Shown here: positions 1-64,000 of the stretch, in pieces
Layout of the letters: each line of letters begins with the position of its first letter
Numbering within the stretch: the first letter of the stretch is position 1
Notes under the pieces: model-generated
Database searches by the model: none
Told to the model about the DNA's origin: nothing
Seen by the model: the letters and a program-made list of their open reading frames with translations, nothing else
From: Gammaproteobacteria bacterium
GTDB lineage: Bacteria; Pseudomonadota; Gammaproteobacteria; Tenderiales; Tenderiaceae
Direction of reading: 5' to 3'
Length of the DNA stretch: 64,000 nt
Assembly (NCBI GenBank): GCA_021731365.1
Contig: JAKFXL010000011.1
Coordinates: forward strand, 1-64,000
Program-made: the position numbers and the translations under genes

Positions 1-81
1 CATTAGCGCAGGCCCTGGCCCCCACAACACCCCCGCGAGAGCCGCGATGAACACGATCAGAACAACTGTCAGCAGCGACAT
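1..81 (-). CDS. N-terminus of a membrane protein, cut by window edge
   Basis: Reading leftward from an ATG at 81, 27 codons stay open to the window edge. They encode a hydrophobic stretch beginning MSLLTVVLIVFIAAL, which looks like a first transmembrane helix or signal anchor. The bases just upstream on this strand, AAGAGGGTGACGGA, give a good Shine-Dalgarno at normal spacing, which supports the start. The family cannot be named from 27 residues. It is transcribed divergently from the helicase gene at 360. Confidence 0.55.
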   Translation of the reverse strand, partial: MSLLTVVLIVFIAALAGVLWGPGPALM

Positions 82-359
82 TCCGTCACCCTCTTGAATG
101 GCACGTGTGGGCCAATATTGATCTCAAAGACATACAAATACCCAGGCACCTTCACTGGGGTGCGTAATACGGATGGCGAGGCTAGCCCCGCAACATCACG
201 CCAAAAACAGGGCATCCATTCTAACGCATTGCCGTGGCTCTGCCGCTGTCGAACAATCCGCGTGATAGGCGTGAGACGACAAGATAGATAATATTGCCGT
301 TGCATTTCACCATTCAGCGGCTAAGCTATGCCGTTATCCTTAGATGAGCTATCTGGACC

Positions 360-3300
360 GTGAAACACCTCAAAAACAGCGACATTCGCCACCACATCAG
401 CAAACAAAGCTACGCTCGTGGCAAGGCCTATTACGACGATCAGCGCGTCACCACACTCAATATCGACAATGAAACGGATGATCTGGTTGAGCTGAGCGCA
501 ACGGTGCGCGGCAGTGGCAACGCCCATTACCGGCAGCAGATCGAAATCAGCTGGGAGGCCGATGACGTCACCATCAATGGCGACTGTGACTGCCCGGTGG
601 GTTATAACTGCAAACATGTGGCGGCTGCGTGCTTGAAATATCTGGCGCAGTTTCACCTCTCAACGCCAAGCACCACAGCAAAAAATGAGAGCACCGCCTG
701 CCTCACCTGGCTCGATGAGTTCAGCGCACCAGCCGCCGCCGAGTCGCAGCAGAACAGCGCCGCCAAAGAGCAGCTCTTCTACATACTCAAACCAACGACG
801 CAGGCAGGCAGACTCCAGGTCACTTTTCATACAGCGCGGCTGTTAAAAAAGGGCGACCTGAGCAAACCACGCAGCACACATCTGCACAACATCAATGACA
901 GCTATCATCCAGCCCCCTATGTTCAACCGCTTGATCGGGAGATCGGCAAACTACTGCGCGCCAATAACGACAGCTGGCACGTTGTCTGGCTGCATGGTGA
1001 ACTCGGTTTTCTCGCCTTGATTAAAATGGTGCAGAGCGGCCGCTGCCACTGGCTCGATCTGGAGTCAGCCGCGCTGCACCCCGGCGAAGAGCGCGAGCTG
1101 GCATTGCAGTGGCAAGAAGATACCAAGGGTAACAACAGACTCAAGGTCGAGATCCTGCCCGAAGGTCAACTGCTGCTCACCACACCCGCACTCTATCTTT
1201 CAAACAAAACGAATAACATCGGCCCGGTGGTCAACGCCCCCTACTCCCAGGCCCAATTGGAGAAGCTGCTAAACGCCCCCGCAGTTCCGGCACAACTGGT
1301 CACCAAATTCAGCCAGAAGCTGGTGCGCAAGATTGCACCCACACTGCTGCCACCACCACAGCAGGTAGAGAGCGAAGAGATCAACGGCGAGCAGCCCATC
1401 CCCTGCCTGCAACTCTCGGCACGCGAACGTGAAGGTCATCTCTACCATCTCCTGCGCTTGCGCTACCGCTACGCCATGCACGAGATCATGGCCTCGCCGC
1501 AAGAGGCAACCGCGCTGCTTGAGATCAACAACAAGCTCATCCGCATCGAACGTGATATCGAAGCCGAAACTGCCGTCTTTGATGAGATCGAGGCGTTAGG
1601 CTTTGAACCACTGCTCGACCAGAACCAGCACGACATCATCTTTCTCAGCATGAACAACGCCAGCCCGGTGGAGGGTGTGGTGCGCTGGCACCACTTTCTT
1701 ACCGAGATAATCCCGACACTCCAGCAACGCGGCTGGCAGGTGGCATTCGACAGTAGCTTTCAGATGCATTTCCATCATGCCCAGCACTGGCAGGCCGAGA
1801 TTGAAGAGGATGGCAACGACTGGTTTGGGCTACGCTTTGATGTTGAGGTAGAAGGCCAGCCCATCGCACTGCTGCCACTGGTGGCACAGGCGCTGGAACA
1901 CTACCCGCCGAACCAGCTGCCCGACACCCTCACCCTCCACCTGGGCGGCGCACAATATCTCAACGTCGCCCGTGAACAGATCGAACCGATCATCACCACG
2001 CTCTATGAACTCTATGATCGCGACACCCTGCAAGCCGACGGTTCGCTGCGGCTGTCGCGTTACGATGCGGCACGCCTGACCGAACTGGAACAAACCACCG
2101 ACCTGCAATGGCGCGGCGGCGCAGCACTGCGCAAACTCGGGCAACAGCTCAAAGAATTTGCCGGCATCAAAAAGGTCGCACCGCCCACCGGACTAAACGC
2201 CACCCTGCGCCACTATCAGCAACAGGGACTCAACTGGCTACAGTTCCTGCGTGAATATGGTTTTGGCGCCATCCTCGCCGACGACATGGGGCTAGGCAAA
2301 ACGGTACAGACACTTGCCCATCTACTGTTAGAAAAAGAGCAAGGCCGCATTACCAAACCAGTGCTGATCATCGCCCCCACCAGCCTGATGAGCAACTGGC
2401 ACCGCGAAGCGCAACAGTTTGCACCGGCACTCACGGTGCTAGTGTTGCAAGGACCAGAGCGCCATCAACTTTTCGATCAGATCACCAGTCACGACATCGT
2501 ACTAAGTACCTACCCGCTACTGCCACGCGATGAAGAGCAACTGCTGGCCCACCACTACCACGCCCTGATTCTCGACGAGGCGCAGGTGATCAAAAACCCC
2601 AAGGCCAAGGCATCGCAGATCGTGCGCTTGATCAGGGCCGATCAACGCCTCTGCCTCACCGGCACACCGATGGAGAACCACCTGGGTGAACTCTGGGCGC
2701 TGTTCGATTTTCTGATGCCCGGTTTTCTCGGTGATGCCAAACAGTTCAACACCCTCTTCCGCGTCCCGATCGAAAATCATGGCGATGGCGAACGCCGCCA
2801 GCGACTGGTACAACGCATCGCCCCCTTCATGCTGCGCCGTACCAAAGATGAAGTAGTCAAAGAGCTGCCGGCAAAGACCGAGATCATCCGCAGCGTCACC
2901 CTCGGTAAAAAACAGGCCGCACTCTACGAAAGCATCCGCCTCTCCATGGAAGACAAGGTACGCCACGCCATCGCCAGCAAAGGGCTGGCGCGCAGCCACA
3001 TCACCATCCTCGATGCGTTATTGAAACTACGCCAGGCCTGTTGTGATCCACGCCTGCTACCACTGGCGCAAGCACAAAAGGTTAACGAATCGGCCAAGCT
3101 CGAACTGCTGATGCAAATGGTGCCAGAGATGGTCGAAGAGGGACGCCGCATCCTGCTCTTCTCCCAGTTCACAAAAATGCTCGGCCTGATCGAAAGTGAA
3201 CTCAGCAAACACAACATCCCCTACACCAAACTCACCGGCCAGACCCGCAACCGCGATGAAGCAATCGAACGTTTCAAGAGCGGCGAAGTGCAAGTCTTTC

Positions 3301-3602
3301 TGATTAGCCTAAAAGCCGGCGGCGTCGGCCTCAACCTCACAGAAGCCGACACCGTCATCCACTACGACCCCTGGTGGAACCCAGCAGTAGAACGCCAAGC
3401 CACCGACCGTGCCCACCGCATCGGCCAACAGAAGGCAGTGTTTGTTTATAAACTGGTCACCGAAAACAGCGTCGAAGAGAAGATCGTCGCCATGCAGGCA
3501 AGAAAGCAGGCGCTGGCACAAGGTGTTTACAACAAGACAGAACAGGGCGAAGAGCTGACACTCACTGCCACTGATATGGAGCAGCTGTTTGCGCCGCTTT
3601 AG
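360..3602 (+). CDS. SWIM zinc-finger SNF2-family helicase
   Basis: A 1080-residue DNA-dependent ATPase of the SNF2/Swi2 superfamily, likely a DNA translocase or remodeller acting on chromosomal DNA. An N-terminal SWIM zinc finger is seen near residues 76-90 (CDCPVGYNCKH). A long middle region follows. The helicase core has Walker A DDMGLGKT near residue 643, motif II DEAQ near 739, motif III LTGTPMENHLGELW, and the C-terminal signature HRIGQ near 1020. The start is GTG, chosen because no earlier start is in frame and the SWIM region needs this length; the Shine-Dalgarno is weak. The gene stands alone. This architecture is known from bacterial SNF2 proteins of uncertain role in repair or transcription. 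Confidence 0.9.
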   Translation: MKHLKNSDIRHHISKQSYARGKAYYDDQRVTTLNIDNETDDLVELSATVRGSGNAHYRQQIEISWEADDVTINGDCDCPVGYNCKHVAAACLKYLAQFHLSTPSTTAKNESTACLTWLDEFSAPAAAESQQNSAAKEQLFYILKPTTQAGRLQVTFHTARLLKKGDLSKPRSTHLHNINDSYHPAPYVQPLDREIGKLLRANNDSWHVVWLHGELGFLALIKMVQSGRCHWLDLESAALHPGEERELALQWQEDTKGNNRLKVEILPEGQLLLTTPALYLSNKTNNIGPVVNAPYSQAQLEKLLNAPAVPAQLVTKFSQKLVRKIAPTLLPPPQQVESEEINGEQPIPCLQLSAREREGHLYHLLRLRYRYAMHEIMASPQEATALLEINNKLIRIERDIEAETAVFDEIEALGFEPLLDQNQHDIIFLSMNNASPVEGVVRWHHFLTEIIPTLQQRGWQVAFDSSFQMHFHHAQHWQAEIEEDGNDWFGLRFDVEVEGQPIALLPLVAQALEHYPPNQLPDTLTLHLGGAQYLNVAREQIEPIITTLYELYDRDTLQADGSLRLSRYDAARLTELEQTTDLQWRGGAALRKLGQQLKEFAGIKKVAPPTGLNATLRHYQQQGLNWLQFLREYGFGAILADDMGLGKTVQTLAHLLLEKEQGRITKPVLIIAPTSLMSNWHREAQQFAPALTVLVLQGPERHQLFDQITSHDIVLSTYPLLPRDEEQLLAHHYHALILDEAQVIKNPKAKASQIVRLIRADQRLCLTGTPMENHLGELWALFDFLMPGFLGDAKQFNTLFRVPIENHGDGERRQRLVQRIAPFMLRRTKDEVVKELPAKTEIIRSVTLGKKQAALYESIRLSMEDKVRHAIASKGLARSHITILDALLKLRQACCDPRLLPLAQAQKVNESAKLELLMQMVPEMVEEGRRILLFSQFTKMLGLIESELSKHNIPYTKLTGQTRNRDEAIERFKSGEVQVFLISLKAGGVGLNLTEADTVIHYDPWWNPAVERQATDRAHRIGQQKAVFVYKLVTENSVEEKIVAMQARKQALAQGVYNKTEQGEELTLTATDMEQLFAPL

Positions 3603-3631
3603 AGAAACGATCCGGGATTGCACCGGCTACT

Positions 3632-3760
3632 TATTACAAATTACAAACGACTGGCCATAAGCGGACATTCGAGTTTAATGTAGCCTGGATGGAACGAAGT
3701 GGAATCCGGGAATAGTGAGAACCCCGGATTGCGCTATCGCTGCATCTAGGCTGCTCGCTA
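3632..3760. repeat. Left copy of direct repeat flanking the AAA/HNH island
   Basis: The segment holds TTACAAATTACAAACGA, then AGTTTAATGTAGCCTGGATG, GAACGAAGTGGAATCCGGG and a complementary CCCCGGATT, so it can form a hairpin. The same order of blocks appears at 6726-6860 with many substitutions. The two copies lie in the same orientation on either side of the HNH/ATPase gene pair. The GTAGCCTGGAT-type palindrome resembles dispersed REP-like repeats of proteobacteria. Confidence 0.6.
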
Positions 3761-3765
3761 TAATT

Positions 3766-4626
3766 TCATGTTTCCAAAAAACCACCATCGCAAAACCAAT
3801 CGCTTTCTATGGCAGCCCTATACATAGCGGCTGTCCACGAGTTTTTATGCTCGACCTCAATGCTATAAAGTTCTTCGTGTAAATGTGCACGGACAGCGCT
3901 CACTCCACCTTTTTGATGCAGCATCTCTAGACGGGCACGAATCTCCGAAAGTCGGCTGCCAGCATTTGAGGTGAACAACACTGGAAGGTTGAGTTTCTTC
4001 AAATGCGCCGCCACTCGTGCCTTCGCTGATGGCATCCAATGGTCGGGCGGCGAGGAAAAATAACGGAATCCGGCTGGGATATCAGGCACCACTTCGGCTG
4101 CGAGCCATGCCTCATTGTCCATGTCATCAAAATAGGGATGGAGAAGCTGACCTCCCTCTGTCGTAGGGTAGTATTCGGATTTTTCCCCTTGGCACCAGTT
4201 GCAGGCCGGAACCAGATTGTTGGGCGTCACGGAATAGACCGGAAAATGAGTCTTAGGCAGGTAGTGATCAAGCGTGTTTACCGTCCCAATGCCACACAGC
4301 GGGCATCGGCCATGCAGAGGCGCCGACATGATTCGGTCGTAAGTGGGGCGTCCCTTCGACGACTTGGGCACCATCCGGAGCGTATAAATCTTCACCATTT
4401 CGCCACATGAAACGGCTCCTACATGATTGTGAGGTTGCTTTCGGTAGAGCTGCATGCCTGCTGCCTTGGCATCGTAATCAGCAGCCTCAGTTTCCACATC
4501 CGGTCGGATGGCCCGTAACTGTGCTCGCAGATCAGGTTTCTTCACCATGGAAACACAGGTCTCGAAGACATCGCCGGCGGCGAATACCTGCGCATTTTCA
4601 TCTGTTGGTGGTGGCAGATATCTCAT
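3766..4626 (-). CDS. HNH endonuclease, PtuB-like partner of the AAA ATPase
   Basis: A 286-residue protein with a zinc-type HNH nuclease core. CPLCG at 108-112 and CNWC at 142-145 form the likely structural zinc site. LDHYLPK at 119-125 gives the metal-activating His, and PNNLVP supplies the conserved Asn. It begins 9 bases after the end of the upstream ATPase gene on the same strand, so the two are probably cotranscribed and made together. An ATPase gene followed by an HNH gene is the architecture of Septu (PtuA-PtuB) anti-phage systems. That role is inferred from order and motifs; a stand-alone HNH protein of other function remains possible. Confidence 0.75.
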   Translation of the reverse strand: MRYLPPPTDENAQVFAAGDVFETCVSMVKKPDLRAQLRAIRPDVETEAADYDAKAAGMQLYRKQPHNHVGAVSCGEMVKIYTLRMVPKSSKGRPTYDRIMSAPLHGRCPLCGIGTVNTLDHYLPKTHFPVYSVTPNNLVPACNWCQGEKSEYYPTTEGGQLLHPYFDDMDNEAWLAAEVVPDIPAGFRYFSSPPDHWMPSAKARVAAHLKKLNLPVLFTSNAGSRLSEIRARLEMLHQKGGVSAVRAHLHEELYSIEVEHKNSWTAAMYRAAIESDWFCDGGFLET

Positions 4627-4635
4627 TAACTGTGA

Positions 4636-6222
4636 TTACTCCTCATCGTATAGAAACATGCCCCTCAGGACAGCCCTACCCTCAGCACCAAGCTTACCAT
4701 CCAGTTGATCAAGCGCATCCTCGTAACTGGCAAATTTCTGCCTCAAATCACCCAGAATATGGTGGTAACCTGATTGTGAGAGTTCCAATTTAAACACTTC
4801 CCGACTCAGGATGCCCACGCTCTCGGCAAATGTTTCAATGGTAGGTCGTTCCGCCTTTGAGGCGGTCAGGGTACGATCGAGTATCCATACGCAAGACATC
4901 GGAACCTCCTGAAGAATCACGGGTGAATGGGTCGCCACAATCGCGACTCCATTACGTTTCACCATCAACTCGGATATTGCGCGCGTCATTGCCGATAACA
5001 GTGGAGGATGAAGGTGGGCCTCTGGCTCATCGATCAGAGCGAGCGTTCTTTCTTCAACCTTTTCAACGAGCCGAGTTAGCGTAAGGAGGACAATCTTATG
5101 TCCCGAACTTAGAGCCTTGAAGGTTTTCAAGACTACTTCTTGTTCTTTCTTCTTGGAAAGGTCCACCTCGATCATCGTGGTCAATTGGGCCGCTCTGAAC
5201 ACCGGGTCAGACTGAAGGGTAGTAATCACATTTACCCATCTCCTTCGTCGTGTTCCAATGCGACACTCCTTCAAACTGTCCACGAACTCGCTAGCGAGCA
5301 TGTTAGGGGACTTAGGTTTGATTGACGCCGTTGGTGATCCACTGGTCCAACCGCGTAACCCAATGTAAGAAAACCCAAGGGAATCAGGCCCTGGATTACG
5401 GTCAGGCAGCAGATCTTCTTCATCAAAAGCGCTAAACGAAACCGCAACCACGTTGGCAAAAGTCCCACTATGTCTTCCAAGTTCATTTAATTCGAACTTG
5501 CCAGACTGCTTCGCAGAGGCATCCTTAGCGACCAGCGCCTTCGTCATCAAGGAAAGTAATCGCGTCTTCCCGACCCCATTCCGGCCAATGAGAACATGGA
5601 CATTTGTTGGAATCGGAGACTCAGGGTCAACACTGAAAACCAACGTGAAGGGCGGCGCACCATCACCCAGACGTTTTGGAGGAGAATAAGCGAAATCATA
5701 ACGTGTCACGCGCGCATCGCCATGCGCCATCCGGCGGAATTGTCCGTCGACTGTGCTCCGGGTTACGGAACGTAGCAACGACTCCCCCATTACATCTTCA
5801 CCACTTGCCCATTCCCAGCGCTCCTTGTCCCAGGCCACGTCACGCAGGCAAGTAAGAACCTGTTCGCGGACTGTGTCACCAAGGGCACCAAGGTTTGCGT
5901 AGTACTCCTCGTCTTGCCCGACCGAAAAAAACTCATCGTCCAATTGCCCGAAGGTGGATGGAACGTTCGGCTTGCGATGACCGGGGGGAAGCTCTGCGGA
6001 CCCTCCATGGGGCTTTAACCCGCGCTGCCCAATCTTTAAATGACCAATGCTGTGCTGTTCTCCGTCTTGGTCAACTACCGTTAGGTAAAATTGGGTGCGG
6101 TATTTCCCCCAATCGTCCCAATAGTCGATGTTCAGATATGCTGACCATCCGTTGGCATTAGATGGAACACTGGTGTTTGGGTCAATGATGTGGAATAGAA
6201 TGGGTTGAGGCTTATCTATCAT
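4636..6222 (-). CDS. AAA (SMC/ABC-like) ATPase, PtuA-like
   Basis: A 528-residue ATPase from the ATG at 6222. The frame is open to 6372, but the extra 50 codons read through a REP palindrome (VRLRYANRTYR is encoded by the repeat), so I reject the upstream start. No clear Shine-Dalgarno is seen at either ATG. Walker A GRNGVGKT lies at 213-220; Walker B IDEPEAHLHP, followed by the ATHSP switch, lies around 395-435, as in RecF/OLD-like AAA ATPases. The first 200 residues are an unassigned, probably beta-rich domain. In PtuA-type proteins the ATPase controls the HNH nuclease encoded next, which fits the downstream gene. Function as phage defence is inferred. Confidence 0.75.
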   Translation of the reverse strand: MIDKPQPILFHIIDPNTSVPSNANGWSAYLNIDYWDDWGKYRTQFYLTVVDQDGEQHSIGHLKIGQRGLKPHGGSAELPPGHRKPNVPSTFGQLDDEFFSVGQDEEYYANLGALGDTVREQVLTCLRDVAWDKERWEWASGEDVMGESLLRSVTRSTVDGQFRRMAHGDARVTRYDFAYSPPKRLGDGAPPFTLVFSVDPESPIPTNVHVLIGRNGVGKTRLLSLMTKALVAKDASAKQSGKFELNELGRHSGTFANVVAVSFSAFDEEDLLPDRNPGPDSLGFSYIGLRGWTSGSPTASIKPKSPNMLASEFVDSLKECRIGTRRRRWVNVITTLQSDPVFRAAQLTTMIEVDLSKKKEQEVVLKTFKALSSGHKIVLLTLTRLVEKVEERTLALIDEPEAHLHPPLLSAMTRAISELMVKRNGVAIVATHSPVILQEVPMSCVWILDRTLTASKAERPTIETFAESVGILSREVFKLELSQSGYHHILGDLRQKFASYEDALDQLDGKLGAEGRAVLRGMFLYDEE

Positions 6223-6264
6223 AATTATTACACTGATTCGAGAGTCATAGAATATGCTGAGCCT

Positions 6265-6433
6265 GTAGGTCCGATTAGCGTAGCGTAATCGGACGTATGT
6301 AAAACATGGCTGTTCCCACCTTTTACCGTTACGTAAAACTGGGCTACCCATTAAATTGGAGTGATTGTCCATGGCTGACTATTTAAGGAGATGGTTGGCA
6401 TGCGTCCGATTACGCTACGCTAATCGGACCTAC
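6265..6433. mobile_element. REP-bounded remnant of a RAYT transposase gene
   Basis: Inverted GTAG-type REP palindromes form the ends: GTAGGTCCGATTAGCG at 6265 and its reverse complement ending in CCTAC at 6433. Between them, one plus-strand frame reads FYRYVKLGYPLNW, a stop, then GDGWHASDYATLIGPTS. This matches the C-terminal tail of RAYT (REP-associated tyrosine transposase) proteins and aligns with the two longer copies at 44065 and 45986. The catalytic core is absent. The element sits just upstream of the ATPase start and may shape its promoter region. Confidence 0.7.
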
Positions 6434-6725
6434 GAGCTTCAAAATCCCCTTGATCAATTGTTCACCCTGCCCTTGCTGTTAATGCCACAGGATGAGCTGA
6501 GGTACAAGGCGCATCGTTCGTGCAACACAACTGATGCGCCTCCTACGTCGGCACATCCTATCTCACTACACCGTTGATATTTACTACACGTTGGATTTGA
6601 TTCTGACTGGATTGGTTTTTGATGTTCATGACATGCCCCCATGTATGTGGCTCACTATGACTAGTTGCGGTGTGGTGGTCAACATCAAAAAGGGGATGGA
6701 TAGTAAAAAATATTACTGAATATTT
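6434..6725. other. Intergenic stretch with no convincing gene
   Basis: About 290 bases between the REP element and the right-hand flanking repeat. The only open frames are short, without ribosome sites and without recognisable composition. I see no RNA gene or clear terminator. Confidence 0.5.
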
Positions 6726-6860
6726 GTTACAGATCACAAACGATCTGAGTCAGTCAGGATTTAACCTCCGCGTTTAATATAGCCTGGATGGTACGAAGTA
6801 AAATCCGGGTTAGGGGTAATGCTTCCCCGGATCTCGTTTCACGCCATCCAAACTACACGC
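6726..6860. repeat. Right copy of direct repeat flanking the AAA/HNH island
   Basis: GTTACAGATCACAAACGA, then GTTTAATATAGCCTGGATG, GTACGAAGTAAAATCCGGG and CCCCGGAT follow in the same order and orientation as at 3632-3760. The copies differ at many positions and in spacer length, so they are old. They bracket the nuclease/ATPase pair. Confidence 0.6.
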
Positions 6861-6885
6861 TACTGAAACAATGGTCCGGGTGCGC

Positions 6886-7293
6886 CTAAAGGGTGCAAAC
6901 CCCATCCAGAAAACTTTCCATATCGTAATTAAATGGCAGCCCCGGCAACTTGCCGAACAGCCTGATCTCGACGTTTAGTACGGCCTCAACATCGGCAGGT
7001 AACTGGGTTGGGAATTCAATCAGCTGCCAGGTGTTACTGGCGATTTCGTGGAAGACGGGATTGTTGTTATCTCTCTGCAACAGATGCACCACGCTGCCAT
7101 CGGTTTTTCTCACCTTGATCAGGGGCTGCACATAAAGTCCTACGGCTTCGCTCAAAAAACGCAGGCTTACGCCCTGCATGTTTTGCCATTCGGGCCGGTT
7201 TTGCAGATCGGGGGGGAGATAACTGATACGCCAGAAATCGGTCTGATACAAATCGGGGTTAATAGGGATGTCTCGGGAGTAGATTGTATACAC
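6886..7293 (-). CDS. Hypothetical protein, probably an N-terminally truncated fragment
   Basis: A 135-residue frame with balanced, protein-like composition (for example PDLYQTDFWRISYLPPDL) and no motif I recognise. Its only usual start is a GTG at 7293. The frame stays open upstream for eleven more codons without ATG, GTG or TTG, and no well-spaced Shine-Dalgarno is present, so the true N-terminus may be missing. Its 5' end meets the broken 5' end of the MazF-like frame on the other strand, which suggests a recombination junction near 7285-7325. Function unknown; the text reads more like the tail of a larger exported protein than a complete small one. Confidence 0.45.
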   Translation of the reverse strand: MYTIYSRDIPINPDLYQTDFWRISYLPPDLQNRPEWQNMQGVSLRFLSEAVGLYVQPLIKVRKTDGSVVHLLQRDNNNPVFHEIASNTWQLIEFPTQLPADVEAVLNVEIRLFGKLPGLPFNYDMESFLDGVCTL

Positions 7294-7577
7294 CTCTGAA
7301 CCGCGAAAATCGCCCAGCGGTGGTGATCAGCTCAGCGGCCTACAATAACGAACGGCCCGACATCATCATCATGGCCGTGACCTCTCAGATCAAAACCACT
7401 CCAATCATCGGCGAGGTGATGATTCAACACTGGCAGGCTGCTGGCTTGCCCAAGCCATCCGTCATCAAACCGGTGATGACAACCATTGAGAAACTGTTAA
7501 TCCTTCAGACCATTGGACGGCTAAGTGATGAAGATCTACAAGGGTTAAAAGAGAGTTTGACGGAGATTTTAGGGTGA
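7284..7577 (+). pseudogene. MazF/PemK-family toxin, N-terminally truncated
   Basis: The frame encodes the body of a type II toxin endoribonuclease of the MazF/PemK family. NRPAVVISSAAYNNERPD aligns with the RPAVV strand carrying the catalytic Arg, IIIMAVTSQ with the strand carrying the catalytic Thr, and IQHWQAAGLPKPSVIKP with the usual C-terminal half. The first beta strand (the GDIxxVxFP block, about 20 residues) is missing. Upstream the frame hits a stop at 7263 with no ATG, GTG or better start than a TTG at 7284. No antitoxin gene is adjacent. I regard it as a decayed toxin; translation from TTG would give a protein lacking part of the fold. Confidence 0.65.
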
Positions 7578-7833
7578 ACAGCCAAATGACCCACCAGGTT
7601 TTGGTGGTTACTCGTAGAAACCGCCTGTAGGAATACATAGCCCAGTGGAGTGGCCACCTTACCAAGATCGTTGGTACGTGGTGCCGTTGTGGTGTTGAGA
7701 AGAGTGGTGGGAGATTTTTTTGGTTGCACTGGCGTTGCCCCCTGCCCTGGCCGACACCGGTTTACCGACTCGCTGGGCGGAAAGGCTGTACAATTCAGCC
7801 TCTATTTCCGACTGTTGCCAGCGCCACTGAGTA

Positions 7834-9102
7834 TTGATGATGATTTTTTCCTCCCTAGATTTAGCCCCTGAGATTCAAAAAGCCCTTGATGCCTGTGGTT
7901 ATCAGCAGATGACTCCGATACAGGAGCAGGCGATTATCCCGGCGCGGCGTGGAAAGGATCTGCTTGCCAGCGCCCAGACCGGTACCGGTAAAACCGCTGC
8001 GTTTGCCATCCCTATCCTGCAACAGATGTGCGCCCGCCCCAAGGAGACACAGCCCGGCAACGCCCGTGTGCTGGTATTGACTCCGACCCGTGAGCTGGCC
8101 GAGCAGGTGGCGGAGACGATTGCCCGTTACGCCCAATTTTTGCCGCTCTCGGTCGTGGCGCTCTATGGCGGCGTGAAGATGAGTGGTCAGGAGAATAAAC
8201 TTAAGGCGGGGGTGGATATTATCGTTTCGACCCCAGGCCGCCTGCTTGAGCATCTGGTACAGGGCAGCATTAACCTCTCTCAGGTGGAGTTTGTGGTGCT
8301 GGATGAGGCGGACCGGATGCTGGATATGGGTTTTATTGCCGATGTGCAGTCACTGCTGCAAAAAACCAGCAAGCAGCGCCAGACACTGCTCTTCTCCGCC
8401 ACCGTATCGCAACCCATTAAGGTGCTGGCCAACAAGATTCTGAGCCGCCATGAGGTGGTGAGCGTGGCCAAACAGAACGCCATTGCCGAGACGGTGGAGC
8501 ATGTGGTCTACCCGGTAGAGGAGCGCCGCAAAGGTGAGCTGTTTGTGGAGCTGATCAACGCTCAAAACTGGTTTAAGGTGCTGGTTTTTACCAGCACCAA
8601 GGATCAGGCGGACCAGCTGATGTTGAAGCTGAAACATGCGGATATCAAGGCGGCGCTCTGCCACGGTGATAAGAGCCAGGGGTCACGCCGCCGCGCCATT
8701 GCTGATTTTAAAGATGACAAGGTGCAGGTGCTGATTGCAACGGAAGTAGCGGCCCGTGGCCTGGATATTCAGGGGCTGGAGCATGTGGTGAACTACAACC
8801 TCCCCTATCTGGCGGAAGATTATGTCCACCGGGTGGGACGCACTGGCCGCGCCGGTGCCACCGGTCAGGCAATCTCGCTGGTAAGCCGTGAGGAGGAGCG
8901 TGCGCTGGCAGCGATTGAGCGGCTGATTGGTAGCCGTATTAAACGTATCAAGATGGCCGGTTATGAGGTGGGGAGCCGTGAGACGATTATCAAAAATCTG
9001 GCACAGCGCAGCCGCCCACAACGGGCCAACCGGGCCGGCAAAACCCAGATTGTGACAACCAAGGATGGCCAGGGGTATAGCGCTAAAAAACGTAAGCGCT
9101 GA
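7834..9102 (+). CDS. rhlE: DEAD-box RNA helicase, RhlE-type
   Basis: A 422-residue ATP-dependent RNA helicase, expected to act in ribosome assembly or RNA turnover. The order is typical: Q motif GYQQMTPIQEQAI at 20-35, Walker A AQTGTGKT near 50, PTRELAEQ, DEAD near 155, SAT, then the C-terminal domain with ATEVAARGLDIQ and HRVGRTGRAG. The C-terminal extension is short and basic (ending AKKRKR), as in RhlE proteins. Three consecutive ATG codons occur at the start (7834, 7837, 7840) and the ribosome site is weak, so the exact start is open. No partner genes; a MITE-like repeat follows directly. Confidence 0.88.
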   Translation: MMMIFSSLDLAPEIQKALDACGYQQMTPIQEQAIIPARRGKDLLASAQTGTGKTAAFAIPILQQMCARPKETQPGNARVLVLTPTRELAEQVAETIARYAQFLPLSVVALYGGVKMSGQENKLKAGVDIIVSTPGRLLEHLVQGSINLSQVEFVVLDEADRMLDMGFIADVQSLLQKTSKQRQTLLFSATVSQPIKVLANKILSRHEVVSVAKQNAIAETVEHVVYPVEERRKGELFVELINAQNWFKVLVFTSTKDQADQLMLKLKHADIKAALCHGDKSQGSRRRAIADFKDDKVQVLIATEVAARGLDIQGLEHVVNYNLPYLAEDYVHRVGRTGRAGATGQAISLVSREEERALAAIERLIGSRIKRIKMAGYEVGSRETIIKNLAQRSRPQRANRAGKTQIVTTKDGQGYSAKKRKR

Positions 9103-9117
9103 TTTTGTATTGGGTTT

Positions 9118-9280
9118 GGGAGCCTCTGAATAACGCCTCCATACCCAAAACACTGCGTGGGGCAGACGTTTGGTGGTGGGCTTGTCGAACCATGAATGGA
9201 GGGTGTTTAACGATCCATACGTGACATCACCAGCCCTTCGACAGGCTCAGGGCGAACGGGCCTATTCAGAGGTTCTTTAA
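9118..9280. mobile_element. MITE-like repeat, copy A
   Basis: About 163 bases beginning GGGAGCCTCTGAATAAC and ending CTATTCAGAGGTTCTTTAA, which are imperfect terminal inverted repeats. The interior holds CTTGTCGAACCATGAATGGA and CCTTCGACAGGCTCAGGGCG. Copies in the same layout occur at 15101 and, inverted, at 33858. No reading frame for a transposase fits inside, so it would need one in trans. Confidence 0.7.
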
Positions 9281-9296
9281 CACCCGCGCCATGTTT

Positions 9297-10619
9297 TTAA
9301 TCATCAACAGCTGCCTCCTCCAGCAGCGCCACGATGTCGGCAAAGCTGGGGCGCTGTTCTACCACCGTATCCAGGCAGCGCTGTTGCAGGTGGCTGAGCT
9401 GCTGGATGGAGGTGGGATAATAGGCCCGGTCATCCCGATCCAGCCGCGCCAACAGCTCTTCCAGCAGACAGCCAAACGCCCGGACCTCCAGCCGCTCCAG
9501 CGCCGCTGAACAGGTCTCCAGACCGACCATACTCTTATATATAGTGGCTGCGCCAAAATCCCCCAGCAGGATATCAGTAGCCTGATTGAGCAGGATGTTA
9601 TGGCCATACAGGTCGCCGTGCATGATGCCGCGCCCGTGCAGATGGCTGGCCACTGCGGCAATACTGCGGGTGATGTTGAGCAGTGCGACGAGGCTGAAGG
9701 TTGCCTCTGCTGCATAGGTATCACGGGTACAACTCTCCAGACTGGGTGGGGCCGCCAGATTTTTAAATGCCTGATCCAGCAGCGCTAGCAGCAACCCGCA
9801 CTTCTGTTCCGGATGGCCTACCAGCTTACCCAGCAGTGTCACCAGATGGGTATGTTGCCCGGCGGCCAGGGCTGCTGCCATCTCATGCTCGGGCAGACCG
9901 TCGCTGGTGATGCTGCCTTTGAACAGTTTAACCGCCACATCACTGCTACCGTTCCAGCGCGCCTGGCTGATCACCCCCGATGCCCCCTGCCCCAGCGGCT
10001 GACCCAGTTGCAATGTTTGCCAGTGGACCTCGGGTAGATCTGACGTGGTTTCAGGGTGCTGGCTACAGGGGTTACCAGCAAACGCCAACCAGGCCAGTTT
10101 GGGCAGTTTAACCAGCCACGCGGGCAGGGTGACCAGCCGGTTGGCAGAGATCCGCAGCAGTTCGATGTTGACGCAGTGTGCCATCTCATCGGGCAGTGCT
10201 GTCAGCTGGTTGCCCGCCAACATCACTTTTTGCAAATGGTGGTGGTTGCCAATTGAACGGGGCAGCGCTTCGAGCCGGTTATCGGTCAGAATCAGCCAGC
10301 GAATCCTGGCGGGCAGCGCGCCCTCAGGCAGCTCAGCAATCTGGTTGGCCTTAAAACCCACCATGCTCAACTCCGGGCATTGTGCGAGCACGGTGGGAAA
10401 ACGGTGGAAGTGGTTGTTGGATAGAAACAGAATCCGCAGCTTTTTAAGCTGTGCAAAATTGTCTGGCAGCTCGCTTAAACAGTTGTCCGACAGGTCGAGA
10501 TACTCCAGCGTCTCCGCCAACGCCAACAGCTGTTGTGGAAACACGGTTAACCCTTCGGCAATGTTTACCCGCTGTGCGCCCGCCAGTCGACCGGCCTGAA
10601 GATCTGCAAGAGTCTGTAT
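9297..10619 (-). CDS. Leucine-rich repeat protein with serine/threonine kinase domain
   Basis: The N-terminal half is a run of leucine-rich repeats (LEYLDLSDNCLSELP, LRILFLSNN, IRWLILTDNRLEALP and so on). The C-terminal half is a protein kinase: LGQGASG glycine loop, VAVKLF lysine, HGDLYGHN catalytic loop and GDFGAA metal site, so catalysis looks possible. The first ATG/GTG/TTG in frame is a GTG at 10544. The frame continues upstream as QTLADLQAGRLAGAQRVNIA, which matches the expected start of this LRR-kinase family, back to an ATA at 10619 placed 9 bases after AAAGG. I give the longer form; the annotated start may be a non-standard ATA or a mutated ATG. It stands alone; its target is unknown. 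Confidence 0.75.
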   Translation of the reverse strand: MQTLADLQAGRLAGAQRVNIAEGLTVFPQQLLALAETLEYLDLSDNCLSELPDNFAQLKKLRILFLSNNHFHRFPTVLAQCPELSMVGFKANQIAELPEGALPARIRWLILTDNRLEALPRSIGNHHHLQKVMLAGNQLTALPDEMAHCVNIELLRISANRLVTLPAWLVKLPKLAWLAFAGNPCSQHPETTSDLPEVHWQTLQLGQPLGQGASGVISQARWNGSSDVAVKLFKGSITSDGLPEHEMAAALAAGQHTHLVTLLGKLVGHPEQKCGLLLALLDQAFKNLAAPPSLESCTRDTYAAEATFSLVALLNITRSIAAVASHLHGRGIMHGDLYGHNILLNQATDILLGDFGAATIYKSMVGLETCSAALERLEVRAFGCLLEELLARLDRDDRAYYPTSIQQLSHLQQRCLDTVVEQRPSFADIVALLEEAAVDD

Positions 10620-10938
10620 ATCAACCTGCCTTTATAGTGTGCTGGATAGAGCACGGCGGCCCCTGGCCACCCGTCTGCTGCCAAAGGGGTGCGACAATAA
10701 AGCGTCAGCGCCCTGGAATCAAGCCATGCGGGGGGATTGGGTAACGCCTATATGTACGGCGGGATTGCCAAACCATGGGCGGAGGATGGTTAATAATCAG
10801 TGCGTTACCTCACTCACCCGTGCCCATATTACCCGCCCTGCCCCCTTTAAACTGCCCCTGCCCGTCACCACCTACCCTTCCAGCTGTATCGATTTACGGT
10901 AATATGGCCCCACTTGCGACTGAGGACACAGAGCACTG
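10620..10938. other. Intergenic region with a decayed MITE copy
   Basis: The stretch between the kinase gene and gshA. Bases 10741-10810 contain TAACGCCTATATG, GCCAAACCATGGGCGGAGGA and TAATCAGTGCGTTACCTCAC, which follow the interior order of the MITE copies at 9118 and 15101 but are strongly diverged. GAGG at 10922 is a possible distant ribosome site for gshA. Nothing else is recognisable. Confidence 0.45.
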
Positions 10939-12246
10939 ATGAATATCGTTGATAGCGTTCCTAACCTGACCACGACCCGCACCGGACCTCTGTTACAGAT
11001 TGAGGGGCAGCTACTGGAGAATCAGGCCAATATCGAGGCGTGGTTCCGTCAGCAGTGGGTGGCCACCCCGGCCCCGTTTTATGCATCGGTCGATCTGCGG
11101 AACGCCGGTTTTAAGTTAGCGCCGGTGGATACCAACCTCTTTCCCGCCGGTTTTAACAATCTTAACCCCGCCTTTATTCCACTCTGCGTTCAGGCAATCC
11201 AGTCGATTATCGAACGTACGCTGCCCCAGGCCTGCAATATTCTGCTGATCCCTGAGAACCATACCCGCAACCTCTTCTACCTGGAGAGCCTGGCCACCCT
11301 GCGCGATATCATTCTGACCGCCGGTTTTGAGGTACAGATCGGTTCACTGCTGCCCGATTTAAAAGAGACAATGGTGATCGAACTGCCCTCGGGCCGGACC
11401 CTCGATCTGATCCCGGTGGAGCGCCACCGCAACCGTCTCTACGCCGATGAGTTTGACCCCTGTGTGATTCTGCTCAACAACGATCTCTCCGACGGTATTC
11501 CAGAGCTGTTCAAGGGGCTGGAGCAGGACATTATTCCACCCCCGGAGCTGGGGTGGGTACAGCGGCGCAAGTCGGGCCACTTCAGCCACTATCAACGGGT
11601 GGCGGAGGAGTTTGCCGCCATGCTCGATATCGACCCCTGGCTGATCAACCCCCTGTTCCGCCGCTGTAGCGATATCAACTTCATGAAGCAGGAGGGCAGC
11701 GACCGGCTGGCCCAGGAGGTGGGTTTGCTGCTGCAGGATATCCAGAAGAAATATGACGCCTATGGGATTAAAAACCAGCCCTTTGTGGTGGTCAAGGCCG
11801 ACGCGGGCACCTATGGCATGGGCATTATGATGGTCCGCTCTGCCAATGAACTACTGGAGCTGAACCGCAAACAGCGCACCAAGATGTCCGCCTCCAAGGG
11901 GGGGCAGGAGGTGAGCCAGGTGATTATGCAGGAGGGGGTCTACTCCTTTGAGACCATCGGCGAGGAGCAGGCGGTCACCGAGCCGGTCATCTATATGATC
12001 GACCACTTTGTGGTGGGTGGATTCTACCGCGTCCATACCGGACGTGGTCCGGATGAGAACCTGAACGCACCGGGCATGCACTTTGAGCCACTCGCCTTTG
12101 TGGAGCCGTGTAATACCCCGGACCAGCGCCAGCAGCCCGACGCCTGTCCCAACCGTTTTTATGCCTACGGGGTCATCGCCCGTCTGGCACTGGTGGCCGC
12201 CGCCCGTGAAATAGCCGCCCAGAACAGCCTGCGGGCCAAAACATGA
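10939..12246 (+). CDS. gshA: Glutamate-cysteine ligase (proteobacterial GshA family)
   Basis: A 435-residue enzyme for the first step of glutathione synthesis, joining glutamate and cysteine with ATP in the cytosol. The sequence matches the proteobacterial GshA family that differs from the E. coli enzyme: DLRNAGFKLAPVDTNLFPAG near 50, FVVVKADAGTYGMGIM near 280, and IDHFVVGGFYRVHTGRG near 355. Length is typical. Its stop overlaps the start of gshB by 4 bases, so both enzymes of the pathway are made from one message. Confidence 0.9.
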   Translation: MNIVDSVPNLTTTRTGPLLQIEGQLLENQANIEAWFRQQWVATPAPFYASVDLRNAGFKLAPVDTNLFPAGFNNLNPAFIPLCVQAIQSIIERTLPQACNILLIPENHTRNLFYLESLATLRDIILTAGFEVQIGSLLPDLKETMVIELPSGRTLDLIPVERHRNRLYADEFDPCVILLNNDLSDGIPELFKGLEQDIIPPPELGWVQRRKSGHFSHYQRVAEEFAAMLDIDPWLINPLFRRCSDINFMKQEGSDRLAQEVGLLLQDIQKKYDAYGIKNQPFVVVKADAGTYGMGIMMVRSANELLELNRKQRTKMSASKGGQEVSQVIMQEGVYSFETIGEEQAVTEPVIYMIDHFVVGGFYRVHTGRGPDENLNAPGMHFEPLAFVEPCNTPDQRQQPDACPNRFYAYGVIARLALVAAAREIAAQNSLRAKT

Positions 12247-13193
12247 GCATCAAACTGGGGGTGGTGATGGACCCCATCCAGACCATCAACCCCAAAAAAG
12301 ATAGCACCCTGGCCATGCTGCTGGCGGCCCAGGCGCGGGGCTGGCAACTCTATTATATGGAGCAGCAGGATCTGCTGCTGCGCGACGGCAAGGTCTTTGC
12401 CAACATGCGGCCACTCTCCGTCCGTAATGATATGCGCCACTGGCACTCCTTGAGTGAACCTGAGCTCACCCCCATGGAGCAGCTTGATGTGGTGCTGATG
12501 CGTAAAGACCCCCCCTTTGACATGCAGTACATCCATACCACCTACCTGCTGGAGCTGGCGGAGGCCGCCGGGGTGTTGATGATCAACAAACCCCAAAGCC
12601 TGCGCGACGCCAACGAAAAGCTCTATACCGCCTGGTTTCCGCAGTGTACCCCCGCCACCCTGGTCAGCCGCGACATGGTACAGCTGCGCCGCTTTCTGCA
12701 AGAGCAGGGCGATATCATCGTTAAACCCCTCGAAGGCATGGGCGGCACCTCGATCTTCCGCCTGACCCTGACGGACCCCAATATCAGCGTGGTGCTGGAG
12801 ACCCTGACTGACAGCGGCAAGCAGTTCATCATGGCGCAACGCTACATCCCCGAGATCAGTGCCGGTGACAAACGCATCTTGTTAATCGACGGCATACCCA
12901 TCCCCTACGCCCTGGCACGCATCCCTGCCGCCGGTGAGACCCGTGGCAATCTGGCCGCCGGTGGCCGGGGCGAAGGGGTGCCACTCAGCCCCCGTGACCA
13001 CTGGATCTGCCAACAGGTGGGGCCAACACTTAAACAAAAGGGGCTGGTCTTTGTGGGCATTGATGTGATCGGTGACTACCTGACCGAGATCAACGTCACC
13101 AGCCCTACCTGTATCCGTGAGCTCGATGCACAGTTCAACCTCAACATTGGTGCGACACTCATGGACTGCATCGCCGCAAAACTTCACCACTAA
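12243..13193 (+). CDS. gshB: Glutathione synthetase
   Basis: A 316-residue ATP-grasp enzyme that adds glycine to gamma-glutamylcysteine, the second step of glutathione synthesis. Recognisable are the N-terminal MDPIQTINPKKDSTLAML, the PPFDMQYIHTTYLLELAE segment, the ATP-grasp lid DIIVKPLEGMGGTSIFR, and the C-terminal INVTSPTCIRELD. Length and motif order are standard. Start ATG overlaps the gshA stop as ATGA, which indicates translational coupling. Confidence 0.95.
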   Translation: MSIKLGVVMDPIQTINPKKDSTLAMLLAAQARGWQLYYMEQQDLLLRDGKVFANMRPLSVRNDMRHWHSLSEPELTPMEQLDVVLMRKDPPFDMQYIHTTYLLELAEAAGVLMINKPQSLRDANEKLYTAWFPQCTPATLVSRDMVQLRRFLQEQGDIIVKPLEGMGGTSIFRLTLTDPNISVVLETLTDSGKQFIMAQRYIPEISAGDKRILLIDGIPIPYALARIPAAGETRGNLAAGGRGEGVPLSPRDHWICQQVGPTLKQKGLVFVGIDVIGDYLTEINVTSPTCIRELDAQFNLNIGATLMDCIAAKLHH

Positions 13194-13234
13194 CTGAGCA
13201 GCACCGCCAACCGCTCAACTACGAGGAGACCACG

Positions 13235-13675
13235 ATGAACGCCATCCACCACCGGGTAGGCATCAACGCTTTACCCGCAACCATCTATACCGCATTAACC
13301 ACCGATGAGGGGCTCAGCCGCTGGTGGACTGACGATGTCTCGGGCGCGGGGGGAGTGGGTTCAACCATTCAATTCCGTTTTAACGGCGGCGGCCCGGACT
13401 TTACTGTCACCGAGCTTGTGCCAAACCGCACGGTGCGCTGGAGACACGCCGGTGCCGTACCGGCGGGATGGGTCGGCACAGAGATCCTGTTTCAACTCCA
13501 GGCCGAAGGGGGACAAACATTTGTCCGCTTTAGCCACAGCCACTGGCAGGAAGCTGGCGATTTTATGGCCCACTGCAGCACCAAATGGGCGGTATTCCTG
13601 CTGAGCCTAAAAGATGCCATTGAAACGGGGCAGGGAAAACCCTTCCCCAATGACCTACAGATCGACCATTCATGA
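13235..13675 (+). CDS. SRPBCC/AHSA1-like ligand-binding domain protein
   Basis: A 146-residue single-domain protein of the START-like SRPBCC fold, AHSA1 subgroup. Visible features are the N-terminal IYTALTTDEGLSRWWT, the VTELVPNRTVRW strand and the C-terminal helix LLSLKDAIETGQGKPFP. Such proteins bind small hydrophobic ligands or act as cochaperone-like factors; no catalytic residues can be assigned. The ribosome site GAGGAG sits well before the ATG. It follows gshB by 41 bases and overlaps the start of apbE by 4 bases, so it probably belongs to the same transcript, with no clear functional link. Confidence 0.75.
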   Translation: MNAIHHRVGINALPATIYTALTTDEGLSRWWTDDVSGAGGVGSTIQFRFNGGGPDFTVTELVPNRTVRWRHAGAVPAGWVGTEILFQLQAEGGQTFVRFSHSHWQEAGDFMAHCSTKWAVFLLSLKDAIETGQGKPFPNDLQIDHS

Positions 13676-14739
13676 CAGAAAGTACGATCACCCGCCCTGC
13701 CCCCAGGCGACTGACAGTATGGGGGCTATTGGGTGCGCTGCTACTCACCCTTGGCGGCTGCACAGAGAAACAGCCCCTCTACCAGCAGCAGCTGTTGGCC
13801 CTGGGCACCCTCATCGACATCAGCATCTATGGCAGCGATGAGACCACCGCCCAAACGGCCATCAAAGAGGTGCAGGGGCAGATGGAACAGCTGCACCACA
13901 ACTGGCACCCCTGGCAGCCGGGCAAGCTGATGGAGATCAACCGCAAACTTGCGGCGGGTGAAGAGGCGGCCCTGGATGACGAAGGGCGTTTTCTCATCAA
14001 CCGGGGCATGACACTCTCACAACAGAGTGGCAACCTGTTTAACCCGGCGGTGGGTGGGTTGATTCGTCTATGGGGCTTTCACAGCGATGACTGGAGTGGC
14101 AAACAGCCGCCGGCAGCCGCCGATATTGCCACACAGGTGGCGGCACACCCACAGATGTCGGCACTCACCCTTGAGGAACATCGGCTACGCAGCCAGAACC
14201 CTGCCGTTACACTGGATCTGGGGGCCTACGCCAAAGGTTATGCAGTGGATATCGCCATCAAAACCCTGCGTCAACACGGCATCAATAACGCCATCGTCAA
14301 CGCCGGTGGCAACCTGCGCCTGATTGGCAGCAAGGGCAAACAGCCGTGGCGTATCGGCATCCGCGACCCACGGGGGACTGGGGTGATCGCGTCACTCGAA
14401 TCAAACAGTGACGAGGCAGTGATCACCTCCGGTGACTATGAGCGCTATTTTGAGCATCAGGGCCAGCGTTACCACCACATTATCGATCCACGTAGTGGTT
14501 ATCCCGCCCGTGGCGTCATCGCCACCACGGTTATCGCGGCGGATGGTTTGACGGCGGATGCCGCCTCCACCGCCCTGTTTATCGCCGGGCCAGACCACTG
14601 GTACCAGGTCGCCCAGGCTATGGGCATTAAAGAGGCGATGTTGATCGACGAACATGGCACGGTACACATCACCCGGGCACTGATGCAGCGTATCCACTTC
14701 GAACAGAAACCCGCCCCCACCATCCATCTGGTTGACTGA
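13672..14739 (+). CDS. apbE: ApbE-family FAD:protein FMN transferase, lipoprotein
   Basis: A 355-residue periplasmic enzyme that attaches FMN covalently to target flavoproteins such as RnfG/NqrC. A signal with lipobox LLTLGGC ends near residue 30, so it is lipid anchored. Conserved segments are NLFNPAVGGLIRLWGF, TLDLGAYAKGYAVD, VNAGGNLRLIG, and the HHIIDPRSGYPARG motif near 275. It overlaps the next gene by one base. The NusG_II and Gx-transporter genes around it form a recurring neighbourhood of flavin or quinone-related membrane redox functions; the target protein is not in the window. Confidence 0.9.
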   Translation: MTESTITRPAPRRLTVWGLLGALLLTLGGCTEKQPLYQQQLLALGTLIDISIYGSDETTAQTAIKEVQGQMEQLHHNWHPWQPGKLMEINRKLAAGEEAALDDEGRFLINRGMTLSQQSGNLFNPAVGGLIRLWGFHSDDWSGKQPPAAADIATQVAAHPQMSALTLEEHRLRSQNPAVTLDLGAYAKGYAVDIAIKTLRQHGINNAIVNAGGNLRLIGSKGKQPWRIGIRDPRGTGVIASLESNSDEAVITSGDYERYFEHQGQRYHHIIDPRSGYPARGVIATTVIAADGLTADAASTALFIAGPDHWYQVAQAMGIKEAMLIDEHGTVHITRALMQRIHFEQKPAPTIHLVD

Positions 14740-15101
14740 TGTTCAAACGGGCCGACTATGTGGTTATTTTTTTTGCGCTGCTGCTACTGCCGTACCTGTA
14801 CGTAACGCTGTGGGGCAACGGTAGTTATGGCGAGCAGGTGACCATTCGCATCGCCAACCAGCCGCCCCAGCACTATTCACTCTACGACAACCGGCGCATC
14901 ACTATCGAGGGGGTATTGGGGGATAACCTGATTGAGATCAAAGGGGGGCAGGTCCGTTTTATCGAAGCCCCTTGTCAAAACAAGCTCTGCATCCAGAGTG
15001 GCTGGCTGCGCCATGATGGCGAGCTGGCCGCCTGTCTGCCGAATGGTGTGACGGTGAGTGTATCGGGACGTGACAACCGTTTTGATGCGATTAATTTCTA
15101 A
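14739..15101 (+). CDS. NusG domain II-containing protein
   Basis: A 120-residue protein with one N-terminal membrane helix (YVVIFFALLLLPYLYVTLW) and a small beta domain of the NusG domain-II type, including EAPCQNKLCIQSGWL, a Cys pair that is characteristic of this family, and ACLPNGVTVSV near the end. The role is unknown. Translational coupling to apbE (TGATG) suggests a linked function in the cell envelope. The stop codon abuts the left end of MITE copy B. Confidence 0.8.
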   Translation: MFKRADYVVIFFALLLLPYLYVTLWGNGSYGEQVTIRIANQPPQHYSLYDNRRITIEGVLGDNLIEIKGGQVRFIEAPCQNKLCIQSGWLRHDGELAACLPNGVTVSVSGRDNRFDAINF

Positions 15102-15262
15102 GGAACCTCTGAATAATTCCTCCGTGCCCAAAGCACTTCGTGGGGCAGGCTCTTCGTGGTGAGCTTGTCGAACCATGAATAAAGGGGATTTAACAATCAA
15201 TGCATTGCGTCACCAGCCCTTCGACAGGCTCAGGGCGAACGGGGTTATTCAGAGATTACCTA
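15101..15262. mobile_element. MITE-like repeat, copy B
   Basis: Begins AGGAACCTCTGAATAATTCC and ends GGTTATTCAGAGATTACCTAA, imperfect terminal inverted repeats. The interior matches copy A: GTGGGGCAGGCTCTT, GCTTGTCGAACCATGAATAA and CCCTTCGACAGGCTCAGGGC. Length about 162 bases. It separates two convergent genes, the NusG_II gene and cheV. Confidence 0.7.
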
Positions 15263-15298
15263 AGCCATCAACTGCGTGGTCGTAGACTCATCGGGCAA

Positions 15299-16255
15299 TC
15301 AACCATCCAACTCACCCAGCGCCTTACGGACCATTTTATTCAGCTCTACGGGATTGAATTTGGCCACATAATAATCAGCCCCTACCGCCCGGCCAAGATT
15401 GGCATTGGCCTCCGCCGAGAGCGACGAGTGCATCACCACCGGAATGCCCGCAAAGGCGCTGTCGCTCTTGATCTTTTTTGTCAGTACATAGCCATCCATT
15501 TCCGGCATCTCAACATCGGTCAAGATCAGGTGTAACAGATTGCAGGCAGGAATCCCCTGCTCACTGGCGCGCTCCTTGATCATCAATAGCTGATCCCAGG
15601 CGTCTTTACCGTTATTGGCGCTGATATACTCCAGCCCCATCTTCTCCATGGTCATGCCGATCTGTTTACGTGCTACCGATGAGTCGTCGGCAAACAGCAC
15701 TGTCTTGCTATGCTCCACGGCGTGTACACCCTGGAACAGCATCTTCTCTTCCTCTTCTGAATGGGTGGTCTCCGCCAGGATCTTCTCCACATCCAGAATC
15801 ATCACAATCCGGCCATCCTCCAGCTCGGAGACCGCCGTCAACAGCCCGCCCATACGGTTTGCCATCATGGTGGGCGGCACCTTAATCTGGCTCCAGTCCA
15901 TGCGTAAAATATGTTCCACAGAGTGGACTAAAAATCCCAGCATATTTTTATTGTATTCGCTGACAATCAATATACTGGGCGGAACATCCGTCATCACATT
16001 GCAAAAATAGGCCAGATTGATCACCGGGATCATCGTGCCACGCAGACTCACCATACCTTCAATACCGGCAGGCACATCAGGCGCATGGGTAATCGCAGGC
16101 ACGTTTAATACCTCACGCACCTTAAACACATTGATGCCAAAGACCTCTTCATTACCGGTTTTAATATCTTTACCCAGGCTAAACAGCAGAATCTCCAGCC
16201 GGTTGGTGCCCGCCAACCGGGTGCGATCATCCACGGACTGCATGACCTTACTCAT
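15299..16255 (-). CDS. cheV: Chemotaxis coupling protein CheV (CheW-REC)
   Basis: A 318-residue hybrid adaptor linking chemoreceptors to CheA. Residues 1-165 are a CheW-like domain (EILLFSLG, FGINVFKVREVLNVP, GMVSLRGTMIPVINL). Residues 180-318 are a receiver domain with acceptor Asp in LILTDVEMPEMDGY and the later MHSS and KFNP segments. The frame is open 39 codons further upstream, but ATG at 16255 is preceded by AAAAGGATTTTTACT, a good ribosome site, and gives the family N-terminus. No other chemotaxis genes are adjacent. Confidence 0.9.
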   Translation of the reverse strand: MSKVMQSVDDRTRLAGTNRLEILLFSLGKDIKTGNEEVFGINVFKVREVLNVPAITHAPDVPAGIEGMVSLRGTMIPVINLAYFCNVMTDVPPSILIVSEYNKNMLGFLVHSVEHILRMDWSQIKVPPTMMANRMGGLLTAVSELEDGRIVMILDVEKILAETTHSEEEEKMLFQGVHAVEHSKTVLFADDSSVARKQIGMTMEKMGLEYISANNGKDAWDQLLMIKERASEQGIPACNLLHLILTDVEMPEMDGYVLTKKIKSDSAFAGIPVVMHSSLSAEANANLGRAVGADYYVAKFNPVELNKMVRKALGELDG

Positions 16256-16416
16256 AGTAAAAATCCTTTTTGCAAAACAATTGTCACTATGGATTTCGTC
16301 CTCGCCGGGCTGAACTTGAGCCAGCGCAGCGCCAAAGATTCGGTATTTGTGGCCGATGAATGGCACTATCACCGTATAATCAATCCACTACCATCAACTC
16401 CAATCATAAGTTTTTA

Positions 16417-16932
16417 ATGAAACTCACCCTCCAGACCACCCAAGAGGATCACCGCATTGCCTGGCTGGCGGCGCTGGCTATCGCCATTCATATCGCTGAA
16501 AGCGTCCTGCCCACCCCCATACCCGGTGCCAAACCGGGGCTGGCCAACATCATCACCATCATCTGTCTGATGCAGTATGGCTGGCGTACTGCCGTCTGGG
16601 TATCGCTGTTGAGGGTGCTGGTGGGGTCGCTGCTCATCGGTACGTTTCTCTCCCCCACATTTGCCTTGAGTCTGGCCGGGGCCAGTGCCAGCATCGCGGT
16701 ACTGGGACTGGCCAGCCGCCTGCCCGGCATTGAGTTCGGCGCGGTTGGTTATAGCCTGCTAGCAGCCATGGCCCATATGGCGGCGCAGTTTTTCACCGCC
16801 TGGCTATTTTTCATCCCCCATGAGGGATTACTGCGACTATTACCCGTTCTAATGAGCATGGCGGTTTTTTTTGGCCTGACAAGTGGCATAATTGCCCATC
16901 AAATTATTGTGCGCATCAAGGCAGGCCGTTAA
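16417..16932 (+). CDS. Gx transporter / heptaprenyl diphosphate synthase component I family protein
   Basis: A 171-residue integral membrane protein with about five hydrophobic segments. ESVLPTPIPGAKPGLANIIT and RVLVGSLLIGTF are signatures of the Hpre_diP_synt_I (Gx transporter) family, related to substrate-binding components of vitamin transporters. The substrate is unknown. I chose ATG at 16417 because upstream codons to 16360 are not hydrophobic or conserved. It ends 7 bases before the tonB start. Together with apbE and NusG_II it forms a conserved type of neighbourhood, here split by the oppositely oriented cheV. Confidence 0.8.
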   Translation: MKLTLQTTQEDHRIAWLAALAIAIHIAESVLPTPIPGAKPGLANIITIICLMQYGWRTAVWVSLLRVLVGSLLIGTFLSPTFALSLAGASASIAVLGLASRLPGIEFGAVGYSLLAAMAHMAAQFFTAWLFFIPHEGLLRLLPVLMSMAVFFGLTSGIIAHQIIVRIKAGR

Positions 16933-16939
16933 TAGCGAT

Positions 16940-17827
16940 ATGAGTACAGCAATCAATAGCCCCACCGTATCCTCCAAAGACCGTCTGGCCTTTACGATAT
17001 TTCTATCACTGGCCTTTAATGCCCTGATCATTCTTGGCATTAGTTTTGAGATGCTCGATCCCCCCGCCGCTGACGACGCCCCCCCCACCCTTGAGGTGAT
17101 ACTGGTTGAACCGAACGATACTGACAAGAAAAATGAGGAAGCGGACTTCCTCGGTCAATCCGCCCATGAAGGGGGCGGTAATACCCAGGAGCGTAGCCGC
17201 CCCACCACCCAGCGGGCCGCATCAAACTCGCCCATACCTGTTGAAGGCAATGCCGATCTCATGCAGCCACGCCAGGTAGCCAACAATAAAGCGGGGCAAC
17301 AGGAGGTATTAAGTACCTATTTAGGTGAGTACCAGGTGCAGAACCAGGACAACCCTGACCGTGATCAGGCCAGCCAGACCACCGCTGCCCAGCTGATGAT
17401 GCGGGGCCAGGAGATCGCCCGCCTTAGCGCCGAGATAGCCGATTCACAGGCGATCTACTCAAAACGGTTGAAACACCGCACCATCAGTGCCAATACCAAA
17501 GAGTTTCGCGACGCCGAGTATCTGGATGGCTGGCGGCGCAGAGTCGAATACATCGGTAACCTAAATTACCCCGAAGAGGCCAAACTGCGCCGCATCTCCG
17601 GGATTCTGGTGCTCGACGTCGCCATCAATGTCGATGGTACCATCCGCCATGTTGATGTCCTGCGAAGCTCCGGACAGAAGCTGCTGGACGACGCCGCTGT
17701 ACGTATTGTGCGTTCTGCCGCCCCGTTTGCCGCCCTGCCCGCCGCCATGCGCCAAGACACCGACATACTGCATATCACCCGCACCTGGGTATTTGAATCT
17801 GGCAGCAGTGGCTTGAGCACCAAATGA
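16940..17827 (+). CDS. tonB: TonB-family energy transducer
   Basis: A 295-residue inner-membrane protein. One N-terminal transmembrane helix (FTIFLSLAFNALIILGISF) is followed by a long charged periplasmic linker and a C-terminal TonB domain (YPEEAKLRRISGILVLDV, then VDGTIRHVDVLRSSG). Such proteins pass energy from ExbB-ExbD to outer-membrane receptors. No exbB, exbD or receptor is adjacent. ATG at 16940 is preferred over an upstream in-frame start that would overlap the previous gene. Confidence 0.85.
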   Translation: MSTAINSPTVSSKDRLAFTIFLSLAFNALIILGISFEMLDPPAADDAPPTLEVILVEPNDTDKKNEEADFLGQSAHEGGGNTQERSRPTTQRAASNSPIPVEGNADLMQPRQVANNKAGQQEVLSTYLGEYQVQNQDNPDRDQASQTTAAQLMMRGQEIARLSAEIADSQAIYSKRLKHRTISANTKEFRDAEYLDGWRRRVEYIGNLNYPEEAKLRRISGILVLDVAINVDGTIRHVDVLRSSGQKLLDDAAVRIVRSAAPFAALPAAMRQDTDILHITRTWVFESGSSGLSTK

Positions 17828-17874
17828 GTCGCCCGTCCTGGTAACGGCCCGGCCACCCAACAATATGGATATTT

Positions 17875-18438
17875 ATGAACAACGCCATCTGCCTGACCAA
17901 CCATTTTCTAATTGCCATGCCGCAGCTTCAGGATCACCATTTTTTTCATAGTGTGACCTACATCTGTCAGCATGACGCCGAGGGGGCGATGGGGGTCATG
18001 ATCAACCGCCCACTCGACATCCCGTTAAGCGAAATTTTTACGCAGCTGGATATCGCCCACAACAACCCTGCATTTACAAAAGATGCGATCTATTTTGGCG
18101 GACCGGTGCAACCCAACCACGGGTTTGTGCTTCACCGCCCGGAACAGCTGTGGCAGGGCATGACGTTGGTCTCAAAAGAGATTGCACTTACCGCCTCCAG
18201 CGACATCCTTAGCCACATCGCCCACCATGACCAACCCAAAGATCGGCTCATCGCCCTCGGTTATGCCGGCTGGGGAGCCGGCCAACTGGAGGATGAGCTG
18301 GCCCAAAACGCCTGGCTCAACGTTCCTGCCGACGCCAACATCATCTTCAACCTGCCTGCTGAGCAGCGCTGGCGCGCAGCTGCGGCACTGCTGGGGGTTG
18401 ACCTGACCCGGCTCTCTGACGAGGTTGGACATGCCTGA
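17875..18438 (+). CDS. yqgE: YqgE/AlgH family protein
   Basis: A 187-residue conserved cytosolic protein of the UPF0301 family, role unclear (AlgH was linked to alginate regulation). Family segments seen: NHFLIAMPQLQDHHFFHSV, GAMGVMINRPLDIPL, YFGGPVQPNHGFVLH and LGYAGWGAGQLEDE. Length is standard. Its end overlaps the ruvX start by 8 bases, a coupling conserved across gammaproteobacteria. Confidence 0.92.
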   Translation: MNNAICLTNHFLIAMPQLQDHHFFHSVTYICQHDAEGAMGVMINRPLDIPLSEIFTQLDIAHNNPAFTKDAIYFGGPVQPNHGFVLHRPEQLWQGMTLVSKEIALTASSDILSHIAHHDQPKDRLIALGYAGWGAGQLEDELAQNAWLNVPADANIIFNLPAEQRWRAAAALLGVDLTRLSDEVGHA

Positions 18439-18880
18439 TCCCAAACCTGACAACGTTGGCCAGCGTACGCTGCTGGGGTTTGACTATGGCCGCAAACGCA
18501 TTGGGGTGGCCGTTGGCCAGGAGTTCACCGGTACCACCCGGCCACTCACCACTGTGAACGTCCATAATCAACTGATCGACTGGCCCCATATCGAACGGTT
18601 GATCAAGGAGTGGCTGCCCCATCTGATTATTGTGGGTCTGCCACTCAACGCCGACGGTACCGAACATGAGGTGAGCCGTCTGGCGCGGCGTTTCTCCAAC
18701 CAGCTGCATGGCCGTTTTAACCGCCCGGTGGAACTGGTAGACGAGCGTCTGACCTCCAGCGAAGCGGAAGAGATTATGGTGGAGGCACGCCGCCAGGGGC
18801 AGATGAGACGCCAGAAGAGCAAAGAGTCGATCGATCAGATTGCCGCCGAGTTGATCCTGAAAAGCTGGTTAGGCCAATAG
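18431..18880 (+). CDS. ruvX: Holliday junction resolvase-like RuvX (YqgF)
   Basis: A 149-residue RNase H-fold nuclease implicated in processing the 5' end of pre-16S rRNA and possibly Holliday junctions. LGFDYGRKRIGVAVG near the N-terminus carries the first catalytic Asp, IIVGLPLNADG the second region, and VELVDERLTSSEAE the third, so the active site looks complete. ATG at 18431 lies inside the yqgE gene; a TTG two codons earlier is possible. Confidence 0.93.
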   Translation: MPDPKPDNVGQRTLLGFDYGRKRIGVAVGQEFTGTTRPLTTVNVHNQLIDWPHIERLIKEWLPHLIIVGLPLNADGTEHEVSRLARRFSNQLHGRFNRPVELVDERLTSSEAEEIMVEARRQGQMRRQKSKESIDQIAAELILKSWLGQ

Positions 18881-18990
18881 TCCAGTCCCCTTGCCAATCA
18901 CCATCAATGGTTTAATAGCACCTGCAATTGCTGGTTTTAGGATTGTGGCTAAGCCGCTACAATAGCCACCTACCTGCGCCGGAGAGCACC

Positions 18991-19500
18991 ATGACAGACC
19001 CCATGGATATCAATAACACCCTGACCCGTCTTGCCGCCGAGACAGCGGCCTATCTGGAGCAGCGCGGCACAACCGATGCTGTAATGATCGGCATCCACTC
19101 CGGTGGGGTCTGGGTCGCTGAAAGGCTGCACGCGCTGATGAACATCAGCGAGCCGCTGGGGCACCTCGACATATCCTTCTACCGTGATGATTTCAGCCGT
19201 ATCGGCATGAACCCCCAGGTCAAACCCTCGCAAATCCCGTTTAACATTGATGACCGCCACATCATCCTGGTTGACGATGTGCTCTACACCGGGCGCACCA
19301 TCCGCGCCGCCCTCAATGAGATCTTCGATTATGGCCGCCCCGCCAGTATCACCCTGGTCACACTCATCGACCGGGGGGGACGTGAACTGCCCATCGAAGC
19401 CAATGTGGTGGGCATCAAAATGGCGCTATCAGACAACAAAAACGTCAAGCTTCAGGGACCTGAACCTCTGTCGCTGCAGATCAGCGAAAAAAACAGTTAA
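18991..19500 (+). CDS. pyrR: PyrR bifunctional pyrimidine regulator / uracil phosphoribosyltransferase
   Basis: A 169-residue phosphoribosyltransferase-fold protein. The PRPP-binding motif IILVDDVLYTGRT is intact, and GIHSGGVWVAERL and SFYRDD match PyrR. In Gram-positives PyrR binds pyr mRNA; in gammaproteobacteria its regulatory role is less clear. ATG at 18991 has GGAGAG just upstream and gives the right length. It is followed after 18 bases by pyrB, so it heads a pyr operon. A TACAAT at 18959 could be a -10 box, but no good -35 partner is visible. Confidence 0.9.
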   Translation: MTDPMDINNTLTRLAAETAAYLEQRGTTDAVMIGIHSGGVWVAERLHALMNISEPLGHLDISFYRDDFSRIGMNPQVKPSQIPFNIDDRHIILVDDVLYTGRTIRAALNEIFDYGRPASITLVTLIDRGGRELPIEANVVGIKMALSDNKNVKLQGPEPLSLQISEKNS

Positions 19501-19518
19501 ACGAGAATAAAACAGCCC

Positions 19519-20502
19519 ATGATTCGTACCAATCTCCAGCTGGACCAAAACGGGCGGCTGCGCCACTTCCTCACCATTGAAGGGCTCAAACGACAGATGT
19601 TGATCGACATCCTTGATACCGCCGAATCCCTGGCGGGGGTTGTTGACCAGCAGGTCAAAAAGGTCCCGCTGTTACGTGGCAAAACCGTGGTCAACCTCTT
19701 CTTCGAGGCCAGCACCCGCACCCGCACCACCTTTGAGCTGGCGGCCAAACGGCTCTCGGCCGATGTGATCAACCTGAACATCGCCGCCTCCGCCGCCAAA
19801 AAAGGGGAGACACTGCTCGATACCCTGCACAATCTTGAAGCGATGCACTGCGACATGTTTGTCGTACGCCATGAGGAGAGTGGTGCCGCCCACTTCATCG
19901 CCCGCCATGTGGCACCCCACATCAGCGTGATCAATGCTGGCGATGGTCGCCACGCCCACCCAACCCAGGCGATGCTTGATATGTATACCATCCGTCAGGT
20001 CAAAGGGGATTTTTACCCCCTCAAAGTGGCCATTGTCGGCGATATTCTCCACTCCCGTGTCGCCCGTTCACAGATCCACGCCCTCACTACCCTGGGGGTC
20101 AGCGAAGTCAGGGTCATCGGTCCTAAAACGTTGCTGCCCAAGGATGTCGAAAGCCTCGGTGTGCATGTCTATCACAACCTCATCAAAGGGCTGGAGGGTG
20201 TGGATGTGGTCATCATGCTACGGCTGCAAAACGAACGGATGGAAGGGGCTATGTTGCCCAGCGAACATGAGTACTTCCAGCTCTACGGTCTCACTGAATC
20301 GACCCTGGCCGCCGCCAAACCGGACGCCATTGTGATGCACCCCGGCCCCATCAACCGCGGGGTGGAGATCGAGTCGAGCATTGCCGACGGGCCACGCTCC
20401 GTCATTCTGCAACAGGTCACCAACGGCATTGCCGTCCGTATGGCAGTCATGTCGATGTGCATGGGCAGCCATGCCAGCGCTGGCGACGGGGGGGCCGCCT
20501 GA
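19519..20502 (+). CDS. pyrB: Aspartate carbamoyltransferase catalytic subunit
   Basis: A 327-residue enzyme making carbamoyl-aspartate in pyrimidine synthesis. The carbamoyl-phosphate loop [15 protein letters not shown], the HPTQAMLDM aspartate region and the C-terminal [11 protein letters not shown] are intact. The slightly long N-terminus and absence of pyrI fit the class of transcarbamoylases that assemble with an inactive dihydroorotase homologue, encoded next with a TGATG overlap. Confidence 0.95.
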
Positions 20503-21782
20503 TGCGTATCCTGATCAAAAATGGTCACGTGGTTGACCCCGCCAACAAACGCGATGCCGTCGCCAACGTCTACATCAGCGATGGCAAGATTGCCGCCATC
20601 GGCAATACCCTGGCCGGTTTTACGGCGGATCAAGAGATTGATGCCAGCGGCAAACTGGTCTGCCCCGGTCTTGTTGACCTCTCGGCCCGACTGCGCGAAC
20701 CCGGCTATGAACACAAGGCGACCATCGCCAGCGAGACCCGTGCCGCCGCGCTCTCTGGCATTACCACACTGGCCTGCCCACCGGATACAGACCCGGTCAT
20801 CGACACCCCCGCCGTCATCAAACTGATCCGCCAGCGCAGTGAGCGAGCCGGTTACAGCAACGTGCACTGCATCGGTGCCGCCAGCCGTGATCTGGAGGGT
20901 GAACTGCTGAGTGAGATGGGGGCACTGAAAGAGGCAGGCTGTGTCGGTATCAGCAACGCCATGATTCCGATCAAAAATCCGTTAATCATGAAACGGATTA
21001 TGGAGTACGCCGCCACCTTCGACCTGACCATCTTCCTGTTTGCCGAAGACCCCAGCCTGCGTAACAGCGGCTGTATGCACGAAGGGGCCATCAGCACCCG
21101 CCTCGGCCTGCCCGGCATCTCTGAAGCAGCCGAAACGGTCGCCGTCGCCCGCGATCTGGCACTGATCGCCGATACCGGCGTGCGCGCCCACTTCTGCCGC
21201 ATCTCCACCGCCAAGGCGGCGCAGATGATCGCCCGTGCCCAGTATGATGGCCTGGCCGTGACCGCCGATGTCAGCGCCCACCAGCTCTACCTGACCGATA
21301 TGGATGTGGGGGAGTTTGATAGCCAGTGCCACGTGCGCCCCCCCCTGCGCAGCCAGCGCGACATGCAGGGGCTGCGTGAGGCGGTACGTAAAGGGAGCAT
21401 CGGCGCAATCTGCTCCGACCATCAGCCCCACGAAAACGATGCCAAGCTGAACCCCTTCCGCGAAGCCGCCAGCGGTATCTCGGCGCTGGAGACCCTGCTG
21501 CCACTGACACTGCGGCTGGTGGATGAGTGCCGCATCAGCCTCAGTGAGGCCATCGCCCGTGTCACCGTGGAACCGGCACGTATTCTCGGTATCGATGCCG
21601 GCACACTTAGCGTGGGCAGTGCTGCCGACCTGATTGTTGTCGATGCAGAACAGTACTGGTCACTCTCAAAAGAGACCATGCTCAGCCGTGGGCGCAACAC
21701 CCCCTTCTTTGGCTGGGAGTTGAAGGGACGGGTCACACAGACGTTGATTAACGGCCAGCTGGTCTACAACGCGACAGAGTAA
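20502..21782 (+). CDS. pyrC': Dihydroorotase-like PyrC', apparently inactive
   Basis: A 426-residue protein of the class I dihydroorotase fold. The zinc-binding HxH at the end of the first strand is replaced by SAR (residues 61-63, in VDLSARLREPG). The usual His before the ED pair is lost as well (FLFAEDPSL), and the later HxxH is HFCR. SDHQPHEND is retained. Such PyrC' proteins are known in Pseudomonas as structural partners of PyrB rather than enzymes. I infer the same here; a true pyrC should exist elsewhere. ATG at 20502 overlaps the pyrB stop, so the two are coupled and probably made in equal amounts. Confidence 0.88.
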   Translation: MRILIKNGHVVDPANKRDAVANVYISDGKIAAIGNTLAGFTADQEIDASGKLVCPGLVDLSARLREPGYEHKATIASETRAAALSGITTLACPPDTDPVIDTPAVIKLIRQRSERAGYSNVHCIGAASRDLEGELLSEMGALKEAGCVGISNAMIPIKNPLIMKRIMEYAATFDLTIFLFAEDPSLRNSGCMHEGAISTRLGLPGISEAAETVAVARDLALIADTGVRAHFCRISTAKAAQMIARAQYDGLAVTADVSAHQLYLTDMDVGEFDSQCHVRPPLRSQRDMQGLREAVRKGSIGAICSDHQPHENDAKLNPFREAASGISALETLLPLTLRLVDECRISLSEAIARVTVEPARILGIDAGTLSVGSAADLIVVDAEQYWSLSKETMLSRGRNTPFFGWELKGRVTQTLINGQLVYNATE

Positions 21783-21820
21783 TAGCAGAGTAATACCGGA
21801 AAGGGCAGGCGAGGCCTGGG

Positions 21821-22012
21821 TTACTCGTTATCATGGGTAACCCATACCGCTGCCGCCCCCTCCTGATCCACCGACACATCAAAATTGATCGGCTGGCAGC
21901 AGACCTGACAATCTTCGATATAACGCTGCTGCGGTACGGAACAGTCGATCAGGACATCGATCATCTCCCCACAGTAGGGGCACTGTACCGACTGCTCATC
22001 AAGTCCACTCAT
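21821..22012 (-). CDS. CPXCG motif-containing cysteine-rich protein
   Basis: A 63-residue protein with two Cys pairs, VQCPYCGEMIDV and EDCQVCCQPINF, likely binding one zinc ion. The function of this conserved family is unknown. ATG at 22012 has GGAGGAGTGGCGTG upstream and overlaps the TGA of the preceding glutathione-transferase gene, so the two are coupled. An in-frame upstream start would lie inside that gene. Confidence 0.85.
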   Translation of the reverse strand: MSGLDEQSVQCPYCGEMIDVLIDCSVPQQRYIEDCQVCCQPINFDVSVDQEGAAAVWVTHDNE

Positions 22013-22665
22013 CACGCCACTCCTCCTGAAATAACAACCGCACCATTGCCACCCTGCCACACGGGATACTTTTTCATAACGGATTCAAACAGTGCTGAGC
22101 CGATCAGCTCGTCACTCCAGTTACGCAGTCGTGGATAAGGTGACTCCCGGAACCACAACGGCTCCACCCCGGCAAACTGGCGGATAAAGGGCAGTACCGC
22201 CATATCAGCAATAGAAAGTTGATCACCCAACAGATAACGATGGGCTAGCAACAACCCCTCCAGCTGCTGTAAAAAACACTCACCTTCGGCCCGGTAAAAA
22301 GTGGCGGGCTGTTCAGGATAACGGTCCGCATATTTGTAGCGGTCCAGCGCTGCCTTAAAACGACCATCATTCGCCTCCAACACCACCGCCGCCTCAGTCA
22401 GGTAGCCACCGTCATCCCCCAACCAGTGGTCGGGATCATGCTGTTGCAATGCCCAGCACATAATATCCCAGCTCTCATCCACCACCCGCCCCTCCGGCAG
22501 CACCAATACCGGCACACTGCCTTTAGGTGATGCCGCCAGCATCGCTGGTGGTTTGTCACGCAACTGGATTTCACGCAATTCATAAGGGATACCGCTCACC
22601 TGCAGCGCCAGACGGGCGCGAATGGCGTAGGGACAGCGTCTGAATGAGTAGAGAACGGGCACCAT
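22012..22665 (-). CDS. Glutathione S-transferase family protein
   Basis: A 217-residue protein with a thioredoxin-like N-terminal domain (VLYSFRRCPYAIRARLAL, with a CPYA active-site-like turn as in omega-type or glutaredoxin-like transferases, and GSVPVLVLPEG) and an all-helical C-terminal domain with LGDQLSIADMAVLPFIRQF. It likely conjugates or reduces small molecules with glutathione. The Cys in CPYA suggests thiol-transferase chemistry. It is coupled to the small CPXCG gene downstream. Confidence 0.85.
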   Translation of the reverse strand: MVPVLYSFRRCPYAIRARLALQVSGIPYELREIQLRDKPPAMLAASPKGSVPVLVLPEGRVVDESWDIMCWALQQHDPDHWLGDDGGYLTEAAVVLEANDGRFKAALDRYKYADRYPEQPATFYRAEGECFLQQLEGLLLAHRYLLGDQLSIADMAVLPFIRQFAGVEPLWFRESPYPRLRNWSDELIGSALFESVMKKYPVWQGGNGAVVISGGVA

Positions 22666-22798
22666 AAGGCTCTATTAACCATCCGTTTTGGAGAGCGACA
22701 GTCAGGCTTTGAGTCCCACACTGACACGGGCAATATTAAAGGGGATACAATCCCTGGTGACAGGCGTAGCGCCTCCGCGCCACCAGACAGGTATCTAC

Positions 22799-23485
22799 AT
22801 GAACACCACACCCCCAGAACATGAGATGGGCCGAGTATCAAACAACACAACGCTGCCGGGCGGTTACTCACTGTTACGGCTGCATCTGCCACAGATGAGC
22901 CAGACCATCACCAGCGGTCAGCAGCTGCGTATTGAAGGGCGGATGTTGCCCGTCATGCGCTGCCCTCACAATCAGCAGTGGGTGGAGCTATTGGCCCGAA
23001 CACCCCTGCCGTGGAGTACCGGCGACACCCTTCAGGTTGAGGCGGTAGGCAAGCCGTTTACCCTGCCCAACGCCCCAGTAACAGCCCTGCTGATAGGTGA
23101 TTCACTGGGGCTCGCTCCCATGACCTTTCTGGCGGAACAGTTAAAACAGACACGCAGCCACTCCCTGCTGGTACTGCTGGGTTTCAACGATACCCTCCCC
23201 TTCCGCCCGGCCCCGTCACGCATTATGGTTGATGGTCTGCCCGCAGGGGTTATTGCCACCATGCCACTGCTGGAGGATTGGTCAGTGCCTGGCCGTATCG
23301 CCCACATCGACGAACCCCCCGGCTGTTTTGGTGGCGACGTGCTCACCCTGGCGCGCCACTGGCTGGAACAACCTCAACTCGGAACGGAGATCTACATCAG
23401 CGCCACACAAACAACCTGCGCGGCTGGAGCCAGCCTCGCCAAAGAGTTTAATCTGCGCTATCAAACCGCCGTGGTCAGTGACTAA
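22799..23485 (+). CDS. Ferredoxin-reductase-like (PyrK-like) protein without Fe-S cluster
   Basis: A 228-residue protein. A beta-barrel-like N-terminal part (GYSLLRLHLPQM, VMRCPHNQQWVELLARTPLPW) is followed by a nucleotide-binding-like half (ALLIGDSLGLAPMTFLAEQL). This is the layout of dihydroorotate dehydrogenase electron-transfer subunits and related flavin reductases. The Cys-rich 2Fe-2S tail of PyrK is absent; only CAAGAS remains near the end. Position close to the pyr genes supports a link to orotate metabolism, but that is inference. ATG at 22799 is chosen because it begins the conserved part; there are upstream in-frame codons. Its end overlaps the convergent pilU gene by 4 bases. Confidence 0.55.
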   Translation: MNTTPPEHEMGRVSNNTTLPGGYSLLRLHLPQMSQTITSGQQLRIEGRMLPVMRCPHNQQWVELLARTPLPWSTGDTLQVEAVGKPFTLPNAPVTALLIGDSLGLAPMTFLAEQLKQTRSHSLLVLLGFNDTLPFRPAPSRIMVDGLPAGVIATMPLLEDWSVPGRIAHIDEPPGCFGGDVLTLARHWLEQPQLGTEIYISATQTTCAAGASLAKEFNLRYQTAVVSD

Positions 23486-24702
23486 GTCACCTCAGTGGGA
23501 CGTCTGTTTTTACGTCCCACCATCGCACCAGGGTTGGTATCCGCCTCATTTTCCAGCGCCATGCCTTTCATCGCAAACTCCAGCTCAGGGGTCATCCCCT
23601 TGCCGAGCTTGATCATCAACCGCACCTCATTGGCTGAATCGGCGTAGTGAATCGCCTCTTCATGGCTGATCTCGCCGGCCTGATAGAGTTCAAACAGGGC
23701 GTGGTCAAAATCCTTCATCCCCTGCTGGCTCTTTTTCATCGCATCCCGCAACAGGTGGAACTCACCCCGCAGGATAATATCCGCGACCAGCGGCGTATTC
23801 AGCATCAGCTCCACCGCCACGCGCCGCCCTGTGCCGCTGATGTGTGGCACCAGCCGTTGTGCCACAATCGCCTTCAGGTTCAACGACAGATCCATCAACA
23901 GCTGCTGACGGCGATCTTCAGGGAAAAAGTTGATGATACGGTCAAGTGCCTGGTTGGCGTTGGTGGCGTGGAGCGTGGTCAGCACCAGATGGCCGGTATC
24001 GGCAAAGGTGAGGGCATGTTCCATGGTTTCACGGCTGCGAACCTCACCGATCATCACTACGTCGGGTGACTGACGCAAGGTATTCCTAAGCGCCTTATCA
24101 AAACTATGGGTATCAATACCCACCTCGCGCTGAGTCACAATGCTGCGGCGGTGTTGATGTACATACTCCACCGGGTCCTCCACCGTCACAATGTGGCCAT
24201 CGCTGTTGCCGTTGCGGTAGCCGATCATCGAGGCAAGTGTCGAGGATTTACCCGAACTGGTTGCGCCCACTATAATCACCAAGCCACGTTTGGCCATGGA
24301 GAGCTCTTCAAACCGCTCCGGCAGGCGCAGCATCTCAAAGGTGGGGATATCACTTTTAATACGGCGAATGACCATGCCCACATCATTCTGCTGGCGAAAT
24401 ACATTGACACGGAAACGGCCGATACCCTGATCATGAATCGCAAAATTGGATTCAAGCTCCTCCTCAAAGATGCGGCGCTGATGAGGTGGCATGACGCCAT
24501 ACACCAGCACCTCGACCTGCTGACTACTGAGGGGCCGGTCTCCCAGCGGTCTCAATACGCCGTCAATCTTCAGGCTGGGCGGCATGCCCACGGTAATGAA
24601 CAGATCCGTTGCCTCTTGTTTAACCACAAATCTCAAATAAGCTTTAAGATTTATTGGCTCTGTAACCCCTTCCTTGGATTTTAGTGATGCCACTTTGATC
24701 AT
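23482..24702 (-). CDS. pilU: Twitching motility ATPase PilU
   Basis: A 406-residue secretion-type ATPase that helps retract type IV pili. Seen: Walker A GATSSGKSSTLASMI near 145-160, Asp box VTVEDPVEYVH, Walker B VVMIGEVRSRETMEHAL and the His box THLVLTTLHATNANQ-like region. The start MIKVASLKSKEGV and the C-terminal tail beyond 380 residues fit PilU better than PilT. No pilT is adjacent, although pilT-pilU is the common order. Confidence 0.88.
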   Translation of the reverse strand: MIKVASLKSKEGVTEPINLKAYLRFVVKQEATDLFITVGMPPSLKIDGVLRPLGDRPLSSQQVEVLVYGVMPPHQRRIFEEELESNFAIHDQGIGRFRVNVFRQQNDVGMVIRRIKSDIPTFEMLRLPERFEELSMAKRGLVIIVGATSSGKSSTLASMIGYRNGNSDGHIVTVEDPVEYVHQHRRSIVTQREVGIDTHSFDKALRNTLRQSPDVVMIGEVRSRETMEHALTFADTGHLVLTTLHATNANQALDRIINFFPEDRRQQLLMDLSLNLKAIVAQRLVPHISGTGRRVAVELMLNTPLVADIILRGEFHLLRDAMKKSQQGMKDFDHALFELYQAGEISHEEAIHYADSANEVRLMIKLGKGMTPELEFAMKGMALENEADTNPGAMVGRKNRRPTEVT

Positions 24703-24889
24703 CTCTCATATAGTGTGTTGTGCGGGAGGCCGTATTTACTCCATGCGGGCAACGGCTAAAGCCCCATCTTCAATTCTACCCGGTTTTGCTACCCTTTCTG
24801 CAAGGTTTACCGTGTTATGGCGACAGATCAACTGCATATCGCTCACCTACAGCCGATACCTACAACCGAAAACCTCTTAAGGATAGACC

Positions 24890-26314
24890 ATGAGCCAGAC
24901 AGAGTATGACCTTTGTATCATCGGTGGCGGTGCCGCCGGACTGGTCGCCGCCGCTGGCGGGGCCACCCTCGGGGCCAAAGTGGTGCTGGTGGAAAAACAT
25001 AAAATGGGCGGTGATTGCCTGCACTACGGCTGCATTCCCAGCAAAAGTCTGCTGCACGCCGCCAAAGTAGCCCAGACCTTGCGTACTGCGGACAGCGTCG
25101 GCCTCACCGCACACACACCTGAGATTGATCTGGCAAAGGTGATGGAGCGTATTGCAGCGGTTATCAAAACCATCGAACCCCACGACAGCCCGGAGCGGTT
25201 TCGTAGCCTGGGGGTAGAGGTAATCAGTGGCAGTGGCACCTTTACCACCCCTGAGAGTTTTGTGGTCAATGGTAAAGAGATTCGCGCCCGCCACTTTGTG
25301 ATCGCCACTGGCTCCCGCCCCGCCATCCCTGCCATCCCCGGCATTGAAAAGGTCCCCTACCTCACCAACGAGCAGATTTTTGATCTGCGCGAACCGGTAC
25401 CCAGCCTCACAATCATTGGCGGTGGCCCGATTGGGTTGGAGATGGCACAGGCCTTTGTCCGGCTTGGCAGCAAGGTCACGGTGGTGCAGCGCGGTGACCA
25501 ACTGCTACCACGGGAGGACGCCGACCTCGCGGCCATCATCGCCAAACGGCTGGACGATGAGGGGGTCGAACTACTGACCGGCCACACACCGATGGGTGTC
25601 GACGGTCAAAAGGGGGATATCCGGCTGACGGTGCGTAACCATCAAGGTATCGAACGGACAATACAGAGCACCCACCTGCTGCTGGCGGCAGGTCGCAACG
25701 CCAATATTGAAAACTTAGGCCTGGAGCGCGCCGGTGTAACGGTGGAAAAGGGGCGCATCCTGCTCGACCAGCGGCTCCGCACCAGCAACAGACGGATCTT
25801 TGCAGCGGGCGACGTGGCGGGGGGGCAGTTCACCCACATGGCCGAACATCACGCTGGCGTGGTACTGCGCAACACCCTCTTCCGGCTACCGGCCAAGATC
25901 GAACAGCGTGTTATCCCTTGGGCCACCTTTACCGACCCGGAGCTGGCCCGGGTGGGCCTTTCGGAGACCGAGGCCAAAGCCGCCAATATCGACCACCGCG
26001 TCTACACCTTTCCCCTGGCGGAGATCGACCGCGCCCGTACCGATGATATCCATGAGGGCATGGCCAAGATCATCACCACCCCCAAAGGCAGACTGCTCGG
26101 TGCTGCCATTGCCGGTGCCAATGCCGGTGAGCTGATCCACGAATATGTGCTGGCCATTGCCAAAGGGATGAAGGCGGCGGATCTGTCCGGGGTCATACAC
26201 ATCTACCCCTCACTGGCCCAGATCAACCGCCGCGTCGCTGACGCCCGATTGAAAGAGGGGCTAACCCCCACGGCCAAAAAATGGATCGGGCGTATTTTTC
26301 GTCTACGGGGGTAG
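24890..26314 (+). CDS. Pyridine nucleotide-disulfide oxidoreductase (mercuric reductase/lipoamide dehydrogenase-like)
   Basis: A 474-residue FAD enzyme. The N-terminal GGGAAGLVAAAGG binds FAD; the redox disulfide is GGDCLHYGCIPSK near 42-54; TIIGGGPIGLEMAQAF near 175 binds NAD(P)H; the second FAD motif IFAAGDVAGGQFTH is near 305. The C-terminal dimerisation domain lacks the Cys pair of MerA and shows IIxxYVLAIAKGM in place of the lipoamide-dehydrogenase HAHPTLSE signature (here HIYPSLAQI). No lipoyl or mer genes are adjacent, so the substrate is unknown; the family includes mercuric-reductase-like and trypanothione-reductase-like proteins. Confidence 0.85.
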   Translation: MSQTEYDLCIIGGGAAGLVAAAGGATLGAKVVLVEKHKMGGDCLHYGCIPSKSLLHAAKVAQTLRTADSVGLTAHTPEIDLAKVMERIAAVIKTIEPHDSPERFRSLGVEVISGSGTFTTPESFVVNGKEIRARHFVIATGSRPAIPAIPGIEKVPYLTNEQIFDLREPVPSLTIIGGGPIGLEMAQAFVRLGSKVTVVQRGDQLLPREDADLAAIIAKRLDDEGVELLTGHTPMGVDGQKGDIRLTVRNHQGIERTIQSTHLLLAAGRNANIENLGLERAGVTVEKGRILLDQRLRTSNRRIFAAGDVAGGQFTHMAEHHAGVVLRNTLFRLPAKIEQRVIPWATFTDPELARVGLSETEAKAANIDHRVYTFPLAEIDRARTDDIHEGMAKIITTPKGRLLGAAIAGANAGELIHEYVLAIAKGMKAADLSGVIHIYPSLAQINRRVADARLKEGLTPTAKKWIGRIFRLRG

Positions 26315-26338
26315 AAAGTCGTGCTGTTGATACCGGTA

Positions 26339-26836
26339 TCAGACGTGGTCTACTGCTTCACCAAACAGTGTCCCGATACGATCCAACGCCAACTTCATCT
26401 GCACAGGGTCATCCTTTAACACCACCAGCGGCAGTGCTAGAAACGCCTCGATGCGGGCACGCAGAATACGGTAGGCGGTCATAAACGCGGCGTCGATCTC
26501 AGCATCACTGCCGGTGGCGTGGGCTGGATCCTCCACCCCCCAGTGGCTGCGGATGGCAGGCCGCAGGTAGGCCGGGCAACTTTCGCCAGCGGCACTGGCA
26601 CACACAGTAATTACAATGTCAGGGGTGACAGGCAGACCTTGCCACGATTTGCTGTGCAGGCCTACGGTTGAAATGCCCTCCCGCGCCAGCAACGCCAGGG
26701 AGCGGGGATGGACCTGGCCGGCAGGTCTGCTACCGGCACTGATGGCGTGCCAACCGGCCGGGGCAAGGTGGTTAAAGGTGGCTTCCGCCAGGATCGACCG
26801 GCAGGAGTTGCCGGTACAAAGAATGAGTATATTCAT
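26339..26836 (-). CDS. arsC: Arsenate reductase, low-molecular-weight phosphatase type
   Basis: A 165-residue cytosolic enzyme. The P-loop CTGNSCRS at 7-14 is the phosphatase motif with catalytic Cys and Arg. VCASAAGESCP near 80-90 supplies the Cys pair used for intramolecular disulfide relay in thioredoxin-linked ArsC. GVEDPAHATGSD carries the general-acid Asp. The C-terminal extension KLALDRIGTLF fits. No arsR, arsB or acr3 gene is nearby. It is followed upstream on the same strand by the propeller lipoprotein gene, 9 bases away. Confidence 0.85.
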   Translation of the reverse strand: MNILILCTGNSCRSILAEATFNHLAPAGWHAISAGSRPAGQVHPRSLALLAREGISTVGLHSKSWQGLPVTPDIVITVCASAAGESCPAYLRPAIRSHWGVEDPAHATGSDAEIDAAFMTAYRILRARIEAFLALPLVVLKDDPVQMKLALDRIGTLFGEAVDHV

Positions 26837-26845
26837 CTGCCTGCC

Positions 26846-28684
26846 CTATTCGCTTTTCACCGGTTTAACGTAGGTCACATCGTTGCTGAGGAGATCCAGG
26901 CGGTCCCCGCTCCAGTAAAAGTAACCATCGGCCATGGTGGCGCTGCCATCCAGAACAACCTTGCTTTTACCCACGGTAAACTCAACCAGGGCGTTATTCC
27001 CCACATTACACATCTGATTACTGAAGATCCCCTGGACAACCCATGAGGCGGGGCTATCGCTGGCTGTGGTATCGGTTGTGATCGCCAGCTCATCCCGGGT
27101 AACCGCAGCGTCCTCCTCCAGCCGTACCAGAAAATCGATATTGATGTTGGCAAAAAGTGGATGGTTGATGGTCTGCAGCGGCACAGCACTCATCTCCATG
27201 GGTCCACAGCCGCTGGCGGGGGTGACCGATATGCCGTAACGTTTCGGTGTCGCTTCCGCCAGGGTTCTCGCCAGTGACTGCCCCGTCCCCCCCAACCCAA
27301 CCACACCGATACCGGCAGCAATGGCGGCATCGTAAAGATTGAGCATTACATCTAGCGAAACAAAGTCATTGGCCAGCACCACCACCTCATATTTAGCAAG
27401 ATCCCCTGCCACCCCCACCGGTGTCAGCCAGGTATTGGTGGCCAATGCCAATGTGACACCCATATCCCCACTCCAGTACACGTCAACCACACCGCGGCGC
27501 AGATCGAGCCAGGCCAACCGGCCATTGCTCACTTGTGGACGGGTCTGGTCGGTGATGTCGCTGGTAACACGCTGTTCGCTGGCGGTGGCAAAGGAGTATG
27601 CGTAGATGTCGTAGTGATCATTTCGCAGATCCTGCCAGGTGACTAGATCGCCGGAGATTTGGGGCAGCGTCTGATCTTTATCATTACTGGTCAGGCGTGT
27701 CTCTGTCGCGGTTGAAAGATCGTAACTATAGATATCAAAGCTACCGTTGCGGTTATCCTGCCAGACCACCCGATTGCCCGAAATACGTTGATGGCGCTGT
27801 TGGCCGGGCTGCAACGCCACATTAATCAGGGTATCGCTGGAGAGCCGATAGGCGTAGATATCATCATCCACACCGTTGCGGTTATCCAGCCATACCACGT
27901 AGTCACCACTGAGTTGCGGCTGATACTGGCTGCTGGTAGCCGTGCCGCTGGTGAGATTTTTTTTGACCCCGGTAGATATCTGGTAACGGTAGATGTCGTT
28001 ATAGCCGTTCTGGTAATCCTGCCAGACAATAAAATCCCCCGAGACCTGCGGATACCACTGATCCCCGACACCTGTCTCCACCGGGTAGACCGCGCCGCCC
28101 GCACCCGCCAGCTGGAAACGGTAGACATCTGCCGAGCCGCCGCGCTGATCGTACCAGACCACATTGATACCATCGGTCTGTGGCGCAAGCTGATTCTGTG
28201 GCTGCTGTGTGATGACAAAGGTTTTTTTGGTGGAGATCTGATACCCATAAATATCTGCATTACCATTGCGGTAATCTTCCCAGACAATGTAGTCCCCCGC
28301 GATGGCCGGTTGCCACTGCTTGCCCACCGCTTTTGCCACCACAAACTCGGTATTGGTGGAGATCTGATAGGCGTAGATATCAAGATCCCCTTCATCAATA
28401 CCGTTGCGATTATCGCTCCAGACGATGTAATCACCAGCGACCTTCAGATCATCCGAGACCGCAAAGCGATAATAGGGGACATCCAGCACCTCCATGTTCC
28501 TCTCCCGCAAAAAATCGGCAAGTTTGGGGGAGTTGGCATCCCCCACTACCAACACCTTGGTGGGCGGCACAACCGGCACTGGGGGATCAACATTCAGCGC
28601 CGTCCCGCGCAATGGTTCAAAGTTATTTGAACAGCCCGCCAGGAGCAGCAACAGAGAGATAAAGATGGTTACAGGTTTAGACAT
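26846..28684 (-). CDS. Lipoprotein with tandem TolB-like beta-propeller repeats
   Basis: A 612-residue exported protein. LLLLLAGCSNN near residue 17 is a lipobox, so it is membrane anchored. About eight repeats of 42-46 residues follow, each of the form GDYIVWxDxRNGxxDIYxYxxST, from roughly residue 85 to 420; these probably make a beta-propeller. The C-terminal 190 residues (CGPMEMSAVPLQTINHPL and onwards) are a separate domain, perhaps with a second alpha/beta fold before it (GIGVVGLGGTGQSLART). Function unknown; it may bind peptide, glycan or a partner protein. The internal repeats are protein repeats, not a DNA array. Confidence 0.8.
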   Translation of the reverse strand: MSKPVTIFISLLLLLAGCSNNFEPLRGTALNVDPPVPVVPPTKVLVVGDANSPKLADFLRERNMEVLDVPYYRFAVSDDLKVAGDYIVWSDNRNGIDEGDLDIYAYQISTNTEFVVAKAVGKQWQPAIAGDYIVWEDYRNGNADIYGYQISTKKTFVITQQPQNQLAPQTDGINVVWYDQRGGSADVYRFQLAGAGGAVYPVETGVGDQWYPQVSGDFIVWQDYQNGYNDIYRYQISTGVKKNLTSGTATSSQYQPQLSGDYVVWLDNRNGVDDDIYAYRLSSDTLINVALQPGQQRHQRISGNRVVWQDNRNGSFDIYSYDLSTATETRLTSNDKDQTLPQISGDLVTWQDLRNDHYDIYAYSFATASEQRVTSDITDQTRPQVSNGRLAWLDLRRGVVDVYWSGDMGVTLALATNTWLTPVGVAGDLAKYEVVVLANDFVSLDVMLNLYDAAIAAGIGVVGLGGTGQSLARTLAEATPKRYGISVTPASGCGPMEMSAVPLQTINHPLFANINIDFLVRLEEDAAVTRDELAITTDTTASDSPASWVVQGIFSNQMCNVGNNALVEFTVGKSKVVLDGSATMADGYFYWSGDRLDLLSNDVTYVKPVKSE

Positions 28685-28685
28685 G

Positions 28686-28720
28686 GGAACTTACTTCAAT
28701 CAGAGTTATCGCCTAATTTG
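28686..28720 (+). promoter_or_regulatory. Possible ECF-type promoter for the sigma operon
   Basis: GGAACTT at 28688, as in the -35 of RpoE-like promoters, is followed about 17 bases later by TCGCCTAA. It lies 120 bases upstream of the ECF sigma gene on the same strand, where autoregulation would be expected. The -10 match is poor, so this is a weak suggestion. Confidence 0.2.
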
Positions 28721-28839
28721 CTGCTGGCACTGTACCACATTCTCTACGCCGCAATACCTCACTCAACTGCTGACCAGCAGGTCAACAATGTGGATGTTTG
28801 TGTTCAAAAAGTGATCTATTGACTATATGATGGCTCCCC

Positions 28840-29412
28840 ATGCCCACACTCACAGACCCCAACCTCTGGCCCGACCTCTACGGCGATGCACTCTACCGGC
28901 ACGCGCTGTTCCGGTTGCGCGACCCCATGGCTGCCGAAGAGATGGTGCAGGAGACCTTTCTGGCTGCGCTCCAGGGCCGCGACCGTTTTGCCGGCAACTC
29001 GGCGGAAAAAACCTGGCTGATCGGCATACTCAAACACAAAATCATCGACCATCTGCGTAAAACAATCCGCGAACGACCCCACAACGAAGCGTCGCAACCC
29101 TTTGATGAGATGGAGGAGTCCTGCTTTGATGACAGCGGCCACTGGCAGATCAAGGTAGGGCGCTGGTCCAATCCCGACAACGCCCTGGACAACGAACAGT
29201 TCTGGCGCACATTGAACGACTGTGTCAGCCGCCTGCCACCACGCATGGCCACGCTGTTTATCCTGCGCGAAATAGATGGCCTGGAGAGTGAAGCCATCTG
29301 TCAGGAAATGGCCCTCTCCTCGACTAACAATCTCTGGACGATGTTATCGCGGATGCGCCTGCGCCTGCGCCAATGTCTGGAGCTGAACTGGTTTGGAGAT
29401 GGGGCCAAATAA
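28840..29412 (+). CDS. ECF-family RNA polymerase sigma factor
   Basis: A 190-residue group IV sigma factor. Region 2 runs over residues 15-75, with AEEMVQETFLAAL and TWLIGILKHKIIDHLRK. Region 4 is near 125-180, with LPPRMATLFILREIDGLES and the helix-turn-helix NNLWTMLSRMRLRLRQCLE. It would direct RNA polymerase to a small regulon. Three bases separate it from the next gene, whose Cys-rich product is a plausible anti-sigma factor, so this is a sigma/anti-sigma pair. Confidence 0.88.
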   Translation: MPTLTDPNLWPDLYGDALYRHALFRLRDPMAAEEMVQETFLAALQGRDRFAGNSAEKTWLIGILKHKIIDHLRKTIRERPHNEASQPFDEMEESCFDDSGHWQIKVGRWSNPDNALDNEQFWRTLNDCVSRLPPRMATLFILREIDGLESEAICQEMALSSTNNLWTMLSRMRLRLRQCLELNWFGDGAK

Positions 29413-29415
29413 AAT

Positions 29416-29667
29416 ATGCTGAATTGCAAACAGACCACTGACCTGATCTCCCACAGCCTGGAGCACACGCTCACCCTACGCCAGCAGCTGGGGTTAAAGC
29501 TGCACCTGTTGATGTGCCATCTCTGCCGTAACTACGCCCACCAGCTGCGTTTTTTGCACCGCATCGCCCCCAGCCTCAATGCCCACATCGAAGCGCAACA
29601 TGAACAGACTCTATCCGCCACCGCCAAAGCCAAGATTCGGGCCAAAATAAAAGATCACCCGCACTAA
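29416..29667 (+). CDS. Small zinc-finger anti-sigma factor
   Basis: An 83-residue soluble protein with NCKQTTDLISHSLE at the start and HLLMCHLCRNYAHQL near 32-46, the HxxxCxxC pattern of zinc-binding anti-sigma domains. The rest is helical. It directly follows the ECF sigma gene, so it probably binds and inhibits that factor. No transmembrane segment is present, so the signal would be cytosolic or redox based, which is inference. Confidence 0.7.
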   Translation: MLNCKQTTDLISHSLEHTLTLRQQLGLKLHLLMCHLCRNYAHQLRFLHRIAPSLNAHIEAQHEQTLSATAKAKIRAKIKDHPH

Positions 29668-29744
29668 AATCTGCGCTTGGATAGCCACCCGAAACACTGC
29701 ATACTCGCGCCACCACAATTGGTGGTTTTCTGGTCAATGCGTTC

Positions 29745-30380
29745 ATGCACACCGCCGCCCGCGCCCTCCCCACGGACACCTCCCCCGTCACCCTCGTCTG
29801 TGACGACCTGATCGCCCAGGGCTGGAGCGCCATCCCCCATTTTTTCCCCGGCCATTTAATCACCGCCTTACACATAGAGCTAATGGAACATGCCGAACAT
29901 AACCGGCTACAGGCCGCCCATATCGGCAAGGGCGAACAGCGCACCCTGCGTAGCGACATCCGTGGTGACGAAACCCGCTGGCTTGATGGCAAAAGCCTGG
30001 CACAACAGGATTTTCTGGCACAGATGGAGCTATTGCGCCAAGCGCTGAACAGCCAGCTTTTTCTTGGATTAAATGATCTGGAGGCACACTTCGCCCTCTA
30101 CCCCCCCGGCACAGGTTACAGCCAACACATTGATAGCTTTCAGAATAACAACCTGCGCCGTATCACCATCGTTGCCTACCTGAACGAACACTGGCAGCCA
30201 GAGGAAGGGGGGGAGCTGCTGCTGTTCAATGATGACAACGAGATCTACCAGCGCATCCTGCCCGAAGCCGGTACCCTCGTCTGTTTTATCAGTGAAGAGA
30301 TCCCCCACGCCGTGGCCATCACCCAACGGCCACGCGCCAGCATTGCCGGCTGGTTCAGGGTCCGCGACACCTCTTTTTAA
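29745..30380 (+). CDS. 2-oxoglutarate/Fe(II) dioxygenase, prolyl-4-hydroxylase fold
   Basis: A 211-residue enzyme. The iron site is seen as QHIDSF (HxD) near residue 120 and PHAVAI near 187; the 2-oxoglutarate-binding Arg lies in RPRASIAGWF near 198. RRITIVAYLNEHW and GGELLLFND are typical of the SM-20/PiuC-like group that hydroxylates proteins. The substrate is unknown. It follows the anti-sigma gene by 77 bases and has its own ATG; a ribosome site is not strong. Confidence 0.8.
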   Translation: MHTAARALPTDTSPVTLVCDDLIAQGWSAIPHFFPGHLITALHIELMEHAEHNRLQAAHIGKGEQRTLRSDIRGDETRWLDGKSLAQQDFLAQMELLRQALNSQLFLGLNDLEAHFALYPPGTGYSQHIDSFQNNNLRRITIVAYLNEHWQPEEGGELLLFNDDNEIYQRILPEAGTLVCFISEEIPHAVAITQRPRASIAGWFRVRDTSF

Positions 30381-30504
30381 CGCCATTAATCTTTTTTTAA
30401 GAAACCGCCTATACCCTACCTAACGTTATGCTGAACTACGCTCGCCGGGGGTACTGGCCACCCCCAACACACAACGCAACCACCTAAAAGATAAGGAAAT
30501 AACC

Positions 30505-31080
30505 ATGCGATACTGGATGATAGTTGTACTATCACTCTGCGGCACCACCCAGGCAGTTGCCCAAGACGAACTAACAACCGCCAGCCTCTGGGGTGACTAC
30601 TCACTCAATAACCGCGCCACCCTCTACCTGGCCAGCGCGGAAACAGTCGATACCGGACACGCCACCATAACCACCACCAAAGTGGAGAGCCCGGTTTACG
30701 AAGAGCGTTATTTTACCGCCAACAAAGTCCACCAATACTTGGGAATAGGCTCTATTCTCGCCGCAGGTGCCACTGTGCTGGCCCCCAAGCCCGCCGTGGA
30801 TCCTGTCACTAACGAGGCCGAAAGCAGCACCCATGAAACCCTTGCCAAAACCGCCACGGCCCTGGGTATCGGCGCGGTTATCACCGGCCTGCTCTTCCAC
30901 TGGGATGACTTCAACCTGAGTGATGGCGTCAAGGATCCGGACAACCTGCACGTCATGCTCACCACGGCGGGTACCCTCGGCTATCTCGCTGCCATCAGTG
31001 CCGCCCCCGACAGCGGCCACGCCGGATTGGGTGGTGTTGGTGCCATTGCCATGGCTATCGGCATCAAGATGAACTGGTAA
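30505..31080 (+). CDS. Exported hypothetical protein with hydrophobic segments
   Basis: A 191-residue protein. The signal peptide MRYWMIVVLSLCGTTQAVAQ should be cleaved after AVAQ. Later, several moderately hydrophobic, Gly/Ala-rich stretches (GIGSILAAGATVLAP, ATALGIGAVITGLLFHW, GTLGYLAAISAAP, GVGAIAMAIGIKM) look like membrane helices. AAGGAA lies at good spacing before the ATG. It is 44 bases upstream of the diheme cytochrome gene, and the pair resembles a small membrane electron-transfer module, with this protein as a possible membrane partner. The family is not recognised with certainty. Confidence 0.7.
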   Translation: MRYWMIVVLSLCGTTQAVAQDELTTASLWGDYSLNNRATLYLASAETVDTGHATITTTKVESPVYEERYFTANKVHQYLGIGSILAAGATVLAPKPAVDPVTNEAESSTHETLAKTATALGIGAVITGLLFHWDDFNLSDGVKDPDNLHVMLTTAGTLGYLAAISAAPDSGHAGLGGVGAIAMAIGIKMNW

Positions 31081-31124
31081 TCACCTCCCCCTTTCCAGTT
31101 CCCTATATTCAAGACGAGGACACT

Positions 31125-31676
31125 ATGAAAAGAGCGACCCCCCTACTCACCCTGGCCGCCATCCTGATGGTTGGCGTAGTCTCCACCGGCCAGGCCGCCG
31201 AAAGCGGCTTTTTCTCCTACTTCTCACTGGAGCGTAAAAAGGAGGTAATGGCTATTAACGATGCCACCTACAACAAGGAGTGTGGTGCCTGCCACTTTGC
31301 CTATCAGCCCGGCCTGCTGCCGGAGGGTTCGTGGCGCAAGCTGATGGACGCCCAGGCACTGTCCGACCACTTTGGTGAAAATGCCGAGCTGGATGAACAG
31401 ACCCGCAGCCATATATTAACGCTGCTGGTGGCCAACTCTGCCGACAAGTCGAACCGTAAACGCTCCAAAAAGATCATGGGGTCACTCAACGGTGCCACCC
31501 CACTACGCATCACCGAGGTTGCCTACATTAAAAACAGGCATGAAGAGATACCGGCAAAGCTCATCACACAGCCCAAGGTAAAATCCCTGAGCCAGTGCAA
31601 CAAGTGCCACATGAAGGCTGATAGTGGCAGTTTTGATGATGATACCGTGGTCATTCCCGAACACGGCACCTGGTAA
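31125..31676 (+). CDS. Diheme cytochrome c
   Basis: A 183-residue periplasmic protein. An N-terminal signal ends near GQAAES. Heme-binding motifs CGACH near residue 46 and CNKCH near 160 each follow the CxxCH rule, and the spacing of about 110 residues fits the diheme cytochrome c (DHC) family. RBS GAGGA precedes the ATG. Electron donor or acceptor unknown; the upstream membrane protein may be its partner. Confidence 0.88.
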   Translation: MKRATPLLTLAAILMVGVVSTGQAAESGFFSYFSLERKKEVMAINDATYNKECGACHFAYQPGLLPEGSWRKLMDAQALSDHFGENAELDEQTRSHILTLLVANSADKSNRKRSKKIMGSLNGATPLRITEVAYIKNRHEEIPAKLITQPKVKSLSQCNKCHMKADSGSFDDDTVVIPEHGTW

Positions 31677-31816
31677 CCACCCCTGACCGACCGGTAATTC
31701 CCCTCGCCCAGAGGGGGACTACCCCACCCTCCTCCCCTGCCAACGAATAACCGTTGTTAAAACCCAATCCTGAACTACCTTTATGGGACCCACCCCCTCA
31801 ATAAAGGAGATCAGCC

Positions 31817-33853
31817 ATGAGTTCCAAACTCAAAAACGCTAAAACAGCCTCCAAAAAACCCACCGTCTCGCCACCGCGCCCCGCCATCACTCAGGAGCAG
31901 ATCACCAGCGACACCCCCATGGGGGCCACGCTCACCGCCAATGGCGCAACCTTCAGGGTCTGGGCACCCAATAAAGGGATCGCCGTCCATCTCCATCTCT
32001 TCAATAAAAACAGTACGATAGATACCCCCTGGAGAGCCAGCGCCGCCACCCAGCTGCTACGCCACAGCGACGATACCTGGACCGGCTTTATGCCCGGCGT
32101 GGTGGATGGTGACCACTACCGCTTCTACATTGCCGGTCGGGGTGAGCAGCCCTATAAACGTGACCCTTACGCCCGTGAGCTGGAGTTTTATGGCTACCCC
32201 GATTGTGACTGCATTGTGCGCGACAGCAACAGCTACCCCTGGCACGATCAGGATTACCGCACCCCCGCCTTTAACGATCTGGTGATCTACCAGCTCCACA
32301 TTGGCCGTTTTTACGCCACCTATGACGACGGCAGTGATGCCCGACTCGACCGGGTGGGTAAATTTCTCGACCTGCTCGACCGCATCGAATATCTGCAAAG
32401 CCTTGGCATAAACGCCATTCAGCCCCTGCCCATTGTGGAGTTTCAGGGTCCCTACAGCCTCGGCTACAACGGTACCGATCTCTTTTCGCCCGAGATGGAC
32501 TACGCCGTCGAGCCCCATGACCTGGCCCCCTACCTCACCAAAATCAATGCCCTGCTGTCAGCCAGGGGGGCCGCCGCGTTGACAGAAAAACAGCTGCATG
32601 GGCAGATCAACCAGCTCAAAGCACTGATCGACATCTGCCACCTGCACGGCATCGCCGTCATCCTTGATGTGGTCTACAACCATGCCGGCGGCTTTGGCCA
32701 TGATGACCAGAGCATCTACTTTTTTGATCGTGCCTTCACCGGCAATAACAGCGACAGCCAATATTTCAGCGACATCGGCCATGCCGGCGGGCTGGTCTTT
32801 GCCTACTGGAAAAAAGAGGTCCGGCAGTTTCTGATCGACAACGCCACACTCTTCCTCAACGAATACCACGTCGATGGCTTCCGCTATGACCAGATCACTG
32901 TTATCGACGACGACGGTGGTGCCGATGGCTGGCGCTTCCTGCAGGACCTCACCAATACCCTGCGAGCCATCAAACCACAGGCCATCAATATCGCCGAATA
33001 TTGGCGTGACGACCCCTCCTGGGTCATGCGTGATGCCCAGCAGGGGGGGGCGGGATTTGACGCCGTCTGGTATCCCGGCCTGCGCGCTGCCGTGCGGACC
33101 CTGCTCGCCCAAGCCGCACAAGGTGAAAACGCCCATCTCGACATGAACCGCCTGGGCGATGCACTCCAGCGCCCCGCCAGTTTCAGCGCCGCCTGGCGCG
33201 CCGTGCAACATCTGGAAAACCACGATCTGCAACGCAAAGAGAATAACAACGACCGCCAGCCGCGCATCGCCGCACTTGCCGACAGCACCAGCTCGCGCTC
33301 CTGGTACGCCCGCAGCCGTGCCCGTGTTGCCAACGGCCTGCTGCTCACAGCCCCCGGTATCCCCATGATGTTTATGGGGCAGGAGTTTCTTGAGGATAAA
33401 TATTGGAGTGACAGCCCCGACGGCAGCGCCCTCCTCTGGTGGCAGGGGCTGGAACAGGACCCACACATGGCCAACCATCTGCGTTTCACACAGGCACTGT
33501 TAAAGGTCAGGCGTGAGCAACCGGCCCTGCGGGGTGAGGCGATCAATCTCTTTCATGTCCATGAAGAGAACCGGGTCATCGCCTGGCACCGCTGGATCGA
33601 AGGGGTCGGCCAGGATCTGGTGATTGTTGCCAGCTTCAATGAAACCACCCTCTACCACTACTCTATCGGTATGCCCCGCGGCGGGCAGTGGCAGGAGCTG
33701 CTGAATAGCGATGTCTACGACCACTACCCCAATCCGGATGCCGCCGGTAACCACGGTGCCATTGAGGCAAACAATCTGCCACAACACGGTCTGCCCTACT
33801 CCAGCGAGATCACCCTGCCGGCCAATAGCATTCTGATCTTTGCCAGCCGGTAG
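31817..33853 (+). CDS. GH13-family alpha-glucan hydrolase or transferase
   Basis: A 678-residue enzyme with an N-terminal CBM48-like beta domain (GATLTANGATFRVWAPNKG) and a GH13 barrel. Motif I is DVVYNHAG, II GFRYDQITVI with the nucleophile Asp, III INIAEYW with the acid Glu, and IV HLENHD. The layout resembles maltooligosyltrehalose trehalohydrolase, branching enzyme and isoamylase; I cannot choose among them. No signal peptide, so it acts on storage glucan in the cytosol. Ribosome site AAAGGAG is strong. No glg or tre genes are adjacent. Confidence 0.85.
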   Translation: MSSKLKNAKTASKKPTVSPPRPAITQEQITSDTPMGATLTANGATFRVWAPNKGIAVHLHLFNKNSTIDTPWRASAATQLLRHSDDTWTGFMPGVVDGDHYRFYIAGRGEQPYKRDPYARELEFYGYPDCDCIVRDSNSYPWHDQDYRTPAFNDLVIYQLHIGRFYATYDDGSDARLDRVGKFLDLLDRIEYLQSLGINAIQPLPIVEFQGPYSLGYNGTDLFSPEMDYAVEPHDLAPYLTKINALLSARGAAALTEKQLHGQINQLKALIDICHLHGIAVILDVVYNHAGGFGHDDQSIYFFDRAFTGNNSDSQYFSDIGHAGGLVFAYWKKEVRQFLIDNATLFLNEYHVDGFRYDQITVIDDDGGADGWRFLQDLTNTLRAIKPQAINIAEYWRDDPSWVMRDAQQGGAGFDAVWYPGLRAAVRTLLAQAAQGENAHLDMNRLGDALQRPASFSAAWRAVQHLENHDLQRKENNNDRQPRIAALADSTSSRSWYARSRARVANGLLLTAPGIPMMFMGQEFLEDKYWSDSPDGSALLWWQGLEQDPHMANHLRFTQALLKVRREQPALRGEAINLFHVHEENRVIAWHRWIEGVGQDLVIVASFNETTLYHYSIGMPRGGQWQELLNSDVYDHYPNPDAAGNHGAIEANNLPQHGLPYSSEITLPANSILIFASR

Positions 33854-33857
33854 TATT

Positions 33858-33992
33858 AAGGAACCTCTGAGTAACCCCGTTCGTCCTGAGCCTGTCGAAG
33901 GAGTGGTGACGTAACATATTGATTATCAAGAATCCTCCATTAGTGGTTCAACAAGCTCACCACGAACGGAAGAGTTATTCGGAGCTTCCTTA
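33858..33992. mobile_element. MITE-like repeat, copy C (inverted)
   Basis: Begins TAAGGAACCTCTGAGTAACC and ends GTTATTCGGAGCTTCCTTA, so the terminal inverted repeats match copies A and B. The interior CGTTCGTCCTGAGCCTGTCG and GGAGTGGTGACG is the reverse complement of their interior, so this copy lies in the opposite orientation. It is about 135 bases. Confidence 0.7.
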
Positions 33993-34041
33993 GGGATGAC
34001 TTGTAGCTCAATATCATGGCCTGGGAAACCTGTCCCGGCCA

Positions 34042-34785
34042 CTATTGCAACTGTTGGCTATCCAGCGCACGCCACAGCGACTGCTGCTCACCTGCGCTTT
34101 TATCCACCAGGTTCAGATACGCCTCGTGGTCAGCCAACTCCTCTGCCGTTGCGCTGATGACCCGCAGTGGTGGCCGGTCCTGGCTCAATGGCCGGACAAT
34201 CTCCTGCTGATTGCCCACTCCATCCTGCTCTGCATCCAGCAGCAACAGGGTCTGGCCGCCGGTCATGGCAAGGTAGACGTCCGCCAGGATTTCAGAGTCA
34301 AGCAGCGCACCGTGCAGGGTGCGGCTGGAGTTATCGATGTCGTAACGTTTGCAAAGCGCATCCAGACTGTTGCGCTGGCCGGGATGCATCCGGCGCGCCA
34401 TATCCAGGGTATCAAGCACGGTGCAGTGGTCGAGTACCGAACCCCACTCCGGCCCCAGCAGCGAGAGTTCATAATTGATAAACCCAATATCAAACGGGGC
34501 GTTGTGGATAATCAGCTCAGCGCCTTTGATGAACTCCATAAACTCGGCGGCAACGGTGGCAAACAGCGGTTTGTCGAGCAGAAACTCATCGGTGATGCCA
34601 TGCACCTCAATGGCACTCTCATCACTGGGGCGCTCAGGCTGTAGATATTGGTGGTAGTGGTTGCCCGTCAGACGGCGGTTGAGCAGCTCAACACAACCGA
34701 TCTCAATAATCCGGTGCCCCTCACGGGTCTCCAGACCGGTTGTTTCGGTATCAAGAATTATCTGCCGCACTGGCAACTCCTCCAC
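34042..34785 (-). CDS. dnaQ: DNA polymerase III epsilon subunit (proofreading exonuclease)
   Basis: A 247-residue 3'-5' exonuclease. The DEDD residues are visible in ILDTETTGL, in [18 protein letters not shown] and in [14 protein letters not shown] near 160. Motif order and the C-terminal tail for binding the alpha subunit fit DnaQ. ATG at 34785 lies inside the rnhA gene, overlapping it by 35 bases; a later GTG is possible. The locus order with rnhA, the methyltransferase and divergent gloB and mltD is the same as in E. coli. Confidence 0.93.
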
Positions 34786-35233
34786 TCTTTTTATTTAACT
34801 GCAGCTCATCGATGCCAAGGTTGGCGAGCTGGTCGGCCTGCTCATTTTCGGGGTGGCCACTATGGCCTTTCACCCAGCACCACTGCACCTCGTGGCGCAA
34901 ACGGGCCAGATCCAGCCGCTGCCACAGGTCAACATTTTTAACCGGCTGCCGGGCTGAGTTTTTCCAACCGTTTTTTTTCCAGCCCTTAATCCAGTCGGTA
35001 ATGCCCTGCATCACATACTTGGAGTCGGTGGTCAGTGTGACCTGACAGGGGCGGGTCAATGACTCCAATCCCTGGATCGCCGCCATCATCTCCATACGGT
35101 TATTGGTGGTATCGGCCTCGCCACCGTGCAGTGTCTTAACCTTGCCTTTGCTCCGCAAGACCACCCCCCAGCCACCGGGGCCAGGGTTGCCACGACAGGC
35201 ACCATCCGTAAAAATTTCCACTATTTCCGACAC
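34751..35233 (-). CDS. rnhA: Ribonuclease HI
   Basis: A 160-residue enzyme removing RNA from RNA-DNA hybrids. The catalytic acids are in [24 protein letters not shown] and TTDSKYV, with [12 protein letters not shown] near 124-135. The start is GTG at 35233, which gives the canonical N-terminus. It overlaps the preceding methyltransferase gene by 13 bases. Confidence 0.95.
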
Positions 35234-35994
35234 TGTGTACTCCGTGTAGTTGGGCGCGCCAGCTCACCCAGCAGTCGCCGCCGTGGCTGCCAGCGCGGTT
35301 TAATAGGTGTCACCGTGGTGACTCGCTTCTGCGCCACCAACAGGTAGGCTCCTGAAAGGCCTGGCCAGAACCGCTGCCCCAGCCGCTCCATAAATCTAAG
35401 TCTGCGCATCAGCAGGCGATTTTTCAGTGGTGGCCGAAAAAAGTGGTGTTTAACCTCCACCACATCAAACCCCAGCAGCGCCATCCAATCCTTAACACGC
35501 GAGGGGCTGAGAAAGTCACCGCACCAGGGGGTATCCCCCTTCCGGCCACGGGCTAGTCGCCAAAGCCCCCAGAGACTCCAGGGGTTAAAACCCAGTATCA
35601 CCACATGCCCTTCGGGGATCAAAATTCGGTCCACCTCACGCAGGATCTGGTGTGGGTCACGTTCAAACTCCAGGGTATGGTGCAGTACAACCACATCCAC
35701 ACTATCAGCCGCGATGGGGATGGCGTCAGGGTAGGCATAGAGCCCTAACGGAGAGACGCCACAGCCTCTGTCCGGATCAATCAACACACGGTGGGGAATA
35801 CGGCTGGATGTCAGCAGCTCATCCCCCAGCAGAGACCCCATCTGTACGATGTGGTAACCAAACAGTGTTGGCAATACCTCACTTAGCCGCTCACGCTCCT
35901 GCTGCAACAGCCATTTACCCACCGGACGGCCATACCAGAGGCGTAACGCCTGACGAATTTTATTGATCTGTTGGCGCTTAAGGCCGGCAATCAT
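35221..35994 (-). CDS. SAM-dependent methyltransferase (YafS-like)
   Basis: A 257-residue protein of the class I methyltransferase type. The central part [48 protein letters not shown] matches Methyltransf_11. Synteny with rnhA, dnaQ and divergent gloB equals that of E. coli yafS; the substrate is unknown. ATG at 35994 is chosen over an upstream start whose extra 17 residues are not protein-like. Confidence 0.8.
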
Positions 35995-36053
35995 GCAACA
36001 CCCCCCATTTCGCGTTACCATGCAGCGCCTCTGCCAGCATGACATTCAAGACA

Positions 36054-36827
36054 ATGATAAACATCCAGACGCTCCCTGCATTCTCCGACAATTATATCTG
36101 GCTGATCCTGCTGGAAGGGAAACAGGCCGCCGTGATCGATCCCGGTGATGCCCAACCCGTTATGGCAGCACTCAAACAACAGGGGCTGACACTGACCGCC
36201 ATCCTCATTACCCACCACCACCATGACCATATTGATGGCATAGAGACCTTACGTCACCACTACCCTGATGCCCCTGTCTACGGTCCCGACACCCCGCAGA
36301 TCCCCCAGGTCACCCACCCGGTCATTGACGGTGACATCATCACCCTGGGTCTAGACCCTCTGACACTGACGGTTCTTGAGGTTCCCGGCCATACCCAGAG
36401 CCATGTCGCCTATTACGGCGAGAACAGCCTCTTTTGTGGTGATACGCTATTTGCCGCAGGCTGTGGTCGATTACTCGGCGGAACGGCCGAACAGCTCCAT
36501 GAATCTTTAAGCAAAATCAAAATGTTACCCATCAATACACAACTCTACTGCGCACACGAGTATACCCTATCAAACCTGATTTTTGCCCGGATAGCGGAAC
36601 CAAACAACCCGCAGATACTCGAACGGCAGTTAATCGAGACAGCCAAGCGGCAGCGCGGCGTGGCCACCGTGCCCTCCACCCTGGCCCTGGAGCTACAAAC
36701 CAACCCCTTTTTGCGCTGCAATGAAACAACAATATGGACCGCTGTAGAGCAATTTGCTGGCCATCCGTTACAGACAGAGGCGGCAGTATTCAAAACACTG
36801 CGCTACTGGAAAGACACACTCGATTAG
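36054..36827 (+). CDS. gloB: Hydroxyacylglutathione hydrolase (glyoxalase II)
   Basis: A 257-residue metallo-beta-lactamase-fold enzyme hydrolysing S-lactoylglutathione. The metal motif THHHHDHIDG, the later VPGHTQSHVAYY and GDTLFAAGCGR are intact. It links to the glutathione genes elsewhere in the window. ATG at 36054 gives the canonical start MINIQTLPAF; an upstream in-frame start at 36039 has no better support. Confidence 0.93.
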   Translation: MINIQTLPAFSDNYIWLILLEGKQAAVIDPGDAQPVMAALKQQGLTLTAILITHHHHDHIDGIETLRHHYPDAPVYGPDTPQIPQVTHPVIDGDIITLGLDPLTLTVLEVPGHTQSHVAYYGENSLFCGDTLFAAGCGRLLGGTAEQLHESLSKIKMLPINTQLYCAHEYTLSNLIFARIAEPNNPQILERQLIETAKRQRGVATVPSTLALELQTNPFLRCNETTIWTAVEQFAGHPLQTEAAVFKTLRYWKDTLD

Positions 36828-36891
36828 TTGATTTAGCCAGTGCCGGGATATACTTTTGCCACAAAATGACAATTTTAAGGTTACGAACTCC

Positions 36892-38655
36892 ATGGGGAAA
36901 ATGAAACAAGCCATCGTCAACAGCTGTTTTGGCGTCACGTTAACCGTGCTCATCGCTGGCTGTGCTGGCCCAACCAACACGTTAAAACCTGCTGCCACCG
37001 CAGGTGCACACACCTCTGTGAGCGGCACCGGCAACGCAACACAAACAACACCGGGTAACAAACGCCGCGCACCGCTGCCACCCAGCGAGGAGATAGCGCT
37101 CGGCGATGACGAAAATATGCCTGATGACGATCCTGACAACGCCGTCGAAGATCCCACCGCTGAAGATGAAGGTGAAGTGGGTCAGGCGGTATTAAGCGCC
37201 TCTCAGCGACTGCTCAACAAAAACAGTCTTAACGGCCAGAATGACGATATCTGGCCACGGATTAGGGCCGGCTTTAGCCTGCCAGACAGCGACCACCCCA
37301 ACGTACAACCCAGCCGCGAGTGGTTTGCCAACCACCAGGTCTACCTCGACCGCACCTTTACCCGTGCTGCCCCCTATATGCACTACATTATCGAAGAGGT
37401 CGAGGCACGGCAGATGCCCCTCGAGATTGCCCTGTTACCCGTAGTCGAAAGCGCCTTCCAACCCTTTGCCTACTCCCGCAGCCATGCCGCCGGCATCTGG
37501 CAATTTATCCCCGGCACCGCTACCAACTACGGACTGAAAATCAACTGGTGGTATGACGGCCGCCGTGACATCCACGCCTCCACCCACGCTGCCCTCACCT
37601 ACCTGCAAAAGCTGCACAACCAGTTCAACGGTGACTGGCTGCTGGCCCTGGCCGCCTATAACTCTGGCGAAGGCACCGTAGGTCGCGCCATCATTGCCAA
37701 CCAGAACCGTGGGTTGGGCACTACCTTCTGGGATCTGGATCTGCCACGGGAGACCCGCAACTACGTACCACGCCTGCTGGCCATCGCCAATGTGGTTGCC
37801 GACCCGGAAAAGTTTGGTCTCACCCTGCGCACCATCCCCAACAAACCCCTGCTCAAGCAGGTCAACATCGGCGCACAGCTCGATCTGGCCATTGCCGCCG
37901 ACATGGCCGAGCTTGAACTACAGGAGTTGTACACCTTCAACCCTGGCTTTAACCGCTGGGCCACGGCCCCCAACGGCCCCCATACACTCCTGTTGCCGCT
38001 GGAAAAAGCCGACGCCTTTGAAGATAAACTGGCGGAACTCACCCCTTCACAGCGGATGGCGTGGGCACAGTATCAAATCCAGCCAGGGGACAATCTGGGT
38101 GCCATTGCCAAAAAATATAATGTCAGTGTCGCCGCCATTCAGCGCGCCAACAAGCTGGATGGCAGCGCTGTACACGCCGGTGAAACACTGACCATTCCGA
38201 CCTCCAGCCGCGCTTCACAGGAGTATCTGCTCACGGCCAACCACCGTTTAGAGAGCCGGCAGAACAAAAGTCAGGAGAAACAGAAGGTGGTCTACACCGT
38301 ACGTGGTGGCGACACACTCTCCGAAATCTCCTCTAAACATAAAATCAGCGTCAGCAATCTGGCCAGCTGGAACAAAATGAAGAGCCGCGACACCCTCCGC
38401 AAAGGCCAAAAACTGGTGATATGGAAGGAAGGGACACGGGGCAGTAGCACCAAGCTCAGTAAAAACGGCAGCACCACCAAAAAAGTCAGCTACCGCGTCC
38501 GCAGTGGTGACTCACTGGCGCGAATCTCACAAAAATTCAACGTCACCATCAACAACCTCAAAGAGTGGAACCCTAAAGTACGTGGCCAGTTCATTCAGCC
38601 GGGCCAACAGCTGGTTGTGTACGTCGATAGAAACAGGGCCACCGATAACAGCTAA
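36892..38655 (+). CDS. mltD: Membrane-bound lytic murein transglycosylase D with three LysM domains
   Basis: A 587-residue lipoprotein cleaving peptidoglycan glycan strands. Lipobox TVLIAGC lies near residue 27, then an acidic linker. The SLT domain is near residues 150-280 with the catalytic Glu in PVVESAF and RSHAAGIWQFIPGT. Three LysM repeats follow, each with a YxIQPGDN- or YxVRxGDxL-type core, near 400, 475 and 540. ATG at 36892 and 36901 are both possible; the family start fits either. Confidence 0.9.
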   Translation: MGKMKQAIVNSCFGVTLTVLIAGCAGPTNTLKPAATAGAHTSVSGTGNATQTTPGNKRRAPLPPSEEIALGDDENMPDDDPDNAVEDPTAEDEGEVGQAVLSASQRLLNKNSLNGQNDDIWPRIRAGFSLPDSDHPNVQPSREWFANHQVYLDRTFTRAAPYMHYIIEEVEARQMPLEIALLPVVESAFQPFAYSRSHAAGIWQFIPGTATNYGLKINWWYDGRRDIHASTHAALTYLQKLHNQFNGDWLLALAAYNSGEGTVGRAIIANQNRGLGTTFWDLDLPRETRNYVPRLLAIANVVADPEKFGLTLRTIPNKPLLKQVNIGAQLDLAIAADMAELELQELYTFNPGFNRWATAPNGPHTLLLPLEKADAFEDKLAELTPSQRMAWAQYQIQPGDNLGAIAKKYNVSVAAIQRANKLDGSAVHAGETLTIPTSSRASQEYLLTANHRLESRQNKSQEKQKVVYTVRGGDTLSEISSKHKISVSNLASWNKMKSRDTLRKGQKLVIWKEGTRGSSTKLSKNGSTTKKVSYRVRSGDSLARISQKFNVTINNLKEWNPKVRGQFIQPGQQLVVYVDRNRATDNS

Positions 38656-38691
38656 CCCAGACACGGATAGACCCAGCCGTTCTGTTACCTC

Positions 38692-38725
38692 ATCAAGGGC
38701 CACTACCCTGGCAGTGGCCCTTGAT
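38692..38725. terminator. Hairpin between convergent mltD and modC
   Basis: ATCAAGGGCCACT and its exact reverse complement AGTGGCCCTTGAT are separated by an 8-base loop. There is no T-run on either side, so Rho-independent function is uncertain, but the position between convergent genes suggests a bidirectional transcription block. Confidence 0.55.
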
Positions 38726-38743
38726 CATATAAAACCATACCCC

Positions 38744-39823
38744 CTACCCCATAGAGACCGCTTTGATCATAACGTAGAGCCGCTGCCCGGGCACCAGTGC
38801 CAGCGTGTGCAGTGACTTGCGGCTGATGCTCGCCAGGAGTGGTGCCCCGACATCCAGTTTTACCTGTACCGCATGTTGATCCACCGCCGCCTCGGCAATC
38901 TCCATCACCGTTGCCTGCAGCACGTTCAGTACACTCGTGGCACTGGTGGGTGGCTCAAGGATCAGTGCAACGTTGCGCGCCAGCACCTGTACCCGCAGCT
39001 CACTGCCAACGGCTGCGTTTTGCAACGGCACGTAGAGCGGCTGTCCATGCAGGTCAAGTTGCGTCAATCCAAAGTCGTGATCATGGGAGGCCACCCGAGT
39101 CTCCAATACGGCACCGGCCAACGCCCCTAACGAGTCGGCCCAACGGAGGTCACTGCACACCTCCAACAAGGGGCCACTAGCCACCACTGTCCCGTGGGAG
39201 AGCAGCAGCAGTGTCTGCGCCAGTGGCAGAATCTCCGCCAGTGAGTGGCTCACATAGAGTAGCGGTAAATGTAACTCATGATTCAACCGCTGGATGTAGG
39301 GGATAATCTCCTGCTTGCGCTGTTCATCCAGGGAGGCCAACGGCTCATCCAGCAACAGCAACCGTGGGCTGGAGAGCAGTGCCCGGCCAATGGCTACCCG
39401 CTGCTGCTCCCCCAACGAGAGATGGCTGACGGTACGCGCCAGCAAGGGTTGTAACGCCAACAGCGTTACCACCTGCTGCCACTCAACCGTTCTCTGGCCC
39501 GGCGCTACCCGCTTATACCCATACTCCAGATTGCCGTGCACACTCAGATGGCTGAACAGCCGTGGCTCCTGAAAGACAAAACCAAACCGGCGTTTGTAGG
39601 GGGGGACAAAAATACCCAGCGTCTCATCCTGCAACAGCTCGTCCCCGAGCCGCAGATATCCCCCTGGGCTGCGCTCCAATCCGGCGATACAGCGCAACAG
39701 GGTTGACTTGCCCGCGCCGGAGGGGCCAAAGATAGCACTCGCCCCCTGGGCGGGAAGATCAAACTCAGCGGCCAGGGTAAAGCCAGCCTGCTGTAAATGA
39801 AACCGCCCCTGCAACCGACTCAT
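38744..39823 (-). CDS. modC: Molybdate ABC transporter ATPase
   Basis: A 359-residue ATPase. Walker A GPSGAGKSTLLRCIAG, signature HLSLGEQQRVAIGRALL and Walker B LLLLDEPLASLD are intact. The C-terminal TOBE/mop-like domain runs from about residue 270 (NVLQATVMEIAE, VKLDVGAPLLASISRKSL), as in ModC. It overlaps the modB stop by 4 bases. It drives import with ModB; the binding protein modA is not in this operon. Confidence 0.92.
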   Translation of the reverse strand: MSRLQGRFHLQQAGFTLAAEFDLPAQGASAIFGPSGAGKSTLLRCIAGLERSPGGYLRLGDELLQDETLGIFVPPYKRRFGFVFQEPRLFSHLSVHGNLEYGYKRVAPGQRTVEWQQVVTLLALQPLLARTVSHLSLGEQQRVAIGRALLSSPRLLLLDEPLASLDEQRKQEIIPYIQRLNHELHLPLLYVSHSLAEILPLAQTLLLLSHGTVVASGPLLEVCSDLRWADSLGALAGAVLETRVASHDHDFGLTQLDLHGQPLYVPLQNAAVGSELRVQVLARNVALILEPPTSATSVLNVLQATVMEIAEAAVDQHAVQVKLDVGAPLLASISRKSLHTLALVPGQRLYVMIKAVSMG

Positions 39824-40491
39824 CTACGCTCACCCCGCTGCATCCCATATACCAACAGCAACACAACAAATGTAAAACCGAGCAGACCGATCGAGAGCAG
39901 ATGGGCAGTGGCGTAATCCATCACCTCAACACGCTCAAAGATAGCAATCGACAATACCTGCGTCTTACCGGGAATACTGCCACCCACCATCAAGACCACC
40001 CCAAACTCACCCAGCGTATGGGTAAAACCCAGCACAGCAGCCATGATGTAACCCCGTCTTGCCAGTGGCATAACCACCGTGACAAAGGTATCCAGCGGGC
40101 GGGCACCCAAGGACCACGCACTCTCCAGCGGTTTGCGCCCAACGTTGGTAAAGGCACCCTGTAACGGCTGCACTACAAACGGTAAGGAGTAGAACACCGA
40201 GGCGATCACCAGACCACTAAAGGTAAAGGTCAATGGCGATCCGGTCATGCCCTGCCAGGGGCCACCCAGCCACCCCTCCGGTCCCAACAGTATCAACAGA
40301 TAAAAGCCCAACACCGTTGGTGGCAATACCAGCGGCAACGCCACCACCGCCTCCAGCGGCGTGCGCCAGCGTGATCCGGTATGGGCCAGCCACCACGCCA
40401 GCGGCGTCCCCAGCAGCAGCAATACCACCGTGGTCACCGTGGCCAGTTGCAGGGTTAACCAGACCGGTGCCAGATCAATGGCGTTCAACAC
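39820..40491 (-). CDS. modB: Molybdate ABC transporter permease
   Basis: A 223-residue integral membrane protein with about five helices. LPLVLPPTVLGFYLLILLG and the ESAWSLGARPLDTFVTVVMP coupling loop (EAA-type) fit ModB. It is followed directly by modC. Upstream on the same strand is a MEKHLA-domain gene rather than modA, 15 bases away. Confidence 0.9.
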   Translation of the reverse strand: MLNAIDLAPVWLTLQLATVTTVVLLLLGTPLAWWLAHTGSRWRTPLEAVVALPLVLPPTVLGFYLLILLGPEGWLGGPWQGMTGSPLTFTFSGLVIASVFYSLPFVVQPLQGAFTNVGRKPLESAWSLGARPLDTFVTVVMPLARRGYIMAAVLGFTHTLGEFGVVLMVGGSIPGKTQVLSIAIFERVEVMDYATAHLLSIGLLGFTFVVLLLVYGMQRGERR

Positions 40492-40506
40492 AGCGCCTCA
40501 CCACCC

Positions 40507-40962
40507 TCACAAAAAGTACCAGTCAGCAAACATCGCTGCCTGCCCATGGTAACCACCGTCCCCATCCACCAGATTCCAGACCGTGGCCCGCTCAATCATA
40601 AAACGGCGACCATCATTGGCAATACGCACACCACTATAGTTATCAATGAAGCCGTGGGTTTTTACCTCATACAGCAACCGCTCACGCGCCTCACGGTTAG
40701 GTTGCTCCGCAGAGTAGCGCGAGGGCAACGCCGTAAACGTCTGCCACTCCATACCAAACAGATCCAATGCGGTTTGATTGCCATAATTAAAAACGGGGTC
40801 CGCCTCAGTACCGTGTGATACCAACGCAAACGGCGCACGATCAAAGGCCTCCGCCAACCGTTCCGGTAGCGACAACTCAAACGCCAGCAGCTGTCGTCCC
40901 GTTAAACGAGAGTAGCTATCCTGCAGCAACATAAGATGGGGAACTAACGAATCAACCTGCAT
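40507..40962 (-). CDS. MEKHLA-domain protein
   Basis: A 151-residue protein with the PAS-like MEKHLA domain: RAPFALVSHGTEADPVFNYGNQTALDLF and MEWQTFTALPSRYSAEQP, then NREARERLLYEVKTHGFIDNYSGVRI. Such domains are thought to bind small ligands and are common in plants and proteobacteria. Its ATG abuts the stop of the upstream Nudix-like gene without a gap, and modB follows by 15 bases, so a sensor or accessory role near molybdate uptake is suggested by context only. Confidence 0.82.
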   Translation of the reverse strand: MQVDSLVPHLMLLQDSYSRLTGRQLLAFELSLPERLAEAFDRAPFALVSHGTEADPVFNYGNQTALDLFGMEWQTFTALPSRYSAEQPNREARERLLYEVKTHGFIDNYSGVRIANDGRRFMIERATVWNLVDGDGGYHGQAAMFADWYFL

Positions 40963-41385
40963 TTATATAAACCCAATATCAACCAACAACTCCAGGCACT
41001 TCTCATCAACATCAAGCGTAGCAATGGCCAGCGCACTAACCCACGCCGCGTCCAATACCGCAGCCCCCGGCTGTAACTCCCCGCCAAGATAATCTGCCTC
41101 CATCTCAATCACAACCGAATGTTCCGTTACTGCCCCATCCGTCGCTGATACCATCCGGTCATAACCATGAAGCACCGCCCCGGAACGGATAACAACCCCC
41201 GTCGCCGCCAGCACCTCACGCTCAACACAGCGCTGCAAACACTCACCCCACGGCAACACCGCCAACGGCAGAGACCAACAGACCTCACCCGCACTACACA
41301 CCCGCTTCACAAGCAATACCGCGCCGTAGTGCACCACCACTGCCGCAATCTCAACAACCGGTGCCTTCATCAAATGCCCATCCAT
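40963..41385 (-). CDS. Nudix-fold protein with degenerate Nudix box
   Basis: A roughly 141-residue protein of the Nudix fold (EIAAVVVHYGAVLLVKRV, then WSLPLAVLPWGE). The Nudix box reads GECLQRCVEREVLAATGV; the two metal-binding Glu of the REUxEExGU signature are replaced by Ala-Ala, so hydrolase activity is doubtful. It may instead bind a nucleotide. ATG choices are 41385 and 41370; the open frame further upstream to 41442 is Cys- and aromatic-rich and unlikely. The gene leads a run into MEKHLA, modB and modC. Confidence 0.7.
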   Translation of the reverse strand: MDGHLMKAPVVEIAAVVVHYGAVLLVKRVCSAGEVCWSLPLAVLPWGECLQRCVEREVLAATGVVIRSGAVLHGYDRMVSATDGAVTEHSVVIEMEADYLGGELQPGAAVLDAAWVSALAIATLDVDEKCLELLVDIGFI

Positions 41386-41429
41386 ACATCCAAACCCACA
41401 CCACACAAACAATAAAAAACGGCGTTTTC

Positions 41430-41458
41430 TTGTCCCCCACACCCCATCCGCGTAAACT
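41430..41458 (+). promoter_or_regulatory. Sigma-70-like promoter for slyD
   Basis: TTGTCC at 41430 and TAAACT at 41453 are 17 bases apart, the preferred spacing, each with four of six consensus bases. It lies about 30 bases upstream of the slyD ATG. Confidence 0.4.
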
Positions 41459-41491
41459 GTGGCTTTAAATCACAAGCAAGGGTAATACACT

Positions 41492-41971
41492 ATGCAAATC
41501 GGCAATAACAAGGTAGCCGTCATCACCTACACCCTAACCGATAACAGTGGCACTGTCATCGATCAAGCCACCGCACAAGAACCCTTTGCCTTTATACACG
41601 GCATTGGCAACATCATCCCCGGGCTTGAAAGAGCGCTGGAAGGCAAAACAGCCGGTGACACCCTCACAGTCGCCGTTGAACCTGCCGATGGTTACGGCGA
41701 ACGTGATGATGCCCTCACCCAGGTCCTGGCCAAAGCCATGTTTGAAGGTGTTGATGAGATCACCCCCGGTATGCAGTTCCACGCCCAGACCCCCAACGGC
41801 ATGAGCATTGTCACCGTAACCGCCGTTGAAGAAGACCAAGTCACCATCGATGGCAACCACCCCCTCGCAGGTGTTGCACTCAACTTTAATGTCAGCGTAC
41901 TTGAAGTGCGTGATGCCACTGAAGATGAGATCGAACACGGCCACATTCACGGCGAAGGGTGTGACCACTAA
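41492..41971 (+). CDS. slyD: FKBP-type peptidyl-prolyl isomerase SlyD
   Basis: A 159-residue cytosolic folding factor with chaperone activity. The split FKBP domain is seen as VITYTLTDNSGTVIDQA and PFAFIHGIGNIIPGLERALEGK, around the inserted IF chaperone flap (VEPADGYGERDDALTQVLAKAMF), then HPLAGVALNFNVSVLEVR. The C-terminus is a short His/acidic tail (EHGHIHGEGCDH), shorter than the metal-binding tail of E. coli SlyD. AAGGGT precedes the ATG. A clear terminator follows. Confidence 0.92.
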   Translation: MQIGNNKVAVITYTLTDNSGTVIDQATAQEPFAFIHGIGNIIPGLERALEGKTAGDTLTVAVEPADGYGERDDALTQVLAKAMFEGVDEITPGMQFHAQTPNGMSIVTVTAVEEDQVTIDGNHPLAGVALNFNVSVLEVRDATEDEIEHGHIHGEGCDH

Positions 41972-41996
41972 CTCACTATATTAAATAGCGAGTAAT

Positions 41997-42022
41997 AAAA
42001 GGGAGCTTGGCTCCCTTTTTTA
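41997..42022 (+). terminator. Rho-independent terminator of slyD
   Basis: GGGAGC, loop TTG, GCTCCC and a run of six T, with matching A bases on the 5' side. It lies 26 bases after the slyD stop. Confidence 0.9.
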
Positions 42023-42061
42023 TTGCCCATCAGATTACATCACAACTTTAAAAAACCCAGT

Positions 42062-42358
42062 TCAGCTGATCAACCCAGACAACCCCACCATCCTAAATAA
42101 TTTCTGTATAGCATCAACAAGGCACTCAAGTTTCCACGTTTGAATCGAGGTATTTATTCCTTCATTTATAAAGCAATTCATCGCTTCATTTTAGGCATGA
42201 ACAACAAGTTTCTTATTTAGGAATGTGGTGCTATATTTCGAACGGTGCACATACCAAGGATCAGCCGGAGATTTAATCCCTTGTTTATCAGTGGAATTCA
42301 TATAACGATCCCAAAACCAACTGGCAGGAACTGTTTCTTTTGATACGCGGATATCCAT
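42062..42358 (-). pseudogene. Two small frames in one register separated by a stop
   Basis: Reading leftward from ATG at 42358, 55 codons (MDIRVSKETVPASWFWDRYM, ending KKLVVHA) reach a TAA near 42190. The same frame then continues with ATG at 42181 for 39 codons (MNCFINEGINTSIQTWKLE and on) to a TGA at 42062. Both parts look protein-like. This may be one gene broken by a nonsense mutation, or two small genes. I do not recognise the family. It lies between core slyD and the cassette region. Confidence 0.35.
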
Positions 42359-42441
42359 ATTCCAGCACTGAAAAAAAATGGTGTAAAACCACAACGTCAA
42401 ACGTTGCCTATGGGAATGGTATCAAAACGACAGTAGCGGAT

Positions 42442-42475
42442 GTGCTAGACAGATTCTGTCTGGCACGCTTTTTAA
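42442..42475 (+). terminator. Terminator-like hairpin
   Basis: GTGCTAGACAG, loop ATT, CTGTCTGGCAC, then GCTTTTTAAT. Stem about ten pairs with one mismatch, followed by a T-run. It could end transcription coming from the left or sit inside a cassette. Confidence 0.55.
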
Positions 42476-42481
42476 TATTTC

Positions 42482-42500
42482 TGTTTAATACACGTTAGCC
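42482..42500 (+). other. Possible attC right half-site
   Basis: TTTAATACACGTTAGCC ends in GTTAGCC, the same core as the good attC at 43284. The matching left part is not seen upstream, so at most this is a damaged site. Confidence 0.3.
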
Positions 42501-42930
42501 TAAAAATAATAAAACTAGTTGGGCGTTTACGTGCCCATAGAGTTAAACCGTGGGGCGTTGACAAAAGGCATTATGTTGTGGTCTCGAATTGAAATCGCCA
42601 GGCATCAAGCGCATCATCAGAGGCGGGCTTGGTTCATTCAGTGTGCAATGGTTAAGCACATCGTAGTCTGAACGTTTTTTGGAAAGTGGTCGCCACTAGC
42701 AGGCAGTGGGCCGCTCAGTTATAAACAATAGTGCGTTCGGCGTGTTGGGCTTTGTTCATCAGGCTAACTCAACAATTCACCAGACCCACTCCAGCGGCGG
42801 ACCTATTCACTCCGTCTTTGCCACGTGCGCCGCTTCCGTGGTCCGGTTATCAAAACGTTAGGCACTTAATTAAGCAGCAGTAGTAGCATGTTGGAATAGT
42901 ACTTTCTGAATATTTTTAAAGGAGAGAATC
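42501..42930. other. Gene-poor stretch with attC-like material
   Basis: Apart from the attC site at 42762, this stretch has only very short frames, such as 32 codons from ATG at 42572 without ribosome site. GTTGGGC also occurs at 42522 and 42744, which may mark old cassette boundaries. I see no real gene. Confidence 0.4.
42762..42863 (+). other. Integron attC site
   Basis: Left core GGCTAAC at 42762 and right core GTTAGGC at 42857. Between them, CCAGACCCACTCC pairs imperfectly with CCGTGGTCCGG and AGCGGCG pairs with CGCCGCT, giving the folded arm typical of long attC sites. The right core is followed by the start of the next cassette. Confidence 0.65.
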
Positions 42931-43200
42931 ATGGAATCAAAATACAAAGTATCCCTACATATTCGACGCGAAACAGACGGTAAAGAAGTAGTCTTACAGT
43001 TTAATGAGAATCAAACTGCAGAAATTTCCAGTACGGATGGCTTGGACTATGGCCACTTCAGGTTGGTCGCTGAAGGATTGCCTCAAACCGACGCTGTGGA
43101 AATAAAGGGGACTTTTGATCAGTGTCTTAAATATTGCACTATCGATGAGGGACATTCTTTGCCATATTGCCTAGCAATTTGTGGGGCTGCCGCACCTTAA
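42931..43200 (+). CDS. Small Cys-containing cassette protein, unknown
   Basis: An 89-residue protein. GGAGAG precedes the ATG by 7 bases. The N-terminal half looks like a beta domain (YKVSLHIRRETDGKEVVLQF). The C-terminal part holds Cys residues in the pattern DQCLKYCTIDE and LPYCLAICG, which could bind metal or form disulfides. No signal peptide. It sits precisely between two attC sites, so it is the product of an integron gene cassette. I do not recognise the family. Confidence 0.7.
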   Translation: MESKYKVSLHIRRETDGKEVVLQFNENQTAEISSTDGLDYGHFRLVAEGLPQTDAVEIKGTFDQCLKYCTIDEGHSLPYCLAICGAAAP

Positions 43201-43211
43201 GTGCAGGCCGT

Positions 43212-43290
43212 GGCCTAACCCAGCACTCCAGCCGACCCGCTACAGCGGGCTTCGCCCGCTTACGCAGTCGGCTGAGTTCACACGTTAGCC
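43212..43290 (+). other. Integron attC site, best in window
   Basis: Left core GCCTAAC at 43213, right core GTTAGCC at 43284. CCAGCCGAC pairs with GTCGGCTGAG, and GCGGGC pairs with GCCCGC around a TTC loop. Total about 79 bases. This is the standard attC architecture with imperfectly paired arms and a variable terminal structure. Confidence 0.8.
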
Positions 43291-43321
43291 ATATAATCAG
43301 AAAGAGTGGATCGGAGAAAAT

Positions 43322-43684
43322 ATGTCTAATTCAAACATCAATAGCGTGATTGCAGTCTTGCCAGTGAAGGATCAAGATGCGGCTGTCTTGTGGTACAAAA
43401 AGCTACTTGGGCGGGATGCGGATATCGTACCTGTAGACGGTGTGGCTGAGTGGCAGCTTGCCGAAAATGCATGGATTCAAGTGACTACTGATCCGGAGCG
43501 AGCAGGTAGCGCAACTGTCATTATTGGCGTGAATGACATCGAGTCTCAGTGTAAATTTTGCGCGGCAGCGAATGTGCCACATGGCGAAATTATAGAGTAC
43601 CCGGAGATTATCAAGATGATTGAAGTGATCGATCCAGAAGGAAACAAGATTGCATTTGTACAAGATATTTCTAATGCGGCCTAA
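43322..43684 (+). CDS. VOC-family (glyoxalase-fold) protein, cassette gene
   Basis: A 120-residue protein of the vicinal oxygen chelate fold. IAVLPVKDQDAAVLWYKKLLG starts the first beta-alpha module; VIDPEGNKIAFVQD ends the second. Such proteins include glyoxalases and antibiotic-binding resistance proteins, but the metal ligands cannot be assigned surely, so no substrate is given. It follows the attC site by 32 bases with GGAG before the ATG, so it is a cassette gene. Its own attC is missing or truncated, since a REP palindrome starts 38 bases after the stop. Confidence 0.8.
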   Translation: MSNSNINSVIAVLPVKDQDAAVLWYKKLLGRDADIVPVDGVAEWQLAENAWIQVTTDPERAGSATVIIGVNDIESQCKFCAAANVPHGEIIEYPEIIKMIEVIDPEGNKIAFVQDISNAA

Positions 43685-43721
43685 TCAATCGTTAAAGGGG
43701 TCACGTTAAAGGGGGCAGCCC

Positions 43722-43772
43722 GTAGGTCCGATTAGCCCGTAGGTCCGATTACGCTGCGCTAATCGGACCTAC
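43722..43772. repeat. GTAG-type REP palindrome
   Basis: GTAGGTCCGATTA at 43739 and its reverse complement TAATCGGACCTAC at 43760 flank CGCTGCGC. A partial extra copy GTAGGTCCGATTAGCCC starts at 43722. The REP matches the ends of the RAYT remnants at 6265, 44065 and 45986. Confidence 0.8.
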
Positions 43773-43776
43773 GAGC

Positions 43777-44088
43777 TACTATTGGTGGCCAGCCTTAGGT
43801 GAGAAAATAGTACCTGTTCATTATGGTGTTTCGAAAAGGCATATTGAGTATTCGTCGTGGTATGACGAAAGCGGTGATTTTCAGGAAGCGGGAGATTATG
43901 ATAAACCTTACAAAGTAATAAAGGCTCCTGAGTTTGGCCCAGAGTTGAGTATTGAATCTGACTTCTATTTTCACTCAAGAGAAGAGTTTACCCCTGAAAA
44001 TGAGCGAAAATCAGTGCCGGCCTGTATAACTTGGCAAGATACACTAGAACAGTGGTGGGAGCCCGTAGGTCCGATTAGCGCAGCGTAA
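43777..44088 (+). pseudogene. Gene fragment between REP elements
   Basis: An open frame without start codon, entering from the REP at 43772 and running as YYWWPALGEKIVPVHYG and then SKRHIEYSSWYDESG, to TWQDTLEQWWEP, where the next REP at 44065 begins and soon gives a stop at 44086. The stretch is clearly protein-like in codon use and composition. It looks like the internal or C-terminal part of a gene cut on both sides by REP insertion or recombination. Family not recognised. Confidence 0.5.
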
Positions 44089-44312
44089 TCGGACGCATGT
44101 GAAATGGCTATCACCTGATTAAAAAACGGAAAACGGAAAATGCGTAACTATTGTCAGGCCTTTATTCTCGGTGGCGCATGTTCAGGATTGGCTCTATTCC
44201 ACCATTACGTCAAACTGGGGATTTGCTCTCTGAATTGGCGTGGTGATCCCAGGGTGAGCCTTGAGGGTGGCGATTGTCATGCGTCCGATTACGCTGCGCT
44301 AATCGGACCTAC
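44065..44312. mobile_element. Internally deleted RAYT transposase element, copy 1
   Basis: 248 bases bounded by inverted GTAG-REP palindromes (GTAGGTCCGATTAGCG at 44065, reverse complement ending CCTAC at 44312). Inside, ATG at 44140 opens a 60-codon frame: MRNYCQAFILGG matches the start of RAYT transposases, and HHYVKLGI, SLNWRGDPRVSLEGGD matches their C-terminal tail. The HUH motif and catalytic Tyr between them are gone. The copy at 45986 has the same deletion, so it spread as a unit. Confidence 0.75.
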
Positions 44313-44492
44313 GAGCTGTTGATCACCGACTCTGTCTGTCTGCCATGCCTGTCAGCACTATTGGCATTAATATACGGACGCCTGAATAACAATTTCATTT
44401 CACATCAATCAATTACGATGGCATCATGGGCGTCAGTATATTAAATAACGTCCGGGCGCTGGTGCCCGTCTATTACCTGTTAGGGGCCGTAT
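44313..44492. other. Region before the membrane cassette gene
   Basis: About 180 bases. CTGTTAGGGG at 44478 resembles an attC right core but lacks a convincing left partner. CGGGCGCTGGTGCCCG can form a small hairpin. No gene seen. Confidence 0.3.
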
Positions 44493-44912
44493 ATGACAAT
44501 GACCAGCTATGAAATCGCAGATTACGCATTTAAGAGCGACTCCGTTCTTTCCGATGACAATGAGAAACTCATCGGCTACCTATGGGGGCTACAAAATCAC
44601 ACCAATACGTCCCCCGGTACAGAACAAAGAGACGTCATTCGCGGCATCACGATCAATCACATTCTGTTACAGCGGCATATTGACCGCCTCGATAAACAAA
44701 ACACAAAAACCCAGCGGTTAGTCATCGCTCTCACAGTAGCAGCTCTATTAAGCGGAATACCGCAAATATGGCTTGCGTACAGGGCGGACAGAAGAGCTGA
44801 GACAGAACAAAAAACCATTGCAATCCAACAGCCAGCGCCAGCCCCACAATCGGTAGCCCCATCCCCGGCGTTACCCCCGTCTTCCGATCAACCCAAGAAG
44901 AAAACCCCTTGA
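44493..44912 (+). CDS. Single-pass membrane protein, cassette gene
   Basis: A 139-residue protein. Residues 1-70 are polar and helical. One transmembrane segment (RLVIALTVAALLSGIPQIWLAY) lies near 76-97, followed by a Pro- and Ala-rich tail (QPAPAPQSVAPSPALPPSS). No signal peptide or known domain. An attC site begins 12 bases after the stop, so it is a gene cassette. A role is unknown; small membrane proteins with polar N-termini occur as effectors in defence and toxin systems, but nothing here proves that. Confidence 0.65.
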   Translation: MTMTSYEIADYAFKSDSVLSDDNEKLIGYLWGLQNHTNTSPGTEQRDVIRGITINHILLQRHIDRLDKQNTKTQRLVIALTVAALLSGIPQIWLAYRADRRAETEQKTIAIQQPAPAPQSVAPSPALPPSSDQPKKKTP

Positions 44913-44923
44913 ACTTAACCGCA

Positions 44924-45012
44924 GCCCCTAACCCTGCATTCGAGCTGACGCGTCTGACGCCGCTATTCTTCTCTGGCTTTTTCATGCACACGGCTCAATT
45001 TGAACGTTGGGC
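44924..45012 (+). other. Integron attC site
   Basis: Left core CCCTAAC at 44926 and right core GTTGGGC at 45006. CATTCGAGCTGACG on the left pairs imperfectly with CGGCTCAATTTGAACG on the right, the usual attC arm with an unpaired base. It ends the upstream membrane cassette; the FRG gene begins 19 bases further. Confidence 0.7.
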
Positions 45013-45030
45013 TTCGCAAGGAACCATCTC

Positions 45031-45879
45031 GTGCCATTAAAAAAGTTAAATATTAGGGGATGCAAAGCAACTACGACACCTGATGGTCAAGTGATTTTCA
45101 AGGTGCGTGATACACATACTCTAATTCAAGCGGCAGGATATTTAAAACATGTAAGAGGAAGTAAAAACTCTGAGTTAGTGTGCTTTCGTGGTGAGTCAAA
45201 GTTGTATCCAACACTTCCTCCCACGGCGTTTCGTGGTATCTCCTCACATAGCGCTGTTTCAAGCGCGATTAACCGGATCAACAAAGCAATAATTCAGTTC
45301 GAGAGGCCGCTAAAGTCTACGGGTGTATATGCCCACGAAGCGCTGCTGCAGCATTACGGCCTCAAAACTACATGGGTGGATTTGGTTGATAATATATGGG
45401 TCGCTCTTTGGTTTGCCTGCCATAATGCTCTATCCGTCGGCCCGGCCGGTGAGCATCTGCACTTTGAACGCCGCGTTCCACGTACTGAACCAACTGGAAA
45501 AGCGTATGTGCTGTTAGTTGCTGTGGATGCCGTGGCACCAGACAATGCATGTCCTGGTTTTTACGCCGGGACAAATACAGAGTTAATAGACCTCCGTATA
45601 GCGGCGCCCTCAGTGTTTGTGCGTCCTCATGCACAGCACGGTCTTCTCATGAGAAAGAAAGGAAATACAGTTCAACGCCCCACGGATTACAGTAGCCAGA
45701 TCAGAGGCATCCTAGAGATAGAGCTCGCCGATGCATTAGAGTGGCTAGGAAACAGTAGCGCGCTAAGCGTGCACAGTCTTTTTCCGCCCCCAACTTATGA
45801 CAATGGCTATAGAAATTTACTATCCGTTGAATTCAAAGGGGCAAAAAATGTCGGATGTGTGTCGCATATCGGAGCATAG
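45031..45879 (+). CDS. FRG-domain protein, cassette gene
   Basis: A 282-residue protein with an FRG domain: LVCFRGESKLYPTLPPTAF near 55-75, and ALLQHYGLKTTWVDLVDNIWVALWFAC near 110-135, where His, Thr and Asp positions match the family. FRG domains occur in proteins of phage or plasmid-linked and probably toxic function; biochemical activity is not established. GTG at 45031 is preferred because AAGGA lies 8 bases upstream; the frame also opens at a TTG within the attC core. The gene follows an attC directly. It stops just before a partial REP. Confidence 0.75.
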   Translation: MPLKKLNIRGCKATTTPDGQVIFKVRDTHTLIQAAGYLKHVRGSKNSELVCFRGESKLYPTLPPTAFRGISSHSAVSSAINRINKAIIQFERPLKSTGVYAHEALLQHYGLKTTWVDLVDNIWVALWFACHNALSVGPAGEHLHFERRVPRTEPTGKAYVLLVAVDAVAPDNACPGFYAGTNTELIDLRIAAPSVFVRPHAQHGLLMRKKGNTVQRPTDYSSQIRGILEIELADALEWLGNSSALSVHSLFPPPTYDNGYRNLLSVEFKGAKNVGCVSHIGA

Positions 45880-45882
45880 CCC

Positions 45883-45985
45883 GTAGGTCCGTATATGGCC
45901 CCCTCTCGATTTGCAAACAAATTGGTGTAAAGGGATAAGGAAAATTGCATCCGTATATTCGGCTTATTGTCGAGAAGGTAGGCCC
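45883..45985. repeat. Partial REP and decayed sequence
   Basis: GTAGGTCCG at 45883 begins a REP but breaks off into unrelated sequence (TATATGGCC). The next 90 bases up to the RAYT element hold nothing recognisable. Confidence 0.45.
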
Positions 45986-46234
45986 GTAGGTCCGATTAGC
46001 ACGGCGTAATCGGACGCATGTGAAATGGCCACCACCTGATTAAAGAAATGGCAAACAGAACATGCGTAACTATTGCCGGGCCTTTATTTTCGGTGGCGCA
46101 TGTTCGGGATTGGCTCTACTCCACCATTACGTCAAGCTGGGCATTTACTCTCTGAATTGGCGTGGTGATCCCAGGGTGAGTCTTGAGGGTGGTGATTGTC
46201 ATGCGTCCGATTGCGCTGCGCTATTCGGACCTAC
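45986..46234. mobile_element. Internally deleted RAYT transposase element, copy 2
   Basis: 249 bases bounded by GTAGGTCCGATTAGC at 45986 and its imperfect reverse complement ending CCTAC at 46234. The frame from 46062 reads MRNYCRAFIFGG, then LLHHYVKLGIYSLNWRGDPR and VSLEGGDCHASD, joining the N- and C-terminal ends of a RAYT transposase with the same junction as copy 1. The two copies differ by only a few substitutions. The right end is fused to an IS30 remnant. Confidence 0.75.
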
Positions 46235-46247
46235 GAACTTACGCGCT

Positions 46248-46453
46248 TTATAGGCCGTTTTACGACGATCATTTGTCAGTCGTTGTGTTTGCTGTGGCCT
46301 GTATCCCCTTGATTCTGCATTGCGTTTTAATTGTCGGCTAATGGTGGAAGGGCTTCGTTCCATCAGTACAGCAATATCCTGTTGTGAATGTCCGGCTTTC
46401 TTTAATGCATAAATTTGGTATCGTTCGTTTTCGGTCAGTTGGTTGTAGTTCAT
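46248..46453 (-). pseudogene. IS30-family transposase, N-terminal fragment
   Basis: From ATG at 46453 leftward: MNYNQLTENERYQIYALKKA and GHSQQDIAVLMERSPSTISR, the helix-turn-helix start of IS30-family transposases. The frame then runs into the REP end at 46234, so the catalytic DDE domain is missing. CCAATTGCACTTATTATC at 46508 upstream may be the remaining IS end. The fragment is inactive. Confidence 0.75.
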
Positions 46454-46560
46454 TGTGCTTTTCTCTTGGCGGAGGGAGGTGCTGACTCTACCAGCTGGCC
46501 TCTCTGTTACCAATTGCACTTATTATCCGAAACCGCCAATTTTAAAGAGGCAAGATAATC

Positions 46561-47178
46561 ATGAAATATTCAAAGGTATTTACCAGTCGCATTTCTGCTA
46601 TCTCGCTCTCATTCGCTGTTGGATGCGGGGCAATGCTGTTACCCGCACAACATGCCATGGCGGAAATTCCAATGGAGGCGAGCAGTGCCAAGCCCCAGGG
46701 CTGCCCACAGGTTGATCCCGATGCAAATCTTGAAGCGCTCGGTATTGTGTTAACACCGCCTCCTCAGCCTATCGCCAACTTTGTACCCGCCGTGCGAGTT
46801 GGCAAGCTCATGTATCTGGCGGGCAATGGTCCACGCTTGGCAAATGGATCATTCATCACAGGTAAGCTGGGTTCGAAACCAGACCAGCTTACCATCGATG
46901 AGGGCTACCAGGCGGCCCGGGTGACGATGATCAATCAATTGGCGGTGCTGAAGGCAGAACTCGGCGAGCTCAAGAAAGTAAAACGTATTGTGAAAGTTTT
47001 TGGGATGGTGAATTCAGATCCTGATTTCACGGATCATCCAAGAGTAATCAACGGTGCTTCGAATCTGCTCGTAGACGTATTTGGTGAGTGCGGCAAGCAT
47101 GCACGCTCAGCTGTGGGAATGGTTTCTCTGCCATTCAATATTGCTGTCGAAATTGATATGGTGGTTGAGCTTCGTTAG
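46561..47178 (+). CDS. Exported RidA/YjgF-family protein
   Basis: A 205-residue protein. An N-terminal signal peptide ends AQHAMA near residue 34, so it is probably periplasmic. The rest is a RidA-fold domain: VRVGKLMYLAGNGPR, RVTMINQLAVLKAELGELKKV, and the C-terminal HARSAVGMVSLPFNIAVEIDMV, which keeps the active-site Arg and Glu of enamine/imine deaminases. Typical RidA proteins are cytosolic and about 130 residues, so the signal peptide and N-terminal extension are unusual. Function of exported forms is unknown. Confidence 0.8.
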   Translation: MKYSKVFTSRISAISLSFAVGCGAMLLPAQHAMAEIPMEASSAKPQGCPQVDPDANLEALGIVLTPPPQPIANFVPAVRVGKLMYLAGNGPRLANGSFITGKLGSKPDQLTIDEGYQAARVTMINQLAVLKAELGELKKVKRIVKVFGMVNSDPDFTDHPRVINGASNLLVDVFGECGKHARSAVGMVSLPFNIAVEIDMVVELR

Positions 47179-47213
47179 TCTGATGGTTAAAAAGGTCAGC
47201 GCCCTCTAATGTT

Positions 47214-47280
47214 AATCTTAACAATCATCACCAATCCTTCGACGGGCTCAGGACGAATGGGGTTACTCAGAGGTGCATTA
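47214..47280. repeat. Right part of a MITE-like repeat, copy D
   Basis: TCACCAATCCTTCGACGGGC, then TCAGGACGAATGGGG and GTTACTCAGAGGTGCATTA, matching the right half of copies A and B with some changes. The left half is absent. Confidence 0.55.
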
Positions 47281-47432
47281 TCTGCTTGGCGACGGAGGTC
47301 CACACTGTGCTTTGTGGTTACGAAATCAACTTGTTAAAAGAGATGTTTTCAATGAATTTTATTTGTTGGTGCCATTCAGCCCCATGTTACAGAGACGTTA
47401 CTGCCTTCATAAAACGACCATGAAATAGAGTA

Positions 47433-47463
47433 TAAAAAAATGGCCCGCCATAATGACGGGCCA
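47433..47463 (-). terminator. Rho-independent terminator of the nucleotidase gene
   Basis: On the minus strand, TGGCCCG, a loop and CGGGCCA are followed by seven T. It lies just beyond the stop of the nucleotidase gene. Confidence 0.85.
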
Positions 47464-47493
47464 TTATCCTGCTTTAAGCTTTCTGTATGCTTT

Positions 47494-49878
47494 TTAGTTT
47501 TGATCGTACTGGTTAAATCTGTAGTTCACTTGGCCATAGGTGCTGTTGTATCCGGCCGTGCCTACTGCACGTGCTCCCCACACTGGCTCGACGGTTGGGA
47601 AACCAAGGCTTGGGCGCGTATCTGGTAATGCAGCTGTCATATCGATGCGTGGGAATGGAAGTTCCGCTGCCTCTATGTTGCCACCCAGGAACTGTTTGAT
47701 GTAAAGCGCGACAACTTCTACCGCGTCGACATTTTCGTAAGCGGCGTAGTCAGCCGCCAGCGTTGGCCAGCTTTGTACCAGGCGCAAATTTGCGAGTGTC
47801 TCGGGCGCTGTGCCTTTGATGCGCATGATTTTGCGAATTGAGTTTGGCGTTGTTGCTGAGTTGGGTGCCGGGGCGATATTGTTCACAACGGTGGGTGAGA
47901 CATCATAGTAGTACGAGGCGTAGCGATAGCGTTTGCCATTGTCGGCATTCGACAATACATAGCCGGTTGCATCATCGCTAATTGAGGTGCGTCCCAAGGC
48001 AAACTGGGAGACGCGTCCTTGCACATCGTTGATCTTATAGTTTATGCCCGTGACTGGATTGATTGTGTCGACACGCCCAATGACACCGTAGGGATCAAAC
48101 TTCATGGTTACACCGCTGAAGTTGAAGAACCAGCCCCCCGCCCATTGGGTGACATCCGGATTCATGCAGCTATCCGCTGCACTCTCTGCCTGGTTGTTCA
48201 GCGCGCCACCAGTAAGCTCGGTCACTGCAACTTGTGGCCCAATAGATAAAAAGTGGTATAGATCTTCGTAAGTGATTGCGCTGCCAGCTGGGTAGCTGTT
48301 AACAAAACGGAAGCCACGGATCGCAGCAATAAGATATTTGCCATCGGTTGACGGCGTGATGTTGCCGCTGGTATCAAGCCCTGTTTTCTCACTGGCCGGT
48401 AACAGTGCATTGGTGACCACACGGAATGCATCGGTGATCAGAGAGTGCGCGGCACCTTCGATGACCCCCGGCATTATGCCGTTGGCGGGATCCCACTGAT
48501 GTGAGAAGTTATTGCGTGACAACTCGACATCGGTATAACCAATCACTTGATTCAGCGGTGCGTATGGCTTGGTGCCATTGAACGGATTGGTGAAGGCGTT
48601 TGGATCAAAAGCGGCGCCTTTAAACGGTGCTGTCACCTCTTCAACTTTAGCGGCGATGATGGGATCTTCTGCCACTGCATCGGTTATATCGTGCTCTTTC
48701 CATTTCCAGGATTCGATGCTGTAGTTTGTATCGCCTGCCTTCTTTTTAAATTTGAATGCCAGCTCGCCGACTTGAGCACCATCTTCCCCCTCTTCAATAA
48801 TCAAGGTCTTGCCACCGTTCGGCGTAGTGATTTGTACTGGATAGTTGGTCTCCTCATGCATATCGGAAGAGAAGATGACGTCGATGCCGTTGTAGTGCTC
48901 GGCGTTGTACATGTTTTCTGCCAGTCCTGCCTCGGATAACATAATTACCATATCAACCCCTTTCTGATTACGGAGGATATCAACGTACTTGGGAATTTCC
49001 GGGACTGTATTGAAGCCGCCCGGATTTTCTGGGTCCTGATTGGCATGACCACCCACTGGCCATTGAATGGCTCTGTTATTTGCAGAGGCGACTTTGCCGT
49101 TGCAGTTGGTGAAGGTGACACCCTCTGTTACGTTACCGCCCACAATTTGTGGGCCACGGTTTGTTGTGCAGCCGAAGATGCCCACCTTTACACCATCTAT
49201 ATTCACAACACGATAAGGTTTGCCGTTGTAGGGGGCGACAACCAGTTCGCCAACAGCTGTGGCCGCGTTAGCGCTGTACGGTGCTGCGGGATCTGCGAAT
49301 CCCCCCGACGTATTGCCCGCCTCACCGTTGTAGTAGGCGTTCACCGCTGTTATGCCCCACGGTGCGATCGGCGCTACGTACTCATTTTCTGAAGTGGCTG
49401 GATTATCCGGCGTACCTAAAAAGAGTTCACGGAAGCGCCCCAAACCGTAGGTGTGCTCCCAATTACCAGGGGCAAATGCGTCGACGCCCATCAAGTTTAC
49501 GACATCAACCATCGCTTGCCCTTTGGTGAACAGGGTCTGGGCACCTCCCTGAATGGTATCGCCGGTATGTATGTAGAAAGAGTTCTGCGCGCGGTTGCGT
49601 ATTGTTTTTACCACGGTGGCAACACGTGCCAATCCGCCTTCTGATGGTTGGCCGTCGCGCACATTGGCGTGTGCATGGAAATCACCGTGAAAATCACCTG
49701 TGTGAATAAAGGTAATGTGACGAACATCGGTCGCGTTTATGATGTTCTCTTTTTTATTTACATTATTAGCACCGATTATTTTATCGTTGCTGGCATGGAC
49801 CGGTGCGACAACTAACACACTGGATGCAAGCGTGCCTAATATTGCAGACAACAATACTTTTTGTTTAAATTTCATCAT
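47494..49878 (-). CDS. Exported 5'-nucleotidase / cyclic phosphodiesterase-family enzyme (SoxB/UshA-like)
   Basis: A 794-residue exported metallophosphoesterase. A signal peptide with LLSAILGTLASSVLVVAPVHA is cleaved near residue 30. The metal site is seen in ITFIHTGDFHGDFHAHA, FYIHTGDTIQGGAQT and PGNWEHTYG; the GNHE motif of most members is GNWEH, as in the SoxB-like branch. VIFSSDMHEETNYP gives the later His. A 5'-nucleotidase C-terminal domain follows near 470-720. It is much longer than UshA or SoxB because of insertions. ATG at 49878 has AAGGGGCACTAC upstream. Substrate unknown; no sox genes are adjacent. Confidence 0.8.
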   Translation of the reverse strand: MMKFKQKVLLSAILGTLASSVLVVAPVHASNDKIIGANNVNKKENIINATDVRHITFIHTGDFHGDFHAHANVRDGQPSEGGLARVATVVKTIRNRAQNSFYIHTGDTIQGGAQTLFTKGQAMVDVVNLMGVDAFAPGNWEHTYGLGRFRELFLGTPDNPATSENEYVAPIAPWGITAVNAYYNGEAGNTSGGFADPAAPYSANAATAVGELVVAPYNGKPYRVVNIDGVKVGIFGCTTNRGPQIVGGNVTEGVTFTNCNGKVASANNRAIQWPVGGHANQDPENPGGFNTVPEIPKYVDILRNQKGVDMVIMLSEAGLAENMYNAEHYNGIDVIFSSDMHEETNYPVQITTPNGGKTLIIEEGEDGAQVGELAFKFKKKAGDTNYSIESWKWKEHDITDAVAEDPIIAAKVEEVTAPFKGAAFDPNAFTNPFNGTKPYAPLNQVIGYTDVELSRNNFSHQWDPANGIMPGVIEGAAHSLITDAFRVVTNALLPASEKTGLDTSGNITPSTDGKYLIAAIRGFRFVNSYPAGSAITYEDLYHFLSIGPQVAVTELTGGALNNQAESAADSCMNPDVTQWAGGWFFNFSGVTMKFDPYGVIGRVDTINPVTGINYKINDVQGRVSQFALGRTSISDDATGYVLSNADNGKRYRYASYYYDVSPTVVNNIAPAPNSATTPNSIRKIMRIKGTAPETLANLRLVQSWPTLAADYAAYENVDAVEVVALYIKQFLGGNIEAAELPFPRIDMTAALPDTRPSLGFPTVEPVWGARAVGTAGYNSTYGQVNYRFNQYDQN

Positions 49879-49911
49879 GTAGTGCCCCTTTTTATATTGA
49901 CGTAAAAACAA

Positions 49912-50439
49912 GATGCCATAAATTAAATAGGCATAATGGTTGCCCCGTTTACAACTTGGTTTGGTTTCATTGCATTGGTAAAGGCCGGGTAGCCATCAGC
50001 TAGAGTGATGTGCACCCCAATGGAGTGATCCCGCATGCACCATATCAAAGGAGTATGATTTCCGATAGAGATTATCCCAGGATAACCTCTGAATAAGCCC
50101 ATAGGTCCGGGGTTGGTAACATGTGAGGCAACAAACAGCTCACCCGATTGTCATTACAAGGTCAAACCAACGTCAATGGCCCGTGAAAACTCTACTACAT
50201 GGCCACAACACCTAAAAACTGGCGCATTATTATTATGCAGTGAAGGGTGAGGTGACTGGATCTCATCACGATCACAAAGACCTTTGACGAACCCATAAAG
50301 ATAAAAAAATCGATGGAGAAACATGTGCCCTACACAACTTGGAAACCAAAAAAATCGTGCTCCTTAGTCATTCGGGAAAATGATACATTGTTTTTTCTAC
50401 ACCATCGTTAGCCATATCACTCAACCAAAGAGGCTCCTC
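49912..50439. other. Intergenic region with repeat fragments
   Basis: About 530 bases. GATAACCTCTGAATAAGCC at 50091 matches the left end of the MITE family and runs into CATAGGTCCGGGG, a degenerate REP. The remaining sequence has only short frames without ribosome sites. No promoter stands out. Confidence 0.45.
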
Positions 50440-51000
50440 ATGAAAAAATCAGTTCTACTGCTCGCGTGTACGCTATCTTCCGTATTGTTATTCAACCTTG
50501 CCAATGCCAACCCCAACCCGCCATCCCCTTATTCAGGACAAGAGTCGCGAGAGATCAAGGCGCTCAGTTCCGAGGATGTTCAGGCCTATCTTTCCGGAAA
50601 AGGTTTGGGATTTGCGAAGGCCGCTGAACTGAATGGTTATCCGGGCCCATCTCATGTGTTGGTTTTGGCTACCGAACTGGGGCTGACCGCAGATCAAAAA
50701 CAACGCACCGAATTACTCTTCAAGGGCATGGAATCCAAGGCCATATCGCTGGGTCATCCGCTGGTCGAAGAGGAACGTAAACTAGACCGGATGTTCGCGG
50801 AAAAAACAGTTACAGCAGAGTCACTTAATCAGTCACTAAAACGCATTAGTGAATTGCACGGACAGGTGCGCCAGGCACACCTTGAAGTCCACTTAGCCCA
50901 AGCTGAAATACTGACCCCCACACAGCTATCCAAATATATGAAGCTTCGTGGATACTCTGACACTCATCAAGCCGGAAGCCATGCTGGCCATACACATTAA
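50440..51000 (+). CDS. Periplasmic Spy/CpxP-like protein
   Basis: A 186-residue protein. Signal peptide MKKSVLLLACTLSSVLLFNL is cleaved after ANA near residue 24. The mature part is helical, with the LTADQKQRTELLFKGM segment matching the LTxxQ motif of Spy/CpxP-type chaperone or metal-stress proteins, and a second TPTQLSKYMKL segment. The C-terminus is His-rich (HQAGSHAGHTH), suggesting metal binding. ATG at 50440, preceded by AGAGG, is preferred over an upstream in-frame ATG. Confidence 0.75.
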   Translation: MKKSVLLLACTLSSVLLFNLANANPNPPSPYSGQESREIKALSSEDVQAYLSGKGLGFAKAAELNGYPGPSHVLVLATELGLTADQKQRTELLFKGMESKAISLGHPLVEEERKLDRMFAEKTVTAESLNQSLKRISELHGQVRQAHLEVHLAQAEILTPTQLSKYMKLRGYSDTHQAGSHAGHTH

Positions 51001-51424
51001 ATTGGCTAATCTTACGTTCAAGAGGGACACCGCAAAGACGCGGTGCCCCTCATCGTTGCGAGTGCGTGGCCTAAACTGGCTGTAATAGCCAGCAACATAT
51101 TTCGTAATGCCATGCTTTTCTTTTTAAAAAGAGGCATAGCCAATCTTAGATGTCCACTCGGCTTTCAGATTTCTGACAACACGCACCATCGCACCATTGC
51201 GCCCAAAGCACTTCATGGGACCGCCCCAAAAACAATTCGATCATGCACCTTACATATATCAATATGTTTGGTGTGTAATCCGAAACTAAAGAGGATTTGT
51301 CTTGAAAGTCGGGGATGATTGGGCAAAGATGTAGGCGATCAATTTCTCGAGGGCTTGAGAATGGTTTCCTACAGACTCATTAGGCGTCACAGGTAGATCG
51401 AACCAAAACACCAAGGAGATTCAC
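51001..51424. other. Intergenic region before catalase
   Basis: GAGGGACACCGC and GCGGTGCCCCTC near 51021-51050 form a hairpin after the Spy-like gene, without a T-run. GCGCCCAAAGCACTTCATGG near 51208 resembles the interior of the MITE family. No gene seen; a good Shine-Dalgarno AAGGAG ends the stretch. Confidence 0.45.
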
Positions 51425-52879
51425 ATGAAGAAAGATGACCGCAAACCCACAACAACAGATGCTGGTATCCCCGTTGCCAGCGATGAACACTCACTCACCG
51501 TGGGGCCCGATGGCCCCATCCTGCTCCAGGACCATTACCTCATCGAGCAGATGGCCAATTTCAACCGGGAGAAGATCCCGGAGCGACAGCCCCACGCGAA
51601 GGGCTCCGGGGCCTTCGGGCACTTCGAGGTCACCAACGATGTCAGCCAATACACCAAGGCGGCGGTCTTCCAGCCAGGGACAAAGACGGATACGTTGATC
51701 CGATTCTCCACGGTGGCGGGTGAGCAGGGCAGCCCTGACACCTGGCGTGATCCACGTGGCTTCGCGCTGAAGTTTTTCACCAGCGAGGGCAACTACGACA
51801 TGGTGGGGAACAACACTCCGGTGTTCTTTATCCGTGATCCCATGAAGTTTCAGCACTTCATCCGTTCCCAGAAACGCCGTGCGGATAACGGCCTGCGCGA
51901 CCACGATATGCAGTGGGACTTCTGGAGCCTATCACCCGAGTCGGCCCACCAGGTCACGCTGTTAATGGGTGACCGAGGGATCCCGAAGACCTGGCGGCAC
52001 ATGAATGGCTACTCAAGCCACACTTACATGTGGGTCAATGCAAGCGGCGAGCGCTTCTGGGTGAAGTATCACTTCAAGACTGACCAGGGCATCGACTTCC
52101 TCACGCAGGAAGAGGCTGACAGGCTCGCCGGCTCTGACGGTGACTACCACCGGCGTGACCTGTTCGAGGCGATCAAGCGGGGTGATCATCCGAGCTGGAC
52201 ACTGAAAATGCAGATCATGCCCTTCGAGGAAGCCAAGACCTATCGCTTCAACCCCTTCGACCTGACCAAGGTGTGGCCGCACGCTGACTACCCGTTACAT
52301 GAGGTTGGCCGGCTGACGCTGGATCGCAACCCGACCGACTTCCACACCGAGATCGAGCAGGCGGCGTTCGAGCCGAACAATCTCGTGCCAGGGATCGGTG
52401 TCAGCCCGGACAAAATGTTACTCGGCCGCCTCTTCGCCTACGCCGATGCCCACCGTCACCGCCTGGGGGTCAACTACAAGCAGATTCCGGTTAACCGGCC
52501 TAAGTCAGAGGTGAACAGCTATAGCAAGGATGGGCCGATGCGGATTGATAACGTATCCGACCCTGTGTACGCACCAAATTCTAAGGGTGGCCCAAAGGCC
52601 GACAGTAGCCGTTATTCCGAGACAGCGATCTGGGAGGCCAACGGCGAGTTCACCCGTACCGCTTACACCTTACGTACAGACGATGATGACTACGGTCAGG
52701 CGGGCACGTTGGTACGCGAGGTTATGGACGATGAGCAGCGCAGTCGGCTGGTATCGAACGTCGTCGGGCACCTCAAGGGAGGGGTGTCCGAACCCGTACT
52801 ACAGCGTGCGCTTGAATACTGGTGCAATATCGACAAGGAAATAGGCAACCGTATCACCAAGGAGATGAAGGGGTGCTGA
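51425..52879 (+). CDS. Monofunctional heme catalase
   Basis: A 484-residue small-subunit (clade 3) catalase destroying hydrogen peroxide. The catalytic His lies in [13 protein letters not shown] near 57, the Asn in [13 protein letters not shown] near 128, and the heme-ligating Tyr in [17 protein letters not shown] near 340. Length and motif order are standard. AAGGAGATTCAC gives a strong ribosome site. An attC-like site follows about 95 bases after the stop, so it might have been carried as a cassette, though 1.5 kb is long for one. Confidence 0.93.
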
Positions 52880-52973
52880 GTTCGACCGCGTCGGGTACCG
52901 GCCGTACGAATTTAAAGTGCCAGGGTGTGGGACAGAACGTAGGCCTCTATTTGGCTTTATATAAGATACGACC

Positions 52974-53035
52974 CGCTTAACAAACAGCATCCAACGGAGA
53001 CGCTATACGTCACCGTTGGTGCTGCGTGTTAGGAA
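52974..53035 (+). other. Integron attC-like site
   Basis: Left core GCTTAAC at 52975, right core GTTAGGA at 53028. CAGCATCCAACGG pairs with CCGTTGGTGCTG with one bulged base, and the loop is short. The size of about 60 bases and the bulge are typical of short attC sites. The last base of the right core is unusual. Confidence 0.65.
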
Positions 53036-53060
53036 AAAATATGGGACTTCGTGTTCTCGG

Positions 53061-53079
53061 GGGGGTGCTTAGCACCCCC
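53061..53079. terminator. Strong hairpin after the attC-like site
   Basis: GGGGGTGC, loop TTA, GCACCCCC, followed by TTAACATTT. It could stop transcription. A 37-codon frame from ATG at 53041 spans it but is probably not a gene. Confidence 0.4.
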
Positions 53080-53356
53080 TTAACATTTATGTACTTCTGG
53101 GAATTCGGTGGCCTTTCCGACACGGACAATGGGCTTTGGCTGCCCCTCATATAAAGAGGAACAATGAAACCTCGCCTTCCGTACCTTGGCTTCATACCAG
53201 AAACCTCAAAGAGTCTTCGCACTGCTGGCTTGTGTCTCCAGGATTGTACGTTAGGCCGCCAGTTAACGGACAAGGGCACATCAGATTTAACATTTTCCAT
53301 ATCAAATATGAACACGTTGAATCACCTTTCAATGAGCATGAGGCAAAAGAAAGTTT

Positions 53357-53605
53357 ATGCGTGGCTCCATTCCAGCTCGTTTTGCTCCCGTTCTTTTTGG
53401 GGCTATTCTATCAACCATTATGGTTTCCATCGTGTCAGCAGCCGTTATCATCGTAAATCAAGGGATCACCACTGACTTTCTTGCGCGATGGGTAAGGAGC
53501 ATTGCGACTACATTACCGATTGCATTTCCTATTGTGCTTGTAGTTGGCCCTGCTGTACGGCAGGTGGTTGGCTATCTCACAACAACTCACCCTGACTCAA
53601 CGTGA
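53357..53605 (+). CDS. DUF2798 family membrane protein
   Basis: An 82-residue protein with two transmembrane helices (FAPVLFGAILSTIMVSIVSAAVI and SIATTLPIAFPIVLVVGPAV). IPARFAPVLFG at the N-terminus and VVGPAVRQVV near the end are hallmarks of DUF2798. Function unknown. GTTAGGC at 53250, about 100 bases upstream, resembles an attC right core, so it may be another cassette gene, but no left arm was found. Confidence 0.8.
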   Translation: MRGSIPARFAPVLFGAILSTIMVSIVSAAVIIVNQGITTDFLARWVRSIATTLPIAFPIVLVVGPAVRQVVGYLTTTHPDST

Positions 53606-53619
53606 AACCACATGTCGAC

Positions 53620-54276
53620 CTAAATCCCTTGCCGCCTGTGGTCAACCCAGAGCTCACTTCGCGCAACCACCAACGCCCGGACCAGCAGATACAACACTAC
53701 GCCGTTTAATAGGTGCCACATGAAATGCGTCCCGATAGTGAGCAATTCACACACGGCTGCATCTACGGTGCGGAATGCCAGTGAAGCACAAAAAACTAGC
53801 GCGCCCAGCAACAGTGATAAACGCCCATTCTGATTGGTTAGATAGTGAAAGCTGCCCAACAGCAGCAGCACCGAGATTGCGGGCAGGTACATGGCTGAGC
53901 CATTCAGCGACAGCGGGAACTGTAGCGCTACTATACTTGCCATCAGGAACAGCGCCACTGCCATAGCGCAATTTAACGCGGACCAGCGGATCACCTGACG
54001 ACAATAGAGACAGAGGAAGGTGAGCTGAAACAGAAATATGGGAATAACATCAAGCCACTTTGCCCACACAGTGGCATAGGTATGAAACAGGCCGCTACCG
54101 ATCCCGATGGTGGCAATAAGCAGCACCAGAAACTTATGACCGCCCTCCCCCCCCGCACCGCGCTGCAACAGTCGCCACGCCACAAAGGCGGCAATCAGGA
54201 ATGAGAGGTTGCTCAATGCGTTTAGTGGCTCTGCCCAAAGTCCTGGCCCTATCCGTTCGCAGTAGTTGTCAATCAT
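53620..54276 (-). CDS. Ceramidase-like integral membrane protein
   Basis: A 218-residue protein with seven predicted hydrophobic segments. YCERIGPGLWAEPLNALSNLSF at the start, IGSGLFHTYATVWAKWLDVIPI near 80, and GTHFMWHLLNGVVLYLLVRA near the end match the alkaline ceramidase/CREST family, including the conserved His and Asp that bind zinc. Substrate in bacteria unknown. It is convergent with DUF2798, 14 bases apart. Confidence 0.8.
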   Translation of the reverse strand: MIDNYCERIGPGLWAEPLNALSNLSFLIAAFVAWRLLQRGAGGEGGHKFLVLLIATIGIGSGLFHTYATVWAKWLDVIPIFLFQLTFLCLYCRQVIRWSALNCAMAVALFLMASIVALQFPLSLNGSAMYLPAISVLLLLGSFHYLTNQNGRLSLLLGALVFCASLAFRTVDAAVCELLTIGTHFMWHLLNGVVLYLLVRALVVARSELWVDHRRQGI

Positions 54277-54415
54277 CCTGCATTTCCTGGATCTACTTGT
54301 CAGGCCATAGGGTATCAGCCGTGTAGTTCTGTTAACAGACTAACCGATTGGGTTAGCTGGCAGGGTGCGGGTTAATTCCGCTCACTCTCAACCGCGCCTA
54401 TGCAAGGAGCTGTAT

Positions 54416-55177
54416 TTAGAAGCTATACGCCAACGTAACAGTGCTTTTTCGATCACTCTTCACCACCCCTTCCGGAACTGTTGAGGTGTACTGCAGGGCA
54501 TAAGAGAGTTTTATTGCCAACGAACCATTCAGTCTGTGTTTGAAGCTGGTGGCTGAGCTGAAGACGTTGGCACCATTGCCACTGCTGGATATTTCAGCGC
54601 CGATATCCTCTGTCAGCAGGGTATCTTTATCAATATTCCAGATAAAATCCCCGTTTAGCCATGCCACCTTTTTGTGGTCAACCGGCTCATCTTCCGGTTT
54701 ACTCTGGCGCGCGCCAGGGCCCGCCTCTAGATCCAGAGTTATTCCCTCTTTTGCGATCACTCGCTGGCCGTAACCGACAATTCCGCTGGAGCGATAGTCA
54801 TAACCACTGAACCGGTCACTCTCATATTTGACCAGACCAAAGAAATATTGGCGGTTATCAACCTTAAATTTGGATTTGACGCTAGCGCTATAGGCTTCAC
54901 CAGTGGTATTGGTTGCATCTTGAGTATGCATCGCCTCCAGGGTTGCCCTGTTACGCCAGTAGGTCCGTTCATTCAGGGTGCTGGCTTTTCCGTTAATGGT
55001 CTCTGTATTGGTATTGCCGCTATGGGTAATAAAACCAAACTCTACTTCACTTTGCCATGTTGTGGGCACAACATCCTGAGCCATCACCTGCGCGGGGGCC
55101 AATAACGCCGCCACGGTGGCCAAGCTTACAAAGAGTGAGGGGGGCACAAAACGCATGTTTCTATCTATCCATGGCAC
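54416..55177 (-). CDS. DUF481 outer-membrane beta-barrel protein
   Basis: A 253-residue exported protein. A signal ends near PAQVMAQ at residue 34. The mature protein has alternating beta strands (TWQSEVEFGFITHSGNTNTE, YFFGLVKYESDRFSGYDYR) and ends KSTVTLAYSF, with a terminal Phe as expected of outer-membrane barrels. It matches DUF481 (salt-induced outer membrane protein family). ATG at 55177 or 55156. Confidence 0.85.
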   Translation of the reverse strand: MPWIDRNMRFVPPSLFVSLATVAALLAPAQVMAQDVVPTTWQSEVEFGFITHSGNTNTETINGKASTLNERTYWRNRATLEAMHTQDATNTTGEAYSASVKSKFKVDNRQYFFGLVKYESDRFSGYDYRSSGIVGYGQRVIAKEGITLDLEAGPGARQSKPEDEPVDHKKVAWLNGDFIWNIDKDTLLTEDIGAEISSSGNGANVFSSATSFKHRLNGSLAIKLSYALQYTSTVPEGVVKSDRKSTVTLAYSF

Positions 55178-55403
55178 TGTCTATGGGCGGTATTTTATCT
55201 GTTGCGAGGCTCCCTATTCTGGGAAAAAGTATGCGGCAACTCATAACATAGATAAATTTGGCGCGATTGTGCCTAGATTTTGCCTATATTTCATCACTAT
55301 TTATTTAAATAATGGTGAACGACCGATAACAAAATCATAACCTTCTGATAGCTATATGATTTATACAAAAAACCACAAAGCATGATGGTCATATACGCAG
55401 CAA

Positions 55404-56615
55404 CTAATCACCAATAAGGATGCGGCAGGTTTCGCTCGCCCAGGCGATGGACTGCAGGTAGGCATCCATAATCACTTCCCGTGGCAGCTCGCTGTGCAGC
55501 ACTTCGTCCCACTCGCTCGACTCGTAGTGCAGTACCATGGCCAGGATATTGCCGGGGATCCCTTCATGGCTGGCCAGGGCACTATTTACCTCTTCAGACA
55601 TAGAGAGCATTTCAAGCACGTTCTCCATCTCCATATCGAGCAAGGCATCCAGCACGGAGAGCAGCCCCACGGTAAAACAGAGATCATCAGCGGGATAACC
55701 CCTGGCCTTGGCCAGAAGTTCACTCATCTTGGCGCGGACAACGGCGGTCACCATCAGCTCCACCGGTTTATCATCAAAGCGTGACAGTATTAACAGGGTA
55801 GCCCAACGTTTGATCACGTTGGTACCCAAAAAAACCACCGCACGCTGGATTGAGTCGATGGGTTTTGGCAGCCCGAAAAACGAGGAGTTGATATAACGCA
55901 GCAGTTTGTAGCTCAGCCCAACATCGTGGCTGATTAAGATTTCAAGTTTAGGAACGGTGACATCCGGATGCTGTAGCTCGGCCAGCAGCTTGATCAGCGC
56001 TATCTGGTTACCCGGCAGCCGTTTGCGTTTGATGATTTTGGGGCGGGAGAAAAAATAGCCCTGAAAGTAGTGAAAACCCAGATCACGGCAAACCTCATAC
56101 TCCTCATACGCCTCCACCTTCTCAGCCAGCAGCTTGAGGTGCGGGTAATCACTGAGCGCTACCACATGGTAGCGGAGAGTATCTTCAGACATCGCCTGAA
56201 TATCGATCTTGATAATATGCACCAGCGCCAGTAGTGGCAGGACCGCTTCACGGTAGACAAAGTTATCCAGTGCAATGGTATACCCTTGTTGGGCAAGCCG
56301 TTTGATGCTTTCAATCAACTCGTCATCAATATCAACACTCTCCAGCACCTCAATCACAACCCGATCATTTGGCAGGGGTAACGGATAGGTACCGACCAAA
56401 AAACCGCGGGAGAGGTTAATAAACGCCAGTCGGCTGCCCACCAGGCTATCGGTGCCAATCTCGGTAAAGGCGTTAAGCAGTGTCTGTGAGGTTGCCACAT
56501 CCCCCTCTGGGAGCTTGGCACGATTTTCATCATCGGAGCGATACAGCAGCTCATAACCCAGCACATGTTGTGTACGGTTGTAGATAGGTTGACGGGCAAT
56601 AAAAATATCAGGCAT
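55404..56615 (-). CDS. EAL-like/HDOD signalling protein (YuxH type)
   Basis: A 403-residue protein. The N-terminal half resembles an EAL phosphodiesterase domain but key residues are replaced: GYELLYRS stands for the EAL motif and LDNFVY for the catalytic acids, so it is likely inactive. The C-terminal half is an HDOD domain (KLLRYINSSFFGLPKPIDSIQRAVVFLG). Such proteins act in cyclic-di-GMP-linked or motility regulation by binding partners. It stands next to mgtE with no clear link. Confidence 0.88.
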   Translation of the reverse strand: MPDIFIARQPIYNRTQHVLGYELLYRSDDENRAKLPEGDVATSQTLLNAFTEIGTDSLVGSRLAFINLSRGFLVGTYPLPLPNDRVVIEVLESVDIDDELIESIKRLAQQGYTIALDNFVYREAVLPLLALVHIIKIDIQAMSEDTLRYHVVALSDYPHLKLLAEKVEAYEEYEVCRDLGFHYFQGYFFSRPKIIKRKRLPGNQIALIKLLAELQHPDVTVPKLEILISHDVGLSYKLLRYINSSFFGLPKPIDSIQRAVVFLGTNVIKRWATLLILSRFDDKPVELMVTAVVRAKMSELLAKARGYPADDLCFTVGLLSVLDALLDMEMENVLEMLSMSEEVNSALASHEGIPGNILAMVLHYESSEWDEVLHSELPREVIMDAYLQSIAWASETCRILIGD

Positions 56616-56726
56616 TCGCTCATCCGTTCTTTAATGGCCACTGACGTACTCAAGGTATCGGCCAAATCAGACAATTCACCAACGGTTTCTCACCCGCCAC
56701 AGGGCACCAGACATTTATAGACCAGG

Positions 56727-58085
56727 TTAGAGCAGCAGCAGTGTCGCCAAGCCTAAAAAGACGGAGAAACCCACCACATCCGTCACGGTGGTTAATACCA
56801 CTGATGAGGAGAGTGCCGGATCGACACCAAAACGGCGCATTAACAGCGGGATTGTGGCCCCCGCCAGCGCCGCCATGACCATATTAATCATCATTGCAAC
56901 ACCGATAATCAGACCAATCCTGATATCACTAAACCAGATCCCGGCCACCACCCCAACCACCAGCGCCCAGAGCAGACCATTTAACGCCCCTACAGCCAAC
57001 TCTTTGATCAATATCCGTTTAGCGTTAGCAGAGTCAATATAACCCAAGGCCATCCCACGGATCACCAGGGTCAATGTCTGGCTGCCGGCAATGCCGCCCA
57101 TACTGGCAACAATTGGCATCAGTACCGCCAGCGCCACAATCTGTTGAATCGTCGCCTCAAACAGCCCAATCACCCAGGAGGCGAGAAAGGCGGTGAGCAG
57201 ATTGATGCCTAGCCAGATACCACGCCGCCGTGAGCTGGTGACCACCGGGGCAAAGATGTCATCCTCTTCATCCATACCGGCCATGCTCATGATCGAGTGT
57301 TCGGCCTCGTCACGAATCACATCAACCACGTCATCGATGGTGATACGGCCCAGCAGTTTGCCATCATCATCCACTACGGGAGCGGAGATCAGGTCGCGGA
57401 ACTCAAATATCTCCGCCACCTCACGCGCTGTCATCAGGGCGGGAATAGGATCGATATCCTTCTCCATCACCCGCCCCACACTCAGGCTTGGATCTTTTGT
57501 CAGCAGGTCAGAGATGGAGAGCAGACCGATATAGCGGTCTGCCCGGTTTACCACGATCAGATAGTCGGTCATGGGCGGGATTTCACCACGCAGCCGCAGA
57601 TACCGCAGCACCACGTCCAGCGTCACATTAGGGCGCACGGTGATGGTATCGATATTCATCAGACCCCCCGCGGTGTCCTCTGAATAGGCCAGCATCGTCT
57701 CCAGCCGCTCACGATCCTGGCTGCCCATCGAGGCCAGCACCTCCTGAATAACAATGTCAGGCAGATCCTGGAGCAGGTCGGCCAGATCGTCCGTCTCCAT
57801 GGTCTCGGCGGCGGCCACCAGCTCGGCGGGGGCCATCTGCCGGATGAGTTTGGCACGTACATCATCATTGACGTAGGTGAGTACCTCACCATCCTTTTCC
57901 GGCTCCACCAGCTCCCAGACCAATTCACGTTCGCTGGGATGCAGCGATTCGAGCAGATGGGCGATTTCAGCGGGATAGAGTTCATTAACCATGCGCCGAA
58001 TATTGACCAGACGGCCACTCGCCAACGCCGTCGCAAACCGCTGCAGGCGTGTCTGGGTCTGTTCGTTGTCTGGGGAGTCAGGCAT
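56727..58085 (-). CDS. mgtE: Magnesium transporter MgtE
   Basis: A 452-residue channel-type magnesium transporter. The N-terminal helical domain is followed by two CBS domains near 140-260 and five transmembrane helices in the C-terminal third, with the AVLMPIVASMGGIAGSQT pore region. ATG at 58085 is taken; TTG at 58094 is in the same frame. No ribosome site is clear. It lies downstream of ptsI on the same strand, with an 89-base gap. Confidence 0.93.
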   Translation of the reverse strand: MPDSPDNEQTQTRLQRFATALASGRLVNIRRMVNELYPAEIAHLLESLHPSERELVWELVEPEKDGEVLTYVNDDVRAKLIRQMAPAELVAAAETMETDDLADLLQDLPDIVIQEVLASMGSQDRERLETMLAYSEDTAGGLMNIDTITVRPNVTLDVVLRYLRLRGEIPPMTDYLIVVNRADRYIGLLSISDLLTKDPSLSVGRVMEKDIDPIPALMTAREVAEIFEFRDLISAPVVDDDGKLLGRITIDDVVDVIRDEAEHSIMSMAGMDEEDDIFAPVVTSSRRRGIWLGINLLTAFLASWVIGLFEATIQQIVALAVLMPIVASMGGIAGSQTLTLVIRGMALGYIDSANAKRILIKELAVGALNGLLWALVVGVVAGIWFSDIRIGLIIGVAMMINMVMAALAGATIPLLMRRFGVDPALSSSVVLTTVTDVVGFSVFLGLATLLLL

Positions 58086-58182
58086 CAGCGGCAATCATCA
58101 CGTCAGGAGGCAAAGTGGTTGCCGGAATTCTAAGGGGAATAGACGCTTAGCGCCACCCCTTAATTAAGAAACAGAAGATTGT

Positions 58183-59934
58183 TTACGAACCTGTTTTACG
58201 ACTGTTCAGGCGCTCAACCAACGTCTCAACTTCGACCATGGAGGGGAGCTGCAGTACCCCCCGCACCTTTTTGACCAGCTCATCAACATCACTCTCCTGC
58301 ACGATGCGTTTCACCTCCGGCACCATCACTGGCTGCATGCTGAAATGGCGCAACCCCAGCCCCAACAGCAGCCGGGTATAACGCGGCTCCCCCGCCATCT
58401 CCCCACACATGGAGACCGGGATACCCGCCTTGTGCCCCGCCTTGATCGCCATGCTGATCAACCGCAATACCGCCGGGTGGGTGGGCTGATAGAGATAGTT
58501 AACCGCGTTATCAAGACGGTCTGCCGCCAGCGTATACTGCACCAGATCATTGGTACCAATAGAGAAAAAGTCGAGATATCTGGCAAAGGTATCGGCACAG
58601 AGCGCCGCCGCAGGCACCTCGATCATGCCACCAATCTCAATATTGGCATCAAAGGATTTGCCCTCACGACGCAGCTCCTGCTTGGCCTGCTCGACCAGCT
58701 CCAGCGCCTGATGCAGCTCCTGCATACTCGACAACATCGGCAGCATCATGCTCACCGGCCCCTCGGCCGCCACCCGTAAAATTGCCCGCAGTTGTGGTTT
58801 GAAGAGCGCGGGGTCACGCAAACAGAGGCGAATCGCCCGCAATCCCAGCGCTGAATTGGTCGGCACGACACCACGTCGATCCGAGTGCAGCTCTTTGTCC
58901 ACCCCCAGATCAAGGGTTCGGATCGTCAACGGCGCACCCTTAAGCGCCAGAACGATATTACGATAGGAGCTGAGCTGCTCCTCCTCATCAGGCAACTCAG
59001 TTCGGTTCATGAAGAGATATTCAGTGCGGTACAGCCCCACCCCTTTTGCCGCCACCCGCGCCAACATCACCATATCCTCAGGCAGCTCAACATTGGCAAG
59101 CAGCGTGACCGCCACACCATCGTGGCTGACGGCAGGCAGCTCCTTAAACTTGTTCAGTTCGGCCGAATCGTGACGCTCCTGGGTCTGGCGGTGGCGGTAA
59201 TGGCGGATGCTGCGCTCATCAGCACCGGCAATCACCACACCATGGTGGCCATCCACCACCAGGTGTTCCCCCTGCTCCAGGTAACGCAGTACATGTTTAA
59301 CCCCCACCACAGCAGGAATACCCAGGCTACGCGCCAAAATTGTGGTATGGGAGGTGGGGCCACCATACTCGGTCACAAAGGCCACAATCCCTTCATGCTG
59401 GAGCATGACCGTATCCGCCGGGGCCAGATCATCAGCGATGACAATCCGTCCCTCCAGACCCCCATCACCCGCGCTGGGCAGACGTTCGCTCTGGTTCAGC
59501 AGGATCCGCTGAATGCAGTTAACCGCATGGTTAACATCATCCTTACGGGTGCGTAGATAGGGATCATCCATCGCCTCAAACACCGCCACCAGTGCATCGC
59601 GCTGCAGCTTCAGCGCCCACTCGGCGTTACAGCCACGTTGACGAATCACCTCAATAGGTTTTTGGGAGATGGCCTTATCCGCCATCATCAGCAGATGTGT
59701 ATCAAAAAAAGAGGCGATATCAACAGGTGTGTTCTGGGGGATTCTGTCACGTATCGTGATCAGATGTTGCTGCGCGACCGCCAGGGCCCGGTTAAACCGG
59801 CCAACCTCCGCCTCAATCAGGTGCGCCTCAATCAGGTATTCGCGTATGCTCGGCTGGTTACGTTGCAGCAGATGGGCCTTGCCCATGGCAATGCCACGGG
59901 AGACCCCTACCCCTTTAAGGCCAAGTGTCGCCAC
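58183..59934 (-). CDS. ptsI: Phosphoenolpyruvate-protein phosphotransferase (Enzyme I)
   Basis: A 583-residue enzyme that starts the PTS phosphorelay by moving phosphate from PEP to HPr. The phospho-His is in GGPTSHTTILARS near 190; the PEP-binding part has DLGVDKELHSDRRG-like loops, GTNDLVQYTLAADR and MCGEMAGEP with the catalytic Cys. It lacks the GAF domain of PtsP. Start GTG at 59934 has AGGA at good spacing. It belongs to the cluster with ptsH, EIIA-Man, rapZ, hprK and ptsN. Confidence 0.95.
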   Translation of the reverse strand: MATLGLKGVGVSRGIAMGKAHLLQRNQPSIREYLIEAHLIEAEVGRFNRALAVAQQHLITIRDRIPQNTPVDIASFFDTHLLMMADKAISQKPIEVIRQRGCNAEWALKLQRDALVAVFEAMDDPYLRTRKDDVNHAVNCIQRILLNQSERLPSAGDGGLEGRIVIADDLAPADTVMLQHEGIVAFVTEYGGPTSHTTILARSLGIPAVVGVKHVLRYLEQGEHLVVDGHHGVVIAGADERSIRHYRHRQTQERHDSAELNKFKELPAVSHDGVAVTLLANVELPEDMVMLARVAAKGVGLYRTEYLFMNRTELPDEEEQLSSYRNIVLALKGAPLTIRTLDLGVDKELHSDRRGVVPTNSALGLRAIRLCLRDPALFKPQLRAILRVAAEGPVSMMLPMLSSMQELHQALELVEQAKQELRREGKSFDANIEIGGMIEVPAAALCADTFARYLDFFSIGTNDLVQYTLAADRLDNAVNYLYQPTHPAVLRLISMAIKAGHKAGIPVSMCGEMAGEPRYTRLLLGLGLRHFSMQPVMVPEVKRIVQESDVDELVKKVRGVLQLPSMVEVETLVERLNSRKTGS

Positions 59935-60133
59935 CCCGTTAATCCTGACGCACGATTAAAGACAACCCAACGTCACAGGCAGCGGGGATAGCGACCCCTT
60001 CACAATCGTCATGGAGCCACAACACGGCATTAATACAAAGTGGCAACGACCCAGATCCCTGATAATCCATGTGTGCCCCTTAGGTGCTCAGCAATAGCTG
60101 TGCATTATTAAACCATTCTTAACTTAACTTCAA

Positions 60134-60403
60134 CTACTCCGCCTCGCCAAAACGCTCCACTACCAGCTGTTCCAGTGCCGCCATCGCCTGCTCTTCATCC
60201 GGGCCATCTGCCGTCAGCTCCAACATCGAACCACGACTGGCAGCAAGCATCATCACCCCCATAATGCTTTTGCCATTGGCGCTACGGCTCCCTTTACACA
60301 TGGTAATTTCACTGGCAAACCCCGATGCCGTTTTTACAAACTTAGAGGCGGCACGGGCATGCAACCCCAACTTGTTTACTATTTCCACCGTTCTATTAAT
60401 CAC
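60134..60403 (-). CDS. ptsH: HPr phosphocarrier protein
   Basis: An 89-residue carrier. The phosphorylated His is in LGLHARAASKF near 15; the regulatory Ser is in NGKSIMGVMML near 46, which fits the HPr kinase gene nearby. ATG overlaps the stop of the EIIA gene by 4 bases. Confidence 0.95.
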   Translation of the reverse strand: MINRTVEIVNKLGLHARAASKFVKTASGFASEITMCKGSRSANGKSIMGVMMLAASRGSMLELTADGPDEEQAMAALEQLVVERFGEAE

Positions 60404-60798
60404 AGGCTATCCGTTTCACAAATAAAAATACCGTCCCGGCCACCACTGAGCGCCTTATGTGCCAGCTCCATCAGCGGCAGATCCGGATAGTTAAACACCC
60501 GCACCAACATTGGCAGATTTAACCCGGCAACCACCATCACATTGGACTCACTGGCAAGACGGTTAGCCACGTTGCTGGGCGTTGAGCCATACATATCGGT
60601 CAATACCAGCACACCGCTGCCCCGCTCGAGACGTCGTACCGCCGCCAAGGCCTTGTCGTAAAGCGACTCCGGAACACAACCAGGCGAAACCGGCAGCAGC
60701 TCCAGTGCCATTGGGCACATCTCCAGCATCAGTGATGCGGTATCGGCTAACGAGCCACCCACCGTCTCGTGGCTGATAATCAGCAGTCCGGTGGTCAC
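60400..60798 (-). CDS. PTS EIIA component, mannose type
   Basis: A 132-residue domain. The phosphorylatable His lies in LLIISHETVGGSLAD near residue 10, and VLTDMYGSTPSNVANRL near 70 is typical of EIIA-Man. No EIIB, EIIC or EIID genes accompany it, so it likely has a regulatory role. Overlaps rapZ by 4 bases and ptsH by 4. Confidence 0.9.
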   Translation of the reverse strand: MTTGLLIISHETVGGSLADTASLMLEMCPMALELLPVSPGCVPESLYDKALAAVRRLERGSGVLVLTDMYGSTPSNVANRLASESNVMVVAGLNLPMLVRVFNYPDLPLMELAHKALSGGRDGIFICETDSL

Positions 60799-61652
60799 AG
60801 CGACAACTCCCGATGCCGCAGCAGCACATCAAAATTAAATGAAGAGAAGTGGTCATGCAGCCGTTTGGCAAGATAGACCGAACGGTGCTGACCGCCGGTA
60901 CAGCCAATCGCAACAGTCATGTAGGTGCGGTTATCGGCCTGAAACGCCGGTATCCAGCGCTCCAGAAAACGTTGAATATCCTGATACATCTCATTCACAT
61001 CAGGCTCTTTATCAAGAAACAGCTGCACTTCCTTCGACATCCCGGTCAACGCCCGCAGCTGTGGATCCCAATGGGGATTGGGCAGACAGCGGATGTCAAA
61101 GACAAAGTCCGCATCCACCGGAATACCGTGTTTAAAACCGAAGGAGAGGAAGGTCAAGGTCAGGCTTTTGCTGTCACTCAGCATCTGGGCGCGAATAATG
61201 TCGCGCAGCTGATGGATGTTGGTGCGGCTGCTATCGATGCACCAATCGGCGTTGATCGACACCCCCCCCAGCAGTTTGCGCTCCTGTTTGATCGCCTCCG
61301 CCAGAGAGGTGCCTGCCTTGGTGAGTGGGTGTTTGCGGCGTGTTTCGCTAAAACGTTTGATCAGTGTATTGTCATCCGCCTGTAAAAAGATGATCTCGCA
61401 GGCCAGCCCCAAGTCGCGAATCTGCGATATAAGATCGGCAAAACTGCCAAAGTCATTGTTCAGATTACGGGCATCAATCCCCACCGCAGCACGCTGATAC
61501 TCACCCAGCGCACCTTGCGCCATCTGGGTGGCAAACTCTTTCAGCAGACTCAGCGGCAGGTTGTCGATGCAGTAAAACGAAAGATCTTCCAGGGTGTGCA
61601 AAACCACACTTTTACCAGAACCCGACAGGCCGCTAACAATCACCAATTTCAT
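60795..61652 (-). CDS. rapZ: RNase adapter protein RapZ
   Basis: A 285-residue P-loop protein; in E. coli it delivers the GlmZ small RNA to RNase E. Walker A GLSGSGKSVVLHTLED is at the N-terminus, and the C-terminal GCTGGQHRSVYLAKRL is the RNA-binding signature. ATG at 61652 overlaps the hprK stop. Five upstream in-frame residues are not part of the family. Confidence 0.93.
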   Translation of the reverse strand: MKLVIVSGLSGSGKSVVLHTLEDLSFYCIDNLPLSLLKEFATQMAQGALGEYQRAAVGIDARNLNNDFGSFADLISQIRDLGLACEIIFLQADDNTLIKRFSETRRKHPLTKAGTSLAEAIKQERKLLGGVSINADWCIDSSRTNIHQLRDIIRAQMLSDSKSLTLTFLSFGFKHGIPVDADFVFDIRCLPNPHWDPQLRALTGMSKEVQLFLDKEPDVNEMYQDIQRFLERWIPAFQADNRTYMTVAIGCTGGQHRSVYLAKRLHDHFSSFNFDVLLRHRELSL

Positions 61653-62224
61653 GGCCGCCCCTCCCAAAAGGCACTCAACTTCACTTCAAACTCAGCTGCA
61701 TCATCATGTCCCTGCTGCCAGTGGCGACTCAAACGCACCGCCACCTCAACCAACAGTGGCAAATCACGGCCCCGGCCACAGGGTAACAGCACCTCTTTCA
61801 CACTGACTCCCAAATATGCCCAGTCACGCTGCTGACAATAGAGGCGCTCGCCCAGCACCCGTGGCACATCATCCGCCGTTTTAAGTGTCAGCACCAGCCC
61901 CAACGGCAACGCCTGACAGAGCACCTGTTCGCCGTAAAGGCGCGCCAAGTTTACCACCCCCAGGCCATGAATCTCGATAAAACCGGCCCCACCTGGCGGG
62001 CAACTCCCCACCAGCTGACCGTTAACAATCCTGAAGGCCACCTGATCATCGGCAACCAGACGGTGCCCCCGATCCACCAGCCCCAGCGCCAGATCGCTCT
62101 TGCCACAACCACTGCTACCGGTCAGCAGCACCCCCATGCCCAACACCTCAACCAGTGTGCCGTGGAGCGTAGCAATCTCATCGACCTCGCCCACTGTGGG
62201 GCCAAAAATGGGTTGTTGCGCCAT
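61649..62224 (-). CDS. hprK: Short HPr kinase/phosphorylase
   Basis: A 191-residue protein matching only the catalytic C-terminal domain of HPr kinase, which is about 310 residues in full length. Walker A LLTGSSGCGKSDLALGL is near 35-50; the signature FIEIHGLGVVNLARLYG is near 83. Similar short forms occur in alphaproteobacteria. It should phosphorylate the Ser of HPr. Six bases separate it from ptsN. Confidence 0.88.
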   Translation of the reverse strand: MAQQPIFGPTVGEVDEIATLHGTLVEVLGMGVLLTGSSGCGKSDLALGLVDRGHRLVADDQVAFRIVNGQLVGSCPPGGAGFIEIHGLGVVNLARLYGEQVLCQALPLGLVLTLKTADDVPRVLGERLYCQQRDWAYLGVSVKEVLLPCGRGRDLPLLVEVAVRLSRHWQQGHDDAAEFEVKLSAFWEGRP

Positions 62225-62230
62225 AGGCGA

Positions 62231-62713
62231 CTATGCCTGCTGACCTGCCTGACGGTGTGCCGACGACCACTTTTCCACCACGGCAGAGAGGCCCGCAGGT
62301 GTGGTTGTCTGGCGCAGTTCGCGACGTGTGGCGGCGTCGCTGAACATCTCTGCCAGGGCCGCCAGCAGCTGCAGATGCTCCTCCGTAGACTGCTCCGGCA
62401 CCATCAGCGCCACCACCAGGTCGACCGGCTCACCGTCAACCGCGTCGTAATCCACCGGCTCTGCAAACCGCACCAGTATGGCTATCGCCTGTGTCAGCGT
62501 ACCAAAGCGGCCATGGGGAATGGCAATGCCATGGCCCAACCCGGTACTGCCCAACCGCTCGCGGGCAATCAGACCGTTAAATATATCCGACTCTGACAAG
62601 GGCGCCCCCGCACCCACCAACAGCGCACTCAATACATCCATCGCACGCTTCTTACTGCTAACGGCCACGTCACAATGGATGTGCGGGACGGTCAATAATG
62701 CTGAGATTTCCAT
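62231..62713 (-). CDS. ptsN: PTS IIA-like nitrogen regulatory protein
   Basis: A 160-residue EIIA-Ntr domain. The active His is in GLGHGIAIPHGRFGTL near 68-80. EPVDLVVALMVPEQSTEEHLQLLAALA matches PtsN. Its role is regulation of potassium and nitrogen functions through its phosphorylation state. It starts 27 bases after the rpoN stop; the hpf gene that often lies between is absent. Confidence 0.93.
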   Translation of the reverse strand: MEISALLTVPHIHCDVAVSSKKRAMDVLSALLVGAGAPLSESDIFNGLIARERLGSTGLGHGIAIPHGRFGTLTQAIAILVRFAEPVDYDAVDGEPVDLVVALMVPEQSTEEHLQLLAALAEMFSDAATRRELRQTTTPAGLSAVVEKWSSAHRQAGQQA

Positions 62714-62740
62714 TTTGCTCTTTTTACCTGCTATACCGCG

Positions 62741-64000
62741 CTATACCAGCCGCTTTCGCTCGTTAGAGGGTGGAATCGAGAGCGCCTCCCTATACTTGGC
62801 CACTGTTCGACGTGCAATGTTAATCCCTTCATTCTCCAGAATCTGGGCAATTTTGCTGTCACTCAGTGGTTTAACCTGATTTTCAGCCGCCACCAGTTTT
62901 TTGATCAAGGCACGAATTGCCGTGGAGGAGCACTCGCCCCCCTCGGCTGTGCCGACATGGCTGGAGAAAAAGTATTTCAACTCAAAAATACCACGCGGGG
63001 TGTGCATATATTTTTTAGTGGTCACCCGCGAGATGGTCGACTCATGCATGCCCAGCTCTTCAGCAATGGCATGTAATACCAGTGCTTTCATCGCCTCTTC
63101 ACCAAACTCCAGAAAGCCGCGCTGCCGCTCAACAATCGCGGTGGCCACTTTGAGCAGTGTCTCATTGCGGCTGGAGAGACTTTTAATAAACCAGCGCGCC
63201 TCCTGCAGCTGATTACGCAGGTAGGTATTGTCACTGCTGTTATCCGCCCGGCGAATCAACCCCGCATACTGGGCATTCACACGCAGGCGTGGCATGGCAT
63301 CCACATTCAGCTCAACCCGCCAGGTCTCGTTGACCTTTTTTACAAAAACATCGGGGACGATATATTCCGCCTTGGTGGTATCGATGCTGTTGCCCGGGCG
63401 GGGATTGACCCCCTGCACCACCAGAATCGCCTCCTGCAGCTGCTCACGGCTCAGCTTCATCCTCCGCATGATCTGGTTATAGTCGCGACCACCGAGCAGG
63501 TCGATATGTTCGCTGACCAAGACCATGGCCGCCTCAACCTCCGGCAGCTCACGATCCAGGGTCTGTAACTGCAACAGCAGACACTCACGCAGATCACGGG
63601 CACCAACACCCACGGGGTCAAAATTCTGGATGCGGTGCAATACCGCCTCGATCTCATCCAGCTCAACCTCAATCCCCTCATCCAGTATCAAACTGGAGCA
63701 GATATCCTCAAGGGTGCTGCTGAGATACCCCTCCTCGTTAATGGAATCGATGATTGTTTCGGCAATCTGCATATCCAGATCACTAAACGGGGTGAGCCGC
63801 ATCTGCCACAACAGGTGATCCTGCAGGCTTTCGCCGCCATCGTCCTGATTTTCAAACCCACGGTAGTCATCATCGCCTGAGCTGCTGGCGCTGCTGCTGG
63901 GCAGGACGCTGTCATAAACATCCTCCCAGTTACTGTCGACAGGCAGCTCATCAGGCATTTCCGTCGCCTGCAGATCCACCGCCGAGTCCTGGCTGGTCGT
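62741..64000 (-). CDS. rpoN: RNA polymerase sigma-54 factor, N-terminus beyond window
   Basis: At least 419 residues of RpoN; the frame is open to the window edge, so the activator-interacting region lies outside. In view: an acidic Ser-rich linker ([19 protein letters not shown]), the core-binding domain ([21 protein letters not shown]), the helix-turn-helix [17 protein letters not shown] and the C-terminal RpoN box [10 protein letters not shown], followed by a short tail. It heads the ptsN-hprK-rapZ cluster. Confidence 0.95.

Follow-up and report, generated by a model that had tools for sequence, protein, structure and literature searches.

The locus considered here raises two questions: whether an ATPase gene and an HNH nuclease gene, lying between two direct repeats, represent a Septu-type anti-phage system, a variant of such a system or something else, and whether the repeats mark a mobile cassette that brought the pair to its present site. 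Throughout, the window refers to the whole stretch of 64,000 nucleotides that was analysed. On the minus strand of the window, the ATPase gene is followed by the HNH nuclease gene with 9 bases (4627-4635) between them in the ORF list, confirming the PtuA-PtuB order, with the ATPase upstream of the HNH gene, that had been proposed in the first-pass annotation. The mechanically called ORFs span 4636-6372(-) for the ATPase and 3766-4626(-) for the HNH protein. The true start of the ATPase is most likely the ATG at 6222, since the close homologs in L017 and L019 share its length of 528 aa and begin at the equivalent position, the PADLOC PDC-M01A model begins at ORF residue 60, DNA similarity to L017 stops at 6214, and the 50 extra upstream codons traverse a palindrome (6260-6307) that recurs elsewhere. 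The features of the locus and of the two proteins are compiled in Table 1.

Table 1. Features of the gene pair, of its protein products and of the surrounding repeats; positions refer to the window unless given as residues (res.) of the ATPase.
Feature	Position	Strand	Remarks
Left direct repeat	3634-3710	+	TTACAAATTACAAACGA block (3634-3650) and first hairpin half
Dispersed hairpin element, copy 1	3679-3760	.	fold z -5.6
PDC-M01B / Ea31-type HNH nuclease	3766-4626	-	286 aa; PADLOC, invariant residues, AF2, PDB fold search
PDC-M01A / Ea59-type ABC-OLD ATPase	4636-6222	-	528 aa; PADLOC, alignments, AF2, PDB fold search
5' extension of mechanical ATPase ORF	6223-6372	-	probably non-coding; overlaps palindrome repeat
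Another dispersed palindrome, GTCCGATTA(N)8TAATCGGAC, in two inverted copies	6260-6438	.	upstream of ATPase
Right direct repeat	6727-6809	+	TTACAGATCACAAACGA block (6727-6743) and first hairpin half
Hairpin element, copy 2	6778-6857	.	degenerate; fold z -3.2
N-terminal family-specific domain of ATPase	res. 1 to about 190		conserved, folded
ATPase Walker A	res. 213-220		GRNGVGKT; alignments
ATPase signature	res. 371-375		LSSGH; alignments
ATPase Walker B/D-loop			LALIDEPEAHLHPP; DEPEAHLHPP motif; alignments
ATPase H-loop	res. 430-441		ATHSPVILQEVP; alignments

The ATPase matched the PADLOC model PDC-M01A (PDLC04235) at 6e-186 and 617 bits, over model positions 3-504 of 510, and the PADLOC PtuA1 model PDLC00282 at 2e-168, while the HNH protein matched PDC-M01B (PDLC04264) at 8e-97 over model positions 9-279 of 282. 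Searches against Pfam returned AAA_21/AAA_15 as the sole matches in the ATPase, gave no match at E<=1 for its N-terminal domain and gave nothing significant for the HNH protein. In an unbiased PDB fold search with the AF2 model of the ATPase (pLDDT 86), retron I-A and Septu PtuA were found first; the TM-scores to PtuA were low (0.3-0.4), probably in part as a result of the domain arrangement, and profile-profile alignment with hhalign linked the ATPase to Septu PtuA at E 2e-20 in the C-terminal lobe only. The same search with the AF2 model of the HNH protein (pLDDT 97) found PtuB of retron Ec78 first (E 4e-4), and hhalign linked this protein to Septu PtuB at E 5e-9 (96%). The zinc cysteines of the HNH protein (C108, C111, C142 and C145) and the H121 and N137 residues of its HNH motif are all invariant in 46 sequences, and its C-terminus is formed by long helices. 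The H-to-N spacing of 16 is the same as in EcB88 PtuB (H75 and N91; PMC13096335). The earlier description of the pair as Septu-like is thus supported by the PtuA1 model, by both profile-profile alignments and by the first PDB matches.

Based on these profile matches, the pair is a member of the PADLOC candidate PDC-M01 and a relative of Septu PtuAB. PDC-M01 has been described as an unpublished candidate, and its calls have been noted to overlap with Septu calls (PMC11811056). It therefore has to be asked whether the pair could simply be a canonical, if divergent, Septu type I PtuA-PtuB, which we consider rather unlikely. The PtuA1 set of PADLOC includes PDLC00282, itself a model of the PDC-M01 family, and the best structural matches are PtuA and PtuB; however, the ATPase carries an additional N-terminal domain of ~190 residues, PADLOC also keeps the pair as a separate candidate, and neither TIGR02646 nor HNH_I-A recognises the HNH protein. 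In a single-sequence HMM test this protein had no NCBIfam match and therefore none to the PtuB type TIGR02646, and a purpose-built PtuB HMM missed it as well. The retron HNH_I-A model PDLC02924 also missed it and, in the same genome, matched only contig C28. A second ATPase-HNH pair is encoded on that contig (L016:89-2802) and, unlike the window pair, it does match PtuA and PtuB models (PDLC00293 at 3e-207 and PDLC00343 at 1e-103, respectively); this genome therefore has two distinct PtuAB-like systems.

The position of the Walker A motif separates the two groups further. It starts at residue 213 in the window ATPase and at a median of 204 in 58 viral relatives, in contrast to residues 29-56 for most ATPases encoded directly beside TIGR02646 genes, the NCBIfam family through which the comparison PtuA-PtuB pairs were gathered; one of these had the motif at residue 89, in an ORF that is open at its 5' end. 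The first-pass suggestion of a variant subtype with about 200 unexplained N-terminal residues consequently holds with respect to Septu type I, but PADLOC already lists this variant as PDC-M01, the N-terminus is covered by PDLC04235, and ~50 of the residues in question are probably not coding. Because the pair shows the PtuA/PtuB fold and profile matches, yet is missed by TIGR02646 and HNH_I-A, this PDC-M01 member is best described as belonging to a sister group of Septu and not to Septu type I.

The closest named genes are ea59 and ea31 of phage lambda, which are members of the PDC-M01 family. Ea59 has 38% identity over 98% of the ATPase, Ea31 has 30% identity over most of the HNH protein, and on PDC-M01A Ea59 outscores the window ATPase (667 vs 617 bits). 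The two lambda genes (L052:2220-4684) adjoin each other in the same order as the window pair, and both are non-essential in lambda (PMC10695390). No paper linking Ea59 to Septu or to antiphage defence was found in the searched literature, and papers outside it may exist; likewise, the searched literature contained no experiments on PDC-M01 members and no defence role for lambda ea59-ea31.

Several observations bear on how the pair came to be in this genome. A Sideroxydans MAG shares 79% DNA identity with the window, limited to the gene pair, no close homolog of the pair was found in 10 genomes of the same family, and GC content dips to about 0.50, vs 0.57, over about 3.5-7.5 kb. These three findings argue that the pair was acquired. 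Comparison of the window pair with L017 gave a dN/dS of about 0.09-0.11 (dN 0.09-0.12, dS 1.1), and the pair is under purifying selection. It can therefore be regarded as an acquired, maintained accessory module. No tRNA gene that could have served as an insertion site was found near the pair, and scanning the locus for promoters and terminators yielded nothing beyond chance expectation. Elsewhere in the window, an ORF at 7284-7577 has a PemK/MazF-like toxin match (PF02452, 3.5e-13), with a 135-aa ORF of a family not recognised beside it on the opposite strand, and an ORF at 9297-10544 has a leucine-rich-repeat-like N-terminus and weak matches to the kinase-type defence models mad6, PD-T4-6 and MkoA.

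Taken together, the reading we favour, with a probability of roughly 0.8, is that the two genes were acquired horizontally and form an anti-phage system of the PDC-M01 (Ea59-Ea31) family, which is a sister group of Septu PtuAB; in this system an ATPase would gate an HNH nuclease. The analysis itself establishes both genes with their motifs, their obligatory pairing, purifying selection, the homology to PtuA and PtuB, and the location of relatives in defence islands and prophages, whereas we infer that the pair acts against phages and forms a complex, and likewise its trigger and substrate. The OLD-type ABC ATPase would dimerise or oligomerise and hold the HNH subunit, and phage infection would be sensed by the family-specific N-terminal domain or through a change in ATP state. 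Once released, the HNH nuclease would cut nucleic acid, which could be host tRNA or phage or nicked DNA, and this cleavage would keep the phage from multiplying, with the cell itself probably sacrificed. In the Septu system EcB88 PtuAB, defence has been shown to need both ATPase and HNH residues (PMC13096335). Some PtuABs deplete tRNA-Tyr and others do not, and even closely related PtuABs differ in their target (PMC11555353); by analogy, the substrate of the window pair may differ from those of known PtuABs.

The genomic surroundings of the relatives provide additional information on function. Among relatives on viral contigs, counted at 100 bits or more, the HNH gene lies directly 3' of the ATPase gene in all 62 with room downstream, with a gap of -50 to +12. 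Plasmids of Pseudomonadota, Actinomycetota and Bacillota also carry relatives, and several relatives are located in defence islands. Defence neighbours of the relatives include CBASS genes (L019), an Eco57I-type methylase (L017) and, on a plasmid, an MvaI restriction-modification (RM) system (L061). The E. coli version adjoins icd in the record examined, and close copies are present in 90 of 5426 complete E. coli genomes. In Roseinatronobacter (L057:5995-9702), an IS3-family transposase lies between the ATPase and HNH genes, and Walker A was not found in that ATPase. A crude integrase motif search beside the viral relatives gave 1 hit in 65, with a motif too crude to inform.

With so many relatives on viral contigs and plasmids, and with lambda carrying the pair in its dispensable b region next to attP, where it is non-essential (PMC10695390), the genes could alternatively form a module for competition between phages or plasmids or for DNA processing (superinfection exclusion, recombination or stabilisation), and not a bacterial defence system. 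This explanation appears improbable, as it has to be set against the chromosomal relatives in defence islands and the plasmid relative adjoining an RM system, and superinfection exclusion is itself a form of defence.

Separate from the function of the pair is the possibility that it was moved as part of a mobile cassette whose ends are the two direct repeats. The earlier observation of direct repeats on both sides proved real: the blocks (3665-3710 vs 6764-6809) are 85% identical over 46 nt, and a gapped alignment that includes the 17-mers TTACAAATTACAAACGA/TTACAGATCACAAACGA reaches about 93 nt in the same orientation. The repeat flanks upstream of the hairpin match by themselves at p about 2e-4, and the repeat therefore exceeds chance. 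In addition, the 17-mer (TTACARATYACAAACGA block) is unique to the two flanking sites, with one other place at 2 mismatches, equal to the reversed control. Since this 17-mer is unique to them and their flanks are alike beyond chance, the two repeat copies have more in common than the hairpin. The hairpin half, however, is not specific to the locus, as the hairpin part of ~82 bp is interspersed in the genome, where other contigs carry about ten further copies. Thus, while the shared orientation, the unique block and a GC dip over the same region would fit a cassette, the repeat core is a dispersed hairpin, the copies are only about 75-85% alike, no integrase, transposase or other recombinase lies between them, and homology to L017 is confined to the genes and does not extend to the repeats. 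In the same-family genomes, SNF2 and DEAD-box orthologs are present, the gene order around the locus is not conserved, and no empty site was found. The proposal of a mobile cassette is therefore unproven, and we regard it as doubtful at best. A second family of dispersed palindromes, GTCCGATTA(N)8TAATCGGAC, is clustered in the window (6260-6438 and 43743-46230) and on contigs C10, C43 and C76, and an imperfect inverted repeat with 43-nt arms (6480-6568) lies upstream of the ATPase, in a stretch that contains no genes.

Finally, a retron type I-A effector pair with its reverse transcriptase (RT) and ncRNA lost or distant was rejected as extremely improbable, since, although the top fold matches include PtuA and PtuB of retron I-A, no RT was seen among the genes identified near the pair, annotation shows none next to nine plasmid relatives or in lambda, and the retron HNH_I-A model misses the window HNH.

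Returning to the anti-phage system of the PDC-M01 family, the window pair itself adds one copy to a candidate that had already been catalogued. A useful side result is the connection with lambda, by which dispensable genes from the b region of the best-studied phage belong to this family, and experiments in laboratory E. coli and in lambda can therefore test the family directly. We would give about even odds to the broader proposal that PDC-M01 forms a branch of its own within PtuAB immunity, extended at the N-terminus, in which the extra domain would act as phage sensor, with lambda ea59-ea31 as a prophage-borne member that would protect lysogens against competing phages.

Compared with known systems, the window ATPase shares the DEPExHLHP Walker B and a common C-terminal lobe with the OLD and PARIS AriA ATPases, but it has no Toprim match and the nuclease is encoded separately, as an HNH protein. 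Both window proteins have their best structural matches in the PtuAB effectors of retrons I-A (Ec78/Eco7 and Ec83), although no reverse transcriptase was found near the window pair. Septu type I PtuA-PtuB has the same arrangement of an ABC/OLD ATPase followed by an HNH protein and the same fold by PDB search; by contrast, PtuA lacks the ~190-residue N-terminal domain of the window ATPase, and the window HNH is longer than PtuB and is unmatched by PtuB sequence models. Lambda ea59-ea31 differs in its setting, adjoining attP in the b region of a phage, whereas the window pair occupies a bacterial chromosome locus with no recognised phage genes adjoining. For PDC-M01 itself no difference was found, and both window proteins match its models across their whole length, with the gene order unchanged.
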